Below are positions 1 to 64,000 of a stretch of DNA of 64,000 nt, piece after piece. The notes under the pieces are model-generated. The model was not told the DNA's origin, ran no database searches, and saw only the letters and a program-made list of their open reading frames with translations. Numbering within the stretch: the first letter of the stretch is position 1; every line of letters starts with the position of its first letter. This stretch comes from an uncultured Pelagibacteraceae bacterium (lineage in GTDB: Bacteria > Pseudomonadota > Alphaproteobacteria > Pelagibacterales > Pelagibacteraceae): the NCBI GenBank assembly GCA_902557215.1, contig CACDZM010000003.1, positions 62,001 to 126,000 of the forward strand. The letters run 5' to 3'. Position numbers and translations under genes: made by a program.

Positions 1-52
1 AAAAAAATATAAAAGAGTGATTAAAATAAATTTTTTTAATTTTATTATTCAT
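1..52 (-). CDS. 5' end of a CDS truncated by the window edge, probably blh-type beta-carotene 15,15'-dioxygenase (MNNKIKKIYFNHSFIFF...)
   Basis: ATG on the minus strand at 52-50 overlaps the crtY stop (TGATG); open to the window edge. Identity inferred only from position after crtI-crtB-crtY. Confidence 0.45.
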   Translation of the reverse strand, partial: MNNKIKKIYFNHSFIFF

Positions 53-1119
53 CAGTAAAACAAAGCCTTTATAAAAGTTAATTTTGGCATTTTCAGAATT
101 ATATTTAAATCATCCCAAAAATTACTTTTATTTGATAAAAATTTTATAACAGTCTTTGGTGAGGCCTTAAACATATCAAAGAATATAATTGACATCTTTT
201 CTGGATGCTTATCTAGAACACGTAAAAAAATATCGTCTAAAAATTGATATTTTTTACTGATTTTAAAACGCTTAGAATTAGAAATATTCTCAATATTTTC
301 TCTAATATATTTACTGTGTTCTTGAATGTTTAAAAAAGTATAACCAGTACTTAATCTTGTCATTCCGCCAGCAGTTCCAATATTTATTTTATTTTTTTCT
401 TTTTTGTCTATCGGATAGAATAAGGGGATCGCACCCTCTTCTTTATAAGTAATTGTGTAATCTTTTATTTTCAGATGCTTATCAATATAATCTTTAATTT
501 GTTTATCATAATCCTTTTGAGAATTATCGTTCATTCTAGATAGCCAAGTTGTCTCAACTAAAGCTTTATTTTTGGAGTAAGGAAGTGTGTAAAAAAAATG
601 CACACTTTCTCTTTGTTCACAGTCAAAATCCATAAGATTAAAAATTTTCTCATCAAAAACATTTTTTTTTGTCTCAATTTCCAAACCACAAAAATGTTGC
701 CATAGGTTAAAATGTTTTTTTTGAATATTTGGAACACTATTAAAAATGAATGAATTTTTAGTATTTATTTCGTTTATGTTTTTTAAGAAAGAAATATTTT
801 TATTTTTTTTTAATTTGTTATTTATTTTTTTATAAAATAAACCACTATCTATACTTTGATAAGGGTAATTTTTGCATTCAAGATGATTTGTCTTACCTGG
901 TATATTGATTGAAAAATGTTCCCAACTTTGTTTAACACAATCATCAAAATTATGAGAAGCTACTTTCCAAAAAGACCACGTTTTATCTCTTTTATATTCT
1001 ACTCTTGGTTCAATAATAGCCAACGTTTTATCTATTAATTTTTCATGAACTTCTAACTCATAAGCAAGTGATAAACCAGCACAACCACCACCAACGATGA
1101 TATAGTCAAATTCTCTCAT
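52..1119 (-). CDS. crtY: Lycopene beta-cyclase
   Basis: N-terminal FAD motif DYIIVGGGCAGLSLAYEL, 'RDKTWSFW', 'GTAGGMTRLSTGYTF'; located beside crtB/crtI. Confidence 0.93.
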   Translation of the reverse strand: MREFDYIIVGGGCAGLSLAYELEVHEKLIDKTLAIIEPRVEYKRDKTWSFWKVASHNFDDCVKQSWEHFSINIPGKTNHLECKNYPYQSIDSGLFYKKINNKLKKNKNISFLKNINEINTKNSFIFNSVPNIQKKHFNLWQHFCGLEIETKKNVFDEKIFNLMDFDCEQRESVHFFYTLPYSKNKALVETTWLSRMNDNSQKDYDKQIKDYIDKHLKIKDYTITYKEEGAIPLFYPIDKKEKNKINIGTAGGMTRLSTGYTFLNIQEHSKYIRENIENISNSKRFKISKKYQFLDDIFLRVLDKHPEKMSIIFFDMFKASPKTVIKFLSNKSNFWDDLNIILKMPKLTFIKALFY

Positions 1120-1957
1120 TTATATTAATTTCTTCATTAATCAAAATATGATTATGTCTTACCTGATCATCTTTTTTATGTATTAAAGACAGTTGAATTA
1201 AGTCCAAAATTGAAAGAAAAGTTTCGAGACCTTTTTCCAAATTTGAAACATATATCTTTCCTGCATTTTGATAGTTTTCTAAGTTTTTTTTATCCAATAT
1301 CTTATGACCAATTTTTCTGTAAATTCTTCTTGCGACTAAAATAGAAAAACGAAAGCTGAAAGGTATATCCTTAATCGAATAAAATGAATTTTCATAAAAA
1401 GTATCGGCAAGATTGATAGTTGATGAAATTACTCCAAAATCCTTATCTATATAAAAACGATTATTTTTTGAGTCCTCGATTACATCTCTTGATATATTAG
1501 TAAGCTGCATCGCAATCCCAAGATCAATAGCTGATCTAAGCGAACTTTTTTTATTAACTTTTAAAATTTTTGCCATCATTAATCCAACTGTTCCAGCTAC
1601 TCTATATGAGTAAATTAACAAATCTTTTTTTGAGTCTAATTTAACTTCATCCTTGATATCTGATTTAATTCCGATTAATAAATCTTGAACAACTTTTAAA
1701 GATATATTGAACTCTTTTATAAGATCCCACATATTTTTGATAACTGGGTTATTCAATTTTTTTTTTTTAAAATCGTCCTCAAACTGACTGAATTTCTTTT
1801 CTTTATTTTCTAATTCTTCATGATCATCTGCAATGTTATCTGCTACTCTACAAAAATCGTATAAAGCTGAGCATTTTTTTAATGTTTCTTTCGGTAAAAA
1901 AAAACCAGCCCAACTAAATGATTTAGCATAAACAGACAAATAACTTTTGCTAGACAT
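1106..1957 (-). CDS. crtB: Phytoene synthase
   Basis: Squalene/phytoene synthase motifs 'YDFCRVADNIADD' and 'AMQLTNISRDVIEDSKNNRFYI'. Confidence 0.93.
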   Translation of the reverse strand: MSSKSYLSVYAKSFSWAGFFLPKETLKKCSALYDFCRVADNIADDHEELENKEKKFSQFEDDFKKKKLNNPVIKNMWDLIKEFNISLKVVQDLLIGIKSDIKDEVKLDSKKDLLIYSYRVAGTVGLMMAKILKVNKKSSLRSAIDLGIAMQLTNISRDVIEDSKNNRFYIDKDFGVISSTINLADTFYENSFYSIKDIPFSFRFSILVARRIYRKIGHKILDKKNLENYQNAGKIYVSNLEKGLETFLSILDLIQLSLIHKKDDQVRHNHILINEEININERI

Positions 1958-3417
1958 TATAAAATTCTATCTAAAACTTTTGCAGATGAAAGCACCCCCG
2001 GCACACCTGCTCCTGGATGAGTGCCTGCTCCTACAAAATAAAGCCCGTCGTATATCTCTGATTTATTATGAAATCTAAAATAAGCCGACTGGGAAAATTT
2101 TGGTTGTATTGAAAAACCTGAACCATATTTAGTATTCAAATCTTTCTCAAAATAATCTGGTGTTAAATAAAAATCTTCCACAATATTTTTTCTAAGATCT
2201 GGCATTAAATCTTTTTCCATTTTATCTATTACCAAATTTTTCATTTTTTCACCTTCAACAGACCAATTAATTTTTGATTGATTATTTGGTACTGGAACCA
2301 AAACGTAGAAACAATCATTTCCCTCAGGTGCCATAGACTTATCTGTTGCAGATGGTCTATGCAGATAATAACTGATGTCTTCATTTAATCTTTTATTATT
2401 GAAAATATCATTGAGATGTTCTTTATATTTGTTACCAAATTTAATCGTATGATGTTCTACATCTTCATATTTTTTTTTTGTACCAAAATAATAAACAAAT
2501 AATCCCATAGAGTATTCCATTCGTCTCTTTTTCCATTTAAAAAGAAATGAGTTATTAACATTTTCATTTAACATTTTTTCATAAACTGCAGGAGGGTCAG
2601 CGTTACAGATCACATTGTCAGATTTTATTATGGTTTTATTATCTAATTCAATACCAGTAATTTTTTTTTTGTTAGATATAATTCTTTTAACTTCGTGTCC
2701 TTTTATTATTTTGACTCCAACTTCGTCCATTAGTTTCTCAAATCCTTTAATGATATTTCCTGTTCCCCCCATAGAATAATGTATTCCCCATTTTTTTTCT
2801 AAGTATAAAATTAATCCATAGATTGATGTTGTTGTAAAAGGATTGCCACCAACTAGCAAAGGGTGCATACTTAACATTCTTCTTAATTTTTCATCTTTTA
2901 TATATGAGGAAACTAATGAGTAAACTGATTTATAACTTTTTAATTTTAATAGAGCTGGCAATTGTTGTATCATCACAAGTGATCTATCAAATGGGATGTC
3001 TGCAAGTTCTGTAAATCCTTTGTCAAAAATTTTTTTTGTGAAATTTACTAATTTTTCATAACCTAACACATCTTCCTGATTGATTTGTTCAATCTGTTTT
3101 TTCATATCTTCTTCATTACCAGAGTAATTAAATCGAGTTTTATCCTCAAAAATAAATTGATACCAAACCTTTAATGGCGAAAGTTTTATATAATCTCTGG
3201 GATTTTTTTTAAACAATTCAAATAATTCATTGATTAAATATGGTGCAGTAATTACAGTTGGACCACCATCATATATAAATCCATTTTTTTTAAATACTCT
3301 TGCTCTTCCCCCAAGATCAGGGTGTTTTTCAATTAAGGTTACGTTGTTGCCCTTTGCTTTAATGCGTAGAGCAGCAGCAATACCCCCAAAACCAGAACCT
3401 ATCACAATAGAATTCAT
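1957..3417 (-). CDS. crtI: Phytoene desaturase
   Basis: 'VIGSGFGGIAAALRIKAKGNNVTLIEKHPDLGGRARVF' and C-terminal 'GLYFVGAGTHPGAGVPGVLSSAK'. Confidence 0.95.
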   Translation of the reverse strand: MNSIVIGSGFGGIAAALRIKAKGNNVTLIEKHPDLGGRARVFKKNGFIYDGGPTVITAPYLINELFELFKKNPRDYIKLSPLKVWYQFIFEDKTRFNYSGNEEDMKKQIEQINQEDVLGYEKLVNFTKKIFDKGFTELADIPFDRSLVMIQQLPALLKLKSYKSVYSLVSSYIKDEKLRRMLSMHPLLVGGNPFTTTSIYGLILYLEKKWGIHYSMGGTGNIIKGFEKLMDEVGVKIIKGHEVKRIISNKKKITGIELDNKTIIKSDNVICNADPPAVYEKMLNENVNNSFLFKWKKRRMEYSMGLFVYYFGTKKKYEDVEHHTIKFGNKYKEHLNDIFNNKRLNEDISYYLHRPSATDKSMAPEGNDCFYVLVPVPNNQSKINWSVEGEKMKNLVIDKMEKDLMPDLRKNIVEDFYLTPDYFEKDLNTKYGSGFSIQPKFSQSAYFRFHNKSEIYDGLYFVGAGTHPGAGVPGVLSSAKVLDRIL

Positions 3418-3457
3418 TTCAATAATTTATATTTTTTTTTAAAAAAATGTAAGAAGA

Positions 3458-3955
3458 TTATAAATTAATTTTTTTTAACTCTGCTTTAGTTTCATCTAAA
3501 TTTTTTTCAAATAGATTATCTAATTTCGATTTATCTACAGAGGTAGCAATTATTTTTTTTACAGAGTCCACAGCAATTTTTACAGATGCATTCTTAATTT
3601 CCTTTATAGCTAAGTTTTTCATTTGAGTAATTTTTATTTGAGTTGAATTTTTCTTAATTTCTGATGATTTATGGAATTTATCATTTAATTCTATTATCAA
3701 TCTATCACTATCTTTCTTTGCCTGATCTAAAATTTCTTTGCTTGCAGACTGTGCAGTATTAAGTTTTTTTTGAGCACTATCCAATAGTGTTTTAGCTTCA
3801 GATCTCAATTTTTCACTTTCATCAATCTCATTTTTGATATCTAAAATAAGCTTGTCAAGCATCTCGTTTATTTTTTGGGGCACTTTTAAGTACACTAAAC
3901 CTCCAAAAAATATTACAAATGAAACTGCTACCCAAAATGTTGCATCAAGAGCCAT
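3458..3955 (-). CDS. atpF: ATP synthase F0 subunit b
   Basis: N-terminal TM helix MALDATFWVAVSFVIFFGGLVYLKVP followed by a charged helix; start moved to internal Met26 of the track ORF. Confidence 0.88.
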   Translation of the reverse strand: MALDATFWVAVSFVIFFGGLVYLKVPQKINEMLDKLILDIKNEIDESEKLRSEAKTLLDSAQKKLNTAQSASKEILDQAKKDSDRLIIELNDKFHKSSEIKKNSTQIKITQMKNLAIKEIKNASVKIAVDSVKKIIATSVDKSKLDNLFEKNLDETKAELKKINL

Positions 3956-4550
3956 AGTATTTGTCCTTGTTTTTTTTTGAAAGATCATCAACGATTGCAG
4001 ATATACTGCTATTATTAATTTCCGTTCCAATCAATTTTTTTATAAGATCTGAAGATGTTTCTATTGCAATTTTGTTTATTTTTTCAGCGGCGACATTCTT
4101 TAATGTTTCTATTTCTTTTTCAGCACTACTAATTTCTTCATCTATTTGTTTGTCCAAAATTTCTTTTTTAGCATTAATATCTTTAATTACTTTTTCTCTA
4201 GCATTTTTAAAAAAATTTTTTGCTTCTATTTTACTTTTTAGGATTATTTCTTCATACTCTCTTAATTTAGCCTCGCTACTCTCTCTTTGTTTTTCAGCAG
4301 CCTCAATGTTTTCTTGTATTTGAGATTTTCTGAGCTCAAGATTCGAACTTATTTTAGGTAAAATAAATTTTGATAAAACAACATATAAAATCCCAAAAGT
4401 AATTGTAAGCCAAAATATTTGTGAAATCCAAAATTCTGGATCAAGTTGAGGCATGCCCCCACTTTCAGCTGAAAAAACTTCTTTTAAAAAAAAGAAATTA
4501 AAAAATATTGACTGAAAAAATATTTTTTTAATCATTAATTTAAAATGCAA
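3945..4550 (-). CDS. ATP synthase F0 subunit b' (second b subunit)
   Basis: 'GGMPQLDPEFWISQIFWLTITFGILYVVLSKFILPKI'; b/b' pair between atpE and atpF, as usual in alphaproteobacteria. Start may be Met6 (4535). Confidence 0.88.
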   Translation of the reverse strand: MHFKLMIKKIFFQSIFFNFFFLKEVFSAESGGMPQLDPEFWISQIFWLTITFGILYVVLSKFILPKISSNLELRKSQIQENIEAAEKQRESSEAKLREYEEIILKSKIEAKNFFKNAREKVIKDINAKKEILDKQIDEEISSAEKEIETLKNVAAEKINKIAIETSSDLIKKLIGTEINNSSISAIVDDLSKKNKDKYYGS

Positions 4551-4767
4551 ATAGAATGATTAACGCAACCACCAATCCAAATAATCCAGTAGCTTCTGCA
4601 AGTGCAAAACCTAAAAGCAAATTAGGGAACTGTTTTTGTGCAGCAGATGGATTTCTCATCGCCCCTGATAAATAGTTACCAAAAATTATTCCTATACCAA
4701 CACCAGCTCCAGCTAATGCAATTGCTGCTAAGCCTGCTCCTATCATTTTTGCTGCTTCTAATTCCAT
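4540..4767 (-). CDS. atpE: ATP synthase F0 subunit c
   Basis: 75 aa two-helix hairpin; 'GAGVGIGIIFGNYLSGAMRNPSAAQKQFPNLLLGFALAEATGLFGLVVALI'. The Na+-type Gln ligand is absent, so a H+ type is inferred. Confidence 0.96.
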   Translation of the reverse strand: MELEAAKMIGAGLAAIALAGAGVGIGIIFGNYLSGAMRNPSAAQKQFPNLLLGFALAEATGLFGLVVALIILFAF

Positions 4768-4785
4768 TATATCCTCCTATGTTAA

Positions 4786-5520
4786 TTAATGGTGTAAATT
4801 TAATGCATCATTTAAATAAATGCATGTTAAAATTGCAAAAACATATGCCTGAAGAAAAGCAACTAATATCTCCAAACCAGTCAATGCAACCGAAAAACTC
4901 AGTGGAAGCCATCCACCGACAATTCCGAGACTAACTACAAAGCCTCCGAAAACTTTCATCATAGTATGACCTGCCATCATATTAGCAAATAGTCTTACCG
5001 ATAAACTAATGGGTCTACTTAAATAAGAAATAATTTCAATAACGACTATTAGCGGGAGTAATACAATTGGTACTCCACTTGGCACAAAAAGTTTTAAGTA
5101 TCCGAAACCATGTCTAATAAAGCCAATAATTGTAACTCCGATAAAAATGAATGCTGCAAGCATAAAAGTTACAATAATATGGCTAGTAACTGTAAATGTA
5201 TAAGGGATCATTCCAAACATGTTGCAAAAGAGTACAAACATAAATAGTGAAAAAATGAAGGCGAAGTATGGTTTAGCCTTTGAGCCAGCGGTATCGCTAA
5301 TCATTTTCGAAACAAAAGAATAACTAAGTTCAGTTAAAAGTTGAATCTTGCTGGGTATCATGGATCTTTTTTTAGAACCCCAATTAAAAATTAAAAGAAT
5401 TGCTATTGAACTAATAATCATGAACAAACTTGCATTTGTAAAAGAGATATCTAAAGTACCTATTTTAATTTCAGGACCAATTCTGTACACTTCGAATTGG
5501 TTCATTGGGTTTGCTGCCAT
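4786..5520 (-). CDS. atpB: ATP synthase F0 subunit a
   Basis: 'SLSVRLFANMMAGHTMMKVFGGF' and 'LEILVAFLQAYVFAILTCIYLNDAL'. Confidence 0.95.
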   Translation of the reverse strand: MAANPMNQFEVYRIGPEIKIGTLDISFTNASLFMIISSIAILLIFNWGSKKRSMIPSKIQLLTELSYSFVSKMISDTAGSKAKPYFAFIFSLFMFVLFCNMFGMIPYTFTVTSHIIVTFMLAAFIFIGVTIIGFIRHGFGYLKLFVPSGVPIVLLPLIVVIEIISYLSRPISLSVRLFANMMAGHTMMKVFGGFVVSLGIVGGWLPLSFSVALTGLEILVAFLQAYVFAILTCIYLNDALNLHH

Positions 5521-5530
5521 AAATTTATTT

Positions 5531-5806
5531 CTACTTTTGCATATTTTTTGCAGATTTGATTACATTAGCTATTCCAGCTATTACCCCTACAAAAAAAAAT
5601 ATTAAAATTAACCATGGTTTAGTACCAAAGGTCTTGTCTAAAATAAACCCAATAATTGTCCCGACTGCCACCGCTGACACTAGTTCTGTACTAAGCTTAA
5701 AAGCATTACCAATTGGGGATGAATTATCATTTTTCTTACTTAAGTTTCTTTTATCAACCTTCTTTTTTGCAATCTCTAAGCGAGTTTTAAAAGGATCCTT
5801 GGACAT
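5531..5806 (-). CDS. atpI: ATP synthase protein I (AtpI/F0F1-associated)
   Basis: 91 aa, two TM helices 'GTIIGFILDKTFGTKPWLILIFFFVGVIAGI', first gene of the F0 operon. Confidence 0.82.
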   Translation of the reverse strand: MSKDPFKTRLEIAKKKVDKRNLSKKNDNSSPIGNAFKLSTELVSAVAVGTIIGFILDKTFGTKPWLILIFFFVGVIAGIANVIKSAKNMQK

Positions 5807-5819
5807 CTAGATTATTTGA

Positions 5820-8216
5820 TTAAGCAACCATACTCTCTGCTTTTTGTAAATCAACAGCAACTAACTGACTTATGCCTTTTTCAGGCATTGTAACACCATA
5901 AAGCCTGTTCATTTTAGACATTGTTAAAGCATGATGGGTTACAATTATAAATTTTGTACTAGTAATACTTATCAACTCCTCTAATAAATTGCAGAATCTC
6001 GTAACATTAGCGTCATCTAATGGTGCATCAACTTCGTCAAGCACGCAGATTGGTGATGGATTTGTTAAAAAAACTGCAAAAATTAAAGATAGAGCAGTTA
6101 AAGCCTGCTCTCCACCTGATAACAAGGTTATCGATTGTAGTCTTTTTCCAGGCGGACTTACCAACATCTCAAGTCCAGCTTCAAGAGGGTCGTCAGAGTC
6201 AACAAGTTCCAATTTTGCATTTCCACCATTAAATAGTTTTGTATATACATCATTAAATTTACGATTTATCTTTTCAAAAGCATCTAATAGTCTTTCTCTT
6301 CCTTTTTGATTAAGTTCTTGGATACTTTCTTTTAACTTTGAAATAGCAGTAACTAAATCTGATCTGTCCTCTTCCATTTTTTTTATTTCAGTTTCATATT
6401 TACTAGTTTCTTCATCAGCTTTTAAATTAACGGATCCAAACTTTTCTCTCTCTTGCTTTTTTTTATCTAACAAATCTTCTTGAATAACTGCATTTGGTAG
6501 TTCTTCAACTCCGAATAAATTTGAGTTTTCTAAAATATTTTCTTCTGTTAAATTAAGCTCTGAATTTACTCTATCTATCAAATCATCTTTTCTTTTTTTT
6601 AAACCATCTATCGTTGCGCTTGAACTTGCTTTACGTTCTCTAATCTGGATAGATTGTTCTTGAATTTCATCCAATTGATTTCTGAGTGCATCTATCTTTT
6701 CATTGGTATTATTTATAATTATCTCATTTTCACTTTTTTCTTTTTCAGAAATTCTTAAACCTTCAGAGATTTGACCTTTTTTTTCAGCTTGCAATTTTGG
6801 TTGGCTATCTAATTGGTCCAATTGATTATTTAACTTATCTTTTCGACCAGTTAATTCATTTACCATTTTTTCAGAATTAGATAAAAGATTTTTCCAACTT
6901 TCAATCTCCTTTTCAATGATACTTATTCTTTCGTTTCTTTTTACAGATTCTTTTTTGATGTTTTGATTTTTACTGAAACTATCCGCATATTCATCAATTA
7001 AAAATTTGGAATTTTCAAGTGCATTAATTGCATTTTTATTCTCATTTGAGTTAATTAATTTTTTAATTTTTTCAATTTCTTGATACAAACTGTTTTTACT
7101 ATTATTTAAATCCTCATTAGATTTTTTTTCAGTTTCATAGTATTTAGAATCAATTTCAATGAGTTCATTTTTTTCTTCCTTTAATCTTTTTTCGTTTGAA
7201 TTTGCATCGATAATAATTCCTTTTTCTCGATTAATATCGTCATCTAAAGTTTGTAGTAGTTTTTTTATGTTTTCAATTTCATTTTGAATTCTTGTATTTT
7301 CTTTATCTAGACCTTGAAGTTCTAAATTGAGTCTTTGAATTCTAGACAGACTTTCAATATTTTTTTCTCGTAAGGGTGTCACCTTATCTAATTCAAGTTT
7401 AATTGAATTTTCAATTTTAGAAATTTTATCATTAAAACCACTTACCTCGTCCTCTGCCTCTGAATTAATTTCTGTTTCAACATGAATTTCTTTATCGATT
7501 TCTATTAATTTTAAATAATATAAGCCAGCCTCTATTTTCTTTATTTCATCGGAAATACTTTTATATTTGGTTGCTTCCTCAGCCTGCTTTTTTAGATTTG
7601 CAAGCTGTCTCTCTTGTTGTCTTCTTAATTCATCTGCCCTTTTCAAATTATTTTCTGCCGCATTTAATCTCAACTCAGCCTCATGCCGTCGAACATGTAA
7701 GCCCGATATTCCTGCAGCCTCTTCTAGGATTGCTCTTCTATCAGTTGGTTTAGCAGTCACAAGAGCACCTATACGACCTTGGCTGATCATTGATGGTGAA
7801 TGAGCACCAGTTGATAAGTCAGCAAAAAACATTTGCGTATCTCTTGCCCTTACCTCTTTATCGTTGATATAAAATTTTGAGCCTTTATCCTTTTCAATTT
7901 TTCTTTTAATATTTATTTCTTCAAGCTCTTTATATTGAACAGGTCCTTCACCAGAAAGTTTTGAAACGGTGATTGAAACCTCTGCAATATTTTTAGACGG
8001 TTTGTTTGAAGTACCAGAAAATATAACATCTTCCATTCCGGAGCCACGCATACTTTTTGCGGATGTCTCTCCCATTGCCCACCTTATGGACTCAACGATA
8101 TTTGATTTTCCACAACCATTTGGCCCAACTATTCCAGTCAAACCGTCATCAATTATAAAATTCGTTTTATCTGCAAATGATTTAAATCCATTTAGTTGGA
8201 TTTTTTTAAAGTCCAT
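5820..8216 (-). CDS. smc: SMC-family chromosome segregation ATPase, short form
   Basis: Walker A 'GIVGPNGCGKSNIVESIRWAMGE', signature 'LLSGGEQALTALSLIFAVF', Walker B 'PICVLDEVDAPLDDANV'; 798 aa with only coiled-coil-like sequence between the heads. Confidence 0.92.
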   Translation of the reverse strand: MDFKKIQLNGFKSFADKTNFIIDDGLTGIVGPNGCGKSNIVESIRWAMGETSAKSMRGSGMEDVIFSGTSNKPSKNIAEVSITVSKLSGEGPVQYKELEEINIKRKIEKDKGSKFYINDKEVRARDTQMFFADLSTGAHSPSMISQGRIGALVTAKPTDRRAILEEAAGISGLHVRRHEAELRLNAAENNLKRADELRRQQERQLANLKKQAEEATKYKSISDEIKKIEAGLYYLKLIEIDKEIHVETEINSEAEDEVSGFNDKISKIENSIKLELDKVTPLREKNIESLSRIQRLNLELQGLDKENTRIQNEIENIKKLLQTLDDDINREKGIIIDANSNEKRLKEEKNELIEIDSKYYETEKKSNEDLNNSKNSLYQEIEKIKKLINSNENKNAINALENSKFLIDEYADSFSKNQNIKKESVKRNERISIIEKEIESWKNLLSNSEKMVNELTGRKDKLNNQLDQLDSQPKLQAEKKGQISEGLRISEKEKSENEIIINNTNEKIDALRNQLDEIQEQSIQIRERKASSSATIDGLKKRKDDLIDRVNSELNLTEENILENSNLFGVEELPNAVIQEDLLDKKKQEREKFGSVNLKADEETSKYETEIKKMEEDRSDLVTAISKLKESIQELNQKGRERLLDAFEKINRKFNDVYTKLFNGGNAKLELVDSDDPLEAGLEMLVSPPGKRLQSITLLSGGEQALTALSLIFAVFLTNPSPICVLDEVDAPLDDANVTRFCNLLEELISITSTKFIIVTHHALTMSKMNRLYGVTMPEKGISQLVAVDLQKAESMVA

Positions 8217-8224
8217 AGAACAAC

Positions 8225-8800
8225 TTATATCAGTTTTTCTAATGTTTTTTTTAAATTTTTATAATTAAGAGATTTATCAAACTTTTTGTTATTGATTATT
8301 ATCGTAGGAGTAGAATTGACTTTAAAATCTTTAGCTCCTTCGATTCGATCATTTAAAACGAAATCTTCAATTTTTTTATCATTAGTGCATTTTTTGAAGT
8401 CAACCTTGTAACCTTTCTTATCAATGAATTTTTTAAGATTATCGTTTAATTCATCAACAGTTTTTCCCTTATTCCAGTTTTTTTGATTAGCATATAAACT
8501 CTCTAAAATTTCTAAACTTTGTTGAGGGTTGCATTGAACAATTTTTGATGCATTAAAAGCTGCCGCATCTAAAGGAAAGTGTCTAAATTCAATTTTTACT
8601 AAACCTGGATCAATAAAGTCCTTTTTAAGTTGAGGATAAATATTTTTATGAAAATCAGCACAATGGCTACAAGTCAAGGACTCGTATGCAATAATTGTAA
8701 TCTTAGCATTTTCTTTTCCTGATGTAATTCTTATGGCCTCAGCACTTGAACTGCTAAACAACCCAAAAAATGCAATAAAAATAAATAAAAGTTTTTTCAT
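8225..8800 (-). CDS. DsbA-family thioredoxin-fold protein (secreted)
   Basis: Signal peptide plus 'AYESLTCSHCADFHKNIYPQLK' (CxxC) and 'STPTIIINNKKF'. Confidence 0.88.
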   Translation of the reverse strand: MKKLLFIFIAFFGLFSSSSAEAIRITSGKENAKITIIAYESLTCSHCADFHKNIYPQLKKDFIDPGLVKIEFRHFPLDAAAFNASKIVQCNPQQSLEILESLYANQKNWNKGKTVDELNDNLKKFIDKKGYKVDFKKCTNDKKIEDFVLNDRIEGAKDFKVNSTPTIIINNKKFDKSLNYKNLKKTLEKLI

Positions 8801-9285
8801 TTTTCTCTGAATATTTTAGTTAATTCTATTAAAGATTTTTTAATTTTATCATTTTTAATATTTTTAATTTTTACATTAAATTTATCTTTTGTCACACTTG
8901 GATTTAATTTCTGTTCAATATCAACAATTCTTTCCTCACAATCAAAGCTGGTAAATTTAATTTTTTTTACAACTGTCTTTTCAAAAAAGTTGTTAATTCT
9001 ATCTATAATTTCTTTTTTGGAATATTCTAAATCTACCTCTTTACCTCTTTGAACCATTATTAATAAAGTACTAACTCCAAATTTATTTGAATTCTTAAAT
9101 GATTTTGGATAACAAAATTTAAAAAGATTTTCTCCAGCTATAATCTTCCAGTTATTGAGTATTTCTGAATAGATTTGGCCTCTGTTATTTATTACTTTTT
9201 TGATATTTTTTGGCAAAGTGTCTTTTAAGGATCTTAAACCTTGAATGGTATTGAATCTCTGCTTAGTATTATTTTTATATTGCAT
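8797..9285 (-). CDS. DUF721 / DciA-like protein
   Basis: 'GQIYSEILNNWKIIAGENLFKFCYPKSF' pattern of DUF721; sits between dsbA-like and mutY. Confidence 0.72.
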   Translation of the reverse strand: MQYKNNTKQRFNTIQGLRSLKDTLPKNIKKVINNRGQIYSEILNNWKIIAGENLFKFCYPKSFKNSNKFGVSTLLIMVQRGKEVDLEYSKKEIIDRINNFFEKTVVKKIKFTSFDCEERIVDIEQKLNPSVTKDKFNVKIKNIKNDKIKKSLIELTKIFREK

Positions 9286-10266
9286 ATGAATGAAAAGATA
9301 ATAACAAAAAAAATTCTTAAATGGTACGATTTAAATAAAAGATCTCTACCTTGGAGAAAAAAAGTTTCTTCAGAAAAGAAACAATATTACACACTAATAA
9401 GTGAATTTATGTTGCAACAAACTCAAGTTATAACTGTAATTCCTTTTTTTGAAAGATTTATAAAAAATTTACCCTCCATAAATTCTCTTGCCAAAGTTAA
9501 TGATAAAAAATTAATAAAACTTTGGGAGGGCCTTGGATATTATTCAAGAGCAAGAAATCTAAAAAAAACTGCTGTATCAGTTATTAAAAATTTTGAGGGG
9601 AAATTACCAAATAACCTTGAGGATTTATTGACACTTCCAGGAATTGGAAGTTATACTGCGAATGCGATTTTAGCTATTGCATTTAACAAACCATATATCC
9701 CTTTAGATGGAAATATTGAAAGAGTTTTAAAAAGATATCTTTATCTAAAGAAAGACAAAGAAATTCAAAAAGATTACTTACTACAAAAGAAAATTGTATT
9801 TGGTAAAACTTTGAGATCTAGTGATTATGCTCAAGCCTTAATGGAATTAGGAGCCCTGATATGCAAACCAAAAAATCCATTATGTAATCAGTGTCCAATT
9901 TTGAAAAATTGTAAATCTTATAAAAAGAAAGATTTTAGTTTAACCAAAAATATTAAGAAGAATAAAGATAAATATTTTATACTTAAAGTTTACAAAAAAA
10001 AAGAAAGGTATCTACTAATTAAAAACACAAAATTTAATTTTTTGAAAAATTTATCTATTTTTCCAATGGTGGAACTATCTAATCCTAAAAATTTTAACGA
10101 AAATTTAAATTTCAAAATGTCTAATATGAATATGAATATAAAAATTGAGTATTCAAATGATAATAAAAAATTTCCCTACTCTTCTTGGGTAGACAGAACA
10201 AAAATGGATAGTTATATGCTGCCATCATTTACAAAAAAAATTGTTCAATACTTAGAGAAAAATTAA
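9286..10266 (+). CDS. mutY: A/G-specific adenine DNA glycosylase
   Basis: 'RSLPWRK', 'EFMLQQTQVITVIPFFERF', 'LPGIGSYTANAILAIAF', Fe-S motif C-x6-C-x2-C-x5-C (CKPKNPLCNQCPILKNC). Confidence 0.94.
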   Translation: MNEKIITKKILKWYDLNKRSLPWRKKVSSEKKQYYTLISEFMLQQTQVITVIPFFERFIKNLPSINSLAKVNDKKLIKLWEGLGYYSRARNLKKTAVSVIKNFEGKLPNNLEDLLTLPGIGSYTANAILAIAFNKPYIPLDGNIERVLKRYLYLKKDKEIQKDYLLQKKIVFGKTLRSSDYAQALMELGALICKPKNPLCNQCPILKNCKSYKKKDFSLTKNIKKNKDKYFILKVYKKKERYLLIKNTKFNFLKNLSIFPMVELSNPKNFNENLNFKMSNMNMNIKIEYSNDNKKFPYSSWVDRTKMDSYMLPSFTKKIVQYLEKN

Positions 10267-11408
10267 TGAAAAAAATTGCCATTATTGGAGCCGGTATTTC
10301 TGGGTTATTCATTGCGAATTTATTTAAAAAAAGTTCAAATTATCAAATTACAGTTTTTGAAAAGAGTTTCTCAATTAACTTAGATGAAGGTTATGGAATT
10401 CAATTATCGGTTAATAGCGTAAAACTTTTAAATCAAATTGGGTTTGATGAGTTTAAAGGTGATCAAAAATTCAATCCAGATAAAATAAATTTTTACTCTA
10501 TCAAAAGTTCGAATAAGATATGTGATTTAAATATTTCTGACTATAATTCAGCAAACTGCAAGTATACCACTTTAAAAAGATCTGAATTAATTAAATTTTT
10601 AAAAAAAGATTTAGAAAACGTAATTAAAATAAATCACAGCATTTCAAAGATAAATCAGCAAAATCAAAAGATCCAAATTATATTTGAAAATAATGAGACT
10701 TCTGAATGCGATCATTTAATCATTTCTGATGGAGTTTTTTCGAAAAGTAAAAGTCTTATTTTAGAAAATCAAACACCTCCAAGATATAATAAAACATTAG
10801 CTATTAGAGGAACAATACCTATTTCTCGAAAAATTGATTGCAGAAATATCTCATTATTTTTAGGACCAAATTTTCATTATGTAATTTATCCAGTTAATCA
10901 AACTGGAGATTTAAATTTCATAGCCATAATGAAATATAAGCTTAGTAAAGAGGAGCAAAAAAACTACTCATTATTTAATGATGCAAATTTTATAAAAAAG
11001 ATTTTACACAATGTTCCAATAGAGATGAGAGAATTTCTTGACAAAATTAAGAAATTAAAAATATTTCCGGTATTCGTAAGTGATAGTTTTTTTAAAACTA
11101 AAAATAAAAACATTCATTTAATTGGAGATGCTTTTTTTGCCTTTCCACCATCATTTGCCCAAGGTGCCTCCCAGTCAATAGAGGGTTCATATGAATTGTT
11201 CCAGAATATAGAAAATAATACTGAAAGTAAGTTTTTTAAAAATAGAGTAAATAAAACAAGAATGATTAATAATAGATCAAAGCTTAATCAATTCACATTT
11301 CATTTATCTAATCCTTTAACAAGGTTTTTTAGAGACACTTTTTTAAAAAGGCTGGTCAACAATAAAAAGTTTTTAGAAAATTATTTGGGAAAAATTTATA
11401 GAAATTAG
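10266..11408 (+). CDS. FAD-dependent monooxygenase (UbiH/aromatic hydroxylase type)
   Basis: 'KKIAIIGAGISGLFIANLF', 'HLIGDAFFAFPPSFAQGASQSIEGSYEL'. Confidence 0.82.
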   Translation: MKKIAIIGAGISGLFIANLFKKSSNYQITVFEKSFSINLDEGYGIQLSVNSVKLLNQIGFDEFKGDQKFNPDKINFYSIKSSNKICDLNISDYNSANCKYTTLKRSELIKFLKKDLENVIKINHSISKINQQNQKIQIIFENNETSECDHLIISDGVFSKSKSLILENQTPPRYNKTLAIRGTIPISRKIDCRNISLFLGPNFHYVIYPVNQTGDLNFIAIMKYKLSKEEQKNYSLFNDANFIKKILHNVPIEMREFLDKIKKLKIFPVFVSDSFFKTKNKNIHLIGDAFFAFPPSFAQGASQSIEGSYELFQNIENNTESKFFKNRVNKTRMINNRSKLNQFTFHLSNPLTRFFRDTFLKRLVNNKKFLENYLGKIYRN

Positions 11409-12475
11409 TTGTTTGAAATTAATCTTTGTCTTAAATAATCTATGGGAACAGCCCGACCATTTAAATTATAATACCAATAAGTCCATCCATTACAACTTTC
11501 AGCACCTAAAATTGTAGCAGCTACTTTATGGATTGAACCTTCAGTTTGGTCGTGTTTGATACTGCCATCAGCCATGATCTTTGCACTTATCTTCTTTTTA
11601 TTATCAAAAATGGTGGTCCCCGGTTTAATTATTCCCAATTCAACTAATGAACCAAAAGGTATTCTTGGTTTAGATCTACCATTCTGAATAGTATCTAAAT
11701 AATTATCTTCAATAGGTTTTGTTTTCTTTAACCTTTGTTGAGCAGCTCTAAAATAGGTTTTTTCTTTTTCAATTCCACAATAATTTCTTCCTAATTTTTT
11801 AGCAACTGTTGCTGATGTTCCAGATCCCAAAAAAGGATCTAAAATTAAATCCTCTTTATTTGAAGTTGCTAATAAAATTCTATGAAGCAGAGCCTCAGGT
11901 TTTTGTGTGGAATGTACTTTTTTACCTTTATTTTTAAGTCTTTCTGAGCCATTACAAATTGGCAATTCCCAGTTAGACCTCATTTGAAGATCGTCATTCA
12001 AACATTTTAAGGATTGATAGTTAAAAGTGTATTTTGATTTTTCAGATTTTGATGCCCAAATTAAAGTTTCATGAGCATTGGTAAAACGGGTTCCTCTAAA
12101 ATTTGGCATAGGATTTTTTTTATTCCAAATTACATCATTTAAAATCCAAAAACCTAAATTTTGAATTGCCGTACCAACTCTGAAAATATTGTGATAACTT
12201 CCGATTACCCAAATAGCTCCATTTTTTTTCAAAATTCTCTTACATTCGCTTAACCATAAGTAGGTGAAATCATCGTATTTTTTGAAATTTTTAAATTGAT
12301 CCCATTTATCATTTACCGCGCTAACTTTGGATCTATCTGGTCTTGTAAGTTCACTTTTTAATTGTAAATTGTAAGGAGGGTCTGCGAAGATTAAATCAAA
12401 CGTTTCATTAGGAATTTTCTTTAGTTCTTCTAAACAATCCCCATTAATTAATTTATTTTTTAAGTTTAAATTCAT
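11405..12475 (-). CDS. ccrM: CcrM-type adenine-N6 DNA methyltransferase (predicted GANTC)
   Basis: 'LINGDCLEELKKIPNETFDLIFADPPYNLQL' (DPPY), 'DPFLGSGTSATVAKKLGRNYCGIE' (FxGxG), C-terminal RAMA-like region 'ADGSIKHDQTEGSIHKVAA'. Start moved to Met15. Confidence 0.93.
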   Translation of the reverse strand: MNLNLKNKLINGDCLEELKKIPNETFDLIFADPPYNLQLKSELTRPDRSKVSAVNDKWDQFKNFKKYDDFTYLWLSECKRILKKNGAIWVIGSYHNIFRVGTAIQNLGFWILNDVIWNKKNPMPNFRGTRFTNAHETLIWASKSEKSKYTFNYQSLKCLNDDLQMRSNWELPICNGSERLKNKGKKVHSTQKPEALLHRILLATSNKEDLILDPFLGSGTSATVAKKLGRNYCGIEKEKTYFRAAQQRLKKTKPIEDNYLDTIQNGRSKPRIPFGSLVELGIIKPGTTIFDNKKKISAKIMADGSIKHDQTEGSIHKVAATILGAESCNGWTYWYYNLNGRAVPIDYLRQRLISNN

Positions 12476-12488
12476 TTTATAAAAATAA

Positions 12489-12517
12489 ATTAGACTCCAA
12501 AAAGATTCTTGGGTCAA
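12489..12517 (-). promoter_or_regulatory. Predicted sigma70 promoter of ccrM with two embedded GANTC sites
   Basis: Minus strand: TTGACC (12517-12512), 17-nt spacer, TCTAAT (12494-12489). GANTC at 12504-12508 (spacer) and 12493-12497 (overlaps -10). Confidence 0.65.
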
Positions 12518-12566
12518 CCTACGATTGAATTATTTGAACTCAATATGTGTGGTTCTTTTCGGAGAT

Positions 12567-12580
12567 CACAAGATATTGTG
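12567..12580. repeat. Perfect inverted repeat CACAA-GATA-TTGTG
   Basis: Read directly; rnhB-ccrM intergenic region. Confidence 0.75.
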
Positions 12581-12594
12581 TTTCTACGTGAAAC
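12580..12594. repeat. Perfect inverted repeat GTTTC-TACGT-GAAAC
   Basis: Read directly; abuts the rnhB stop codon and touches the dyad at 12567-12580. Confidence 0.75.
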
Positions 12595-13155
12595 TTATTT
12601 ACAACTGATAATTGGACTAAAAGTAACTCTATGGTGTTTTGTTATACCAAGTTTTTTTATTGCTTTTAAATGTTGCTTAGTCCCGTAACCAAAATTTTGA
12701 TCCCAATTATAACCATTAAACTTTTTTGACAAATTTGTCATCATTTTATCTCTAGAGACTTTGGCAATAATTGAAGCTGCAGATATAGATGGTATTTTTT
12801 GGTCTCCCTTTATTACAGCTTTAAGATGATAATTTTTAATTTTTGGCAATTTATCACCATCGATAAAAATTAAGTGGGGTTTTTTTTTGAGCTTTTTTAT
12901 TGCCCTTTTCATGGCAAGTAAACTTGCTTGTAAAATATTTTTTTTTTCAATTTCCGCAACTGTTGCTCTACCTACTGCCCAGATTGAATTTTTTTTGATA
13001 TATTTGGATAATAATTTTCTGCTAGATTTATTTAAACTTTTAGAGTCCTTTAGTAATTTTTTATCTATAGTCTTATTTAATATTACTGCAGCTGCATAAA
13101 CTGGACCAATTAAACTCCCTCGTCCGACTTCATCTACTCCTGCAATCAATCTCAT
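12595..13155 (-). CDS. rnhB: Ribonuclease HII
   Basis: 'IAGVDEVGRGSLIGPVYAAAVIL', 'SISAASIIAKVSRDKMM'. Confidence 0.95.
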   Translation of the reverse strand: MRLIAGVDEVGRGSLIGPVYAAAVILNKTIDKKLLKDSKSLNKSSRKLLSKYIKKNSIWAVGRATVAEIEKKNILQASLLAMKRAIKKLKKKPHLIFIDGDKLPKIKNYHLKAVIKGDQKIPSISAASIIAKVSRDKMMTNLSKKFNGYNWDQNFGYGTKQHLKAIKKLGITKHHRVTFSPIISCK

Positions 13156-13880
13156 TAAACTTTAATATTTAAATCCTCAATTTTTGTTTTTATTTTCTTT
13201 AAATCTTCCCATGAATATTTTTTATTTTCTGGGAATCTAATTAAGTAAGACGGACTAAATGAGATAATGAGAGGGTAGGTTTTGTTGTTAAGAATTAACT
13301 CTTTCCAATTTCCTCGTTCTAAAGAAATTTTATCATTAATACCCGTTACTGCCTCCATGGCAGTGCTTCCCATTAAAATGATAATTTTTGGATCTATAAT
13401 AGCGATATGTTCTTTTATAAAAATTGAGTATCTCTTTATCTCTTTGCTTGTCGGTTTTCTATCATCAGGAGGCCTAAAATTTATTGAGTATGCTGTATAT
13501 ATTTTTTCTTTTTCAATATTTATGGCTATTAACATTTTTTTTAACAATTTGCCGACATTTCCCTGAAAGGAATAACCAGAGTTATCCTCTAAATCTCCTG
13601 GTGTTTCACCAATTAACATAATTGGACTATTGATGTTGCCATCTCCTAAAATAAGGTTTTTTGCATTATTTTTTAAATTACAATTTTCAATTGAATCAAT
13701 TTTTCTTTTAAGTTCTTGAAGTTTTGTTTTTTTATCTAAATTTTGGAAAACATTTTCCTCACTATTCTTAACAATTTTAAATCTATTTATGGGTTTATTT
13801 TCAAAAATAAAATTGGGCTCAATAGTATTAATTAACTCTTGAACATATTTGGCATTTTGATTTAAGCCTTTTTTAGTCAT
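13155..13880 (-). CDS. Uracil-DNA glycosylase superfamily protein (family 4-like)
   Basis: 'IMLIGETPGDLEDNSGYSFQGNVGKLLKKML', 'NFRPPDDRKPTSKEI', 'IILMGSTAMEAV'. Confidence 0.85.
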   Translation of the reverse strand: MTKKGLNQNAKYVQELINTIEPNFIFENKPINRFKIVKNSEENVFQNLDKKTKLQELKRKIDSIENCNLKNNAKNLILGDGNINSPIMLIGETPGDLEDNSGYSFQGNVGKLLKKMLIAINIEKEKIYTAYSINFRPPDDRKPTSKEIKRYSIFIKEHIAIIDPKIIILMGSTAMEAVTGINDKISLERGNWKELILNNKTYPLIISFSPSYLIRFPENKKYSWEDLKKIKTKIEDLNIKV

Positions 13881-13891
13881 ACACTACAGAA

Positions 13892-15574
13892 ATGCTCTTT
13901 AAAAAAATAAAATTTCTATTTATTACCTTGATAATTTATCAAATTTCACTCAATTCTCAAAGTGCTAGTTTTGATAGTTTAAATTCCAAAAACATATCAA
14001 GATATTTTTCAGGGATAGTAGCTTTTGAGAATAAAGATAATTCTTCAGCACTAGAATTTTTTAATTCATCGAAGATTTTACTTAATGCTCACGACCCTTA
14101 TTTAAAAAGATATGTTAATTCTTTAGTTTTAGAAAATAAAATTTCTCAAGCTATAAATTTGATTAAAAATAATCAAAATAAAAATCAAATATTTTTTGAT
14201 GCTTATTTATTGTTAATTATAGATGGTTTAAAAAAAAATGATTTAGACAGAGCATATAGGTATGTAAATAAACTAAAAGAATTTGATGAACAAAATGGAT
14301 TTAATTCTGCCATTAGTGAGAGTTTGAAACAGTATATTTATCTTTTTAAAGAAAAAAATTTTTTGAATGAAAAACAAAATTTTGGAAAATTAACTATTAT
14401 ATCTGAAGCGTTTCAAAGATGTTATTTAAATGATAAAAATACGGATTCTTATTTTCGAAAACTTATCAATGATACTGAAGGCGATTATACAAGATACATA
14501 TTTTTTTATCTAAGTTATTTGATACAGAACAATAGATTAAAGGATGCAAAAATACTTACTGATGATATTGAGTACATTAATTCTACTTTGTTATTGTCTC
14601 AGGGTAAAAGTTGGATTGAGAAAGGAAATTCAGAAAAATTGACACAAGTTTTTTCTTGTAAAAATCCTAATGATGTAATTAGTGAATTTTTATTTTTAGT
14701 TTCAAATTTGTACTCCTCACAGGACATTTTTAATAAATCTAATTTTTATTTAAATTTATCTAATTATTTAAATCCCAAATTTAAATTTAATTTAGCTCTT
14801 GTAGCAGAAAATCAATATTTTAATCAGGAGTACTTGAAAGCTAAAAAAACTCTAAAAGTCTTTAAAAAAGAAGATAATTTTTATTATTGGTTTAGAGTCA
14901 AAAAGGAGGCTCAAATAATTGAGAAGCAGAGAAACAAAAAAGAAGCTTTGAATTATATCACAGCTGAGTTTGATAAAATTGACGAACCAAATAAAAAAAT
15001 ATTATTTGATATAGCAAACTTTTATAAAAATTCGAAAAAGTACGAGCAAGCAATAAAGTATTATACAAAACTATTAGAGTCTTTTGATATAAGTTCTGAG
15101 ATGAAATCAGATCTCCTATATAGAAGGGGAGGTAGTTATGAAAGATTAAATAAATTTCAAAAAGCAGACGAAGATTTGCTGCAAGCCTTAGAAATCACTC
15201 CAGACGATGCATATATTTTAAATTATCTTGCTTATTCATGGCTAGAACGAGATTATAAAATTTATGAAGCAATTGATATGCTTAAGATAGCCTATGAGGC
15301 TACTACTGATGATCCTTATATAATTGACTCTATTGGATGGGCTTATTATTTGATTGATGATTTCATCAAGGCTGAAAAATTTTTAAAGAGAGCAGTGGAG
15401 TTGATGCCAGATGATCCCATAGTTAATGATCATTATGGAGATATTCTTTGGAAACTAAATCGTAAAATTCAAGCAAGATATTTTTGGTCAAATGTTCTTA
15501 AAATGGATGATGCTGAAGAGGAAATGATTAACAAAATAAATATAAAACTGGTTGAGGGCATTAAGAATTCTTAA
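13892..15574 (+). CDS. TPR-repeat protein, signal peptide
   Basis: Hydrophobic N-terminus; C-terminal TPRs 'AYILNYLAYSWLERDYKIYEAIDMLKIAYEATTDDPYIIDSIGWAYYLI'. Confidence 0.85.
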   Translation: MLFKKIKFLFITLIIYQISLNSQSASFDSLNSKNISRYFSGIVAFENKDNSSALEFFNSSKILLNAHDPYLKRYVNSLVLENKISQAINLIKNNQNKNQIFFDAYLLLIIDGLKKNDLDRAYRYVNKLKEFDEQNGFNSAISESLKQYIYLFKEKNFLNEKQNFGKLTIISEAFQRCYLNDKNTDSYFRKLINDTEGDYTRYIFFYLSYLIQNNRLKDAKILTDDIEYINSTLLLSQGKSWIEKGNSEKLTQVFSCKNPNDVISEFLFLVSNLYSSQDIFNKSNFYLNLSNYLNPKFKFNLALVAENQYFNQEYLKAKKTLKVFKKEDNFYYWFRVKKEAQIIEKQRNKKEALNYITAEFDKIDEPNKKILFDIANFYKNSKKYEQAIKYYTKLLESFDISSEMKSDLLYRRGGSYERLNKFQKADEDLLQALEITPDDAYILNYLAYSWLERDYKIYEAIDMLKIAYEATTDDPYIIDSIGWAYYLIDDFIKAEKFLKRAVELMPDDPIVNDHYGDILWKLNRKIQARYFWSNVLKMDDAEEEMINKINIKLVEGIKNS

Positions 15575-15575
15575 A

Positions 15576-16418
15576 ATGCAAGCCAATATCAAATCCTATG
15601 CAAAGATAAATTTAGCTTTAAATGTAATCAAAAAAATTTCGAATTTTCATAAAATCGAAAGCATTGTTTCATTTATCTCTTTACATGATGAAATATTGAT
15701 TAAGAAAATTAAATCAAAAAATCATATCATTTCTTTTACTGGTAAATTTTCGAAAAATATTGGCAAAATTAATACTGTTTCTTATTTACTAAATATTTTG
15801 GATAACAAAAAATTACTCAGAAATAATAAGTTTAAGATTAAGATTAAGAAAAATATCCCAGTTCAAGCCGGATTGGGCGGTGGTTCTATGAACGCAGCCA
15901 GTATTTTAAATTATTTAATTAAAAAAAAAATCATAAGGATTAATCAAAGACAAATCGAGTCTATTTGTAAATTGGTGGGCTCAGATGTGATTTTGGGTCT
16001 CAATTCAACCAATACTGTTATTAATTACAAGAATGAAATCAAACGTTTTAATAATAAGCAAAAAATTTATACTTTAATTATCAAACCAAATATTGGTTGT
16101 TCCACAAAACGAGTATACGCTAAAGTAAGAAAATTCGATAAACCAAAATTCACTAAGCCCAATAAACAAATGTTTAATTTACAATTTTTAAAAAAAATGA
16201 CTAATTCGTTAGAACCTATTGTTTTTTCTATGCACAGAAAGTTAAAAAGCATCAAATTTTTTTTAGAAAGATACACCTGTGCGGAATTTGTAAGAATGAC
16301 TGGATCGGGTTCTGCAATAGTTGCATACTTTTATTCTAAAGAAAATTGCGATAAAGCTAGAAGGCATTTTAATAAAAAATACAAAAATTACTGGTGTATA
16401 TCTTCAAAAACTATATAA
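15576..16418 (+). CDS. ispE: 4-diphosphocytidyl-2-C-methyl-D-erythritol kinase
   Basis: 'SYAKINLALNVI', 'KNIPVQAGLGGGSMNAASIL', 'RMTGSGSAIVAYF'. Start at Met9 of the track ORF. Confidence 0.93.
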   Translation: MQANIKSYAKINLALNVIKKISNFHKIESIVSFISLHDEILIKKIKSKNHIISFTGKFSKNIGKINTVSYLLNILDNKKLLRNNKFKIKIKKNIPVQAGLGGGSMNAASILNYLIKKKIIRINQRQIESICKLVGSDVILGLNSTNTVINYKNEIKRFNNKQKIYTLIIKPNIGCSTKRVYAKVRKFDKPKFTKPNKQMFNLQFLKKMTNSLEPIVFSMHRKLKSIKFFLERYTCAEFVRMTGSGSAIVAYFYSKENCDKARRHFNKKYKNYWCISSKTI

Positions 16419-16451
16419 ATCATAAATTTTTGTGTTATATGAACTTAACAC

Positions 16452-16525
16452 TGGGGCGTAGCCAAGCGGTAAGGCACGGGTTTTTGGTACCTGCATCCTA
16501 GGTTCGAATCCTAGCGCCCCAGCCA
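16452..16525 (+). tRNA. tRNA-Gln (anticodon TTG), CCA encoded
   Basis: Cloverleaf TGGGGCG...CGCCCCA+GCCA, anticodon loop TTTTGGT, T-arm GGTTCGAATCC. Confidence 0.95.
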
Positions 16526-16528
16526 ATT

Positions 16529-17803
16529 ATGAAAAACTTTTTAAAAAAAATTTTTATTAGTTCTAATAACCTAGAAAACATAAGCCAAAGCATTATAGAA
16601 ATTTCTAAAAAAACCCCCGTCAATAAAATCTTCAAAGCGATAAATAATTACTCCACGGATAGTGAAGTTAGATATGTAGGCGGATGTATTAGAAAAATAT
16701 TGAATAATGAAAAAGTTGACGACATTGACATGGCGACGAATTTAGAGCCCAACATAGTTTGTGATGTTTTAAATAGTAATAACATAAATTTTTACAAAAC
16801 TGGTATAGACCATGGTACAATTACAGCAGTAATAGATGAACATAAATTTGAAATTACTTCCTTGAGAGAGGATGTATCAACTGACGGAAGACATGCAAAT
16901 GTCAAATTTTCTAAAAGCTGGAAAAAAGATGCTTCAAGAAGAGACTTTACAATTAATTCTATTTATTCAGATGTTAAAGGTAATTTATTTGATCCTTATA
17001 ATGGCAAGGATGACCTTAAAAAGGGTTTTGTAAATTTTATAGGTGATCCAGATAAAAGAATTAAAGAGGATTATCTAAGAATTTTAAGATATTTAAGATT
17101 TTTTCTGTCCTATTCTAAGAAGTCTCACGATAAAGATCTTATACGTAAATTAAAATTAAACCTTAACGGCGTTTCAAAGCTCTCAAAAGATAGATTATTA
17201 GATGAATTAAAAAAGCTCATCAATGCAGAAAATTTGGAGAAGCTATCTAAAGATAAAATATGCTTGGAATTGATTTCACTAATTTTTCCTGAGTTAAAAA
17301 ATATAAATATATTTTCTAAATTAAATTCTCTTAAAAGACAGATAGTCGAAAACTCTGATTTTATTTTTTTAATATCTTTGATGGTAATTGATGATACGGA
17401 TAATTCTGATTATTTTTTGTATAAATTTAATATTTCTAAAAAAGACGAGAAAAGAGTTAAAAAAATCAGCAATTTTTATAAAGAAAAAGGAGGTTTCAAA
17501 AAATTTAATGAGAAAGACATTAATGAAATTTTTTATTATGATGGAAAACAAGCAGTTTTGGATATTTTAAACTTTAAAATTATCAAATCAAAAAAAATTG
17601 ATAATGGTTTAATTAAATTAAGTAAAACTTACATAAATAAAATCAAACCAATTATACCAATTAGAGCATCTGAATTAATGGAAAAATATAAAATTCCAGA
17701 AGGCAAACAACTTGGTTTAAAATTAAAGTTAATCGAGGAGTTATGGATTAAAAATAACTTTAAAATCTCTGATCACCAAGTGGAAAAAATTGTCAAAGAT
17801 TAA
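16529..17803 (+). CDS. cca: CCA tRNA nucleotidyltransferase / poly(A) polymerase family
   Basis: '[19 protein letters not shown]', '[12 protein letters not shown]', '[12 protein letters not shown]', '[13 protein letters not shown]'. Confidence 0.93.
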
Positions 17804-18276
17804 ATATATTTTACATCTTTAATTTCAAAGCTTTTTTTGCCTGCTGGGGTAATGATTTCAACTAAATCATTTTTATTTTTTCCAATCAAACCTTTTCCAA
17901 TAGGTGACTGAAAATAAATTAATTTTTCTTTTAAATTAGCCTCATCTTTTCCCACAATTTTATAATTTATTTTATCTCCAGTATCTAAATTTTCTAAGTA
18001 AACAGTTGAGCCAAAAATCACTTTACCATCATTAGTTAATTTTGTGACATCGATTACATTTGCTCGAGCAATTATATCGTTTATTTCAGTAATTCGACCC
18101 TCATTATGAGATTGCTCCTCTTTGGCCGCATGATATTCTGCGTTTTCTTTCAAGTCGCCATGCGATCTTGCCTCTGCGATTGCAGCAACTATTTCAGGTC
18201 GTTTTTTTTCTTTTAGAAAAACCAATTCTTCTTTTAATTTTTCTAATCCATTTAAAGTAATTGGTTCTTTATTCAT
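17800..18276 (-). CDS. greA: Transcription elongation factor GreA
   Basis: '[46 protein letters not shown]'. Confidence 0.96.
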
Positions 18277-18277
18277 A

Positions 18278-19105
18278 TTATTTCCATTTAGCAAGTGGAG
18301 GAAGTGACATTAAAATACCTTCAGTATTTCCTCCAGTTTGTAATCCAAATTTTGTTCCTCTATCATAAAGCAAGTTAAACTCAGCATATCTACCTCTTTT
18401 AATATATTGAGCCTCTTTATCTTTGGCCGTCCATTTTTTTTTTACTTTTTTAGATATTATATTATTGAAAATAAATTGAAATGTTACTCCAACATCTCTT
18501 ACAAATTTAAAATCTTGCTCAAAATTATCTTTTTTATAATCAAAAAAAATTCCCCCTATACCTCTAGGCTCATTTCTGTGAGGTAAATAAAAGTATTCAT
18601 CGCACCATTTTTTATATCTTTTATAAAAATTTTTATTGTGTCGATCACACATTTTTTTTAATATTTTATGAAATTTTTCCTTTTCTTTTTTATCAAACTT
18701 TGACGGTGTTACATCCATTCCTCCACCAAACCAACCATATGTCGTGTTAATATATCGAGTGTTGAAATGCATAGCTGGAATTAGAGGATTTTGCATGTGC
18801 ATAACAACCGAAATTCCTGATGCCCAGAATCTTGGATCTTTTTCAGCACCAGGTATATTTTTTTGAAACTCTTTTGGAAATCTTCCATAAACTTTTGAAA
18901 AATTCACCCCAACTTTTTCAAACACCTTTCCATTTTGAAGTATTCTATATTCACCACCACCTTCATCTTTTCTATAGTTCCTTTTCCAGCTTGTAGATAT
19001 GAATTTTGATTTATTATTTTCAATTCTTACTATGTTTTCGCAAAAAGCATTCTGAAGTGTTTTAAACCAATTACTAACAAGATCTTTATTAATCTCTAAG
19101 TTCAT
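18278..19105 (-). CDS. hemF: Oxygen-dependent coproporphyrinogen III oxidase
   Basis: '[22 protein letters not shown]', '[10 protein letters not shown]', 'RGIGGIFFD', '[22 protein letters not shown]'. Confidence 0.96.
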
Positions 19106-19106
19106 A

Positions 19107-19580
19107 TTAAAAAAATTTTGTTTGTTTTAAACTTTCAGCTAAGACAATAGCCACAGCAGTTGCAAGATTTAATGAACGTTTGTTATTTTTCATAGGTATC
19201 TTCAAACGATTTTTAATTATTTTATGGACTTTTTCAGGAACTCCTGAACTTTCTCTTCCAAACAAAATTGTATCATTTTCTTCAAATTTAAATTTCGTAT
19301 AAGATATAGATGCTTTAGTCGTCATCAATACAATTCTTTGATTCTCTTTAAATTTAAGAAATTCATTAAAACTTTTGTGAAATTTTATATTTTTCTCATC
19401 AATATAATCCATTACTACCCTTTTAAACCTCTTGTCACTCAATAAAAAACCACAAGGTTCTATAATTTCTAAATTTGCCCCCAAACATGCACAAGTTCTT
19501 ATTATAGCAGCTGTATTTTGAGGTATATCTGGTTCAAATAATGCAATTTTTGGCCCAAGATCTATTGATTTCTGTGTCAT
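19107..19580 (-). CDS. trmL: tRNA (cytidine/uridine-2'-O)-methyltransferase TrmL-like (SPOUT)
   Basis: 'ALFEPDIPQNTAAIIRTCACLGANLEIIEPCGF', 'ILFGRESSGVPEKV', 'RSLNLATAVAIVLAE'. Confidence 0.92.
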   Translation of the reverse strand: MTQKSIDLGPKIALFEPDIPQNTAAIIRTCACLGANLEIIEPCGFLLSDKRFKRVVMDYIDEKNIKFHKSFNEFLKFKENQRIVLMTTKASISYTKFKFEENDTILFGRESSGVPEKVHKIIKNRLKIPMKNNKRSLNLATAVAIVLAESLKQTKFF

Positions 19581-19670
19581 TCTATCAGTAGTAAATTCAG
19601 TATTTTATATTATATGAATTCTTATATTTAAGTAGAAAAAATCAATATTGAGTATATTTAATAATTATTA

Positions 19671-20180
19671 ATGTCAGAAAAAAACGTTAAAAGAAGAGAT
19701 TTTTTATTTACAGCTACCTATGCTGTCGGAGCAGTAGGTGCTGCAGCTGTTGTGTGGCCTATGATAGACCAAATGAATCCAGATGCATCTGTTAAAGCGT
19801 TGGCTAGTACAGAAGTTGATATTAGTTCAATGAACCCTGGAAAAACTATTACGGTATTATGGAGAGGTAAGCCAGTTTTTATTAGAAGAAGGACGCAAGA
19901 GGAAATCGCTGAGGCAAAAGCAGTTAAATTGGAGGACTTAAAACATCCTGAAAAAGATGAAGATCGAGCTAAAAATCCAGAGTGGCTCGTAATGCTTGGT
20001 GTCTGCACACATTTAGGGTGTGTACCCTTAGATCAAAAAGGAGACTACAATGGTTGGTTCTGTCCGTGTCATGGATCACATTATGATACATCTGGTAGAA
20101 TAAGAAAAGGTCCAGCACCAACAAACATGGAAATACCTGAATATAAGTTTGTAAACACAAATACAATTAAAATTGGATAA
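19671..20180 (+). CDS. petA: Cytochrome bc1 Rieske iron-sulfur subunit
   Basis: Tat-like '[20 protein letters not shown]', 'CTHLGCVP', '[21 protein letters not shown]'. Confidence 0.96.
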
Positions 20181-20185
20181 ACTTT

Positions 20186-21448
20186 ATGAGTGATCACGAA
20201 TATACCCCTAAATCAAAATTTGGAAAGTGGTTTAATGATAGATTACCTTTGCTTACATTAGCAAGCCATCTGACTGATTATCCTACGCCTAAAAACTTAA
20301 ATTATTGGTGGACATTTGGTGGAATACTTACTTTCTGTTTAATAACCCAAATCGTTACAGGACTAGTTTTGGCAATGCATTACATTGCTCATGCAGATAT
20401 GGCATTCGATAGCGTAGAGCATATTATGAGAAATGTAAACTATGGATGGTTAATAAGGTACATCCACGCAAATGGAGCTTCAATGTTTTTCTTAGCAGTA
20501 TATATACATATATTTAGATCATTATTTTATGGATCTTATAAATCTCCCCGGGAGATTATTTGGATCATAGGTATAATAATATATTTACTGATGATGGCAG
20601 CAGCTTTCTTAGGTTATGTTCTTCCATGGGGGCAAATGAGTTTTTGGGGAGCAACTGTTATAACTAATTTATTTAGTGCTATTCCACTTGTTGGTGAAGG
20701 TATAGTAACCTGGTTATGGGGAGGTTATTCGGTTGACAATCCAACATTAACTAGATTTTTTACACTGCACTACTTAATTCCCTTCTTAATATTAGGTTTA
20801 GTAGTGTTGCATATATGGGCCTTGCATGTTCCAGGTAATAATAATCCTGTTGGGATCGATATTAAAAAACCGTCTAAAGATACTGTTCCATTTCATCCTT
20901 ACATAGTAATCAAAGATGGTTTTGCTCTACTCATGTTTATGATTGTTTTTGCATTCTTTGTTTTTTACACCCCAAATATTCTAGGACACGCAGACAATTA
21001 CATTGAAGCAAATCCATTGGTAACTCCTGCGCATATAGTCCCCGAATGGTACCTTTTACCATTTTATGCGATATTAAGATCTGTTCCAGATAAACTTTTG
21101 GGTGTAGTTGCGATGTTGTCAGCAATTCTTATTCTAGCGGCATTACCTTGGCTTGATACATCTAAGATTAGATCTGCAGTCTTTAGACCATTATACAGAC
21201 AATTTTATTGGATCTTGGTCGCTGACGTTTTGATTTTAGGTTATGTAGGTGCTATGCCAGCTGAAGGATTGTATTTATTAGTTGCAAGAGTGGCTACGGC
21301 CTACTATTTCCTACATTTTTTAGTTGTTCTACCAATTTTAGGTTATAAGGAGAAAACTTTGCCTGTTCCATTAAGTATTACTGAGCCTGTGCTAGGTGGA
21401 TCCCCTAATTTAGCTTTGGCTAAGAACAAGGAAAATTTTAAAGATTAG
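20186..21448 (+). CDS. petB: Cytochrome b (bc1 complex)
   Basis: '[26 protein letters not shown]', '[20 protein letters not shown]', '[13 protein letters not shown]'. Confidence 0.97.
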
Positions 21449-22227
21449 TGAAAAATTTTTTAAGAATATTTTTAATCACGAGTTTAGTTTTTGGACTTTC
21501 TGTAAAATCTAATTCAGCTGAAAAGATTGAATACTTAACAACTGATTGGAGTTTTAAAGGTCTCTTTGGAAAGTTTGATAGGGGAGCATTACAAAGAGGT
21601 TATCAAGTTTATACTGAAGTATGTTCGTCTTGTCACTCTATGAAATATCTAAGTTATAGGAATTTAGCCGAAAAGGGTGGACCAGAATTCTCGATAGCAG
21701 AAGCTAAAGCGATAGCTGCATCTTTTGAGGTCACTGATGGACCTAATGATGATGGAGAAATGTTTACAAGACCAGGTAAATTATCTGACAAATTTGTAAT
21801 GCCTTATGATAATGTTAAAGCAGCTCAAGCCGCAAATGGCGGTGCATATCCACCAGATATGTCAGTGCTCGTCAAAGCAAGAGGAGGTGGGGTCGATTAC
21901 ATCTACTCTTTACTTCAAGGTTATGAAGATCCACCAATTGGAATGAGTTTAGATGATGGAGTTTATTATAATAAATATATGTATGGTAACAAAATAAAAA
22001 TGGCCAATCAGCTTTCTGATGGGCTCGTTGAGTATGGAGATGGTACATCAGCATCAGTTGAACAAATGTCAAAGGATGTTACTACATTCTTAATGTGGGC
22101 AGCAGAACCACATCTTGAGTCACGTCACCAGATGGGCTTCAAGGCGATAGTTTATTTAATTATTTTAACAATTTTGGTTTACTTTAGCATGAAAAAGATA
22201 TGGTCACGTATTGAAACGGAAGTTTAA
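21448..22227 (+). CDS. petC: Cytochrome c1 (GTG start)
   Basis: 'RGYQVYTEVCSSCHSMKYLSYRNL', C-terminal TM helix; 1-nt overlap with petB (TAGTG). Confidence 0.95.
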   Translation: MKNFLRIFLITSLVFGLSVKSNSAEKIEYLTTDWSFKGLFGKFDRGALQRGYQVYTEVCSSCHSMKYLSYRNLAEKGGPEFSIAEAKAIAASFEVTDGPNDDGEMFTRPGKLSDKFVMPYDNVKAAQAANGGAYPPDMSVLVKARGGGVDYIYSLLQGYEDPPIGMSLDDGVYYNKYMYGNKIKMANQLSDGLVEYGDGTSASVEQMSKDVTTFLMWAAEPHLESRHQMGFKAIVYLIILTILVYFSMKKIWSRIETEV

Positions 22228-23277
22228 AACGTCGCCATCTTTCACAATATAGTCTTTTCCTTCAAGTCTCATTTTACCGTTTGATTTTGCATTCAACCAG
22301 CCATCATTTGAAACAAAATCATCATATGAAATAGTTTCTGCTCTAATAAAACCTTTCTCAAAATCTGTATGAATTTCTCCAGCAGCTTGAGGAGCCTTGC
22401 AATTTTTTTCTATTGTCCACGCTCTGGTTTCCTCAGGGCCAGAAGTGAAATAAGTGTCAAGTTCAAGAATTTGATATCCTTTTTTAATTAACATATTTAA
22501 CCCTGTCTCTTTTAATCCAATCATTTCCATATAATTTTTTTTTTCGTGTACGTCTAAATTATTAATTTGATTTTCTATATCTGCTGAAATAATTAACGTA
22601 TTATCACTTCCAAATTTTGAGATAAATTTTTTAGTATAATCGTTTCCATTTTGAATACTTTTCTCATCAACATTACATAGAAATATTTTAGGTTTTAAAG
22701 ATAATAGTCCACTTTGATTAATCTGTTTTTTTTCAAACTGAGACCTCAAACTTGAGATATCTTTATCATTATTTATACAGTCTAGACTTGTTTCAAGAAT
22801 TTTCAATTGAACGCTTTCTAAGTTTTTTTTATTATTTTTCTCTAATCTTTTTTGTATAGACTCAAGATCAGCTAACATCATTTCAGTCTCAATTATCTCC
22901 AAGTCTCTAACTGGATTTACATTTGGATTTACATTTTGGATATCACTAGAGTCGAAGCATCTTATAAGATGTATGATTGCATCAACCTCTCTAATGTGAG
23001 AGAGGAATTTATTTCCTAAACCTTCACCTTTTGATGCTCCTTTTACTAAACCAGCAATATCAACAAATGAAATAGTTGTGTTGATAATTTTTTTTGAATT
23101 TGAAATTTTAGCTAAATTTTTCAGTCTAATATCTGGAACAGGAACGACACCAACATTTGGTTCTATTGTGCAAAATGGAAAATTTGCAGCTTGTGCTTTG
23201 CTCGAATTTGTCAATGCATTAAATAAAGTTGATTTACCAACATTTGGCATTCCAACTATTCCACATTTAAAACTCAT
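22204..23277 (-). CDS. ychF: Ribosome-binding ATPase YchF
   Basis: 'CGIVGMPNVGKSTLFNALTNSSKAQAANFPFCTIEPNVGVV', 'FVDIAGLVKGASKGEGLGNKFLSHIREVDAI'. Confidence 0.97.
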   Translation of the reverse strand: MSFKCGIVGMPNVGKSTLFNALTNSSKAQAANFPFCTIEPNVGVVPVPDIRLKNLAKISNSKKIINTTISFVDIAGLVKGASKGEGLGNKFLSHIREVDAIIHLIRCFDSSDIQNVNPNVNPVRDLEIIETEMMLADLESIQKRLEKNNKKNLESVQLKILETSLDCINNDKDISSLRSQFEKKQINQSGLLSLKPKIFLCNVDEKSIQNGNDYTKKFISKFGSDNTLIISADIENQINNLDVHEKKNYMEMIGLKETGLNMLIKKGYQILELDTYFTSGPEETRAWTIEKNCKAPQAAGEIHTDFEKGFIRAETISYDDFVSNDGWLNAKSNGKMRLEGKDYIVKDGDVLNFRFNT

Positions 23278-23837
23278 TATTTATTATTAACTGTACTAGA
23301 AAACAGGTCTAATTTTTTATCAACAAGAATAGAAATTGATTCAGTAATGTTTTCAGTAATTTTGTCTATACCAATAGTTTCATCATCATTAAAATTTTGT
23401 AGAACATAATCTGCAACTTCCATTGAGTCTTTTGGTTTACCAATTCCTATTCTAACCCTTGAATAATCTTTACCAATAAATTTATCGATGGAGGCAACTC
23501 CATTATGACCTGCGCTTGATCCCCCAAATTTAGTTTTGATCTTTCCAAATTCTACATCTAAATCATCATGAAAAACAATTACATCTTGTGCATCAATCTT
23601 AAAATACTCAATTAATTCTCTTATACAAATCCCTGAGTTGTTCATAAATGTCAATGGTTTAATAGCATAAACTTTTTTACTGGCTATATTTCCAGTTGTA
23701 AGAAGACCTTTAAATTTAGGTTTTTGTTTAGACAAATTAAATTTTTTATTAATACAATCTATAATTTTGAAACCAACATTGTGTCTATTATTTTCACTAT
23801 CAGGAGTTGGATTACCTAATCCTACAAATAAAATCAT
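23277..23837 (-). CDS. pth: Peptidyl-tRNA hydrolase
   Basis: 'FVGLGNPTPDSENNRHNVGF', 'KPLTFMNNSG', 'VFHDDLDVEFGKIKTKFGGSSAGHNG'. Confidence 0.96.
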   Translation of the reverse strand: MILFVGLGNPTPDSENNRHNVGFKIIDCINKKFNLSKQKPKFKGLLTTGNIASKKVYAIKPLTFMNNSGICIRELIEYFKIDAQDVIVFHDDLDVEFGKIKTKFGGSSAGHNGVASIDKFIGKDYSRVRIGIGKPKDSMEVADYVLQNFNDDETIGIDKITENITESISILVDKKLDLFSSTVNNK

Positions 23838-23870
23838 GAGTTAACTAAGCTTAATTTCAATTTTTATTAT

Positions 23871-24611
23871 TTATTTTTTTTCTTCAGGAGATTTTTTTTC
23901 AGCAGATTTTTTTTCATCAGGTTTTTTGTCGTCACCTTCTTTCTTATCTCCTTTAGATGAATCTGCAGAAGTTTTATCACCATCTGCTGCAGCTTCAACT
24001 CCTTCTTCACCCTCTGTTGCTTCAGCCTCTGCTGGTTTTTCTGGTTCTTTAATTACTGTTGGGGCTGCAAGGGTTGCTATAACAAAGTCCCTCCCTTGAA
24101 TAGTTGGTGTTACTTCAGGGTCTAATTTGATAGATGAAATTTTAAAACTTTCCCCGATATCAACACCTTCAAGATCAATTGTCAAGTTTTCTGGTATTTT
24201 TTCACTTGGACAATTTAATTCTACTTTTCTTCTTACTATATTTAATACTCCACCTCTTTTAAGACCTGGTGAATTTTCATGATTAATAAAATTAACTGGC
24301 ACTTCAATTTTTATTTTTACTCCAGGCAATATCCTTAAAAAGTCCACATGAATGGGCTCGTCGCTTAAAATGTGATATTTAACTTCTCTTGGCAAAACAT
24401 TTTGTGACTTCCCATCTATTTTTAATGTAATTATGTTTGACAAAAAGTTTTCTTTATCAATCAAATTTTTTAATAATTTTTTTGAAACAGATACTTTTTG
24501 ATTATCTTCTTTTCCTCCATATACAATACCAGGGACATTTCCACTAATTCTAATGGAATTTAGTTGACCCTTAGTCGTAGTGTTTCTGACGTTAACTTCT
24601 AATGAATTCAT
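23871..24611 (-). CDS. rplY: Ribosomal protein L25/TL5/CTC family with K/E/A-rich C-terminal tail
   Basis: 'RISGNVPGIVYGG', 'VHVDFLRI'-like 'PIHVDFLRILPGVKI'; start at internal MNSLEVNVRN. Confidence 0.92.
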   Translation of the reverse strand: MNSLEVNVRNTTTKGQLNSIRISGNVPGIVYGGKEDNQKVSVSKKLLKNLIDKENFLSNIITLKIDGKSQNVLPREVKYHILSDEPIHVDFLRILPGVKIKIEVPVNFINHENSPGLKRGGVLNIVRRKVELNCPSEKIPENLTIDLEGVDIGESFKISSIKLDPEVTPTIQGRDFVIATLAAPTVIKEPEKPAEAEATEGEEGVEAAADGDKTSADSSKGDKKEGDDKKPDEKKSAEKKSPEEKK

Positions 24612-24654
24612 AAAAAGGAGTTTTTTAAACCATGTTTGTAAATAATCAAGGTAA

Positions 24655-25587
24655 TTATTTAAATAAATCGGATACTGAAGTAGAATTAGATATTCTTTTA
24701 ATTGCTTCACCCATGAGGCTTGAAATTGGTAAAACTTCTATATTTTTAACATTTTTAGTTTTTTGACTGTTATCAATTGTGTCGGTAATTACCAAGTTTT
24801 TTATAACTGAATTTTTGATTTTCTTAACAGCGTCTCCACTAAGAACTCCATGTGTAATGTAAACATAAACTTCTTTTGCTCCTCGTTGCTTTAAAGCCTT
24901 AGCAGCATTGACAATAGTACCACCAGAATCAATTATATCGTCAACTATTACACATGTTTGATTTTTTACATCTCCGATAACATTCATCACTTGCGATTGG
25001 CCAGGTTTTGGTCTTCTTTTATCAACAATTGCCAATCCAACATTAAGAAGTTTGCCAAGAGCTCTCGCTCTTTCGGTACCACCTACATCAGGTGCTACAC
25101 AAATAATCTTTTTACTTTTAATTCTTTTCCTAACATGTCTTGCAAATATTGGTGTTGAAAAAAGATTATCTACAGGTATATCAAAAAAACCCTGAATTTG
25201 ACCAGCATGCAGATCAACTGTTACAACTCTATCTGCACCTGCTTTTGTAATTAAATTTGAAACCAATTTAGCTGATATAGAAGTTCTTGGGATAACCTTT
25301 CTATCCTGTCTTGCATATCCAAAATATGGAATTACAGCTGTAATGTTTTTTGCTGAAGATCTCTTAAGGGCGTCTATACACAACAATAATTCCATTAAGT
25401 TATCATTTGCTGGAGATGATATAGACTGAACAATAAAAATACTATTACCTCTAATATTTTCATTTATTTCGATGTATATTTCACCATCTGCAAATTTTCT
25501 AATACTTGAGTTTACAAGTTTAGTCTTCAAATACTTTGCGATATTTTTACTTAGTATTTTATTGCTATTTCCGGTTAACAGTTTCAT
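24655..25587 (-). CDS. prs: Ribose-phosphate pyrophosphokinase
   Basis: 'FADGEIYIEINENIRG', 'PYFGYARQDRK', 'VVTVDLHAGQIQGFFDIPVDNL', 'CVIVDDIIDSGGTI'. Confidence 0.97.
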   Translation of the reverse strand: MKLLTGNSNKILSKNIAKYLKTKLVNSSIRKFADGEIYIEINENIRGNSIFIVQSISSPANDNLMELLLCIDALKRSSAKNITAVIPYFGYARQDRKVIPRTSISAKLVSNLITKAGADRVVTVDLHAGQIQGFFDIPVDNLFSTPIFARHVRKRIKSKKIICVAPDVGGTERARALGKLLNVGLAIVDKRRPKPGQSQVMNVIGDVKNQTCVIVDDIIDSGGTIVNAAKALKQRGAKEVYVYITHGVLSGDAVKKIKNSVIKNLVITDTIDNSQKTKNVKNIEVLPISSLMGEAIKRISNSTSVSDLFK

Positions 25588-25595
25588 TGAAAAGT

Positions 25596-26357
25596 TTAAT
25601 TAATCATAATTATTGAAATATTTCTACCATAATCAGCATGTTTTAATCTTAATGATCTTCGTGCGCTAAAAAAATTATTTTTATCATCAAAAGTATCAAT
25701 TTTAATGGCTTCAATATTTGAAATTTTGTTTGATTTAAGTCGGGATTTAATAAAATTAGGTAGATTAAAATGAAGACTATTTTTTATATCTTTAAAGAAG
25801 ACTTTGTTTTTTTTATCTTTTTTTAAGAACTTTTTTAGAAAATCAACTTTTACATTATAACTTTCAACTTGAATACACGGACCAATTGTTGCAATGATAT
25901 TTTTTTCTTTGCACCCTTTATTTAACATAAACTTGATTACTTTAGTAATTATGTCTTTGTAGACACCTTTCCATCCAGCATGAATTGCAGCTATCATGAT
26001 TTTTTTTTTGTCATATAACAGTATTGGCGCACAATCTGCTGTTAATATTGCTATGGGTATTTTTTTTTGATCAGTAATAACAGCATCAGCTTGAATTTTT
26101 TTTTTGCTAAATTTAAAATTTTTATTTATATAAAAGATTTTGTTACTATGCATTTGATGCATTAAAAAAATATTTTTAGATTTTTTGTTAATTCTATTTT
26201 TAACAATTTTCAAATTTTCTTTAATCTTTGATTTAAAATCATTAGATCCAGGTCCGCAATTTAAGCTTTTATAAATTCCACTTGACTTACCTCCTATTCT
26301 ATTAAAGAAGCCATGTTTAATCTTTTTTTGTTTTGATAATATTTTAGAAGTAATCAA
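25596..26357 (-). CDS. pgeF: Peptidoglycan editing factor PgeF / YfiH (laccase domain)
   Basis: 'LTADCAPILLYD', 'IAAIHAGWKGVYKDI', 'IGPCIQVESYNV'. Confidence 0.92.
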   Translation of the reverse strand: MITSKILSKQKKIKHGFFNRIGGKSSGIYKSLNCGPGSNDFKSKIKENLKIVKNRINKKSKNIFLMHQMHSNKIFYINKNFKFSKKKIQADAVITDQKKIPIAILTADCAPILLYDKKKIMIAAIHAGWKGVYKDIITKVIKFMLNKGCKEKNIIATIGPCIQVESYNVKVDFLKKFLKKDKKNKVFFKDIKNSLHFNLPNFIKSRLKSNKISNIEAIKIDTFDDKNNFFSARRSLRLKHADYGRNISIIMIN

Positions 26358-26359
26358 TT

Positions 26360-27406
26360 TTAAAAACCAAGGTTGAATTTAATTTTTTTACTCTTAATGA
26401 ACATTACTTTGAATAAAGTGCCCATTTGTTTTTCATCAATAAGTCTATTTAATCTATAAAAGATATCAGCTTTTTTTGAAAAGTTTTTATTTCTAGATAA
26501 TATCTCTGCTCTTTCTTTTATTCCCATTTTAATCAAAAAGTTTTTTTGAGTGTTCAAATTGTTATCTAGTCCACCTAATTTTTGAGTAAATTTTTTAAAT
26601 AATTCAAAATTTATATTGTGTGTAATATCTACTTCTCCAATATTGTCTAAAATATTGGCAAATTTGTGATTAGAAACTGCTTTTAAAGTATTTTTCATTT
26701 TTTTTTCTAGATACCCGTAATCTATTATTAACAATCCTCCAGTATTTTTTTTGATTATATCTGAAATATTTTTTAAATAATCAAAACCAAATTCAGAATA
26801 TTCGATAAAGTTCTGATTTTGTGAAATCTTAAAATTAAGTCTTTTCTCAATCTTTTTTATATCGGTTTTTTTCTCAATAAATGATGCTTTAGAGTAATTT
26901 TCAAAATTAACAAATTTTTCGTACCAAATATTTCTCTGTTTTCTGAATTGCTTTATTGGCATTGCATCAAAAAATTCATTCGCAATAAATATACTTGGAT
27001 TTTTTTTAATCTTATTTATATGAGAAACCCAAATAATTTTAGATTTTGATAATTTTTCTTTTTGTATCCTTATCAAGATTGGGCTCTTTTCATGGATAAT
27101 GATATTACAAGACTCAAGAAAAGACGGAAAATTTTGAAAACTTTCTAGAATCACTTTCATCATCTCACCATTTCCTGCGCCTAGTTCAATCAAATTAAAA
27201 TTTCTAGGACTCCCAAGGTTTTTCCAAAAACTAATAATCCAAATAGCTATCATTTCTGAAAAAAGTCTTGAAATATTTGGTGCTGTAATAAAATCGCCCT
27301 TTTTACCAAAAGGATTCTTTTTCATATAGTAACCAATTTTTTTATTATATAGAGATAAATCAATAAATTTATCTAAAGGGATTTCACCACTCTTTTTTAT
27401 TTTCAT
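26360..27406 (-). CDS. SAM-dependent methyltransferase (MidA/NDUFAF7 type)
   Basis: 'GDFITAPNISRLFSEMIAIW', 'LIELGAGNGEMMK', 'ANEFFDAMPIKQF', 'IIDYGY'. Confidence 0.9.
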   Translation of the reverse strand: MKIKKSGEIPLDKFIDLSLYNKKIGYYMKKNPFGKKGDFITAPNISRLFSEMIAIWIISFWKNLGSPRNFNLIELGAGNGEMMKVILESFQNFPSFLESCNIIIHEKSPILIRIQKEKLSKSKIIWVSHINKIKKNPSIFIANEFFDAMPIKQFRKQRNIWYEKFVNFENYSKASFIEKKTDIKKIEKRLNFKISQNQNFIEYSEFGFDYLKNISDIIKKNTGGLLIIDYGYLEKKMKNTLKAVSNHKFANILDNIGEVDITHNINFELFKKFTQKLGGLDNNLNTQKNFLIKMGIKERAEILSRNKNFSKKADIFYRLNRLIDEKQMGTLFKVMFIKSKKIKFNLGF

Positions 27407-28166
27407 ATTTTTGAATAACTAAATATGATCCAAATAATAAAAACACAAAACTTATAATTTGTCCCATAGTGAGATTGAATAATAAATAACCTAATTGGTC
27501 ATCTGGTACTCTAAAAAATTCTATTACAAATCTAAAAATTGAGTAAAAAACTAGAAACAGTCCAGAGATAAAACCTGGCTTTTTATTAATTATCTTTTTG
27601 TGAAAATAGATCAAAATTAAAAAAAGAATCAGACCCTCAAAAAGTGCTTCATATAACTGTGATGGATGTCTATACAAATTATCAACTTTAATAAATTTTA
27701 CACCCCAGGGTAGATTCGTTTGAGTTCCATATAATTCAGAGTTTATAAAATTTGAAATTCTTCCAAAAAAAATTCCAATTGGAGCAACCAACGAGATAAC
27801 ATCTAAATAATTAAAAACGTTATGTTTGTTTTTATTTGCAAACCAAACACTTATAATTATTATTCCTATAACCCCACCATGAAAAGACATCCCACCTTGC
27901 CAGATTTTAAAAATATCTATAGGGTTTTCGATATAATAATCTAAATTATAAAATAGTACATACCCTAATCTTCCACCTATAATAATACCAAAAATAAGAT
28001 AAGTAACGTAATCATCAAATTTTATTTTAATTCCCTGGTTGTTAATAAAAAATCTTTTAGCTAAGACCCACCCCGCTAGTATTCCAAAAATATAAGCTAG
28101 CGAGTACCATCGTATTTCTAATGAAAAAAAATTTATTGCTACTGGGTCAAAATTATTAATGAACAT
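27384..28166 (-). CDS. lgt: Prolipoprotein diacylglyceryl transferase
   Basis: 'GGRLGYVLFYN', 'WQGGMSFHGGVIG', 'GRISNFINSELYG', 'RHPSQLYEA'. Confidence 0.96.
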   Translation of the reverse strand: MFINNFDPVAINFFSLEIRWYSLAYIFGILAGWVLAKRFFINNQGIKIKFDDYVTYLIFGIIIGGRLGYVLFYNLDYYIENPIDIFKIWQGGMSFHGGVIGIIIISVWFANKNKHNVFNYLDVISLVAPIGIFFGRISNFINSELYGTQTNLPWGVKFIKVDNLYRHPSQLYEALFEGLILFLILIYFHKKIINKKPGFISGLFLVFYSIFRFVIEFFRVPDDQLGYLLFNLTMGQIISFVFLLFGSYLVIQKYENKKEW

Positions 28167-28210
28167 TTTGATAAATAATTATAAGTTATATCAGATATTG
28201 AGATAAAAAT

Positions 28211-28462
28211 ATGAAAAATTCAAAATTTGTTTTCGATAAATTGTCTAAAATATTTGAACAAGGCCTTATTACATCAAAAGATCTAGGATCAGAAATTTTA
28301 AGCATTTTAAAATCTAAAAGAGATGAAATAGTTTTTAGAATGAAACTTACAAGTAAAGAAGAATTTGAAGTTTTATCAAAAAGAGTAGAAAATATTGAAA
28401 AAAAAATTTCATCACTACAAAAAACAAATAATAAAAAAACTAAGCGGGCAAGAAAATCTTAA
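28211..28462 (+). CDS. UbiK/BMFP-family accessory factor
   Basis: 83 aa; 'MKLTSKEEFEVLSKRVENIEKKISSLQ' C-terminal coiled coil typical of BMFP. Confidence 0.75.
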   Translation: MKNSKFVFDKLSKIFEQGLITSKDLGSEILSILKSKRDEIVFRMKLTSKEEFEVLSKRVENIEKKISSLQKTNNKKTKRARKS

Positions 28463-29759
28463 CACCAAGTCCATTCATTGATGATTTGTCAAGTTTAATG
28501 TATCCCCCATGAGATCTAATAATATCTGAGGCAATTGATAATCCTAAACCAACACTAGATTTAGTTTCACCTCTACCTTTGTCAATTTTATAAAACGGTT
28601 TAAAAACATTTTCATATTCTTCCTTTGGAATACCTGGTCCATTATCTTCGATAGAAATAAATATATTTTTTCCATTTTTGTTCAACTGAACATTAAGTTT
28701 TTTCCCGTACTTGAGACCGTTATCAATAATATTATTAAAGCTTCTTTTTAATAAATTTTTTCTTCCATTTATCAAAATATTTTGAGCGAGATCTCTAGTA
28801 ATATATGTATTTTCATATCTTTCTATTGTCTCATTTAACAATTTTGAGAGATCAAATATTTCATTTTTTTCTGATTGAGATGAGCTGGTGAATTGTAAAT
28901 ACTCATTGAGCATTTTTTCCATTTCACTTATGTCATCATTTAATTTTGAGGAAATCTCTTTGTCTTTGACAAAAGAAAGTTGCAGTTTCATTCTTGTTAA
29001 AGGTGTCCTTAAATCATGACTAATTCCAGATAACATCTCAGATCTTTGATTCAAATGTCTAAGTATTCTTTTTCTCATTTTATCAAATTCATAACCTGCC
29101 TGTCTGATTTCAAGCGAGCCTGATGGTCTATAGTCATCTACTTCTTCACCTCTGCCAAATTTTTCTGCTGCTTTTGCTAAATTAGCTATTGGCCGAGTTT
29201 GGTTTTTTAAAAATAATATTGCAACAAAAATTAAAAAAATTGCAGGCACAGATATCCATAAAGCAAATAATCTTGCTGAGGAGGCAGTAACTCTATCTCT
29301 TGGAACTAAAAATTCAAAATATCCTTTTTTATATTTAATTCTAATGTTTATTAATTCCAGATAATCAGTAGTGCTAAACCAAAATTTATTGATACCAATA
29401 CTAGACTTTAGCTCTCTTCTTAAAGATCTATCTATAGGACTAAACCATCTTTCATTTAACTTAAAATTAAATTCTTTGTCTTGAATGTATTTTATATTTA
29501 AATCTAAATGGATTGAAAATAAATCAATGATATAATCTTTGTCATTATTCTCATTATCAAAAGCGACAATAAAAGTATCAATTTCCCCAACTAAGGCTCT
29601 TGTCATTCCTTTGTTGGTTTTTATCCAGAGGCTATCAAAAAAAACAATTGTAACTAAAAGTTGAAGTAAAATAACTGGAATTGCAACAATCAGTAACGCT
29701 CTATAAAATAATCTTTTTGGTAATAAATTTTTTACGAATTTATTCAATCCATAAAACAT
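28440..29759 (-). CDS. Membrane sensor histidine kinase (EnvZ-like)
   Basis: HAMP region, H-box 'LSGISHDLRTPLTRMKLQLS', 'SFNNIIDNGLKYG', 'IEDNGPGIP', 'GLGLSIASDIIRSHGG'. Confidence 0.93.
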   Translation of the reverse strand: MFYGLNKFVKNLLPKRLFYRALLIVAIPVILLQLLVTIVFFDSLWIKTNKGMTRALVGEIDTFIVAFDNENNDKDYIIDLFSIHLDLNIKYIQDKEFNFKLNERWFSPIDRSLRRELKSSIGINKFWFSTTDYLELINIRIKYKKGYFEFLVPRDRVTASSARLFALWISVPAIFLIFVAILFLKNQTRPIANLAKAAEKFGRGEEVDDYRPSGSLEIRQAGYEFDKMRKRILRHLNQRSEMLSGISHDLRTPLTRMKLQLSFVKDKEISSKLNDDISEMEKMLNEYLQFTSSSQSEKNEIFDLSKLLNETIERYENTYITRDLAQNILINGRKNLLKRSFNNIIDNGLKYGKKLNVQLNKNGKNIFISIEDNGPGIPKEEYENVFKPFYKIDKGRGETKSSVGLGLSIASDIIRSHGGYIKLDKSSMNGLGVKIFLPA

Positions 29760-30417
29760 AACCGCTACCTCTTAAAGTTTGTAAAAATTTTGGATTTTTT
29801 GGATCTATTTCAATTTTTTTTCTCAAACGAGTTATAATTACATCCACTGATCTCTCTTTATCTAAATTTATAAGTTTACCTATATCAACCCTAGAGAATG
29901 TTTTACCAGGATTGTTTATCATTTTTTCTAAAATGATTTTTTCTGCAATATTTATTTTGAATTCCTCATTATTTTTAAGAATTATTAATTTATTTAGATC
30001 AATTTCAATATTTGAGAACTGAACTACTTTTTTTAAATTTTTATCTTTAGTTTTTTTTAGAATATTTTTGATGCGAAGCAAAAGTTCTCTAGGTTCAAAT
30101 GGTTTTGGTAAATAGTCATCTGCACCTATTTCTAATCCCTCAACTCTCTCGTCTGCAGTACCCTTTGCAGTTAGCAATATTATAGGTGTCAAAATTTTAT
30201 TCACATTATCTTTAATAAATTGAAGACCACTTTTACCCGGCATCATTATGTCTAAAATAATTATATCAAAATTAATTATTTCAATTTTTTCAGTTGCATC
30301 CTCAGCATTTTTTGCGGTTGTAACTAAAAAATTATTTTCATTTAAATATTTTTTCACTAGTGATCTTATACCCTCATCATCGTCTACTACTAATATATGT
30401 GCTAAAAATTCATCCAT
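29740..30417 (-). CDS. OmpR-family response regulator (PetR-like)
   Basis: 'HILVVDDDEGIRSLVKKYL', 'DIIILDIMMPGKSG', 'KPFEPRELLLRI', winged-helix C-terminus. Confidence 0.93.
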   Translation of the reverse strand: MDEFLAHILVVDDDEGIRSLVKKYLNENNFLVTTAKNAEDATEKIEIINFDIIILDIMMPGKSGLQFIKDNVNKILTPIILLTAKGTADERVEGLEIGADDYLPKPFEPRELLLRIKNILKKTKDKNLKKVVQFSNIEIDLNKLIILKNNEEFKINIAEKIILEKMINNPGKTFSRVDIGKLINLDKERSVDVIITRLRKKIEIDPKNPKFLQTLRGSGYVLWIE

Positions 30418-30847
30418 TTATAATTTTTTTCAGAACCTTATCAAAGTTTACGACCTCATCGGAACTTGAGTTTAATAAAGCGTTATAGATCCTTTTTTTT
30501 TGTGATTCGAAAATTTCAAGAAAAATCTTTTCTCCCTTTTCATTGAGATATACATGTTTGATCCTTGTGTCTTGTTCGTCTTTTTCGAATTTAATAATGC
30601 CAAGCTTTGTTAAATCTTTTAAAACTCTATTTAAGCTTTGTTTTGTTATTTTTAATTTTTTCAAAAGTTCGGAAATTGAGATACCCTCATATGTCGAAAT
30701 AAGGTGGATTACTTTGTGATGAGCAGTACCTATTGAATATTTATTTAGAATTTTTTTTGGGTCGGTGAAAGTGTCTCTATAAACTATAAAAAGTTTTTCA
30801 ATTAAATCTTTTAATTGCTCATCTTTAAGATAAAGTAAATCTTTCAT
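30410..30847 (-). CDS. MarR-family transcriptional regulator (PetP-like position)
   Basis: 'TKQSLNRVLKDLTKLGIIKFEKDEQDTRIKHVYLNEKGE'; overlaps the response regulator. Confidence 0.88.
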   Translation of the reverse strand: MKDLLYLKDEQLKDLIEKLFIVYRDTFTDPKKILNKYSIGTAHHKVIHLISTYEGISISELLKKLKITKQSLNRVLKDLTKLGIIKFEKDEQDTRIKHVYLNEKGEKIFLEIFESQKKRIYNALLNSSSDEVVNFDKVLKKIING

Positions 30848-30862
30848 AATAGGTAAGTTATA

Positions 30863-30891
30863 TTGACATATTAAAGATACAAAGATATTTT
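30863..30891 (+). promoter_or_regulatory. Predicted sigma70 promoter of ilvE
   Basis: TTGACA (30863-30868), 17-nt spacer, TATTTT (30886-30891), 29 nt upstream of the ATG. Confidence 0.6.
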
Positions 30892-30920
30892 TTTGAATAA
30901 TTAAAAAAAAATTTTCTAAT

Positions 30921-31802
30921 ATGATACCTTACGATAAAAGAAATGGTAAAATATGGTACAACAACGACCTTGTAGATTGGTCAGATGTCAAAGTTCACGT
31001 CTTAAGTCATGGTTTACACTATGCAAGCTGTGTATTTGAAGGCGAAAGAGTTTATGATGGTTCAATATTTAAATTAGAGGAACATACTTCAAGATTTTTT
31101 TACTCAGCAAAAAGAATGGGTTTTGAGATTCCTTATACTGAGAGAGAGATAAATGAAGCCTCAAAAAAAATTATAACTGTTCAGAATGTAAAAAATGGTT
31201 ACGTCAGACCTGTTGCTTGGCGAGGAAGTGAAATGATGGCCATATCTGCACAGCAGACAAAGATTCATGTCGCTATCGCAACATGGGAATGGGGTTCTTA
31301 TTTTGATCCAAAATTAAAAATCGAGGGCATAAAATTAAACATTTCAAATTGGCGAAGGCCTGCTCCTAATACAATTCCTTGGGATACCAAAGCATCTGGT
31401 CTTTATATGATTTGTACTTTGTCAAAACATGAAGCGGAAAAAGAGGGTTACACAGATTCTTTGATGTTAGACCATGAGGGAAATATTGCTGAAGCAACAG
31501 GTGCTAATGTTTTTTTTAAAGACAAAAATGGTGAATTGCATACACCAATACCTGACTCATTTTTAGATGGTATTACTCGAAGAACAGTAATTGGGATAGC
31601 AAAATCAAAAAATATAAAAGTTCATGAAAGAAAAATAATTCCTTCAGAGTTAAAAGATTTTGTTGGTTGCTTTCTAACGGGCACTGCTGCTGAAGTTACT
31701 CCAGTTTCTTGTATAGCAAATAATCAATTTAAAGTTTGTGAAATGATTATAGACTTAAACGAGAGTTATCAGCTGGTTGTTAGAAAAAAAAAGGCGGCTT
31801 AA
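30921..31802 (+). CDS. ilvE: Branched-chain amino acid aminotransferase
   Basis: 'VHVLSHGLHYASCVFEGERVY', 'YVRPVAWRGSEMM', 'EATGANVFF', 'LTGTAAEVTPV'. Confidence 0.95.
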   Translation: MIPYDKRNGKIWYNNDLVDWSDVKVHVLSHGLHYASCVFEGERVYDGSIFKLEEHTSRFFYSAKRMGFEIPYTEREINEASKKIITVQNVKNGYVRPVAWRGSEMMAISAQQTKIHVAIATWEWGSYFDPKLKIEGIKLNISNWRRPAPNTIPWDTKASGLYMICTLSKHEAEKEGYTDSLMLDHEGNIAEATGANVFFKDKNGELHTPIPDSFLDGITRRTVIGIAKSKNIKVHERKIIPSELKDFVGCFLTGTAAEVTPVSCIANNQFKVCEMIIDLNESYQLVVRKKKAA

Positions 31803-32383
31803 TCTTTATTATCCTCAGAAATAGCATGGTCGATACCTTTTCGCATGTAATCATAGCCAGTAAAAAGTGTTAATGCTGCAGAAAGCCATAAAAGAATTAT
31901 ACCAATGGTCTGAGCATTATAATCTTGAAAATTAATTATTTTGTTTCCAGTTTCACCTGAAAGCAAAAGTGCAATAGAAACCATTTGCAAAACTGTTTTC
32001 AATTTAGCTAAACTGGAGACTGGAAGTTTAATTTCCCCTTTAGCCAAGAACTCTCTAAGACCAGAAATTAAAATTTCACGTGTAAGAATTATTATTGCAG
32101 CAATTACCTCGTAATTCCGAATAGTGCCATCCATAACTAATAATATAAGAGCAGCTGCAACAATAATTTTGTCAGCTATTGGATCTAGTAATTCTCCAAG
32201 TTTTGACTCTTCACCAAGAAATCTTGCTAGCATGCCATCTAGAAAATCTGTAAAAGAGGCAACAATAAATAATATTAATGCAGTAAGGTCTCCATAAAAA
32301 CCAGGAAGATAAAAAGCTAAAACAAAAAATGGCACAATTAAAATTCTGCCTACAGTTAATATATTTGGTATTTTTCTGAGCAT
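31799..32383 (-). CDS. pgsA: CDP-diacylglycerol-glycerol-3-phosphate 3-phosphatidyltransferase
   Basis: 'IPNILTVGRILIVPFFVLAFY', CDP-alcohol motif 'DFLDGMLARFLGEESKLGELLDPIADKI'. Confidence 0.95.
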   Translation of the reverse strand: MLRKIPNILTVGRILIVPFFVLAFYLPGFYGDLTALILFIVASFTDFLDGMLARFLGEESKLGELLDPIADKIIVAAALILLVMDGTIRNYEVIAAIIILTREILISGLREFLAKGEIKLPVSSLAKLKTVLQMVSIALLLSGETGNKIINFQDYNAQTIGIILLWLSAALTLFTGYDYMRKGIDHAISEDNKD

Positions 32384-32391
32384 ATTTATTT

Positions 32392-34257
32392 TTATTCGTG
32401 AAAGAAATTATATATCTTTTTCGCAACTTTTGCTTCAACCCCTTCGACAGATTTTATTTCATCAAGACTTGCAGATTCTACTGCTCTAGCAGAGCCAAAG
32501 TGGTTTAATAAAGCTCTTTTTCGAATAGAACCGATACCTTCTATTTGATCTAGAAGTGATTTACTTAACCCTTTTTTTCTTTTAGCTCTATGAGCACTGA
32601 TCGCGAACCGATGAGACTCATCCCTTACTCTCTGAAGAAAAAAAAGAGTAGGGTCATTTTTGGCAAATTTAAACTCTTTACCATTATGAAAAAAGGTTTC
32701 GTTACCACTGTTTCTAAGTTTCCCTTTTGCTATTGCAACTATTGGTAAGTCATGAAGGCCTAGTTCATTTAGAGCTTCTCTTGCAACTGAGTACTGGCCT
32801 TTTCCACCATCAATCAGAACTAGATCGGGAAAAGTTAGGTAGTTGTCTTTCTCTTGTATAGCTCTTTTAAATCTTCGATTTAGCACCTCCCGCATCATAC
32901 CATAGTCATCTTGTTCATTCTTTTGGATCTTAATGTTAAATTTTCTATATCTTTTTTTAATAAATCCTTCATCTCCATAAGCGATTAACGCACCAACACT
33001 ATTTGTTCCTTGGATATGACTATTATCATAAACCTCAATCAAATTAATATTTGTTTCTAAATTAAATTTATTTGCTACTGCATCAAATAATTCTCTATTA
33101 TTTTGGCTTTCGTAAAGTTTTCTAGTTAGGCTATCTTTTGCATTTTTAATTGCCTGATTAATTACTTTTAATTTTGATCCTTTTTTTGCAATGGATATGT
33201 TGATTTGTTTCTCTTCCTTTTGAGATAGAGTTTTTTCAATTAAAATTTTTTCTTTAATTTCTTCAGATAATATAATTGATGAAGGAACACTTTTATTTTC
33301 ATAAAATTGAGAAACAAAAGAATTTAATATGTCACTTAATTTTTCGTCAGGATCATGCTTTGGAAAAAAAGCTTGATTCCCCCAATTTTGTTTTGATCTA
33401 TAAAAAAAAACCTGAATGCAAGTTTTACCAGACTCTTTATAGCCAGCGATTACATCGGCTTCAATTAAATTTGCCTCATTAATTCTTTGTGACGATTGAA
33501 TAATATTTAAGGATTTTATTCTATCTCTTAAAATTACTGCTTTTTCAAAATCTAAATCCTCACTAGCCTTTTCCATTTGATTTGAGAGACTTTTCTGTAT
33601 TTTTCTTGATTTACCAGAAACAAATTCGATAGCATCATCTACAGTTTTTTTATATTCATCATCATTTATGTATCCGACACAAGGTCCAGAGCATCTTTTA
33701 ATCTGATAAAGGATACAAGGACGTTGTCTGTTTTTAAAGACAGTATCATCACAAACTCTTAAGTGGAAAATTTTCTGAATCATTTTTATTGTCCAATTAG
33801 CTGAGCCTGCTGATGCGAAAGGACCAAAATAAAAACCTTCTTTTGTTTTTTTTCCTCTATGTCTTTTTATTTGTGGCCATTTATCTTTGTTACCAATAAA
33901 AATAAACGGAAAAGACTTATCATCCCTTAAAAGAATATTAAATTTTGGTTTATGTTTTTTGATTAAATTCGCTTCAAGAAGTAAAGCCTCACTTTCATTT
34001 GATGTGGTTGTTATCTCAAGCCTTCTTGTTTGAGATAACATTCTTTCAGTTCTTATAATATGATTTTTTTCAGCTACATAACTTTTTAGTCTGTTAGGCA
34101 AATTTTTTGCTTTACCCACATAAAGGATATCTCCTTTTTCATTAAGCATACGATAAACACCAGGAAGTTTAGGAATTAGAGGCAGTTCTTTTTTTATTAC
34201 CTCTTTGCCAATTTCAGAACTTATCATGACTTCGTTTTTTTGTAATTTGGATACCAA
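32392..34257 (-). CDS. uvrC: UvrABC system protein C (start possibly 34227)
   Basis: GIY-YIG '[26 protein letters not shown]', 'YNDDEYKK', UVR motif, '[11 protein letters not shown]', HhH C-terminus. Confidence 0.97.
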
Positions 34258-34639
34258 CAGATGAACATTGTTTCAGAATTTCTAATTTTTCAATTTTAAG
34301 CATTATTTTACCTATTCTCTTATCTTTGAAAAGTTCATCAAAAACAGCCTCGGCCAAAGTTTCTAAGAAATTATAATGTTTCTTTTTAATTAGTTTTTTA
34401 ATTAATTTTACAATAGTTGCATAATTTACAATTGATTTAAGGTCTTTATCGTTTGAAGGTTTTTTATCTTGATAATCAATTTCCAAACTAAATTTTACTT
34501 TTTGAGTTTTCTCTTTTTCAAAATCATAATAACCAAGTTTCAAATCTAGAATAAGTTCATTAATGAGAATTTTTTTCTCATAATTAAATAAGCTTTTGTT
34601 TTCATCTATTTTTACAACTTTGAGATTATTTTTTTTCAT
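34214..34639 (-). CDS. folB: Dihydroneopterin aldolase-like
   Basis: '[28 protein letters not shown]', '[29 protein letters not shown]'. Confidence 0.85.
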
Positions 34640-35372
34640 TCCTTTCCTTTAATTATATCAGGTGTTTGCCAATTTAAGCTTTGACCACTATCTATTGCTA
34701 AAATTTGACCTGTAATAGAGCTGTTTTTAATAAAAAAGTCAACTGCATTACAAATCTCATTAACATCAACTTGCTTTTTTAGTGGTGTAGCTAAATATTG
34801 ACTTTTAAAATGTTTTTCCGATTGTCTTTTATTTTTAATTGTTGGTCCTGGAGCTATTCCATTAACTCTTATAAATGGTGACAAACTCATCGCGCTTGTT
34901 TTGGTTAAAGTATAAAGGCCTGTTTTACTTAATGTGTATGAGAAGAAATATGGAGTAAGCTTAAATACTCTTTGATCAATTATATTGATAATATTGTTAT
35001 TTTTGCCTTTAATATTCTTTGAAAACTCTTTTGATAAAAGAGCAGGGGCTTTAAGATTTGTAGAAATATGATTGTCCCAGCTCTTAGAGGTAAAATTTTC
35101 TAATTTATCATTTTCAAATAATGAGGCATTATTTATTAGACAGTCAAAAAATTTCATTTTTAATTTTGAGAATTTAATAATTTTAATGATATCTTTTTCC
35201 TTACTAAGATCCCCCTTAATTAAATAAATTTTTGTTCCAAAATTTTGAAGTTTTTTTTTTAGATTTTCAGCTTTTGACTTAGATTTATGATATTGAATTA
35301 CAATTTGCTTACTTGGCCCTGACAATTTTTCTGCTATTGCAGCACCCATTCTCGTAGCTCCACCTGTAATTA

Positions 35373-35391
<19 letters not shown>
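34636..35391 (-). CDS. Short-chain dehydrogenase (FolM/pteridine reductase-like)
   Basis: '[17 protein letters not shown]', '[14 protein letters not shown]', '[35 protein letters not shown]'. Confidence 0.85.
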
Positions 35392-38773
<3,382 letters not shown>

Positions 38774-39721
38774 TTATTTTTGATTTAGAATCTTTTTTGC
38801 AGGAATAGTTTTTTTAATCCAAGATTTTGGAATAGAATTAATACCCTTTAGGGAAGCAAAGTATGCTCCAACAAAATTTGCTCTAGAGCAATTACAACCT
38901 CCGCCCTTGATAGTTTTTAAAATCGCATCTTTATAATTTTTTGAATTTATAATTGTATAAATTGAGCTATTAAAAGTTCCTGGATAACTGCAAGCCATTC
39001 CTAGTTTTTTAATTGTTTTAGGATAAAATTTCGATTTGAATTTTTTGATCCTTTTTATGTCTTTGATAATTTCTTTAAACAAAAAATTTCCACTAAATTT
39101 TTTTACAAATTTATTAATAGGATCTTTGTTTCCCTTTAAAGCAAAATCAATTAGATAAAATTTTGCGATCGCATACTTTAAGCTGATTTTTGAAACAGTA
39201 ACAATTTTTATGATCTTTTCTAAGCTTTTAAAATCATGGCCGTAAAGAAAAAAAGGCAGCGTTGCACAAAAACCATCTGACTCATTGACTTTCATTCCAC
39301 CAGAAATTTTTTTTTTTGATTTAATATTGTTTACAGTTTCTATTATATTTTGGTGTATCCATGGTCCTCTTATTAAGCCACGCCAATCTTTAACTTTTTT
39401 ATACTTTGACCTTATAGCTAAATTTTTCCAATACTTACTTCCGGGACCAAAATTTTTAAGAATATTCTTTTTAAAATTTTTCTCTAAATTTTCATCTCCA
39501 TCAACTAATGTTTTAAACATCACTTGGCCAATGTCGTTGTAACCAGAAACTTTTCCGGTTTTAATATTATAGAAAGGGCTTTTATTTTTTTCTAAAAAAG
39601 TAAAGTCTTTTTTGCCTTTAATATATTCAAGCAATTTTTTTTGATTATATACCCAATGCAATGGTCTTGCTGCCGCATCTGCTACTGTAGCCCCTAAGAA
39701 TACATGGAGATTATTTTTCAC
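38774..39721 (-). CDS. ADP-ribosylglycohydrolase / crystallin J1-fold protein (divergent)
   Basis: 'FLGATVADAAARPLHWVYN', 'SGYNDIGQVM', 'GGGCNCSRANFVGAYFASLKGINSIPKSW'. Confidence 0.75.
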   Translation of the reverse strand: MKNNLHVFLGATVADAAARPLHWVYNQKKLLEYIKGKKDFTFLEKNKSPFYNIKTGKVSGYNDIGQVMFKTLVDGDENLEKNFKKNILKNFGPGSKYWKNLAIRSKYKKVKDWRGLIRGPWIHQNIIETVNNIKSKKKISGGMKVNESDGFCATLPFFLYGHDFKSLEKIIKIVTVSKISLKYAIAKFYLIDFALKGNKDPINKFVKKFSGNFLFKEIIKDIKRIKKFKSKFYPKTIKKLGMACSYPGTFNSSIYTIINSKNYKDAILKTIKGGGCNCSRANFVGAYFASLKGINSIPKSWIKKTIPAKKILNQK

Positions 39722-39722
39722 T

Positions 39723-40667
39723 TTAATGAGATAAAAACTTCTCAGCCTCTAGCGCTGCCATACACCCCATACCAGCAGCGGTAACTGCTTGCCTAAATGT
39801 TTTATCTTTTACATCTCCAGCCGCATAAACACCTGGTATATTGGTTTCTGTAGAGTCTGGTTTTGTTATTAAATAACCTTCTTTGTCCATATTAAGTTGA
39901 TCTTTAAATAACTGAGTTGCAGGGTCATGACCAATAGCAATGAATACACCATCTAATTTTATTTCATCAATTTTATTTGTTTTTACATTTTTAACTTTGA
40001 TGCCCTTAACGTTTTTCGGATCTTTGTCTCCAATTACATCCTCAACGACAGTATCCCAGATAATTTCAATTTTTTTATTTTCCATAAGTTTTTTTTGAAG
40101 CATTTTTTCAGCTCTTAAACTATCTCTTCTATGAATTAATTTTACTTTCGATGCAAATTTAGTAAGAAACATTGCTTCTTCAACAGCAGCATTACCCCCA
40201 CCTACAACAGCAACTTCTTTATCTTTGAAGAAAAAACCATCACATGTTGCACACGCTGAAACACCAAATCCTCTAAAATCTTGTTCAGATTTAATATTTA
40301 ACCATCTAGCCTGGGCTCCTGTAGAAATAATTATACTATCAGCAGTATATTTTTGACCAGTGTCACCGACAGCTTCAAAAGGTGATGTTTTTAAATTTAC
40401 TGAACTTATGTGATCTTGAATCATTTCTGTTCCAACTGCTTTTGCCTGTTCTTTCATTTGATCCATAAGCCACGGACCTTGAATCACATCAGCAAATCCA
40501 GGAAAATTTTCAACATCCGTTGTTGTGGTCAATTGACCTCCAGGCTCCGATCCATAAACTAAAATTGGATTTAACATTGCTCTAGCGGCATAAACTGCAG
40601 CTGTATATCCAGCAGGACCGGATCCAATTATTAACACTTTTGTGTGTTTAGTTGGATTTTGATTCAT
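39723..40667 (-). CDS. trxB: Thioredoxin reductase
   Basis: 'VLIIGSGPAGYTAAVYAARA', 'CATCDGFFFKDKEVAVVGGGNAAVEEA', 'GVYAAGDVKDKTFRQAVTAAGMG'. Confidence 0.97.
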   Translation of the reverse strand: MNQNPTKHTKVLIIGSGPAGYTAAVYAARAMLNPILVYGSEPGGQLTTTTDVENFPGFADVIQGPWLMDQMKEQAKAVGTEMIQDHISSVNLKTSPFEAVGDTGQKYTADSIIISTGAQARWLNIKSEQDFRGFGVSACATCDGFFFKDKEVAVVGGGNAAVEEAMFLTKFASKVKLIHRRDSLRAEKMLQKKLMENKKIEIIWDTVVEDVIGDKDPKNVKGIKVKNVKTNKIDEIKLDGVFIAIGHDPATQLFKDQLNMDKEGYLITKPDSTETNIPGVYAAGDVKDKTFRQAVTAAGMGCMAALEAEKFLSH

Positions 40668-40688
40668 ATGAGAGCTATATAGTGATTA

Positions 40689-41639
40689 ATGACTAAATTA
40701 AAAGGTTTATTATTGACCGAGGGAATGCATGGCATGATTAGCCAAGTCGAAGGGCTTGCGAAAGCTCTCAATCTTGAATTTATACACGAGAAAATTGAGC
40801 TAAACAGTTTTTGGAAAATGATTCCTCCAAAATTAACCCCTGTAAAAAATTTTGTTTTTAAAAATGATATTTCAAAGAAATTTAATATAGTAATTTCATG
40901 TGGAAGAAAAAGTGTAATTCCATCAATTTTTTTAAAAAATAAATTTGGAAATAAAATAATGAATATTCATATTCAGAATCCAAAAGTATCATTAAATAAT
41001 TTTGATTATGTCGTAGCACCAGAGCATGATGGTCTTGAGGGTATAAATGTTTTAAAAAGTAAAGGTGCAATTCATTATCTTACTGAAGCAGAATTATTAG
41101 AAAATACTAATTATCTTAAACCCAGAATTAAAAAAAAAAAAGTTATAGTTTTTATTGCTGGAGGTCCTAATAAATATTACGATTTTAACGATGAAATAAT
41201 TGAAAAAATTTTTATTAAAACTAAAAAAAATTTTATCAACCAGGGTTATCAACTTATTTTTATACCTTCAATGAGAACACCAAGAGGAACAGTAGATAAT
41301 GCACAAGACTTTTTTGATGATGATCAGATTATAATTTCAGATATTGATAAAAAAGCTTATTTGTCAGCACTAAGTTTAGCTGATCATATTATTGTAACAT
41401 GTGACTCCACTTCCATGATTTCAGAGGCAGCAATGACAGGAAAACCTATATATGTTGCTCAAATGCCAACTATAAAAAAAAATATACGTTTTCAAAAATT
41501 TTTTGAGCTTTTTAAATCATTAGATATAATTAAAAACCTAGAGGACAAGGTAGAAGAGTGGAATTATAAAAAACTTAATGAAACGCATAGAATATCGGGA
41601 TATATAGAGAAACAATTTAAAGATTATGACTTTTCTTAA
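40689..41639 (+). CDS. ELM1/DUF1022 (mitochondrial fission ELM1-like) protein
   Basis: 'EGMHGMISQVEGLAKAL', 'GGPNKYYDF', 'SLADHIIVTCDSTSMISEAAMTGKPIYVA'. Confidence 0.82.
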   Translation: MTKLKGLLLTEGMHGMISQVEGLAKALNLEFIHEKIELNSFWKMIPPKLTPVKNFVFKNDISKKFNIVISCGRKSVIPSIFLKNKFGNKIMNIHIQNPKVSLNNFDYVVAPEHDGLEGINVLKSKGAIHYLTEAELLENTNYLKPRIKKKKVIVFIAGGPNKYYDFNDEIIEKIFIKTKKNFINQGYQLIFIPSMRTPRGTVDNAQDFFDDDQIIISDIDKKAYLSALSLADHIIVTCDSTSMISEAAMTGKPIYVAQMPTIKKNIRFQKFFELFKSLDIIKNLEDKVEEWNYKKLNETHRISGYIEKQFKDYDFS

Positions 41640-42288
41640 TTCTATATTAAAAAATTCAAAAAAGTATGAATTTCCATTCAATCACTGGGAATACAACAAC
41701 GCTTTAAGCGAAGAGGCAATTAAGGAAATTGAAGGCGCAGATATTCCTGATGTAAGCAAGCATAACCTTAATTACGATGGTACAAGGGCAATAGATGGTG
41801 GTGCTGCAGAATTTAGGGAAGGTATAGCTTCGGGCGGTAAGGCAATAAAATTTAGATGTTTTGTTACAAAAGAAAATGCATCACATTTTCCAAATTTAGT
41901 AAAATTCATTAATGAACTTCAATCTAAAGAAACATGTGAAACTATATCAAAAATGATTGACAAAGATTTATCTGGTTCATATGTAAGACTTGAAGTTATA
42001 TGTGATCGTGAAGGTTTTTGGTTAAAGCCACATTGTGATATTAAGGAAAAATTAATGTCAGGACTTATTTTTGTGAACAATGCAAATGAGTCAGAGGATT
42101 TAGGGACTGATTTTTACAATGAAAAACTAGAAAAAGTTAAGACCGTTCCATACAAGCATAATTACGGTTACTTATTTACAAGCGGTCCAAATACATGGCA
42201 CGGTATGGAAAAGAAAAAAATTATTAAAGAAAGAAGATGTATTCAAGTTAACTATGTCACATTTAAGACTGATTGGAAAGTTGACTAA
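41626..42288 (+). CDS. 2OG-Fe(II) oxygenase-like protein
   Basis: '[23 protein letters not shown]...GTDFY' and '[23 protein letters not shown]' (HxD...H). Confidence 0.72.
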
Positions 42289-45200
42289 ACGTTTTGCAGC
42301 GATGTAACTTCTAATTTTTTTGTTTTAAGGGATTTAATACCCTCAATACACGCTAGGGCAGTTGACATATTTGTGCAGTAAGGCACTTTATTTTTAAGTG
42401 TCGCTCTTCTTAAAGCAATGGCATCATTTAATCTGTGCTCTGTATTGCCGCCACCAGTATTAATAACTAAGGCTATTTTTTTTGAGTCTAGAATATCAAC
42501 TATGTGAGGTGATCCGCTACTTACTTTATTTATAATTTCACACTTCATGCCATGTTTTTGGATATATTCAGCAGTTCCTTTTGTTGCAGATAAAGCAAAT
42601 TCTAGCTTAATAAGCTCTTTTGCAAGTACAATACCCTCATCTTTGTGAGAATTTTTTAATGACAAAAAAGCTAGTCCTTTAGTAGGCAATGAATTAGAGG
42701 ATGCTATTTGGCTTTTTGCATATGCCATTCCAAAATTTTTGTCAAATCCCATTACTTCTCCAGTTGATTTCATTTCTGGACCTAATAATAAGTCACTTTT
42801 AGGAAATTTATTAAACGGAAAAACTGCCTCCTTTACTGCAAACATACCTTTAGATCTATCTTTCAAATTAAATTTTGAGAGTTTCTCACCAGCCATAACT
42901 CTCGAGGCTATTTTTGCTAACGGTAGTCCTTTTGCTTTTGATACAAAAGGAACTGTACGGCTTGCTCTTGGGTTCACTTCAATTACAAAAATTTCATCTT
43001 TTTTAATTGCAAATTGAACATTCATGAAACCTTTCACTTTTAAAGCTAGAGCTAAACTTTTTGTTTGTCTTTCTATTTCTTTGATTAAAAAGGGTTTGAT
43101 GGAAATAGGAGGCAGGCTACAAGCAGAGTCCCCAGAATGAATTCCTGCTTCCTCGATATGTTGCATGATCCCCGCAACATGTACTTGTTTACCATCGGAT
43201 ATAGCATCCACATCAACTTCCATTGCATGATCTATGAATTTATCAATAAGAATTGGGTTTTTTTCAGCAGCTTTAAAAGCCTCCTCCACAAAATTTTTCA
43301 ACTGACTTTTCTCGTAAACAATTTCCATCGCTCTTCCTCCCAGAACATAAGAAGGTCTTACCATTAAAGGTAATCCTATTTTCTCAGATATTTCAATTGC
43401 TTGTTTAAAAGTTTTAGCAATTCCGCTTTTAGCCTGGTTTAAATTTAATTTTTCTAATAGGTTTCTGAATCTGTCTCTATCTTCTGCTAGATCAATAGAT
43501 GAGTATTGAGTTCCTAAAATAGGAAGGTTATTATCATATAAAAATTTGGCTAATTTGATCGGAGTTTGACCACCAAACTGAGTGATGATACCAACTAAAT
43601 TACCTTTATCTTTTTCCCTGTTAATAATATTAAAAACATATTCCTCTTTTAAAGGTTCAAAATATAATCTATCACTAGTGTCATAATCTGTTGAGACTGT
43701 TTCAGGATTACAGTTTATCATAACAGTCTCAAAACCTACTGATTTTAGTGCGAAACTAGCCTGACAACAACAATAATCAAATTCTATTCCTTGTCCTATT
43801 CTGTTAGGCCCTCCTCCTAAAATAATAATCTTTTTTTTAGCAGACGGATCAGCTTCACACTCTGAATTTATTGAGAAATTTCTCTGATATGTTGAGTACA
43901 TATATGGTGTAAAAGATTTAAATTCTGCTGCACATGTATCAACTTTTTTGAATACTGGTAGAATTTTAAGTGCAGTTCTTTTTTTTCTCACGATATTTTC
44001 AGATAAATTTGAAAGCTCAGAAAGTTTTTTATCTGAAAAACCCATTGATTTAATTTGATTAAAATCATTAAAATTTTTAGGTAATCCATTATTCTTAATC
44101 TTAATTTCATTATCTATTATTTCTTTAATTTGGTTTAAGAACCACGGATCAATTTTTGACAAATTATTGATTTTTTTTAGTTTTATTTTTTTTCTTATTG
44201 CTTCAGCAATAAGCAAGATCTTATTAGGAATATTATCTTTGAGTTTTTTTTCAATTTGTTTTTTGTTTAAATTAAATATCCTGTCTAATCCTGAAAAACC
44301 AGTTTCAAGAGATACTAATGCTTTTTGAAGAGACTCTTTAAAATTTCTTCCAATAGCCATTGCTTCCCCAACAGATTTCATTGACGTGCCTAGAACTTCA
44401 GGAGAAGTCGAAAATTTTTCAAAAGTAAATCTTGGAATTTTTGTTACAACATAATCTATGGTTGGCTCAAATGATGCTGGAGTAATTTTGGTAATTTCAT
44501 TTTTTAATTCATCTAATGTATAACCAACAGCGAGTTTTGCAGCAACTTTTGCAATAGGAAACCCAGTTGCTTTTGATGCAAGAGCAGATGATCTTGATAC
44601 TCTGGGATTCATCTCGATTATAACCATTCGTCCATTTTTAGGATTAATTGCAAATTGAACATTTGAACCACCTGTTTCAACTCCAATTTTTCTTAAACAT
44701 GCAATAGAAGCATTTCGCATTACTTGATATTCCTTATCAGTTAATGTGAGCGCAGGAGCAACTGTCACTGAGTCTCCAGTATGTATTCCCATTGGGTCCA
44801 CATTTTCTATTGAACAAATAATTATACAATTATCTTTTTTATCTCTTACGACTTCCATTTCAAATTCTTTCCAGCCCTCTAAACATTCTTCTACAAGAAC
44901 TTGGTTCACAGGAGACTCATGCAAACCGTTTTTGATAATTTTAAAGTAGTCCTTTTTATTTTTTGCTATTCCCCCTCCCAAACCTCCAAGTGTAAAAGCC
45001 GGTCTAATTATTGTAGGTAAACCTATTTTCTTTAAAACTTTTGACGCTTGTTTTATATTGTTTACAATTTCAGATTTAGGAAGATCTAAACCAATATTAA
45101 TCATATTTTTCCTAAACCTCTTTCTATCTTCTGCATTTGCAATAGCATTTGAATTTGCACCAATTAATTCAATTTTATGTTTTTTTAAAATTCCTTTTTT

Positions 45201-45509
45201 CTCAGCCTCCATTGCAATGTTAAGGGCAGTTTGACCACCCATAGTTGGAAGAATTGCATTTGGTTTTTCTTTTTTGAGAATTTTTTCTAAAACCTCTAGA
45301 GTAATAGGCTCAATATAGGTTTTATCAGCAACATCTGGATCTGTCATAATTGTTGCTGGATTTGAGTTAATTAAAACAACTTTATAACCTTCATCTTTTA
45401 ATGCCTTACAAGCCTGAGTACCAGAATAATCAAATTCGCAGGCTTGACCAATAATAATTGGACCCGCACCCACAACTAATATTTTCTTAAGATCTTTTCT
45501 TTTTGGCAT
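42285..45509 (-). CDS. carB: Carbamoyl-phosphate synthase large subunit
   Basis: 1074 aa; '[26 protein letters not shown]', '[14 protein letters not shown]', '[16 protein letters not shown]'. Confidence 0.98.
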
Positions 45510-46680
45510 TCTTTCTCATGTTGTTAATAAATTCTTGAAATAAATAAACACTATCTTGTGGTCCTGGGTTTGATTCAGGATGATACTGAACTGAGAACAC
45601 AGGTTTATTCTTTAATCTTATTCCCTCTATACTCTTATCGAACAAAGATATATGTGTAATCTTAATATTTTTTGGTAAATTTTCTTTAACAACTTCAAAG
45701 CCATGATTTTGACTAGTAATTTCTACATTTTTATTAATTAAATTTTTAACAGGATGATTTGCTCCTCTATGTCCTAATTTCATTTTCTTTGTTTTACCTC
45801 CTAATGAAAGTGCAAGTATTTGATGACCTAGACAAATACCAAATAAAGGCATTTTCTTTTGAATAAGATTTTGAATAACTTGAATAGCATATCTTCCTGT
45901 TGCTGCTGGATCGCCTGGTCCATTAGATAAAAAGACACCATTAGGTTTAAGAGCCAAAATTCTTTCTGCAGATGTTTTACAAGGAACTACTGTAACTTTA
46001 CAATTGAAATCAGAAAAATATCTTAAAATATTTTTTTTTATTCCATAGTCTATTGCTACTACATGAAATGAATTTCTATTATTTTTTCTATAACCGTGTT
46101 CTTTTTTCCAAGTTCTAAGTCCCTTCCAAATATAATTTTTTTGTGTAGTGACTTTTTCTGCGAGATCTAAATTTTTTAATCCACTCCATTTTATTGTAGA
46201 GTTAGTAAGTTTATTAATGTTAAATTTACCTTTCTTTGAGTAAGCAATGGTTCCTTTTGGGGCACCTTTATCTCTGATGAAATTCGTTAAACTCCTTGTA
46301 TCAAGTCCAGTAATTCCAACTATCTTGTTTTTTTTTAACCAAGCATCTAAGTGTTGAAAGGATCTATAGTTTGATGGTGAGGTAATTTCAGAGTTAAAAA
46401 TTACTCCTTTTGTCCATATTTTATCAGCCTCAAAATCTTCTTTGTTGGTTCCCACATTTCCAATATGAGGAAAGGTGAAGTTAATTATTTGCCCTGCGTA
46501 AGAAGGATCAGACATTATCTCTTGGTATCCTGTTAACGAAGTATTAAAACAAACTTCGCCAGTTGCTTCTCCTTGGTATCCAATACCAATTCCCTTAAAT
46601 AATCTTTTATTTTCAAGAACTAAAATACCTGTATAATTTTGTGAATTTTTAAAGTGATTTTTTTTTACTTTTTTGATCAA
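45487..46680 (-). CDS. carA: Carbamoyl-phosphate synthase small subunit
   Basis: '[26 protein letters not shown]', '[34 protein letters not shown]', '[14 protein letters not shown]'. Confidence 0.97.
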
Positions 46681-46805
46681 TTACAACTCATAAGTTAAAG
46701 GTCTATACAATAATTGATTTATTATCGCAACAGAGATGTATTATAAAATTGTAAAAAAACAATTTTTCTTTTGAAGAATTTTATCTTTAAAGTAGATTAA
46801 AAACT

Positions 46806-47267
46806 ATGTCATTAAAAGTAACGATAGAAACAGAATATAAAAATGCGCTTAAATCTCAAGACAAGAATAAAATATCAACTTATAGGTTAATTTTATCATC
46901 AATCAAGGATCTTGATATAATAAATCGATCTGGTCCTAACAAAAAAGAGACAGATGACGAGGACATAAAAAAATTATTAAAAAAAATGATGAAACAAAGA
47001 GCCGAATCAATTGAAATTTATAAGAAAAATAATAGATCCGATTTATTAGAGATTGAGCAGAATGAATTTAATATTCTATCAAGTTTTCTTCCAAAACAAC
47101 TTAATGAAGAAGACACTAAAAAAATATGTGAGAAAATTATTTCTAAGGTAGGCGCAAACTCTATTAAAGATATGGGAAAAGTAATGGGAGAACTAAAAAA
47201 ACAACATGCGGATGAAATTGATTTTTCAAAAGCTGGAACTTTATTAAAAGAATTGTTAAATAAATAA
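46806..47267 (+). CDS. GatB/YqeY domain protein
   Basis: 'YRLILSSIKDLDI', 'LLKKMMKQRAESIEIYKKNNRSDLLEIEQNEFNILSSFLPKQL', 'DMGKVMGELKK'. Confidence 0.93.
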   Translation: MSLKVTIETEYKNALKSQDKNKISTYRLILSSIKDLDIINRSGPNKKETDDEDIKKLLKKMMKQRAESIEIYKKNNRSDLLEIEQNEFNILSSFLPKQLNEEDTKKICEKIISKVGANSIKDMGKVMGELKKQHADEIDFSKAGTLLKELLNK

Positions 47268-49042
47268 TGAAATACCCAAAAGAATATTTAGATGAAATTA
47301 AAACACGTTTAAAAGTTTCTAGTGTTGTTTCAAAAGTTGTAGCTTTAAAAAAAAGGGGAAAAGAGTTCGTTGGACTTTCACCCTTTAAAAATGAAAAAAC
47401 ACCGTCTTTCACCGTAAATGATGAAAAAGAATTTTTTCATTGTTTTGCAACTTCTGAGCATGGAAATATTTTTGATTTTGTCATGAAAACTCAAAATTTA
47501 AGATTTGGAGAAGCAGTAAAATATCTTGCTAATATTGCTGGAATGCAACCTTATCTGTTTACAAAACAAGATGAAGAAAGAGAAAAAAAATTGAAAGAAT
47601 ATTTATTAATTTATAGTAAGTATGTTGATTTTTACCATAATGGATTATTAAAAAATGAAAAATACTCAAACGCCAGAGAATATCTTAAAAATAGATCATT
47701 AGGCAAAGGTGAAGTTAAAAAATTTAAAATTGGTTTTATTGAAAAAAATCCAGGTTTTTTTGAAAAACTAAAACAAGAATTTAGTGAAAAAACATTGTTA
47801 GAAAGTGGTCTATTTTATTTTGATGAAAAGAAAAATACATATGTTGAAAGATTTAGAGGAAGATTAATATTTCCAATAAATAATATTTCTGGTCAACCAA
47901 TTGCTTTAGGTGGAAGAATAATTGAAAGTTTGGATTATTTGGCAAAATATATTAATTCACCTGAGACTACTTTTTTTAAAAAGGGTTCTAATCTCTATAA
48001 TTTAGATTTAGCTAGAAAATTATCTAATAAGTTAGATCATATTTTTTTAGTAGAGGGATATATGGATGTAGTTGGATTAAGTAAAAATGGAATTGAAAAT
48101 GCTGTTGCAAATCTTGGTACTTCTCTAACTGATAAACAAATTTTAACGCTAAATCAGTTTTTTGATGATATAATAATTTGTTTTGATGGCGACGAAAGTG
48201 GATATAAAGCTGCTTTGCGTGCTGCAGAAAACTCTATTAGAGAATTAAAACCTGAGAAACAAATATCTTTTTTATTTTTACCCAACAAAGAAGATCCAGA
48301 TAGCTTTGTTAATAAGAATGGCAAAAATTATTTCTTAGAATTTTCTAAAAAAAGTAAATTATCTATTCATCAATTTATTTTTAGTCATTATAAAAAACAA
48401 ACTGGAGATGACCCTTCTTCATTAGCGTTGTTTGAGAAAAAACTTAGATCTATAGCAAATACGATTAAGGATAGTTTTATTAAAAAATATGTTCTTGAGT
48501 ATTTTTTAGAAAAAATTGCTGAGTTAACACCACACTCTAATTTATATAAAAAAAAGTTTTATGTTAAAAAAGCAACACCATTAGAAATTACTAAAAAACA
48601 TTTTAATGAGAGTCAATCATTAACAGGTGTTGAACTTAAGGAATTTTCTTTATTATATTTAATAATGAATAATCTCGATCTATTACAATCAAATATATTT
48701 TTAATCGAAAATATAAAGTTATTTACTGAGATAAACAGAAAAATCTTAAAAGCAATTATTCTAAAATTAAAATCTGGGGGAAAGATATCTATTAATGATT
48801 TACATTTAGATCAGCAACTTTTAGACAAAATTAATAAATTTGCTCCAATAAAATATATTTTAAATTCCAAGTCTAAAAATGATCACCAAATTTTCGAGTT
48901 TTTAGAGGATATTAAAAGAGACCTTGTTAACTATGACTTAGAATTTAGAATCCAGGAATTAGAATCGAAGTTTTCTGAGGATATGAGTGAAGCAACATTT
49001 AATGAGCTAAAAGAGCTCAAAAAAGAGAAAAATATCAATTAA
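47267..49042 (+). CDS. dnaG: DNA primase
   Basis: 'SPFKNEKTPSFTVNDEKEFFHCF', 'GRLIFPINNISGQPIALGGRI', TOPRIM 'VEGYMDVVGL...IICFDGDESGYKAALRA'. Confidence 0.96.
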   Translation: MKYPKEYLDEIKTRLKVSSVVSKVVALKKRGKEFVGLSPFKNEKTPSFTVNDEKEFFHCFATSEHGNIFDFVMKTQNLRFGEAVKYLANIAGMQPYLFTKQDEEREKKLKEYLLIYSKYVDFYHNGLLKNEKYSNAREYLKNRSLGKGEVKKFKIGFIEKNPGFFEKLKQEFSEKTLLESGLFYFDEKKNTYVERFRGRLIFPINNISGQPIALGGRIIESLDYLAKYINSPETTFFKKGSNLYNLDLARKLSNKLDHIFLVEGYMDVVGLSKNGIENAVANLGTSLTDKQILTLNQFFDDIIICFDGDESGYKAALRAAENSIRELKPEKQISFLFLPNKEDPDSFVNKNGKNYFLEFSKKSKLSIHQFIFSHYKKQTGDDPSSLALFEKKLRSIANTIKDSFIKKYVLEYFLEKIAELTPHSNLYKKKFYVKKATPLEITKKHFNESQSLTGVELKEFSLLYLIMNNLDLLQSNIFLIENIKLFTEINRKILKAIILKLKSGGKISINDLHLDQQLLDKINKFAPIKYILNSKSKNDHQIFEFLEDIKRDLVNYDLEFRIQELESKFSEDMSEATFNELKELKKEKNIN

Positions 49043-49108
49043 TTTTTAAAAATTAGTAATGGATTTTTGTAGATTTGATATTATATAAGACTTCCTAACA
49101 ATATTGCT

Positions 49109-50926
49109 GTGGAAAGAATTATTACAAAATCATTTGCTAGATTGATGGGTCGTGGCACTCATAGAGGTTTTATTACCTATGAGGAGTTAAGTAAATCGCT
49201 TGGCAAAAGGAATCTGTCTGATGAAAATTTGGCTCAAGCCTTCATTCATATTCTCGATGAAAAAGTTACATTAGTAGAAAAAAAATCTGATTTTAAAGCC
49301 TTAAGAAAAAAAGAAAACTCTGCAAAGGAGGAAGGTAAAACAATTGATAAAAGCGATGATCCTATCAGAATGTATTTACGAGAAATGGGAGGTGTTGAGT
49401 TACTTTCCCGAGAGGGGGAAATTGCAATCGCAAAAAGAATTGAAGCTGGAAAAGATATAATGTTAATAGCTTTATCCCAAAGTCCAATAACAGCCCAACA
49501 ATTTTTTGAGTGGAATGAAAAATTACAAAAAGACGAAATTTTAGTCAGAGAAATAATTGATATCGATACTAATTACATGGAAGACGAGTCAACTGGACAA
49601 AGTGCAAAACAAAAAAATTCAGGTGATGATGATAATGCTAGTGACGATACAGATGAGGATTTTAATCCTACTCTTGCTGCAATGGAAACAGAAATAAAGC
49701 CAAAAGTTTTAAAAACTGTAAATACTTTGAATAAAGAATATAATAAATTAATTAAATACCAAAAAGAGAAACTAGATTGTCTTTTAAACTCTAAAAATTT
49801 TTCATCATCAAAAGAGAGAACTTACGAAAAAATTATTAATGATATATTGGAAAATATCAAAACCTTACAACTCTCTCCGTCAGTTCTAGAAGATCTAGTA
49901 CAGAAACACTATTCTGAAAATAAAAAGATTATCTCTTTAGAGGGAAATTTACTGAGATTAGCAATGGACCAAAAAATTTCTAGAAATGAGTTCATAAAAT
50001 TTTATATAGGAAATGAAATAAATCCAAATTTAAAAAAATTCTTAGATACAAATCAAGATTGGAAGAAGTTTTTTGCTAAAAACAAAAATGAATTTATGAA
50101 CATTAGAGAAAGATTAATAGAGATTAGTCATAAACTTGGAATCTCAGTAACAGACTATAAAAAATTAGTGAGCAGAATACAAAAAGGAGAAAAAGAGTCA
50201 CGTATAGCAAAGAAGGAAATGGTTGAAGCTAATTTAAGGCTAGTTATTTCCATAGCAAAAAAATATACAAACAGGGGTCTACAGTTTTTGGATTTAATTC
50301 AAGAGGGAAATATAGGTCTAATGAAAGCGGTTGATAAATTTGAGTACCGTAGAGGTTACAAATTCTCAACGTATGCAACTTGGTGGATTAGACAAGCTAT
50401 TACCAGATCTATAGCTGATCAAGCGAGAACAATAAGAATTCCTGTTCACATGATCGAAACAATTAATAAAATTGTTAGAACACAAAGATTAATTTTAAGT
50501 GAGTTTGGCAGAGAAGCCACTCCAGAAGAATTAGCAAAAAAACTTAGAATGCCACTTGATAAAGTAAGAAAGGTTTTGAAAATATCAAAAGAACCAGTTT
50601 CATTAGAAAAACCAGTTGGAGACGAGGAAGATAGTAGTTTAGGTGATTTTATTGAAGACACTAAAGCTTTAGCTCCATTGGAGCAAGCGATCAAATCAAA
50701 TCTTGGTGAAGCTACAACAAAAATTTTATCAACTCTCACACCAAGAGAAGAAAGGGTTTTAAGAATGAGATTTGGTGTAGGTATGAACACTGATCATACC
50801 CTAGAAGAGGTAGGGCTTCAGTTTTCTGTAACCAGAGAACGTATAAGACAAATTGAGGCTAAAGCTTTAAGAAAATTAAAACACCCAAGCAGATCAAAAC
50901 AGTTAAAAAGCTTTTTAGAGAGTTGA
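49109..50926 (+). CDS. rpoD: RNA polymerase sigma factor RpoD (GTG start)
   Basis: '[29 protein letters not shown]', '[42 protein letters not shown]', '[30 protein letters not shown]'. Confidence 0.97.
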
Positions 50927-50936
50927 TGCTTTTTAA

Positions 50937-52163
50937 ATGAATTTAATAATTAGAGAAAATTTTTTCTTCTTTTTATTCTTTTTTTTACCGATTTCTATAA
51001 TCATAGGTCCAACAGTTTCTTTAATTAATATTATCGTATTAACTTTATTTTTTTTGATATTTTTTGTATTTCAAAAAAAGATAGACTTTATAAACCACAT
51101 TTCTATCAAATTAATATTAATTTTATATCTTTATTTAATTTTCAATTCTTTCATTTCACAAAATTATGAAATTGGATTATTAAGAAATTTTGGGTTTATA
51201 AGATTAATAATACTTTTTATTTTTATAAATTATTTTTTTTTCTATTATAACAAAGAAAAAAAACTTTTTGATTTATGGAGTTTAATTATTTTAGCTTTAC
51301 TAATTGACGTTTTTGTTGAATATTTTTTTGGTACAAATTTATTTGGATGGGGTGCTCCTGATCAACCTTATGGTTACAGAATAACAAGTTTTTTTAAAAA
51401 CGAGCCTATAGTTGGAGCTTATTTGGCTAGTTTTGTTTTTCTAATATTTGGGCACTTTTTAAGGGATAATAAAAAAGGATTTGCGTTTTTATTTCTTTTA
51501 GTTGTCTTTTTAGCCATAATTTGCACTGGAGAAAGGTCTAACACCATCAAGGTATTTTTAGGAATTATAATTTACTTTTTCTTTTTAGATTTTTTAAAAA
51601 TTAAAACAAAATTATTTATAATCTTATTATTTTTTTCTGCCTTTGGAGCAATATTAAGTCAATCACAATATTTAAAATCAAGATATGTTGGTCAATTTCA
51701 TAGTGATTTTTCAAGTAAAGAAAGGTTTGAAAAATTTAAAGAAAAAAATCTTTACATCAGATTGTATAAATCTGGATATTCAGTTTTTAGAAATTATCCT
51801 ATTTTTGGTGTGGGTAATAAGAATTATAGGATTGAAACATGTAAAGAGGACACTAATAATAAAAATTTAGATTACGTCTGTTTAACTCATCCTCATCAAC
51901 TATACTTCGAACTATTATCTGAACATGGTTTGCTCGGATCCATTTTGATATTAGGTATATTTTTTTTTTTAATGTTTAAAATCCTAAAATCAATTATTTT
52001 ATCAAGGAATTATATCCAAATTGGAGCGTTTATTTTTGTTTTGATAAATTTTACACCAATTTTACCAAGTGGATCTTTTTTTAGTGATTTCAATATTACT
52101 TTGTTTTGGATAAATTTTTCTATAATGTTTGCTTGTAATAAAAAAACAAATATTTTTGCATAA
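50937..52163 (+). CDS. O-antigen ligase/polymerase-like membrane protein (Wzy/WaaL type)
   Basis: Many TM helices; 'GERSNTIKVFLGI', 'FGVGNKNYR', 'LTHPHQLYFELLSEHGLLGSILIL'. Confidence 0.85.
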   Translation: MNLIIRENFFFFLFFFLPISIIIGPTVSLINIIVLTLFFLIFFVFQKKIDFINHISIKLILILYLYLIFNSFISQNYEIGLLRNFGFIRLIILFIFINYFFFYYNKEKKLFDLWSLIILALLIDVFVEYFFGTNLFGWGAPDQPYGYRITSFFKNEPIVGAYLASFVFLIFGHFLRDNKKGFAFLFLLVVFLAIICTGERSNTIKVFLGIIIYFFFLDFLKIKTKLFIILLFFSAFGAILSQSQYLKSRYVGQFHSDFSSKERFEKFKEKNLYIRLYKSGYSVFRNYPIFGVGNKNYRIETCKEDTNNKNLDYVCLTHPHQLYFELLSEHGLLGSILILGIFFFLMFKILKSIILSRNYIQIGAFIFVLINFTPILPSGSFFSDFNITLFWINFSIMFACNKKTNIFA

Positions 52164-52196
52164 AATTATTTTTATTATGTTTATATATGTTTTTTT

Positions 52197-52271
52197 GGGC
52201 CGTTAGCTCAATAGTAGAGTACTGCATTGACATTGCAGGGGTAGTTGGAGCGTAACCAACACGGCCCACCA
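52197..52271 (+). tRNA. tRNA-Val (anticodon GAC), CCA encoded, atypical D- and T-loops
   Basis: GGGCCGT/ACGGCCC acceptor, CTGCA-TTGACAT-TGCAG anticodon arm, GTTGG-AGCGTAA-CCAAC T-arm, ACCA end. Confidence 0.85.
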
Positions 52272-52375
52272 ATGAAAGTAAATATTTTTAACTTAAAAAT
52301 TAATCAGTTGCAGAAAATAGCTATTTCAATATACATCTAAAAAAAACTAAAGTCATTTAACTTAAACAAAATTTT

Positions 52376-53080
52376 ATGAATAAAACTTTGGTAGTTGTTT
52401 TTTGCTATAATGTTGAGAAAAATATAAAGAGTATTTTAAAGAAAATTAAAAAATATTCTTTAAATAGTAAAAGAGACTTTTTATTTATTGATGATTGTTC
52501 AACTGATAATACGAAGAAAATACTCAAATTAAGAAAGATAAAAAATTCTAAGACAATTACAAATAAATATAATCAAGGATTCGGACTGAATTATAAATTT
52601 AGCATTAAGTATTCGATTACCAAAGGGTATAAAAAAATTATATTTCTCCATGGTGATGATCAATATCCAGCTCAAAAGGTACCTAATCTAGAAAAACAAT
52701 TAGATTATTCGGATTTATGTTATGGCTCAAGAAGCCTTTATAACAAAAGTATGAAAACTAATATGCCAGTTTTAAGATATATAGCAAATATAATACTAAC
52801 TAAATTTATAAATATTTTATTAAATAATGACTCGACTGAATACTTTAGTGGATTCAGAGGTTTAAGTGTTGAAAGTTTAAAAGATCTAAAACTTAAAAAT
52901 TTTGCTGATAGCTGGATTATAGAACAGCAAATACATTTCTATTTTATTAATAAAAATAAAAGAATAAAAGAAATCAAAATTCCTACAGTTTACCACAAGA
53001 CGCAGGAGTCAAATATCCCACCATTTAGCTATGTATTTTCAGTGATAATAAATACGATTCGATTTGCATTTAGATATTAA
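52376..53080 (+). CDS. Glycosyltransferase family 2
   Basis: 'LVVVFCYNVEKNIKSILKKI', 'FLFIDDCSTDNT', 'IIFLHGDDQYPAQKVP'. Confidence 0.88.
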   Translation: MNKTLVVVFCYNVEKNIKSILKKIKKYSLNSKRDFLFIDDCSTDNTKKILKLRKIKNSKTITNKYNQGFGLNYKFSIKYSITKGYKKIIFLHGDDQYPAQKVPNLEKQLDYSDLCYGSRSLYNKSMKTNMPVLRYIANIILTKFINILLNNDSTEYFSGFRGLSVESLKDLKLKNFADSWIIEQQIHFYFINKNKRIKEIKIPTVYHKTQESNIPPFSYVFSVIINTIRFAFRY

Positions 53081-54105
53081 AATTCTCTTTTTGCATATTT
53101 TTTAAACATTTTTAAACCCTCTGTGACTTTGATAGAAGGAATATAATTAAATTCATCTTTTAAATTTGATACATCTGGGCATCTTCTTAGTGGTTCGTTT
53201 CGAGGATAATTTTTTGGATATTCAATATTTTTAATCTTAATTGATTTTTCACCCATAACTTTTTTAATTTTTTTTGCTAGTTTGTAAGCGCTTATTTCCT
53301 CATTAGAATTACCAATGTTATAAACAAATTTCTTTCCTAAAAAGCATACATTTATAATTTGGGGAATAGCATCTATTATATGACAGTAAGTTCGAGTTTG
53401 ATTACCATTAGAGAAAGGAAATATTTTTTTCTTATTAATAGCAGTATAAAAAAATTGTGGTATTACTCTTTTGTCATTTTTTTTCATTCCATTACCATAA
53501 AAGTTAAATGGCCGTATTATTTTGCAGTTTAAATTAAATTGGTTTTTATAGATATAGGTATAAGTCTCACCAGCTCTTTTACTTTCATCGTAGCAAGACC
53601 TATCACTAATACTTGAAACTTTTCCCTCGTAAGTTTCTTTTGTTGGAATATTTTTTATATCTGGGTTTCCGTAAATTTCACTTGAGCTAAAAAAAACAAA
53701 TTTACTTTTTTTTCTTAACGAAAAATCTAAGAAAATTTTGCATAATTCACTATTCAAATAAAATGTCTCTAAGGGCTTTAACTTATAAAAGACCGGGGAA
53801 GGAATTCCCGCTAAATGTATTACTAAATCAATAGGTTTATTTAGATTAAACTTTACCAACTTGAATAAATCTTTTTTATAGAAATAGAAATTTTTTTTAT
53901 TTGTATTTTTAAAAAACTTAGGCTTGATAATATCTAACCCATAAATTTTAAATTTTTTCTCAAATTTTTCATTTAACAAAGTGTTAATTAAGTAATTTCC
54001 TATAAATCCCGAACATCCAGTTATTAAGATATTTTTGATTTTATTTTTTTTTAAAAATAAGAAATTAATTTTTTGACAAATTATATCTAAAGATTTCTGA
54101 TCCAT
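53077..54105 (-). CDS. NAD-dependent sugar-nucleotide epimerase/dehydratase (SDR)
   Basis: 'NILITGCSGFIGNYLINTLL', 'VIHLAGIPSP', 'SSSEIYG', 'YDESKRAGE'. Confidence 0.92.
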   Translation of the reverse strand: MDQKSLDIICQKINFLFLKKNKIKNILITGCSGFIGNYLINTLLNEKFEKKFKIYGLDIIKPKFFKNTNKKNFYFYKKDLFKLVKFNLNKPIDLVIHLAGIPSPVFYKLKPLETFYLNSELCKIFLDFSLRKKSKFVFFSSSEIYGNPDIKNIPTKETYEGKVSSISDRSCYDESKRAGETYTYIYKNQFNLNCKIIRPFNFYGNGMKKNDKRVIPQFFYTAINKKKIFPFSNGNQTRTYCHIIDAIPQIINVCFLGKKFVYNIGNSNEEISAYKLAKKIKKVMGEKSIKIKNIEYPKNYPRNEPLRRCPDVSNLKDEFNYIPSIKVTEGLKMFKKYAKREF

Positions 54106-55356
54106 TTATCTATATATCTTAAATTTTGGAAGCATTAAAATGTATTTAGTTTTTTTTGGTAAATTTTTCGCTTTCCACTTATTTTTTATTTCTTTAAATA
54201 AATGCCAGGCAAATATAATTATTATATCGGGCTTTTTTTTTATTAAAATTTTACTATCTACGATTTTTATGCTCGTACCGGCAATATAATTGTTTAATTT
54301 TAATGATGTTGGTTGCTCTGCTATGTAACTAAGTTTATCTTTTAAGAATGAAAAATAATTAAGTATTACAGAAGCTCTTGCAGGGAAAGCCTTGCCAATT
54401 ATCGATAATTTAGGATTTTTATTTAAAAAATTCTGCAAATCAATTTTAGCTTTCTCTATTTTCTCTTTAAAACTTATATAAGTACTTAATTCATCTAATT
54501 TTGATTTTTTTTCTTTATCTAAAATCTGCTTAATATTTTTTGAAATCTTGAGTTTCTTTTTTCCAAAATGTGCTTGTATATTTCCATTATATCTCTCAGT
54601 GGTATAAGCATCTACTATGTTTAATTTGTAATATTTCATTAATTTAATTAAACTTTTAAGAGAATATGTTCTTAAATGTTCGTGGTAAAAACTATCAAAC
54701 TGAACTTTTTCAACTATATCTTTCAAATAATGATTTTCTAGAACAAAAATTCCATTTTTTGATAGCAACACATTTACAGCTTTAATAAATTCTTTTAGTT
54801 CACCTGTATGTGCAAAAACATTTGTTGTAGTAATTAATTTTGCTTTTCCAAATTTTCTTAATATTTTATTTGCAGACTTTGTATTAAAAAAATCCTGAAA
54901 AGTTTTTATTCCACCTTTTTTAGCATAAAAAATTGTGTTTGTTGGCTCTACGCCAACTAAATTCCAATACCCTAATTTCTTGAATGACTTTAATAAAGTT
55001 CCATCGCTACAACCAATATCTACTATAAGGTCATCTTTTTCTAATTTATATAAACTAACTAATTTTTTCGCTAAATCGAATAAATTTTTTTCAACTGTTT
55101 TTGATATGCCAGGGATGTAGTGATAATTTTTATTGTATAATTTTTTATCACCAACTATGAAATTATTTTGTAGTAGTCTACAAGATTTACATAAGTATAT
55201 TTTAATAGGATAAATTGTTGCTGGTAAGTTTTTATTTTTTTCGACCAATAGATCATCCGCCAAAGGCTGAAAACCTAAGTCAATTACAAGATTAATATTC
55301 TTAGAATTACATATTTGACAAAAATTTATAAACCCTTCCTTAAAAGTATGTTTCAT
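54106..55356 (-). CDS. Sugar C-methyltransferase-like SAM enzyme with N-terminal zinc-binding domain
   Basis: 'CQICNSKNINLVIDLGFQPLADDLL', 'YLCKSCRLLQ', 'IVDIGCSDGTLLKSF', 'FDSFYHEHLRTYSLKSL'. Confidence 0.86.
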   Translation of the reverse strand: MKHTFKEGFINFCQICNSKNINLVIDLGFQPLADDLLVEKNKNLPATIYPIKIYLCKSCRLLQNNFIVGDKKLYNKNYHYIPGISKTVEKNLFDLAKKLVSLYKLEKDDLIVDIGCSDGTLLKSFKKLGYWNLVGVEPTNTIFYAKKGGIKTFQDFFNTKSANKILRKFGKAKLITTTNVFAHTGELKEFIKAVNVLLSKNGIFVLENHYLKDIVEKVQFDSFYHEHLRTYSLKSLIKLMKYYKLNIVDAYTTERYNGNIQAHFGKKKLKISKNIKQILDKEKKSKLDELSTYISFKEKIEKAKIDLQNFLNKNPKLSIIGKAFPARASVILNYFSFLKDKLSYIAEQPTSLKLNNYIAGTSIKIVDSKILIKKKPDIIIIFAWHLFKEIKNKWKAKNLPKKTKYILMLPKFKIYR

Positions 55357-56300
55357 TTTAGCTTTGTATTTATGTGCTTAATAATCTTAAAAGTTTTATA
55401 GGTTAGAAATTTATTTCTAGCAACATAATTTTTTGAAAAATAAAATTTTAAATTTGAATATATGTTTACTAAAGTATTTAGTCTAGAATCTTTTTGTACA
55501 ATTTTTTTTTGTGTAAAAATTTTTTTACCATCCAAAAATATTTTAAAATTAGAAAGCCATTTTCTTGTATTATTTTCAAGTAACAAATTGTTTTGATTAA
55601 AATTGGTATTTAATAAATGTTTATTCTCATTTGACTTATTACTAATAATTAGTTTTGATTTTTCTCTGTTTAAACTGAATATTAATTCTAAATAAATCGG
55701 ATTTCTATTATATATAATTTTTCTTCCGATTCTTTTAAACTTTACGTTTTTATAAATATTTACAATATTAAATATAGCATGTGGAAGATAATAATTAATT
55801 AATCCTCCGCCACTCTTTGCCTTTATTTTCCAAGTTTTTTTTTTATTAACAAAATATGCTTGTTTAAATAACCATTGATATTCAAAAGAAATTATTTTTT
55901 TTTTCGTTTTATTTATTTTTTTTTTATATATGGTCCAATTTTTTTCAAATGAAAATATAAAATTAGTTAAAAATAAAACATCTTTTGGGAACTTTTTAAT
56001 TACCTTAATGGAGTCATCTAGAAGAGGTTTCTCTAATAATAAAAGTTTAGGAAAAATTTTTTTTTTAAAAAAATAATTTAAGATTTCATTTTGAACTTTT
56101 GGTGTAGTAGCTATTGAAATCATATCAAAATTATTTTGATCGATTGCTATTTTAAAGTTGTCATATTTGGTAATTGATTTCAAATTTTTTTTACTGTAAA
56201 TATTTGGACTACATATGCTAATGTGCTTAAATTTTTTTGATTTGATCGCTGCTTTACAGTGATTTAATCCAAAATTTGAACCTATTATTAATAAATTCAT
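55353..56300 (-). CDS. Gfo/Idh/MocA-like oxidoreductase (divergent)
   Basis: 'LLIIGSNFGLNHCKAAIKS', 'MISIATTPKVQNEIL', 'LLEKPLLDDS', 'SGGGLINYYLPHAIF'. Confidence 0.78.
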   Translation of the reverse strand: MNLLIIGSNFGLNHCKAAIKSKKFKHISICSPNIYSKKNLKSITKYDNFKIAIDQNNFDMISIATTPKVQNEILNYFFKKKIFPKLLLLEKPLLDDSIKVIKKFPKDVLFLTNFIFSFEKNWTIYKKKINKTKKKIISFEYQWLFKQAYFVNKKKTWKIKAKSGGGLINYYLPHAIFNIVNIYKNVKFKRIGRKIIYNRNPIYLELIFSLNREKSKLIISNKSNENKHLLNTNFNQNNLLLENNTRKWLSNFKIFLDGKKIFTQKKIVQKDSRLNTLVNIYSNLKFYFSKNYVARNKFLTYKTFKIIKHINTKLK

Positions 56301-56337
56301 TTTTTTATATTTTCATAAAATGTTTTGCAAAAAACAT

Positions 56338-58164
56338 TTAATTTACAATTAAATTTGGGTTTTCATTATAATAAAATTTTGCACACGGTTTATCATTAAT
56401 TTTATTTTTCGAAATTTTATTTGTATAATTTTTAACATTAAAATGAAAAATTTTTGAATATAGACCATTGTCTTGATCTCTCGTAAGAACCCATAATGGA
56501 TATTCCAAAGTTCTCCAATTAGTTTTATCTCCATCTATTCCAATTATCTTACAATTAATTTCAACAACCTTATTAGAAACTTTTTTGTAGGTTTTGTATT
56601 TTTCAAAGTTAAATGTAAAATAAAGTTTTTCTCTATTATTATGTATGAAATACGGCGGTTTAATTTTTAATCCCAATATAGAGTCTTTTTCTAAACTAAA
56701 TAATATTGGCCTTGTATGATTCATTAGCAAATAAGGCAAACTAAAAGTAAAAAGAATAATTGAGACAAATAAATAAAATCTAATTGACTTTATTTTATAA
56801 AATCCAAAACTTACAATCGGCGCAAATAATATGAAAAAAGGTAACAATAGTCTATTAGCATGAGGGTTCCATTTCAGGATAATTGAAAATAACAAAAAAC
56901 TTATAATTAAATTAATTACATATATCATTATTGACGGTTTGAGATTACGATTAAAGCTTAAAACAAAAATTACAAAAATTATTATAAAAAAATGTAAAGT
57001 GTTCGATGCATAACTCTCATAAAGTGAAAAAAATGTCCAGTATTCCTCTTCGAACGTTGTTCTAGGATCGGTAATAGATATCTCAAGGTAGTCATGAATT
57101 TTATGTATAAAATCTCGAACTTTATCATTAACTTTTGCACTTGGCACCATTAGATTGAACGACACATTTCTTGCAATATTTGATGATAAAACTTTAATGT
57201 TAAAATTCTCATTGACATACCCTTGTCCTTGAAAATTATGTAGACCGATTGGATTTCCATAAATTTCAAAATTCCTTTTAAATGGACCAAAATTTATGAT
57301 GAAAATTATTAAGGGAATTATAAATAATGGGACAAAGTGATTTGGTTTTTTTAACGCGATAAACAGCAGCCATATACAAAAAGGGAATGCTAAGATATAA
57401 GCTGTTTGTTTAGTTATTATAGCCAAACCTAATGAAAAAGATGAACCAAAAATGTACTTTATTAATTTAGTGTTTCTGTATCTGAGCACAAAATAAACAA
57501 ATATAACTATCCATAATGAGACGACATAATCTGTTTGGGTGCTACTACTTTGTAAAATGCCCATTGGGATAGTAGCACAAAATAAAGCGCTTAATAGTTG
57601 CGATTTTTTATTTGCTCCGAATTCTTTAGCTATTGAAGAAACTCCAATAACACACCCAATCATTGAAAACCATTGGACTAAATTTGCAAAATAATCTCCA
57701 TAAAATAATAATTGCAAATGAAGTATTACAAATTCAGAAAATGGTGATACAAAAAGTTGACGTGGAATTGAAGTTGGGTAATATTCCACATTATTATTTT
57801 GTATCCAATGCATTACTCTGGGCATATGATAACTAAGAGAGTCAGGAGAGTTAGGTGGATAAATAAGAGCTGTAAAAAAAGTTATAATTAATATTACACA
57901 GATTAAAATTAAATATAATAAATTTAAATCATAAATAATTTTCTTTTTTTTAAATCTATCGTAGAGACGTGATGCTAATGATTGTCTAAATTTATAAAAT
58001 GTAAAAAAAAATAAAATTATCCAAAAAATGAAAATAGAGATCCTATTTATCAATCCCAAAAAACTTAAAAATTCCGTTGTAAATACAATAAAAAAACCAA
58101 ATGAAATATAGCTCCATAAAAAAAATTCTCTTATTGTCTCTCTATTTCCCTCTTTTTCTAGCAT
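56338..58164 (-). CDS. Polytopic membrane protein, glycosyltransferase 39/PMT-like
   Basis: Many TM segments; 'YPPNSPDSLSYHMPRVMHWIQNNNVEYYP' early acidic loop typical of GT-C enzymes. Confidence 0.7.
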   Translation of the reverse strand: MLEKEGNRETIREFFLWSYISFGFFIVFTTEFLSFLGLINRISIFIFWIILFFFTFYKFRQSLASRLYDRFKKKKIIYDLNLLYLILICVILIITFFTALIYPPNSPDSLSYHMPRVMHWIQNNNVEYYPTSIPRQLFVSPFSEFVILHLQLLFYGDYFANLVQWFSMIGCVIGVSSIAKEFGANKKSQLLSALFCATIPMGILQSSSTQTDYVVSLWIVIFVYFVLRYRNTKLIKYIFGSSFSLGLAIITKQTAYILAFPFCIWLLFIALKKPNHFVPLFIIPLIIFIINFGPFKRNFEIYGNPIGLHNFQGQGYVNENFNIKVLSSNIARNVSFNLMVPSAKVNDKVRDFIHKIHDYLEISITDPRTTFEEEYWTFFSLYESYASNTLHFFIIIFVIFVLSFNRNLKPSIMIYVINLIISFLLFSIILKWNPHANRLLLPFFILFAPIVSFGFYKIKSIRFYLFVSIILFTFSLPYLLMNHTRPILFSLEKDSILGLKIKPPYFIHNNREKLYFTFNFEKYKTYKKVSNKVVEINCKIIGIDGDKTNWRTLEYPLWVLTRDQDNGLYSKIFHFNVKNYTNKISKNKINDKPCAKFYYNENPNLIVN

Positions 58165-58358
58165 GTTAATACAAATATATTAATTTATATCATTACTAAA
58201 CAATTAAAGTAATTATGTATTAAAAAATTTTTGTAAAGAAATTTTTAATTTACCAAATACTGACAGCATTAATTCCTTATAGAGACAATTAAATTAATTC
58301 AAAAACATCTGTTCTTGTATAATTTTTAATAGTGTTGTAAAACCTAATCTATGATTAA

Positions 58359-58435
58359 GGGCCTGTAGCTCAGTTGGTTAGAGCAGTACACTCATAATGT
58401 ATTGGTCCCAGGTTCGAGTCCTGGCGGGCCCACCA
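58359..58435 (+). tRNA. tRNA with CAT anticodon, probably tRNA-Ile2 (lysidine-modified) rather than elongator Met
   Basis: GGGCCTG/CGGGCCC acceptor, loop CTCATAA, canonical T-arm CCAGG-TTCGAGT-CCTGG, CCA encoded. Isotype from general resemblance only. Confidence 0.8.
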
Positions 58436-58450
58436 GAAATTAATAGTTTT

Positions 58451-59041
58451 TCATTTATTTGAAAAATTTTTTAAACTTGTAAAAAGTGCCTCTATATCTC
58501 CATCCGCGCCTTGAATTATAGAATTAAACTCCTCTTTTTGAGTTCTAGCCAGACTTAATCCCTCGATTATTAAATCTCTTATTAAGGGTTTTTCTGGATT
58601 TTTTGTATAAATTCTCCAATCAATCTTAATGGCTGGCCTTTTATCAGTTGCTGCTAAAGTGCTAGTGACTATTGTATAATTATCATTAATTTTCTCTTTT
58701 GAATTAACTTCTATAACTGGATTAGAGTATTCAGCAAGCCTACTTGAAAAACTATTTAGAAAATAATCTTTAAAAACTTTTGCGTACTCTTTCTTTTTGT
58801 CATCCGATAAAGCCTTTCTATGTTTGCCCAAAGAATAAAATCCAATGCCTCTTATATCTACAGTATCAAGAGCTATTTTTTTTAATTCTAGAATTCTTTC
58901 TTCTTTTGTTTTGTCTCCACTCAGAGTGTTAGACGCCCTATTTACTGTAGATTGAACAAAAATGTCTGGCTCAATAGAACTAGCTGTTTTAAGTGAAACT
59001 AAAAATATTATTAAATTTAAGGCAAGGAATTTTTTAATCAT
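58451..59041 (-). CDS. mlaC: MlaC/Ttg2D family phospholipid-binding protein
   Basis: Signal peptide; 'RGIGFYSLGKHRKALSDDKKKEYAKVFKDYFLNSFSSRLAEY', 'KIDWRIYTK...IRDLIIEGLSLARTQKEEFNSII'. Confidence 0.9.
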   Translation of the reverse strand: MIKKFLALNLIIFLVSLKTASSIEPDIFVQSTVNRASNTLSGDKTKEERILELKKIALDTVDIRGIGFYSLGKHRKALSDDKKKEYAKVFKDYFLNSFSSRLAEYSNPVIEVNSKEKINDNYTIVTSTLAATDKRPAIKIDWRIYTKNPEKPLIRDLIIEGLSLARTQKEEFNSIIQGADGDIEALFTSLKNFSNK

Positions 59042-59050
59042 TATAAAAAA

Positions 59051-59839
59051 TTATTGCTCTTCGATTTCTTCCCAATCAGAGTCGTCCATTGTATTAATAA
59101 CTCCTCTTGTATTTAAAATCTTTTGTTTTCTATCTTGTAAATATAAACTTTTTACTGAAGCATAAAAATCAATAGCATTTTCCTCTAAATTATCAAAAGA
59201 CTCAATATTTTTTGCTCTAAAGTTAATGCCATCCGCTCCTCGACTCACATAATAGTCTTTTTCATTAAAGTATCTGGTATCATTTTTAACACTAACATTA
59301 TACCAGGGATCTCCTCCAAAAATATTTATCACGGAACCTGCGGTATCTCTAATAGTAGATGGACCTAAAACTGGCAAAACTATATAGCATCCCGGACCAA
59401 CCCCAGCTGTACCTAAAGATTGTCCATAGTCTTCCTTAACATATTCTGAAAAACCCATCTGTGTTGCAACATCAAAAATTCCTAAAATTCCTAGTGTGGT
59501 ATTGATTACAAATCTTCCAGTGTTTATACCTGCCTCTTTAAAATTTCCTTGAAGAATATTATTAGGTATGGTTACTAAGTTAGATAAATTGTTTAAGCTG
59601 TTTCCAACCCCTGTTCTGACTGGCGAAGGAAGAATTCGGTAGGCTTTAGCAACCGGCTCAAATAAAATTCCATCTAATGCTTGGTTAAAAGCGAATGTTG
59701 CTCTATTAAGTCCTTCAAAACAATCTTTTACATTAGACGGATCATTTTTTTTTAGTAAAAGTTCACCATCTGAGCCTGCATAAGCATTAGTAGTTAACGC
59801 AAAAGTTGTAATTAAAATTATAGCTAACTTTTTTATCAT
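59051..59839 (-). CDS. mlaA: MlaA/VacJ family lipoprotein-like protein
   Basis: 'DCFEGLNRATFAFNQALDGILFEPVAKAYR', 'GVGPGCYIVLPVLGPSTIRDT'. Start at internal MIKKLAIIL. Confidence 0.92.
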   Translation of the reverse strand: MIKKLAIILITTFALTTNAYAGSDGELLLKKNDPSNVKDCFEGLNRATFAFNQALDGILFEPVAKAYRILPSPVRTGVGNSLNNLSNLVTIPNNILQGNFKEAGINTGRFVINTTLGILGIFDVATQMGFSEYVKEDYGQSLGTAGVGPGCYIVLPVLGPSTIRDTAGSVINIFGGDPWYNVSVKNDTRYFNEKDYYVSRGADGINFRAKNIESFDNLEENAIDFYASVKSLYLQDRKQKILNTRGVINTMDDSDWEEIEEQ

Positions 59840-59891
59840 TTTAGTCTTTATAATGTATAAATTATTAAAGTACATTAACTATTTACCATAA

Positions 59892-60635
59892 ATGAGATCA
59901 AAATTAGCCCTAAATTTGACTACTAATTACTCAGTTAATTTCAATTTACCCAAGAGATCAAAAAAAAAAATAATTTTTATAATAATCCACTACACAGGAA
60001 TGAAAAATGAAATAGAGGCAATAAAAAAATTGTGTGATTATAGATCGAATGTAAGCTCACATTACTTTGTTAAAAACAATGGTGAAATTTTGAATTTAGT
60101 TCCTGATTTATATGAGGCTTGGCATGCAGGCAAATCTAGTTGGAAACATTACAAATTTTTAAATAAATTTTCAATTGGTATTGAGATCAGCAATCCTGGA
60201 CATGAGCATGGTTATAAAAAATTTAATTCTAATCAAATTTCTTCACTCATTAAATTACTTAAATATTTGCAAAAAAAGTATGATGTGAATTGTGAAAATA
60301 TATTGGGTCATTCTGATATAGCTCCAGATCGTAAAAAAGATCCTGGAGAAAAATTCCCATGGCAAAAATTAGCAAATAAAAATTTATGTAAATGGTATAA
60401 TTTATCTAATCTTGCATTGATAAAGAAAAGAAATTTAAAAGTTAACTTTTATGAAAAAAAAATTTTTATTGAAAATTTACATAAGATGGGATACCCAAAA
60501 ATGAGTAAAATTGGAAAGAAAAATTATAACGTTTATCTTATAAAAGCTTTTCAGAGAAAATTTAGACAAAATTTAATCAACGGGAAAATTGATCAAGAAT
60601 GTTTTGTAATTAGTAAAAATCTTCTTAAAACTTAA
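59892..60635 (+). CDS. N-acetylmuramoyl-L-alanine amidase (AmpD/amidase_2)
   Basis: 'FIIIHYTGMKNEIEAIKKL', 'SSHYFVKNNGEILNLVPDLYEAWHAGKSSW', 'ILGHSDIAPDRKKDPGEKFPW'. Confidence 0.92.
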   Translation: MRSKLALNLTTNYSVNFNLPKRSKKKIIFIIIHYTGMKNEIEAIKKLCDYRSNVSSHYFVKNNGEILNLVPDLYEAWHAGKSSWKHYKFLNKFSIGIEISNPGHEHGYKKFNSNQISSLIKLLKYLQKKYDVNCENILGHSDIAPDRKKDPGEKFPWQKLANKNLCKWYNLSNLALIKKRNLKVNFYEKKIFIENLHKMGYPKMSKIGKKNYNVYLIKAFQRKFRQNLINGKIDQECFVISKNLLKT

Positions 60636-60639
60636 AAAT

Positions 60640-60669
60640 TTGACTTGATATTTAAAAATTAAATTATAA
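60640..60669 (+). promoter_or_regulatory. Predicted sigma70 promoter of rnpB
   Basis: TTGACT (60640-60645), 18-nt spacer, TTATAA (60664-60669), about 11 nt before the RNA P1 strand. Confidence 0.5.
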
Positions 60670-60679
60670 ATTGTAAATG

Positions 60680-61034
60680 TCAGATGAACGACTTATCGCT
60701 TTAATTATATTGAAGAGGAAAGTCCGGGCTCTACAAGGATACAGTGCCAGGTAATACCTGGCGGGGGAAACCCTAGGGACAGTGCCACAGAAAATAAACC
60801 GCCATAACATGGTAAGGGTGAAAAGGTGTGGTAAGAGCACACCGGTTCTATTGGTAACAATGAACGCTGGAAAACCCCACTGGGAGCAAGACTAAATAGA
60901 GATGACATTGTTTTAAAAAAACTAAAAGCCATCCTTGGCTCGTCATCTGGGTTAGTTGCTTGAGTTTAAGAGTGATCTTAAATCTAGAGAAATGATAAGT
61001 TTAAATGACAGAACCCGGCTTATAGTTCATCTGG
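60680..61034 (+). ncRNA. rnpB: RNase P RNA, bacterial type A
   Basis: 'gaggaaagtccgggct' and 'acagaacccggcttat' core; P1 strands cagatgaac (60681-60689) and gttcatctg (61025-61033) perfectly complementary. Confidence 0.96.
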
Positions 61035-61123
61035 CAAATATCTAAATATTTCTTACAAATGTTCATGTTTTGGTTCATTATTTAAATGACGCTTATAGAT
61101 AAATTTATGAATAAATGAGGGTA

Positions 61124-61151
61124 TTGACTCTTTTTTAAAAACCCATAATAT
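61124..61151 (+). promoter_or_regulatory. Predicted sigma70 promoter of mraZ
   Basis: TTGACT (61124-61129), 16-nt spacer, TAATAT (61146-61151). Confidence 0.6.
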
Positions 61152-61165
61152 CCCAGTTATTCCCA
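61141..61165 (-). promoter_or_regulatory. Three direct TGGG repeats, 10-bp period, predicted MraZ operator
   Basis: Minus strand TGGGA-ATAAC-TGGGA-TATTA-TGGGT; plus strand ACCCA 61141-61145, TCCCA 61151-61155 and 61161-61165. Confidence 0.75.
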
Positions 61166-61194
61166 TATAGAGGGAATAAAGGAATTTATGGTTT

Positions 61195-61650
61195 ATGTTT
61201 TTATCAACCTACGAAAACAAATTAGACAAAAAAGGAAGGGTGTCAGTGCCTGCAAGTTTTAGATCTTACCTATCTAATCTAGGTTATAATGGAGTGATTT
61301 GTTACCCTTCATTTAACAATCAATCAATTGAGGCTTGGCCACAAGATAGAATAGAAAAAATTTCAAATTCAATCGACTTATTAAATCCTTTTGAAGAAAA
61401 ACGAGATTTCTTTGCAACTTCAATATTATCTGAAAGTATCAATTTACAATTTGATAGTGAGGGAAGAATTACCCTAACACCAAAATTATTAAAACACACA
61501 AAAATCAAAAATAGCATGATATTTGTTGGTCAAGGAAAAACATTTCAAATTTGGGAACCAACAATATTTGAAAAATTTAAGGTAACTGCAAGAAAAAAAT
61601 CAAATCTTAATCGAGCAAGTCTTAAATGGGAGAATAAATTAAACAATTAA
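61195..61650 (+). CDS. mraZ: Transcriptional regulator MraZ
   Basis: 'FLSTYENKLDKKGRVSVPASFRSYL', 'FDSEGRITLTPKLLKHTKIKNSMIFVGQGKTFQIWEP'. Confidence 0.95.
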   Translation: MFLSTYENKLDKKGRVSVPASFRSYLSNLGYNGVICYPSFNNQSIEAWPQDRIEKISNSIDLLNPFEEKRDFFATSILSESINLQFDSEGRITLTPKLLKHTKIKNSMIFVGQGKTFQIWEPTIFEKFKVTARKKSNLNRASLKWENKLNN

Positions 61651-61659
61651 GGGGGAAAA

Positions 61660-63117
61660 ATGACAATAAACTTTAAAACACCTGAGATACGAGAATTACA
61701 GCCACGACTTTTGGTCATGGGAGTAGGTGGTGCAGGGGGTAATGCAATTAATGAGATGATAGATAATGGAATGCAAGGGGTAGAATTTATTGCAGTGAAC
61801 ACCGATGCACAGGATTTAAAACATAGTAAGGCTAAATCAAAAATTCAAATTGGATTAAATTTAACCAAAGGTTTAGGTGCAGGTGCAAAAATTGATATTG
61901 GTCAAGCTGCTGCAGATGAGTCTTTAAATGAGATTGTAAATATTTTGCAAGGTGCAAATATGGTTTTTATTGCTGCTGGCATGGGAGGTGGTACTGGCAC
62001 TGGTGCAGCTCATGTTATAGCGAGAGCAGCAAAAGAGTTAAATATACTAACAGTTGGCGTTGTAACCCTTCCTTTTCTGTATGAAGGTCCTTCTAGAATG
62101 AGAAGAGCTCAGATTGGTCTTGAAGAACTTAGAAAGCATGTCGATACAATCATAGTGATTCCAAATCAAAATTTATTTAAAATCGCAAACGAACAAACTA
62201 CTTTTGAGGAGTCTTTTAATTTATCAAATAATGTTTTAATGCACGGGGTTCAAAGCGTAACAGACTTGATGGTAAGACCAGGAATAATTAACCTTGATTT
62301 TGCAGATGTTGAAACTGTAATGGCATCCATGGGTAAAGCAATGATGGGAACAGGAGAAGCAGAAGGCGATGGCAGAGCGATGCAAGCTACGGAGATGGCA
62401 ATAAGCAATCCTTTAATTGATGACTATACTTTAAAAGGTGCTAAGGGCTTATTAGTAAATATTACTGGTGGCAAGGATCTAAAATTATTTGAAGTTGATG
62501 AGGTAGTAAATAAAATACGATCAGAAGTTGAGGCTGATGCTGAAGTAATTATTGGAGCTATAACTGACCCTTTACTCGAGGGTAAAATAAGAGTTTCTAT
62601 AGTCGCTACCTCATTAGATGGACAACAACCTGAGACAAAATCAGTAATCAATATGGTACACCGTATTCAAAATAGAAACCCTGGATACTCTGATTTTTCA
62701 AATTTAAGTTCGACAACTTCTTTTAATTTTTTGAGCAATAATCAGTCACCTCTATCTCATGGTGCAAATGCTCTTAAACTTGAGAATGAAGTCACTCCAG
62801 AAAATTTAAATGAATCTGTTGATGATTTAAACAATCAATATAATGAAGAGCTATTGAAAAACCAGGATGCAAAAAACATTGTTGAAAATATTTCAGACCA
62901 AGGAGAAGTATCTTTTTCTCAAGAAGCGCTAGTGTCATCTGAAATGGGTCAGGCTCCAGCAAATGACTTAAGAGAATTTGGAGTAGAAGCTGAAGGACCT
63001 GATCTCTTTAGCTCAAAGAGTGATGATACAACCTCAGAGGATTTATTGGGATCAACAGAGGATGATCAAGATGACGATCTTGAAATACCAGCATTTTTAA
63101 GAAGACAAAAAAATTAA
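61660..63117 (+). CDS. ftsZ: Cell division protein FtsZ
   Basis: 'VMGVGGAGGNAINEMI', 'AAGMGGGTGTGAAHVIA', 'NLDFADVETVMASMGKAMMGTGEAEG', C-terminal peptide 'DDLEIPAFLRRQKN'. Confidence 0.97.
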   Translation: MTINFKTPEIRELQPRLLVMGVGGAGGNAINEMIDNGMQGVEFIAVNTDAQDLKHSKAKSKIQIGLNLTKGLGAGAKIDIGQAAADESLNEIVNILQGANMVFIAAGMGGGTGTGAAHVIARAAKELNILTVGVVTLPFLYEGPSRMRRAQIGLEELRKHVDTIIVIPNQNLFKIANEQTTFEESFNLSNNVLMHGVQSVTDLMVRPGIINLDFADVETVMASMGKAMMGTGEAEGDGRAMQATEMAISNPLIDDYTLKGAKGLLVNITGGKDLKLFEVDEVVNKIRSEVEADAEVIIGAITDPLLEGKIRVSIVATSLDGQQPETKSVINMVHRIQNRNPGYSDFSNLSSTTSFNFLSNNQSPLSHGANALKLENEVTPENLNESVDDLNNQYNEELLKNQDAKNIVENISDQGEVSFSQEALVSSEMGQAPANDLREFGVEAEGPDLFSSKSDDTTSEDLLGSTEDDQDDDLEIPAFLRRQKN

Positions 63118-63135
63118 TGGTCTTCAAAAAAATAA

Positions 63136-64000
63136 ATGAGTGCCATCATGGTAACGGATACCGTAAAACATTATCCGGCACTGCTTAATGAATTAATAAG
63201 CATTATTACCCCTCAACATGGTGGCACATTTATCGATTGCACATTTGGTCAAGGCGGATATACAAAAAAAATCTTAAGTTTTAAAAATACTCAAGTTATT
63301 GCACTTGATAGAGATTTACAAACTAAAAAAATTGCTGACCTACTTCTTAAGAAATATCAAAATAGATTTTTATTCAAAAATAAAAAATTTAGTCAACTTA
63401 ACGATCTTAAAATTAAAAATGAGAATATTAAAGGTATAATTTTCGATTTAGGTTACTCATATATTCAAATTAAAGATCCAAAAAAAGGCCTCTCATTTAA
63501 TTCAACTGGAGAGCTAAATATGCAGATGGGTTTAAATAATTTTTCAGCTAAAGACGTAATAAATAAATTAAATGTCAAAGAGTTAGAAAAAATATTTAAA
63601 TTTTTTGGTGAAGAAAAAGAGGCAAAAAAGATTGCAATAAACATTATCAAAGAAAGAGGGATTAGAAAGATAGATACTAAAGGCTTAGTTGAACTAGTAG
63701 AAAAAACAAAGAAAAAAAAGAGTTTTAAAACTCATAGCTCTACAAAAGTTTTTCAAGCATTAAGAATATTTGTAAATAAAGAAATAAGTGAACTAATTTA
63801 CGGTTTAATAGCTGCTACAAAAGTATTAAAAAAAGATGGAGTATTAGCGGTAGTAACTTTCCATTCTTTAGAGGACAAAATTGTAAAATATTTTTTTAAA
63901 AGTTTATCAGAAAACAAAAGTGTTTCTCGATATTTTCCTAAAATAGATCAACCAGAAACATTATTTAAATTAGTTGAAAAAAAACCAAAAACACCCACAA
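63136..64000 (+). CDS. rsmH: 16S rRNA m4C1402 methyltransferase, truncated by window end
   Basis: '[36 protein letters not shown]', '[16 protein letters not shown]', '[21 protein letters not shown]'. Confidence 0.94.

Follow-up and report, generated by a model that had tools for sequence, protein, structure and literature searches.

Two GANTC sites inside the ccrM promoter of a Pelagibacteraceae bacterium: a conserved architecture by which CcrM may sense its own methylation

In Caulobacter crescentus the ccrM promoter is reportedly activated by CtrA and carries two GANTC sites in its leader, as Stephens et al. are said to have described in 1995. Direct methylation control of this gene has been called 'most probable' (PMC3973325). 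The GcrA-dependent promoters of Caulobacter (mipZ, ftsZ, podJ and ctrA P1; PMC3667746, PMC4287350, PMC3708114) are sigma70 promoters whose GANTC lies within or next to the stretch from −35 to −10, and the GANTC-rich promoter of the Agrobacterium cell-cycle regulator gene gcrA has been proposed to sense replication through hemimethylation (PMC11514494). GANTC sites have also been counted upstream of alphaproteobacterial cell-cycle genes, with no conclusion drawn on methylation control (Brilli et al. 2010; PMC2877005). The ccrM locus described here resembles each of these systems in part. As in Caulobacter, GANTC lies at the ccrM promoter and methylation feedback on ccrM can be proposed; this much of the Caulobacter precedent, which the earlier note on this DNA had invoked, stands. 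However, in Caulobacter the promoter is of the CtrA type and has its sites in the leader, whereas the sites here lie inside the −35/−10 region, in a group from which CtrA is reported to be absent. The GcrA-dependent promoters share the placement of GANTC and the presence of GcrA in the genome, but they drive genes of cell division and development; the gene served here is that of the methyltransferase itself, and its promoter has two sites, of which one overlaps the −10. Likewise, the Agrobacterium promoter differs in its gene, gcrA, and in having six sites within 250 bp. No description of the double-site architecture was found in the open-access literature on ccrM promoters, on SAR11 and GcrA, or on Rhodobacter ccrM.

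The window, the whole 64,000 nt stretch analysed, belongs to a genome of 1.1 Mb with 29 % G+C, values that fit SAR11. On its minus strand, ccrM (11405–12475) encodes a CcrM-type adenine methyltransferase of 356 aa, with an N6_N4_Mtase domain containing DPPY and a C-terminal RAMA domain (Pfam PF01555 and PF18755). The best PDB match of the product is 6pbd, Caulobacter CcrM (E 1e-138, residues 8–351); this match and the domains identify the enzyme, at the level of sequence, as CcrM, in agreement with the earlier note. Against NCBIfam NF050803 the product aligns over its full length with 576 bits, under the equivalog cut-off of 830, and it is therefore filed as a CcrM homologue and not as an NF050803 equivalog; the name of the model and its threshold suggest that the cut-off is tuned to Caulobacter-like members. 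A ccrM match is present in 109/151 genomes of the genus, and in 21/22 of the most complete. Some relatives within the genus carry a second, shorter methyltransferase that is 41–47 % identical to CcrM (G140:C2:31263-32048, G073:C22:5413-6093, G064:C2:85802-86521). Upstream of ccrM and on the same strand lies rnhB (ribonuclease HII; 12595–13155, minus strand), an arrangement found in all 216 loci compared. No terminator of rnhB was detected.

Upstream of ccrM the minus strand reads TTCAATCGTAGGTTGACC-CAAGAATCTTTTTGGAG-TCTAAT-TTATTTTTATAAA-ATG. The −35 element TTGACC (12517–12512) and the −10 element TCTAAT (12494–12489), both read from the sequence, are separated by a spacer of 17 nt, and a further 13 nt (12476–12488) separate the −10 from the ATG at 12475. 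With the −10 hexamer set at −12 to −7, GANTC site 1 (GAATC on the minus strand, 12504–12508) occupies positions −26 to −22 within the spacer. Site 2 (GAGTC on the minus strand, 12493–12497) occupies −15 to −11 and overlaps the −10, its T and C being the first two bases of the hexamer. The two sites are spaced 11 bp apart, approximately one helical turn. This promoter had been read correctly to the base in the earlier note, and both GANTC sites were found where it had placed them. The start codon is supported by nearby stops, which close the upstream frame in many relatives, and by a near-constant gap from the −10 to the ATG (12–15 nt in 131/138 relatives). Provided transcription starts at the expected place, the predicted 5′ leader would be only about 5–8 nt long.

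For comparison, 216 ccrM loci of the same order were gathered, comprising 139 distinct upstream regions in the window's genus. The TTGAC of the −35 is invariant in these (139/139). Sigma70 promoters prefer A at the second position of the −10. At this position (−11) all 139 regions of the genus have instead a C, which belongs to GANTC site 2. A standard sigma70 scan, which demands A here, does not call the ccrM promoter because of this invariant C; TTGACC-N17-TCTAAT is conserved as a pair of hexamers within the 16–18 nt spacing of sigma70 promoters, but its −10 fails the scan. The ccrM promoter appears to keep GANTC at the expense of its −10. No CtrA box (TTAA-N7-TTAA or TTAACC) was found before ccrM, there being no TTAA in 12476–12594.

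A second element, the imperfect inverted repeat TTCAATC-N4-GTTGAC (12513–12529, minus strand), overlaps the −35. Across the genus it hardly varies; in 55/59 genus genomes it has a single occurrence, the one at ccrM, and the control gave one match in all. Related inverted repeats (TTCWAYY-N3-RGTTGAA) are found elsewhere in the ccrM promoter of genera g2, g3, g4, g8, g9 and g10. The element looks like a candidate binding site for a factor dedicated to ccrM, perhaps an activator with the role that CtrA has elsewhere, or a protein that shields the GANTC sites. A regulon built on the palindrome TCAAYY-N3-RRTTGA was considered and rejected, as the other matches in the window's own genome appear intragenic.

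Two features of GcrA-dependent methylated promoters, an encoded gcrA and a GANTC between −35 and −10, are present. GcrA is encoded in the window's own genome (G000:C5:35888-36322, E 5.7e-37), in 54/59 genomes of the genus and, outside it, in each of the 12 genera tested; in a relative within the genus both the DNA-binding and the sigma-binding parts were matched. As a cofactor of sigma70, GcrA works through sigma2 to promote the formation of open complexes at methylated promoters (PMC7403470); at the fully methylated ctrA P1 promoter it leaves a footprint that covers −35 to −10 (PMC3667746). Feedback through GANTC on gcrA itself was rejected, no site being present in the 250 bp upstream of gcrA in five genus genomes. 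ctrA has been reported absent from Pelagibacter (PMC2877005, PMC7987155), which would close the Caulobacter route to ccrM. In a Pelagibacter MAG, a genome other than that of the window, 71–95 % of GANTC was methylated, and the methylated fraction varied along the ori–ter axis as replication-dependent hemimethylation predicts (PMC9516812). Seven complete genomes of the genus have ccrM at a distance of 264–281 kb from dnaA, and in one complete genus genome, whose chromosome measures 1.34 Mb, the gene lies approximately 135 kb from the skew origin. The gene is likewise origin-proximal in Rhodobacterales (PMC8116508). With ccrM close to the origin, its promoter should turn hemimethylated early in each round of replication.

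Taken at somewhat better than even chances, the ccrM promoter is a sigma70-type, self-sensing and replication-coupled promoter that is independent of CtrA and read by RNA polymerase with GcrA. The promoter holds the target sites of its own product within the RNA polymerase footprint and could in this way read the methylation state of its own DNA. Passage of the fork through the origin-proximal ccrM would leave both GANTC sites hemimethylated, RNA polymerase and GcrA would then transcribe ccrM at a different rate, and newly made CcrM would methylate the chromosome together with its own promoter, resetting the system. Such a promoter would stand in for the CtrA control of ccrM in Caulobacter, and it is probable that CcrM monitors and tunes its own synthesis during replication of the chromosome. 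The start of transcription, the action of GcrA at ccrM, and the effect of methylation and its sign are inferred. As to the sign, higher activity of the hemimethylated promoter, a homeostatic negative feedback, is somewhat favoured over activation by methylation, since a maintenance enzyme needs homeostasis; activation is also possible, given the presence of GcrA and the weakness of the −10 at position 2. Precedents are available in both directions: methylation lowers the activity of the Agrobacterium gcrA promoter, even in Escherichia coli without other alphaproteobacterial factors (PMC11514494), and it activates the ftsZ and mipZ promoters (PMC3708114).

The strongest alternative is activation that depends on methylation: the weak −10 would require GcrA at methylated sites, full methylation would drive ccrM, and the result would be positive feedback and epigenetic memory. 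The lack of A at −11 in every genus relative, together with the presence of GcrA, is in keeping with this, as is the switching-on of ftsZ and mipZ by methylation; moreover, in Caulobacter one class of temporally activated promoters is made up of those in which GANTC lies between the −35 and the −10 (PMC4287350). However, positive feedback on a maintenance enzyme would risk irreversible loss of the mark, and in a model of Caulobacter, ccrM is transcribed from hemimethylated DNA alone (PMC2217572). This alternative is rated as less likely than not.

Less probable still is that the two sites are kept because a factor or RNA polymerase requires their DNA sequence, their methylation being irrelevant. 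Throughout the genus site 2 reads GAGTC, so that conservation of this site alone could reflect another constraint, and other spacer columns, as well as TTCAATC-N4-GTTGAC, are just as invariant. The behaviour of site 1 argues against such an explanation. The ccrM promoters of the genus fall into two offset groups, A (81 sequences, site 1 at −26) and B (58 sequences, site 1 at −27); on the tree the site moves by one base four times while the length of the spacer stays constant. By parsimony, the fixed letters G, A, T and C of site 1 have undergone 0, 0, 2 and 3 changes in group B, with 5 at N and 7–16 in the adjoining spacer columns; in group A the fixed letters have undergone 2, 0, 1 and 2 changes, with 0 at N and 10–16 in the three preceding columns. 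Within the spacer columns a rank test for site 1 gives the modest values of 0.07 (group A) and 0.012 (group B), a few other spacer columns being conserved too. Across 76 distinct core promoters all four letters are nevertheless found at N of site 1 (38 GAATC, 20 GACTC, 5 GAGTC and 4 GATTC), and other lineages have both sites as GANTC with different N letters and flanks. What these promoters share is the motif that CcrM recognizes, and conservation regardless of methylation is improbable. That the two sites belong to the ccrM promoter and look selected as GANTC is supported by these comparisons; to this extent the autoregulatory switch proposed in the earlier note is upheld.

Whether two such sites could meet in one promoter by accident was considered from the frequency of GANTC in the window's own genome, using 462 kb and 455 ORFs from a simple ORF caller. 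The density of GANTC is 1.43 per kb inside ORFs and 2.03 per kb in the intervening DNA, and 21/455 ORFs have the motif within 50 nt upstream; at least two sites are found at 2/455, namely ccrM and a umuD-like gene. From this genome alone, the double GANTC before ccrM is not significant. In the relatives, TTGAC-N3/4-GANTC-N6/7-GANTC is kept in 129/139 distinct upstream regions of the genus, against a Markov expectation of 0.00, so that both sites are retained at the promoter position and the earlier proposal withstands the check on conservation that had been set for it. Individually, site 2 is kept at exactly −15 in 138/139 of these regions, and a GANTC at −26 or −27 is present in 130/139. Chance, in the sense that GANTC is common enough for two to fall in one promoter, can draw on the 2/455 ORFs of a single genome but is made untenable by this conservation across relatives and by the recurrence of the double site before ccrM in several orders, and its probability is practically negligible. 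Coding overlap was likewise rejected as the source of the conservation, since in many relatives the upstream frames run into stops and since the distance to the ATG changes in one-base steps.

In 59 genus genomes the looser pattern TTGAC-N2..6-GANTC-N4..9-GANTC gives approximately one match per genome, nearly all at ccrM, and a wider regulon with the double-site promoter was rejected, since the pattern in the genus is almost restricted to this gene. Three side observations concern GANTC elsewhere in this genome. Within the window (1–64000) the motif is strongly under-represented, with 103 sites found against 179 expected from dinucleotide shuffles. The umuD-like gene (L275:14882-15307, contig C4 of the same genome, minus strand) has three GANTC within approximately 60 nt upstream of its start. 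Additionally, a second match to TTGAC-N-GANTC-N-GANTC (L221:1501-1526) lies near a contig end, pointing at the 3′ end of an rfbA-like gene, and is at most a candidate promoter.

Beyond the genus, the sister family f2 has two to three GANTC within 60 nt before ccrM in 15/15 loci, for example TTGACC-TC-GATTC-TATTTT-GAATC-ATATT, with the sites again 11 bp apart. Within some members of this family (L197–L212), short inverted repeats such as CCGCT-ATGAA-AGCGG put the ccrM start codon in a possible hairpin loop. Genus g4 has mostly two to three GANTC before ccrM, g3 two to three and g2 one to two, while g8 is without them and g10 has none or one; CcrM and GcrA are retained in both g8 and g10. Since g8 and most of g10 have lost the sites but kept ccrM and GcrA, the device is dispensable.

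Records of named Alphaproteobacteria were gathered by a search with Caulobacter CcrM. TTGAC-N-GANTC-N-GANTC precedes ccrM in 14/23 records of the Rhodobacterales group (expectation ≤0.01), and the same double-site pattern is found before ccrM in Parvibaculum sedimenti, a Marinicaulis MAG and three other MAGs. Outside the order of the window the spacings are mostly 3 and 6, and the pattern lies 79–165 nt upstream of the beginning of the matched coding region. None of the 40 Caulobacterales records has the pattern before ccrM (expectation ≤0.01); these have mostly one or two GANTC 24–40 nt before the ATG, downstream of TTAACC-type (CtrA-type) motifs. In an independent draw of 193 alphaproteobacterial genomes, with the reversed pattern as control, approximately 100 matches to the double-site pattern were found versus approximately 30 for the control. 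Of 30 class-wide matches retrieved, 13 directly precede ccrM, in eight families. Magnetospirillum-like bacteria, Parvibaculum and other Alphaproteobacteria (L363, L366, L383, L352) have six to seven GANTC crowded into the 120 nt before ccrM. Judged by its occurrence in these genomes, the double-site ccrM promoter is old and widespread. The earlier note had placed its switch in a minimal genome lacking much of the usual regulation; as an explanation, genome minimization is not supported, given the presence of the double-site promoter in Rhodobacterales and in the eight families, mostly Alphaproteobacteria with larger genomes.

Few cells on Earth are as numerous as those of SAR11 bacteria, and the findings bear on how cells without CtrA time the methylation of their chromosome. 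In the widest reading, which is tentative and rated somewhat short of even, an ancient, CtrA-independent and replication-coupled switch would operate across much of the Alphaproteobacteria, including the most abundant bacteria of the ocean: the fork would hemimethylate two origin-proximal promoter sites, ccrM would be expressed in a pulse, and its product would erase the signal, with the CtrA-driven promoter of Caulobacter as a derived exception. The control of ccrM in Caulobacter would in this way become one of several variants. Because the motif is short and also present in genetically tractable Rhodobacterales, the idea can be tested in a laboratory strain. If the promoter does sense its own methylation, then a maintenance methyltransferase, one promoter and the replication fork would suffice for a cell-cycle-coupled circuit.
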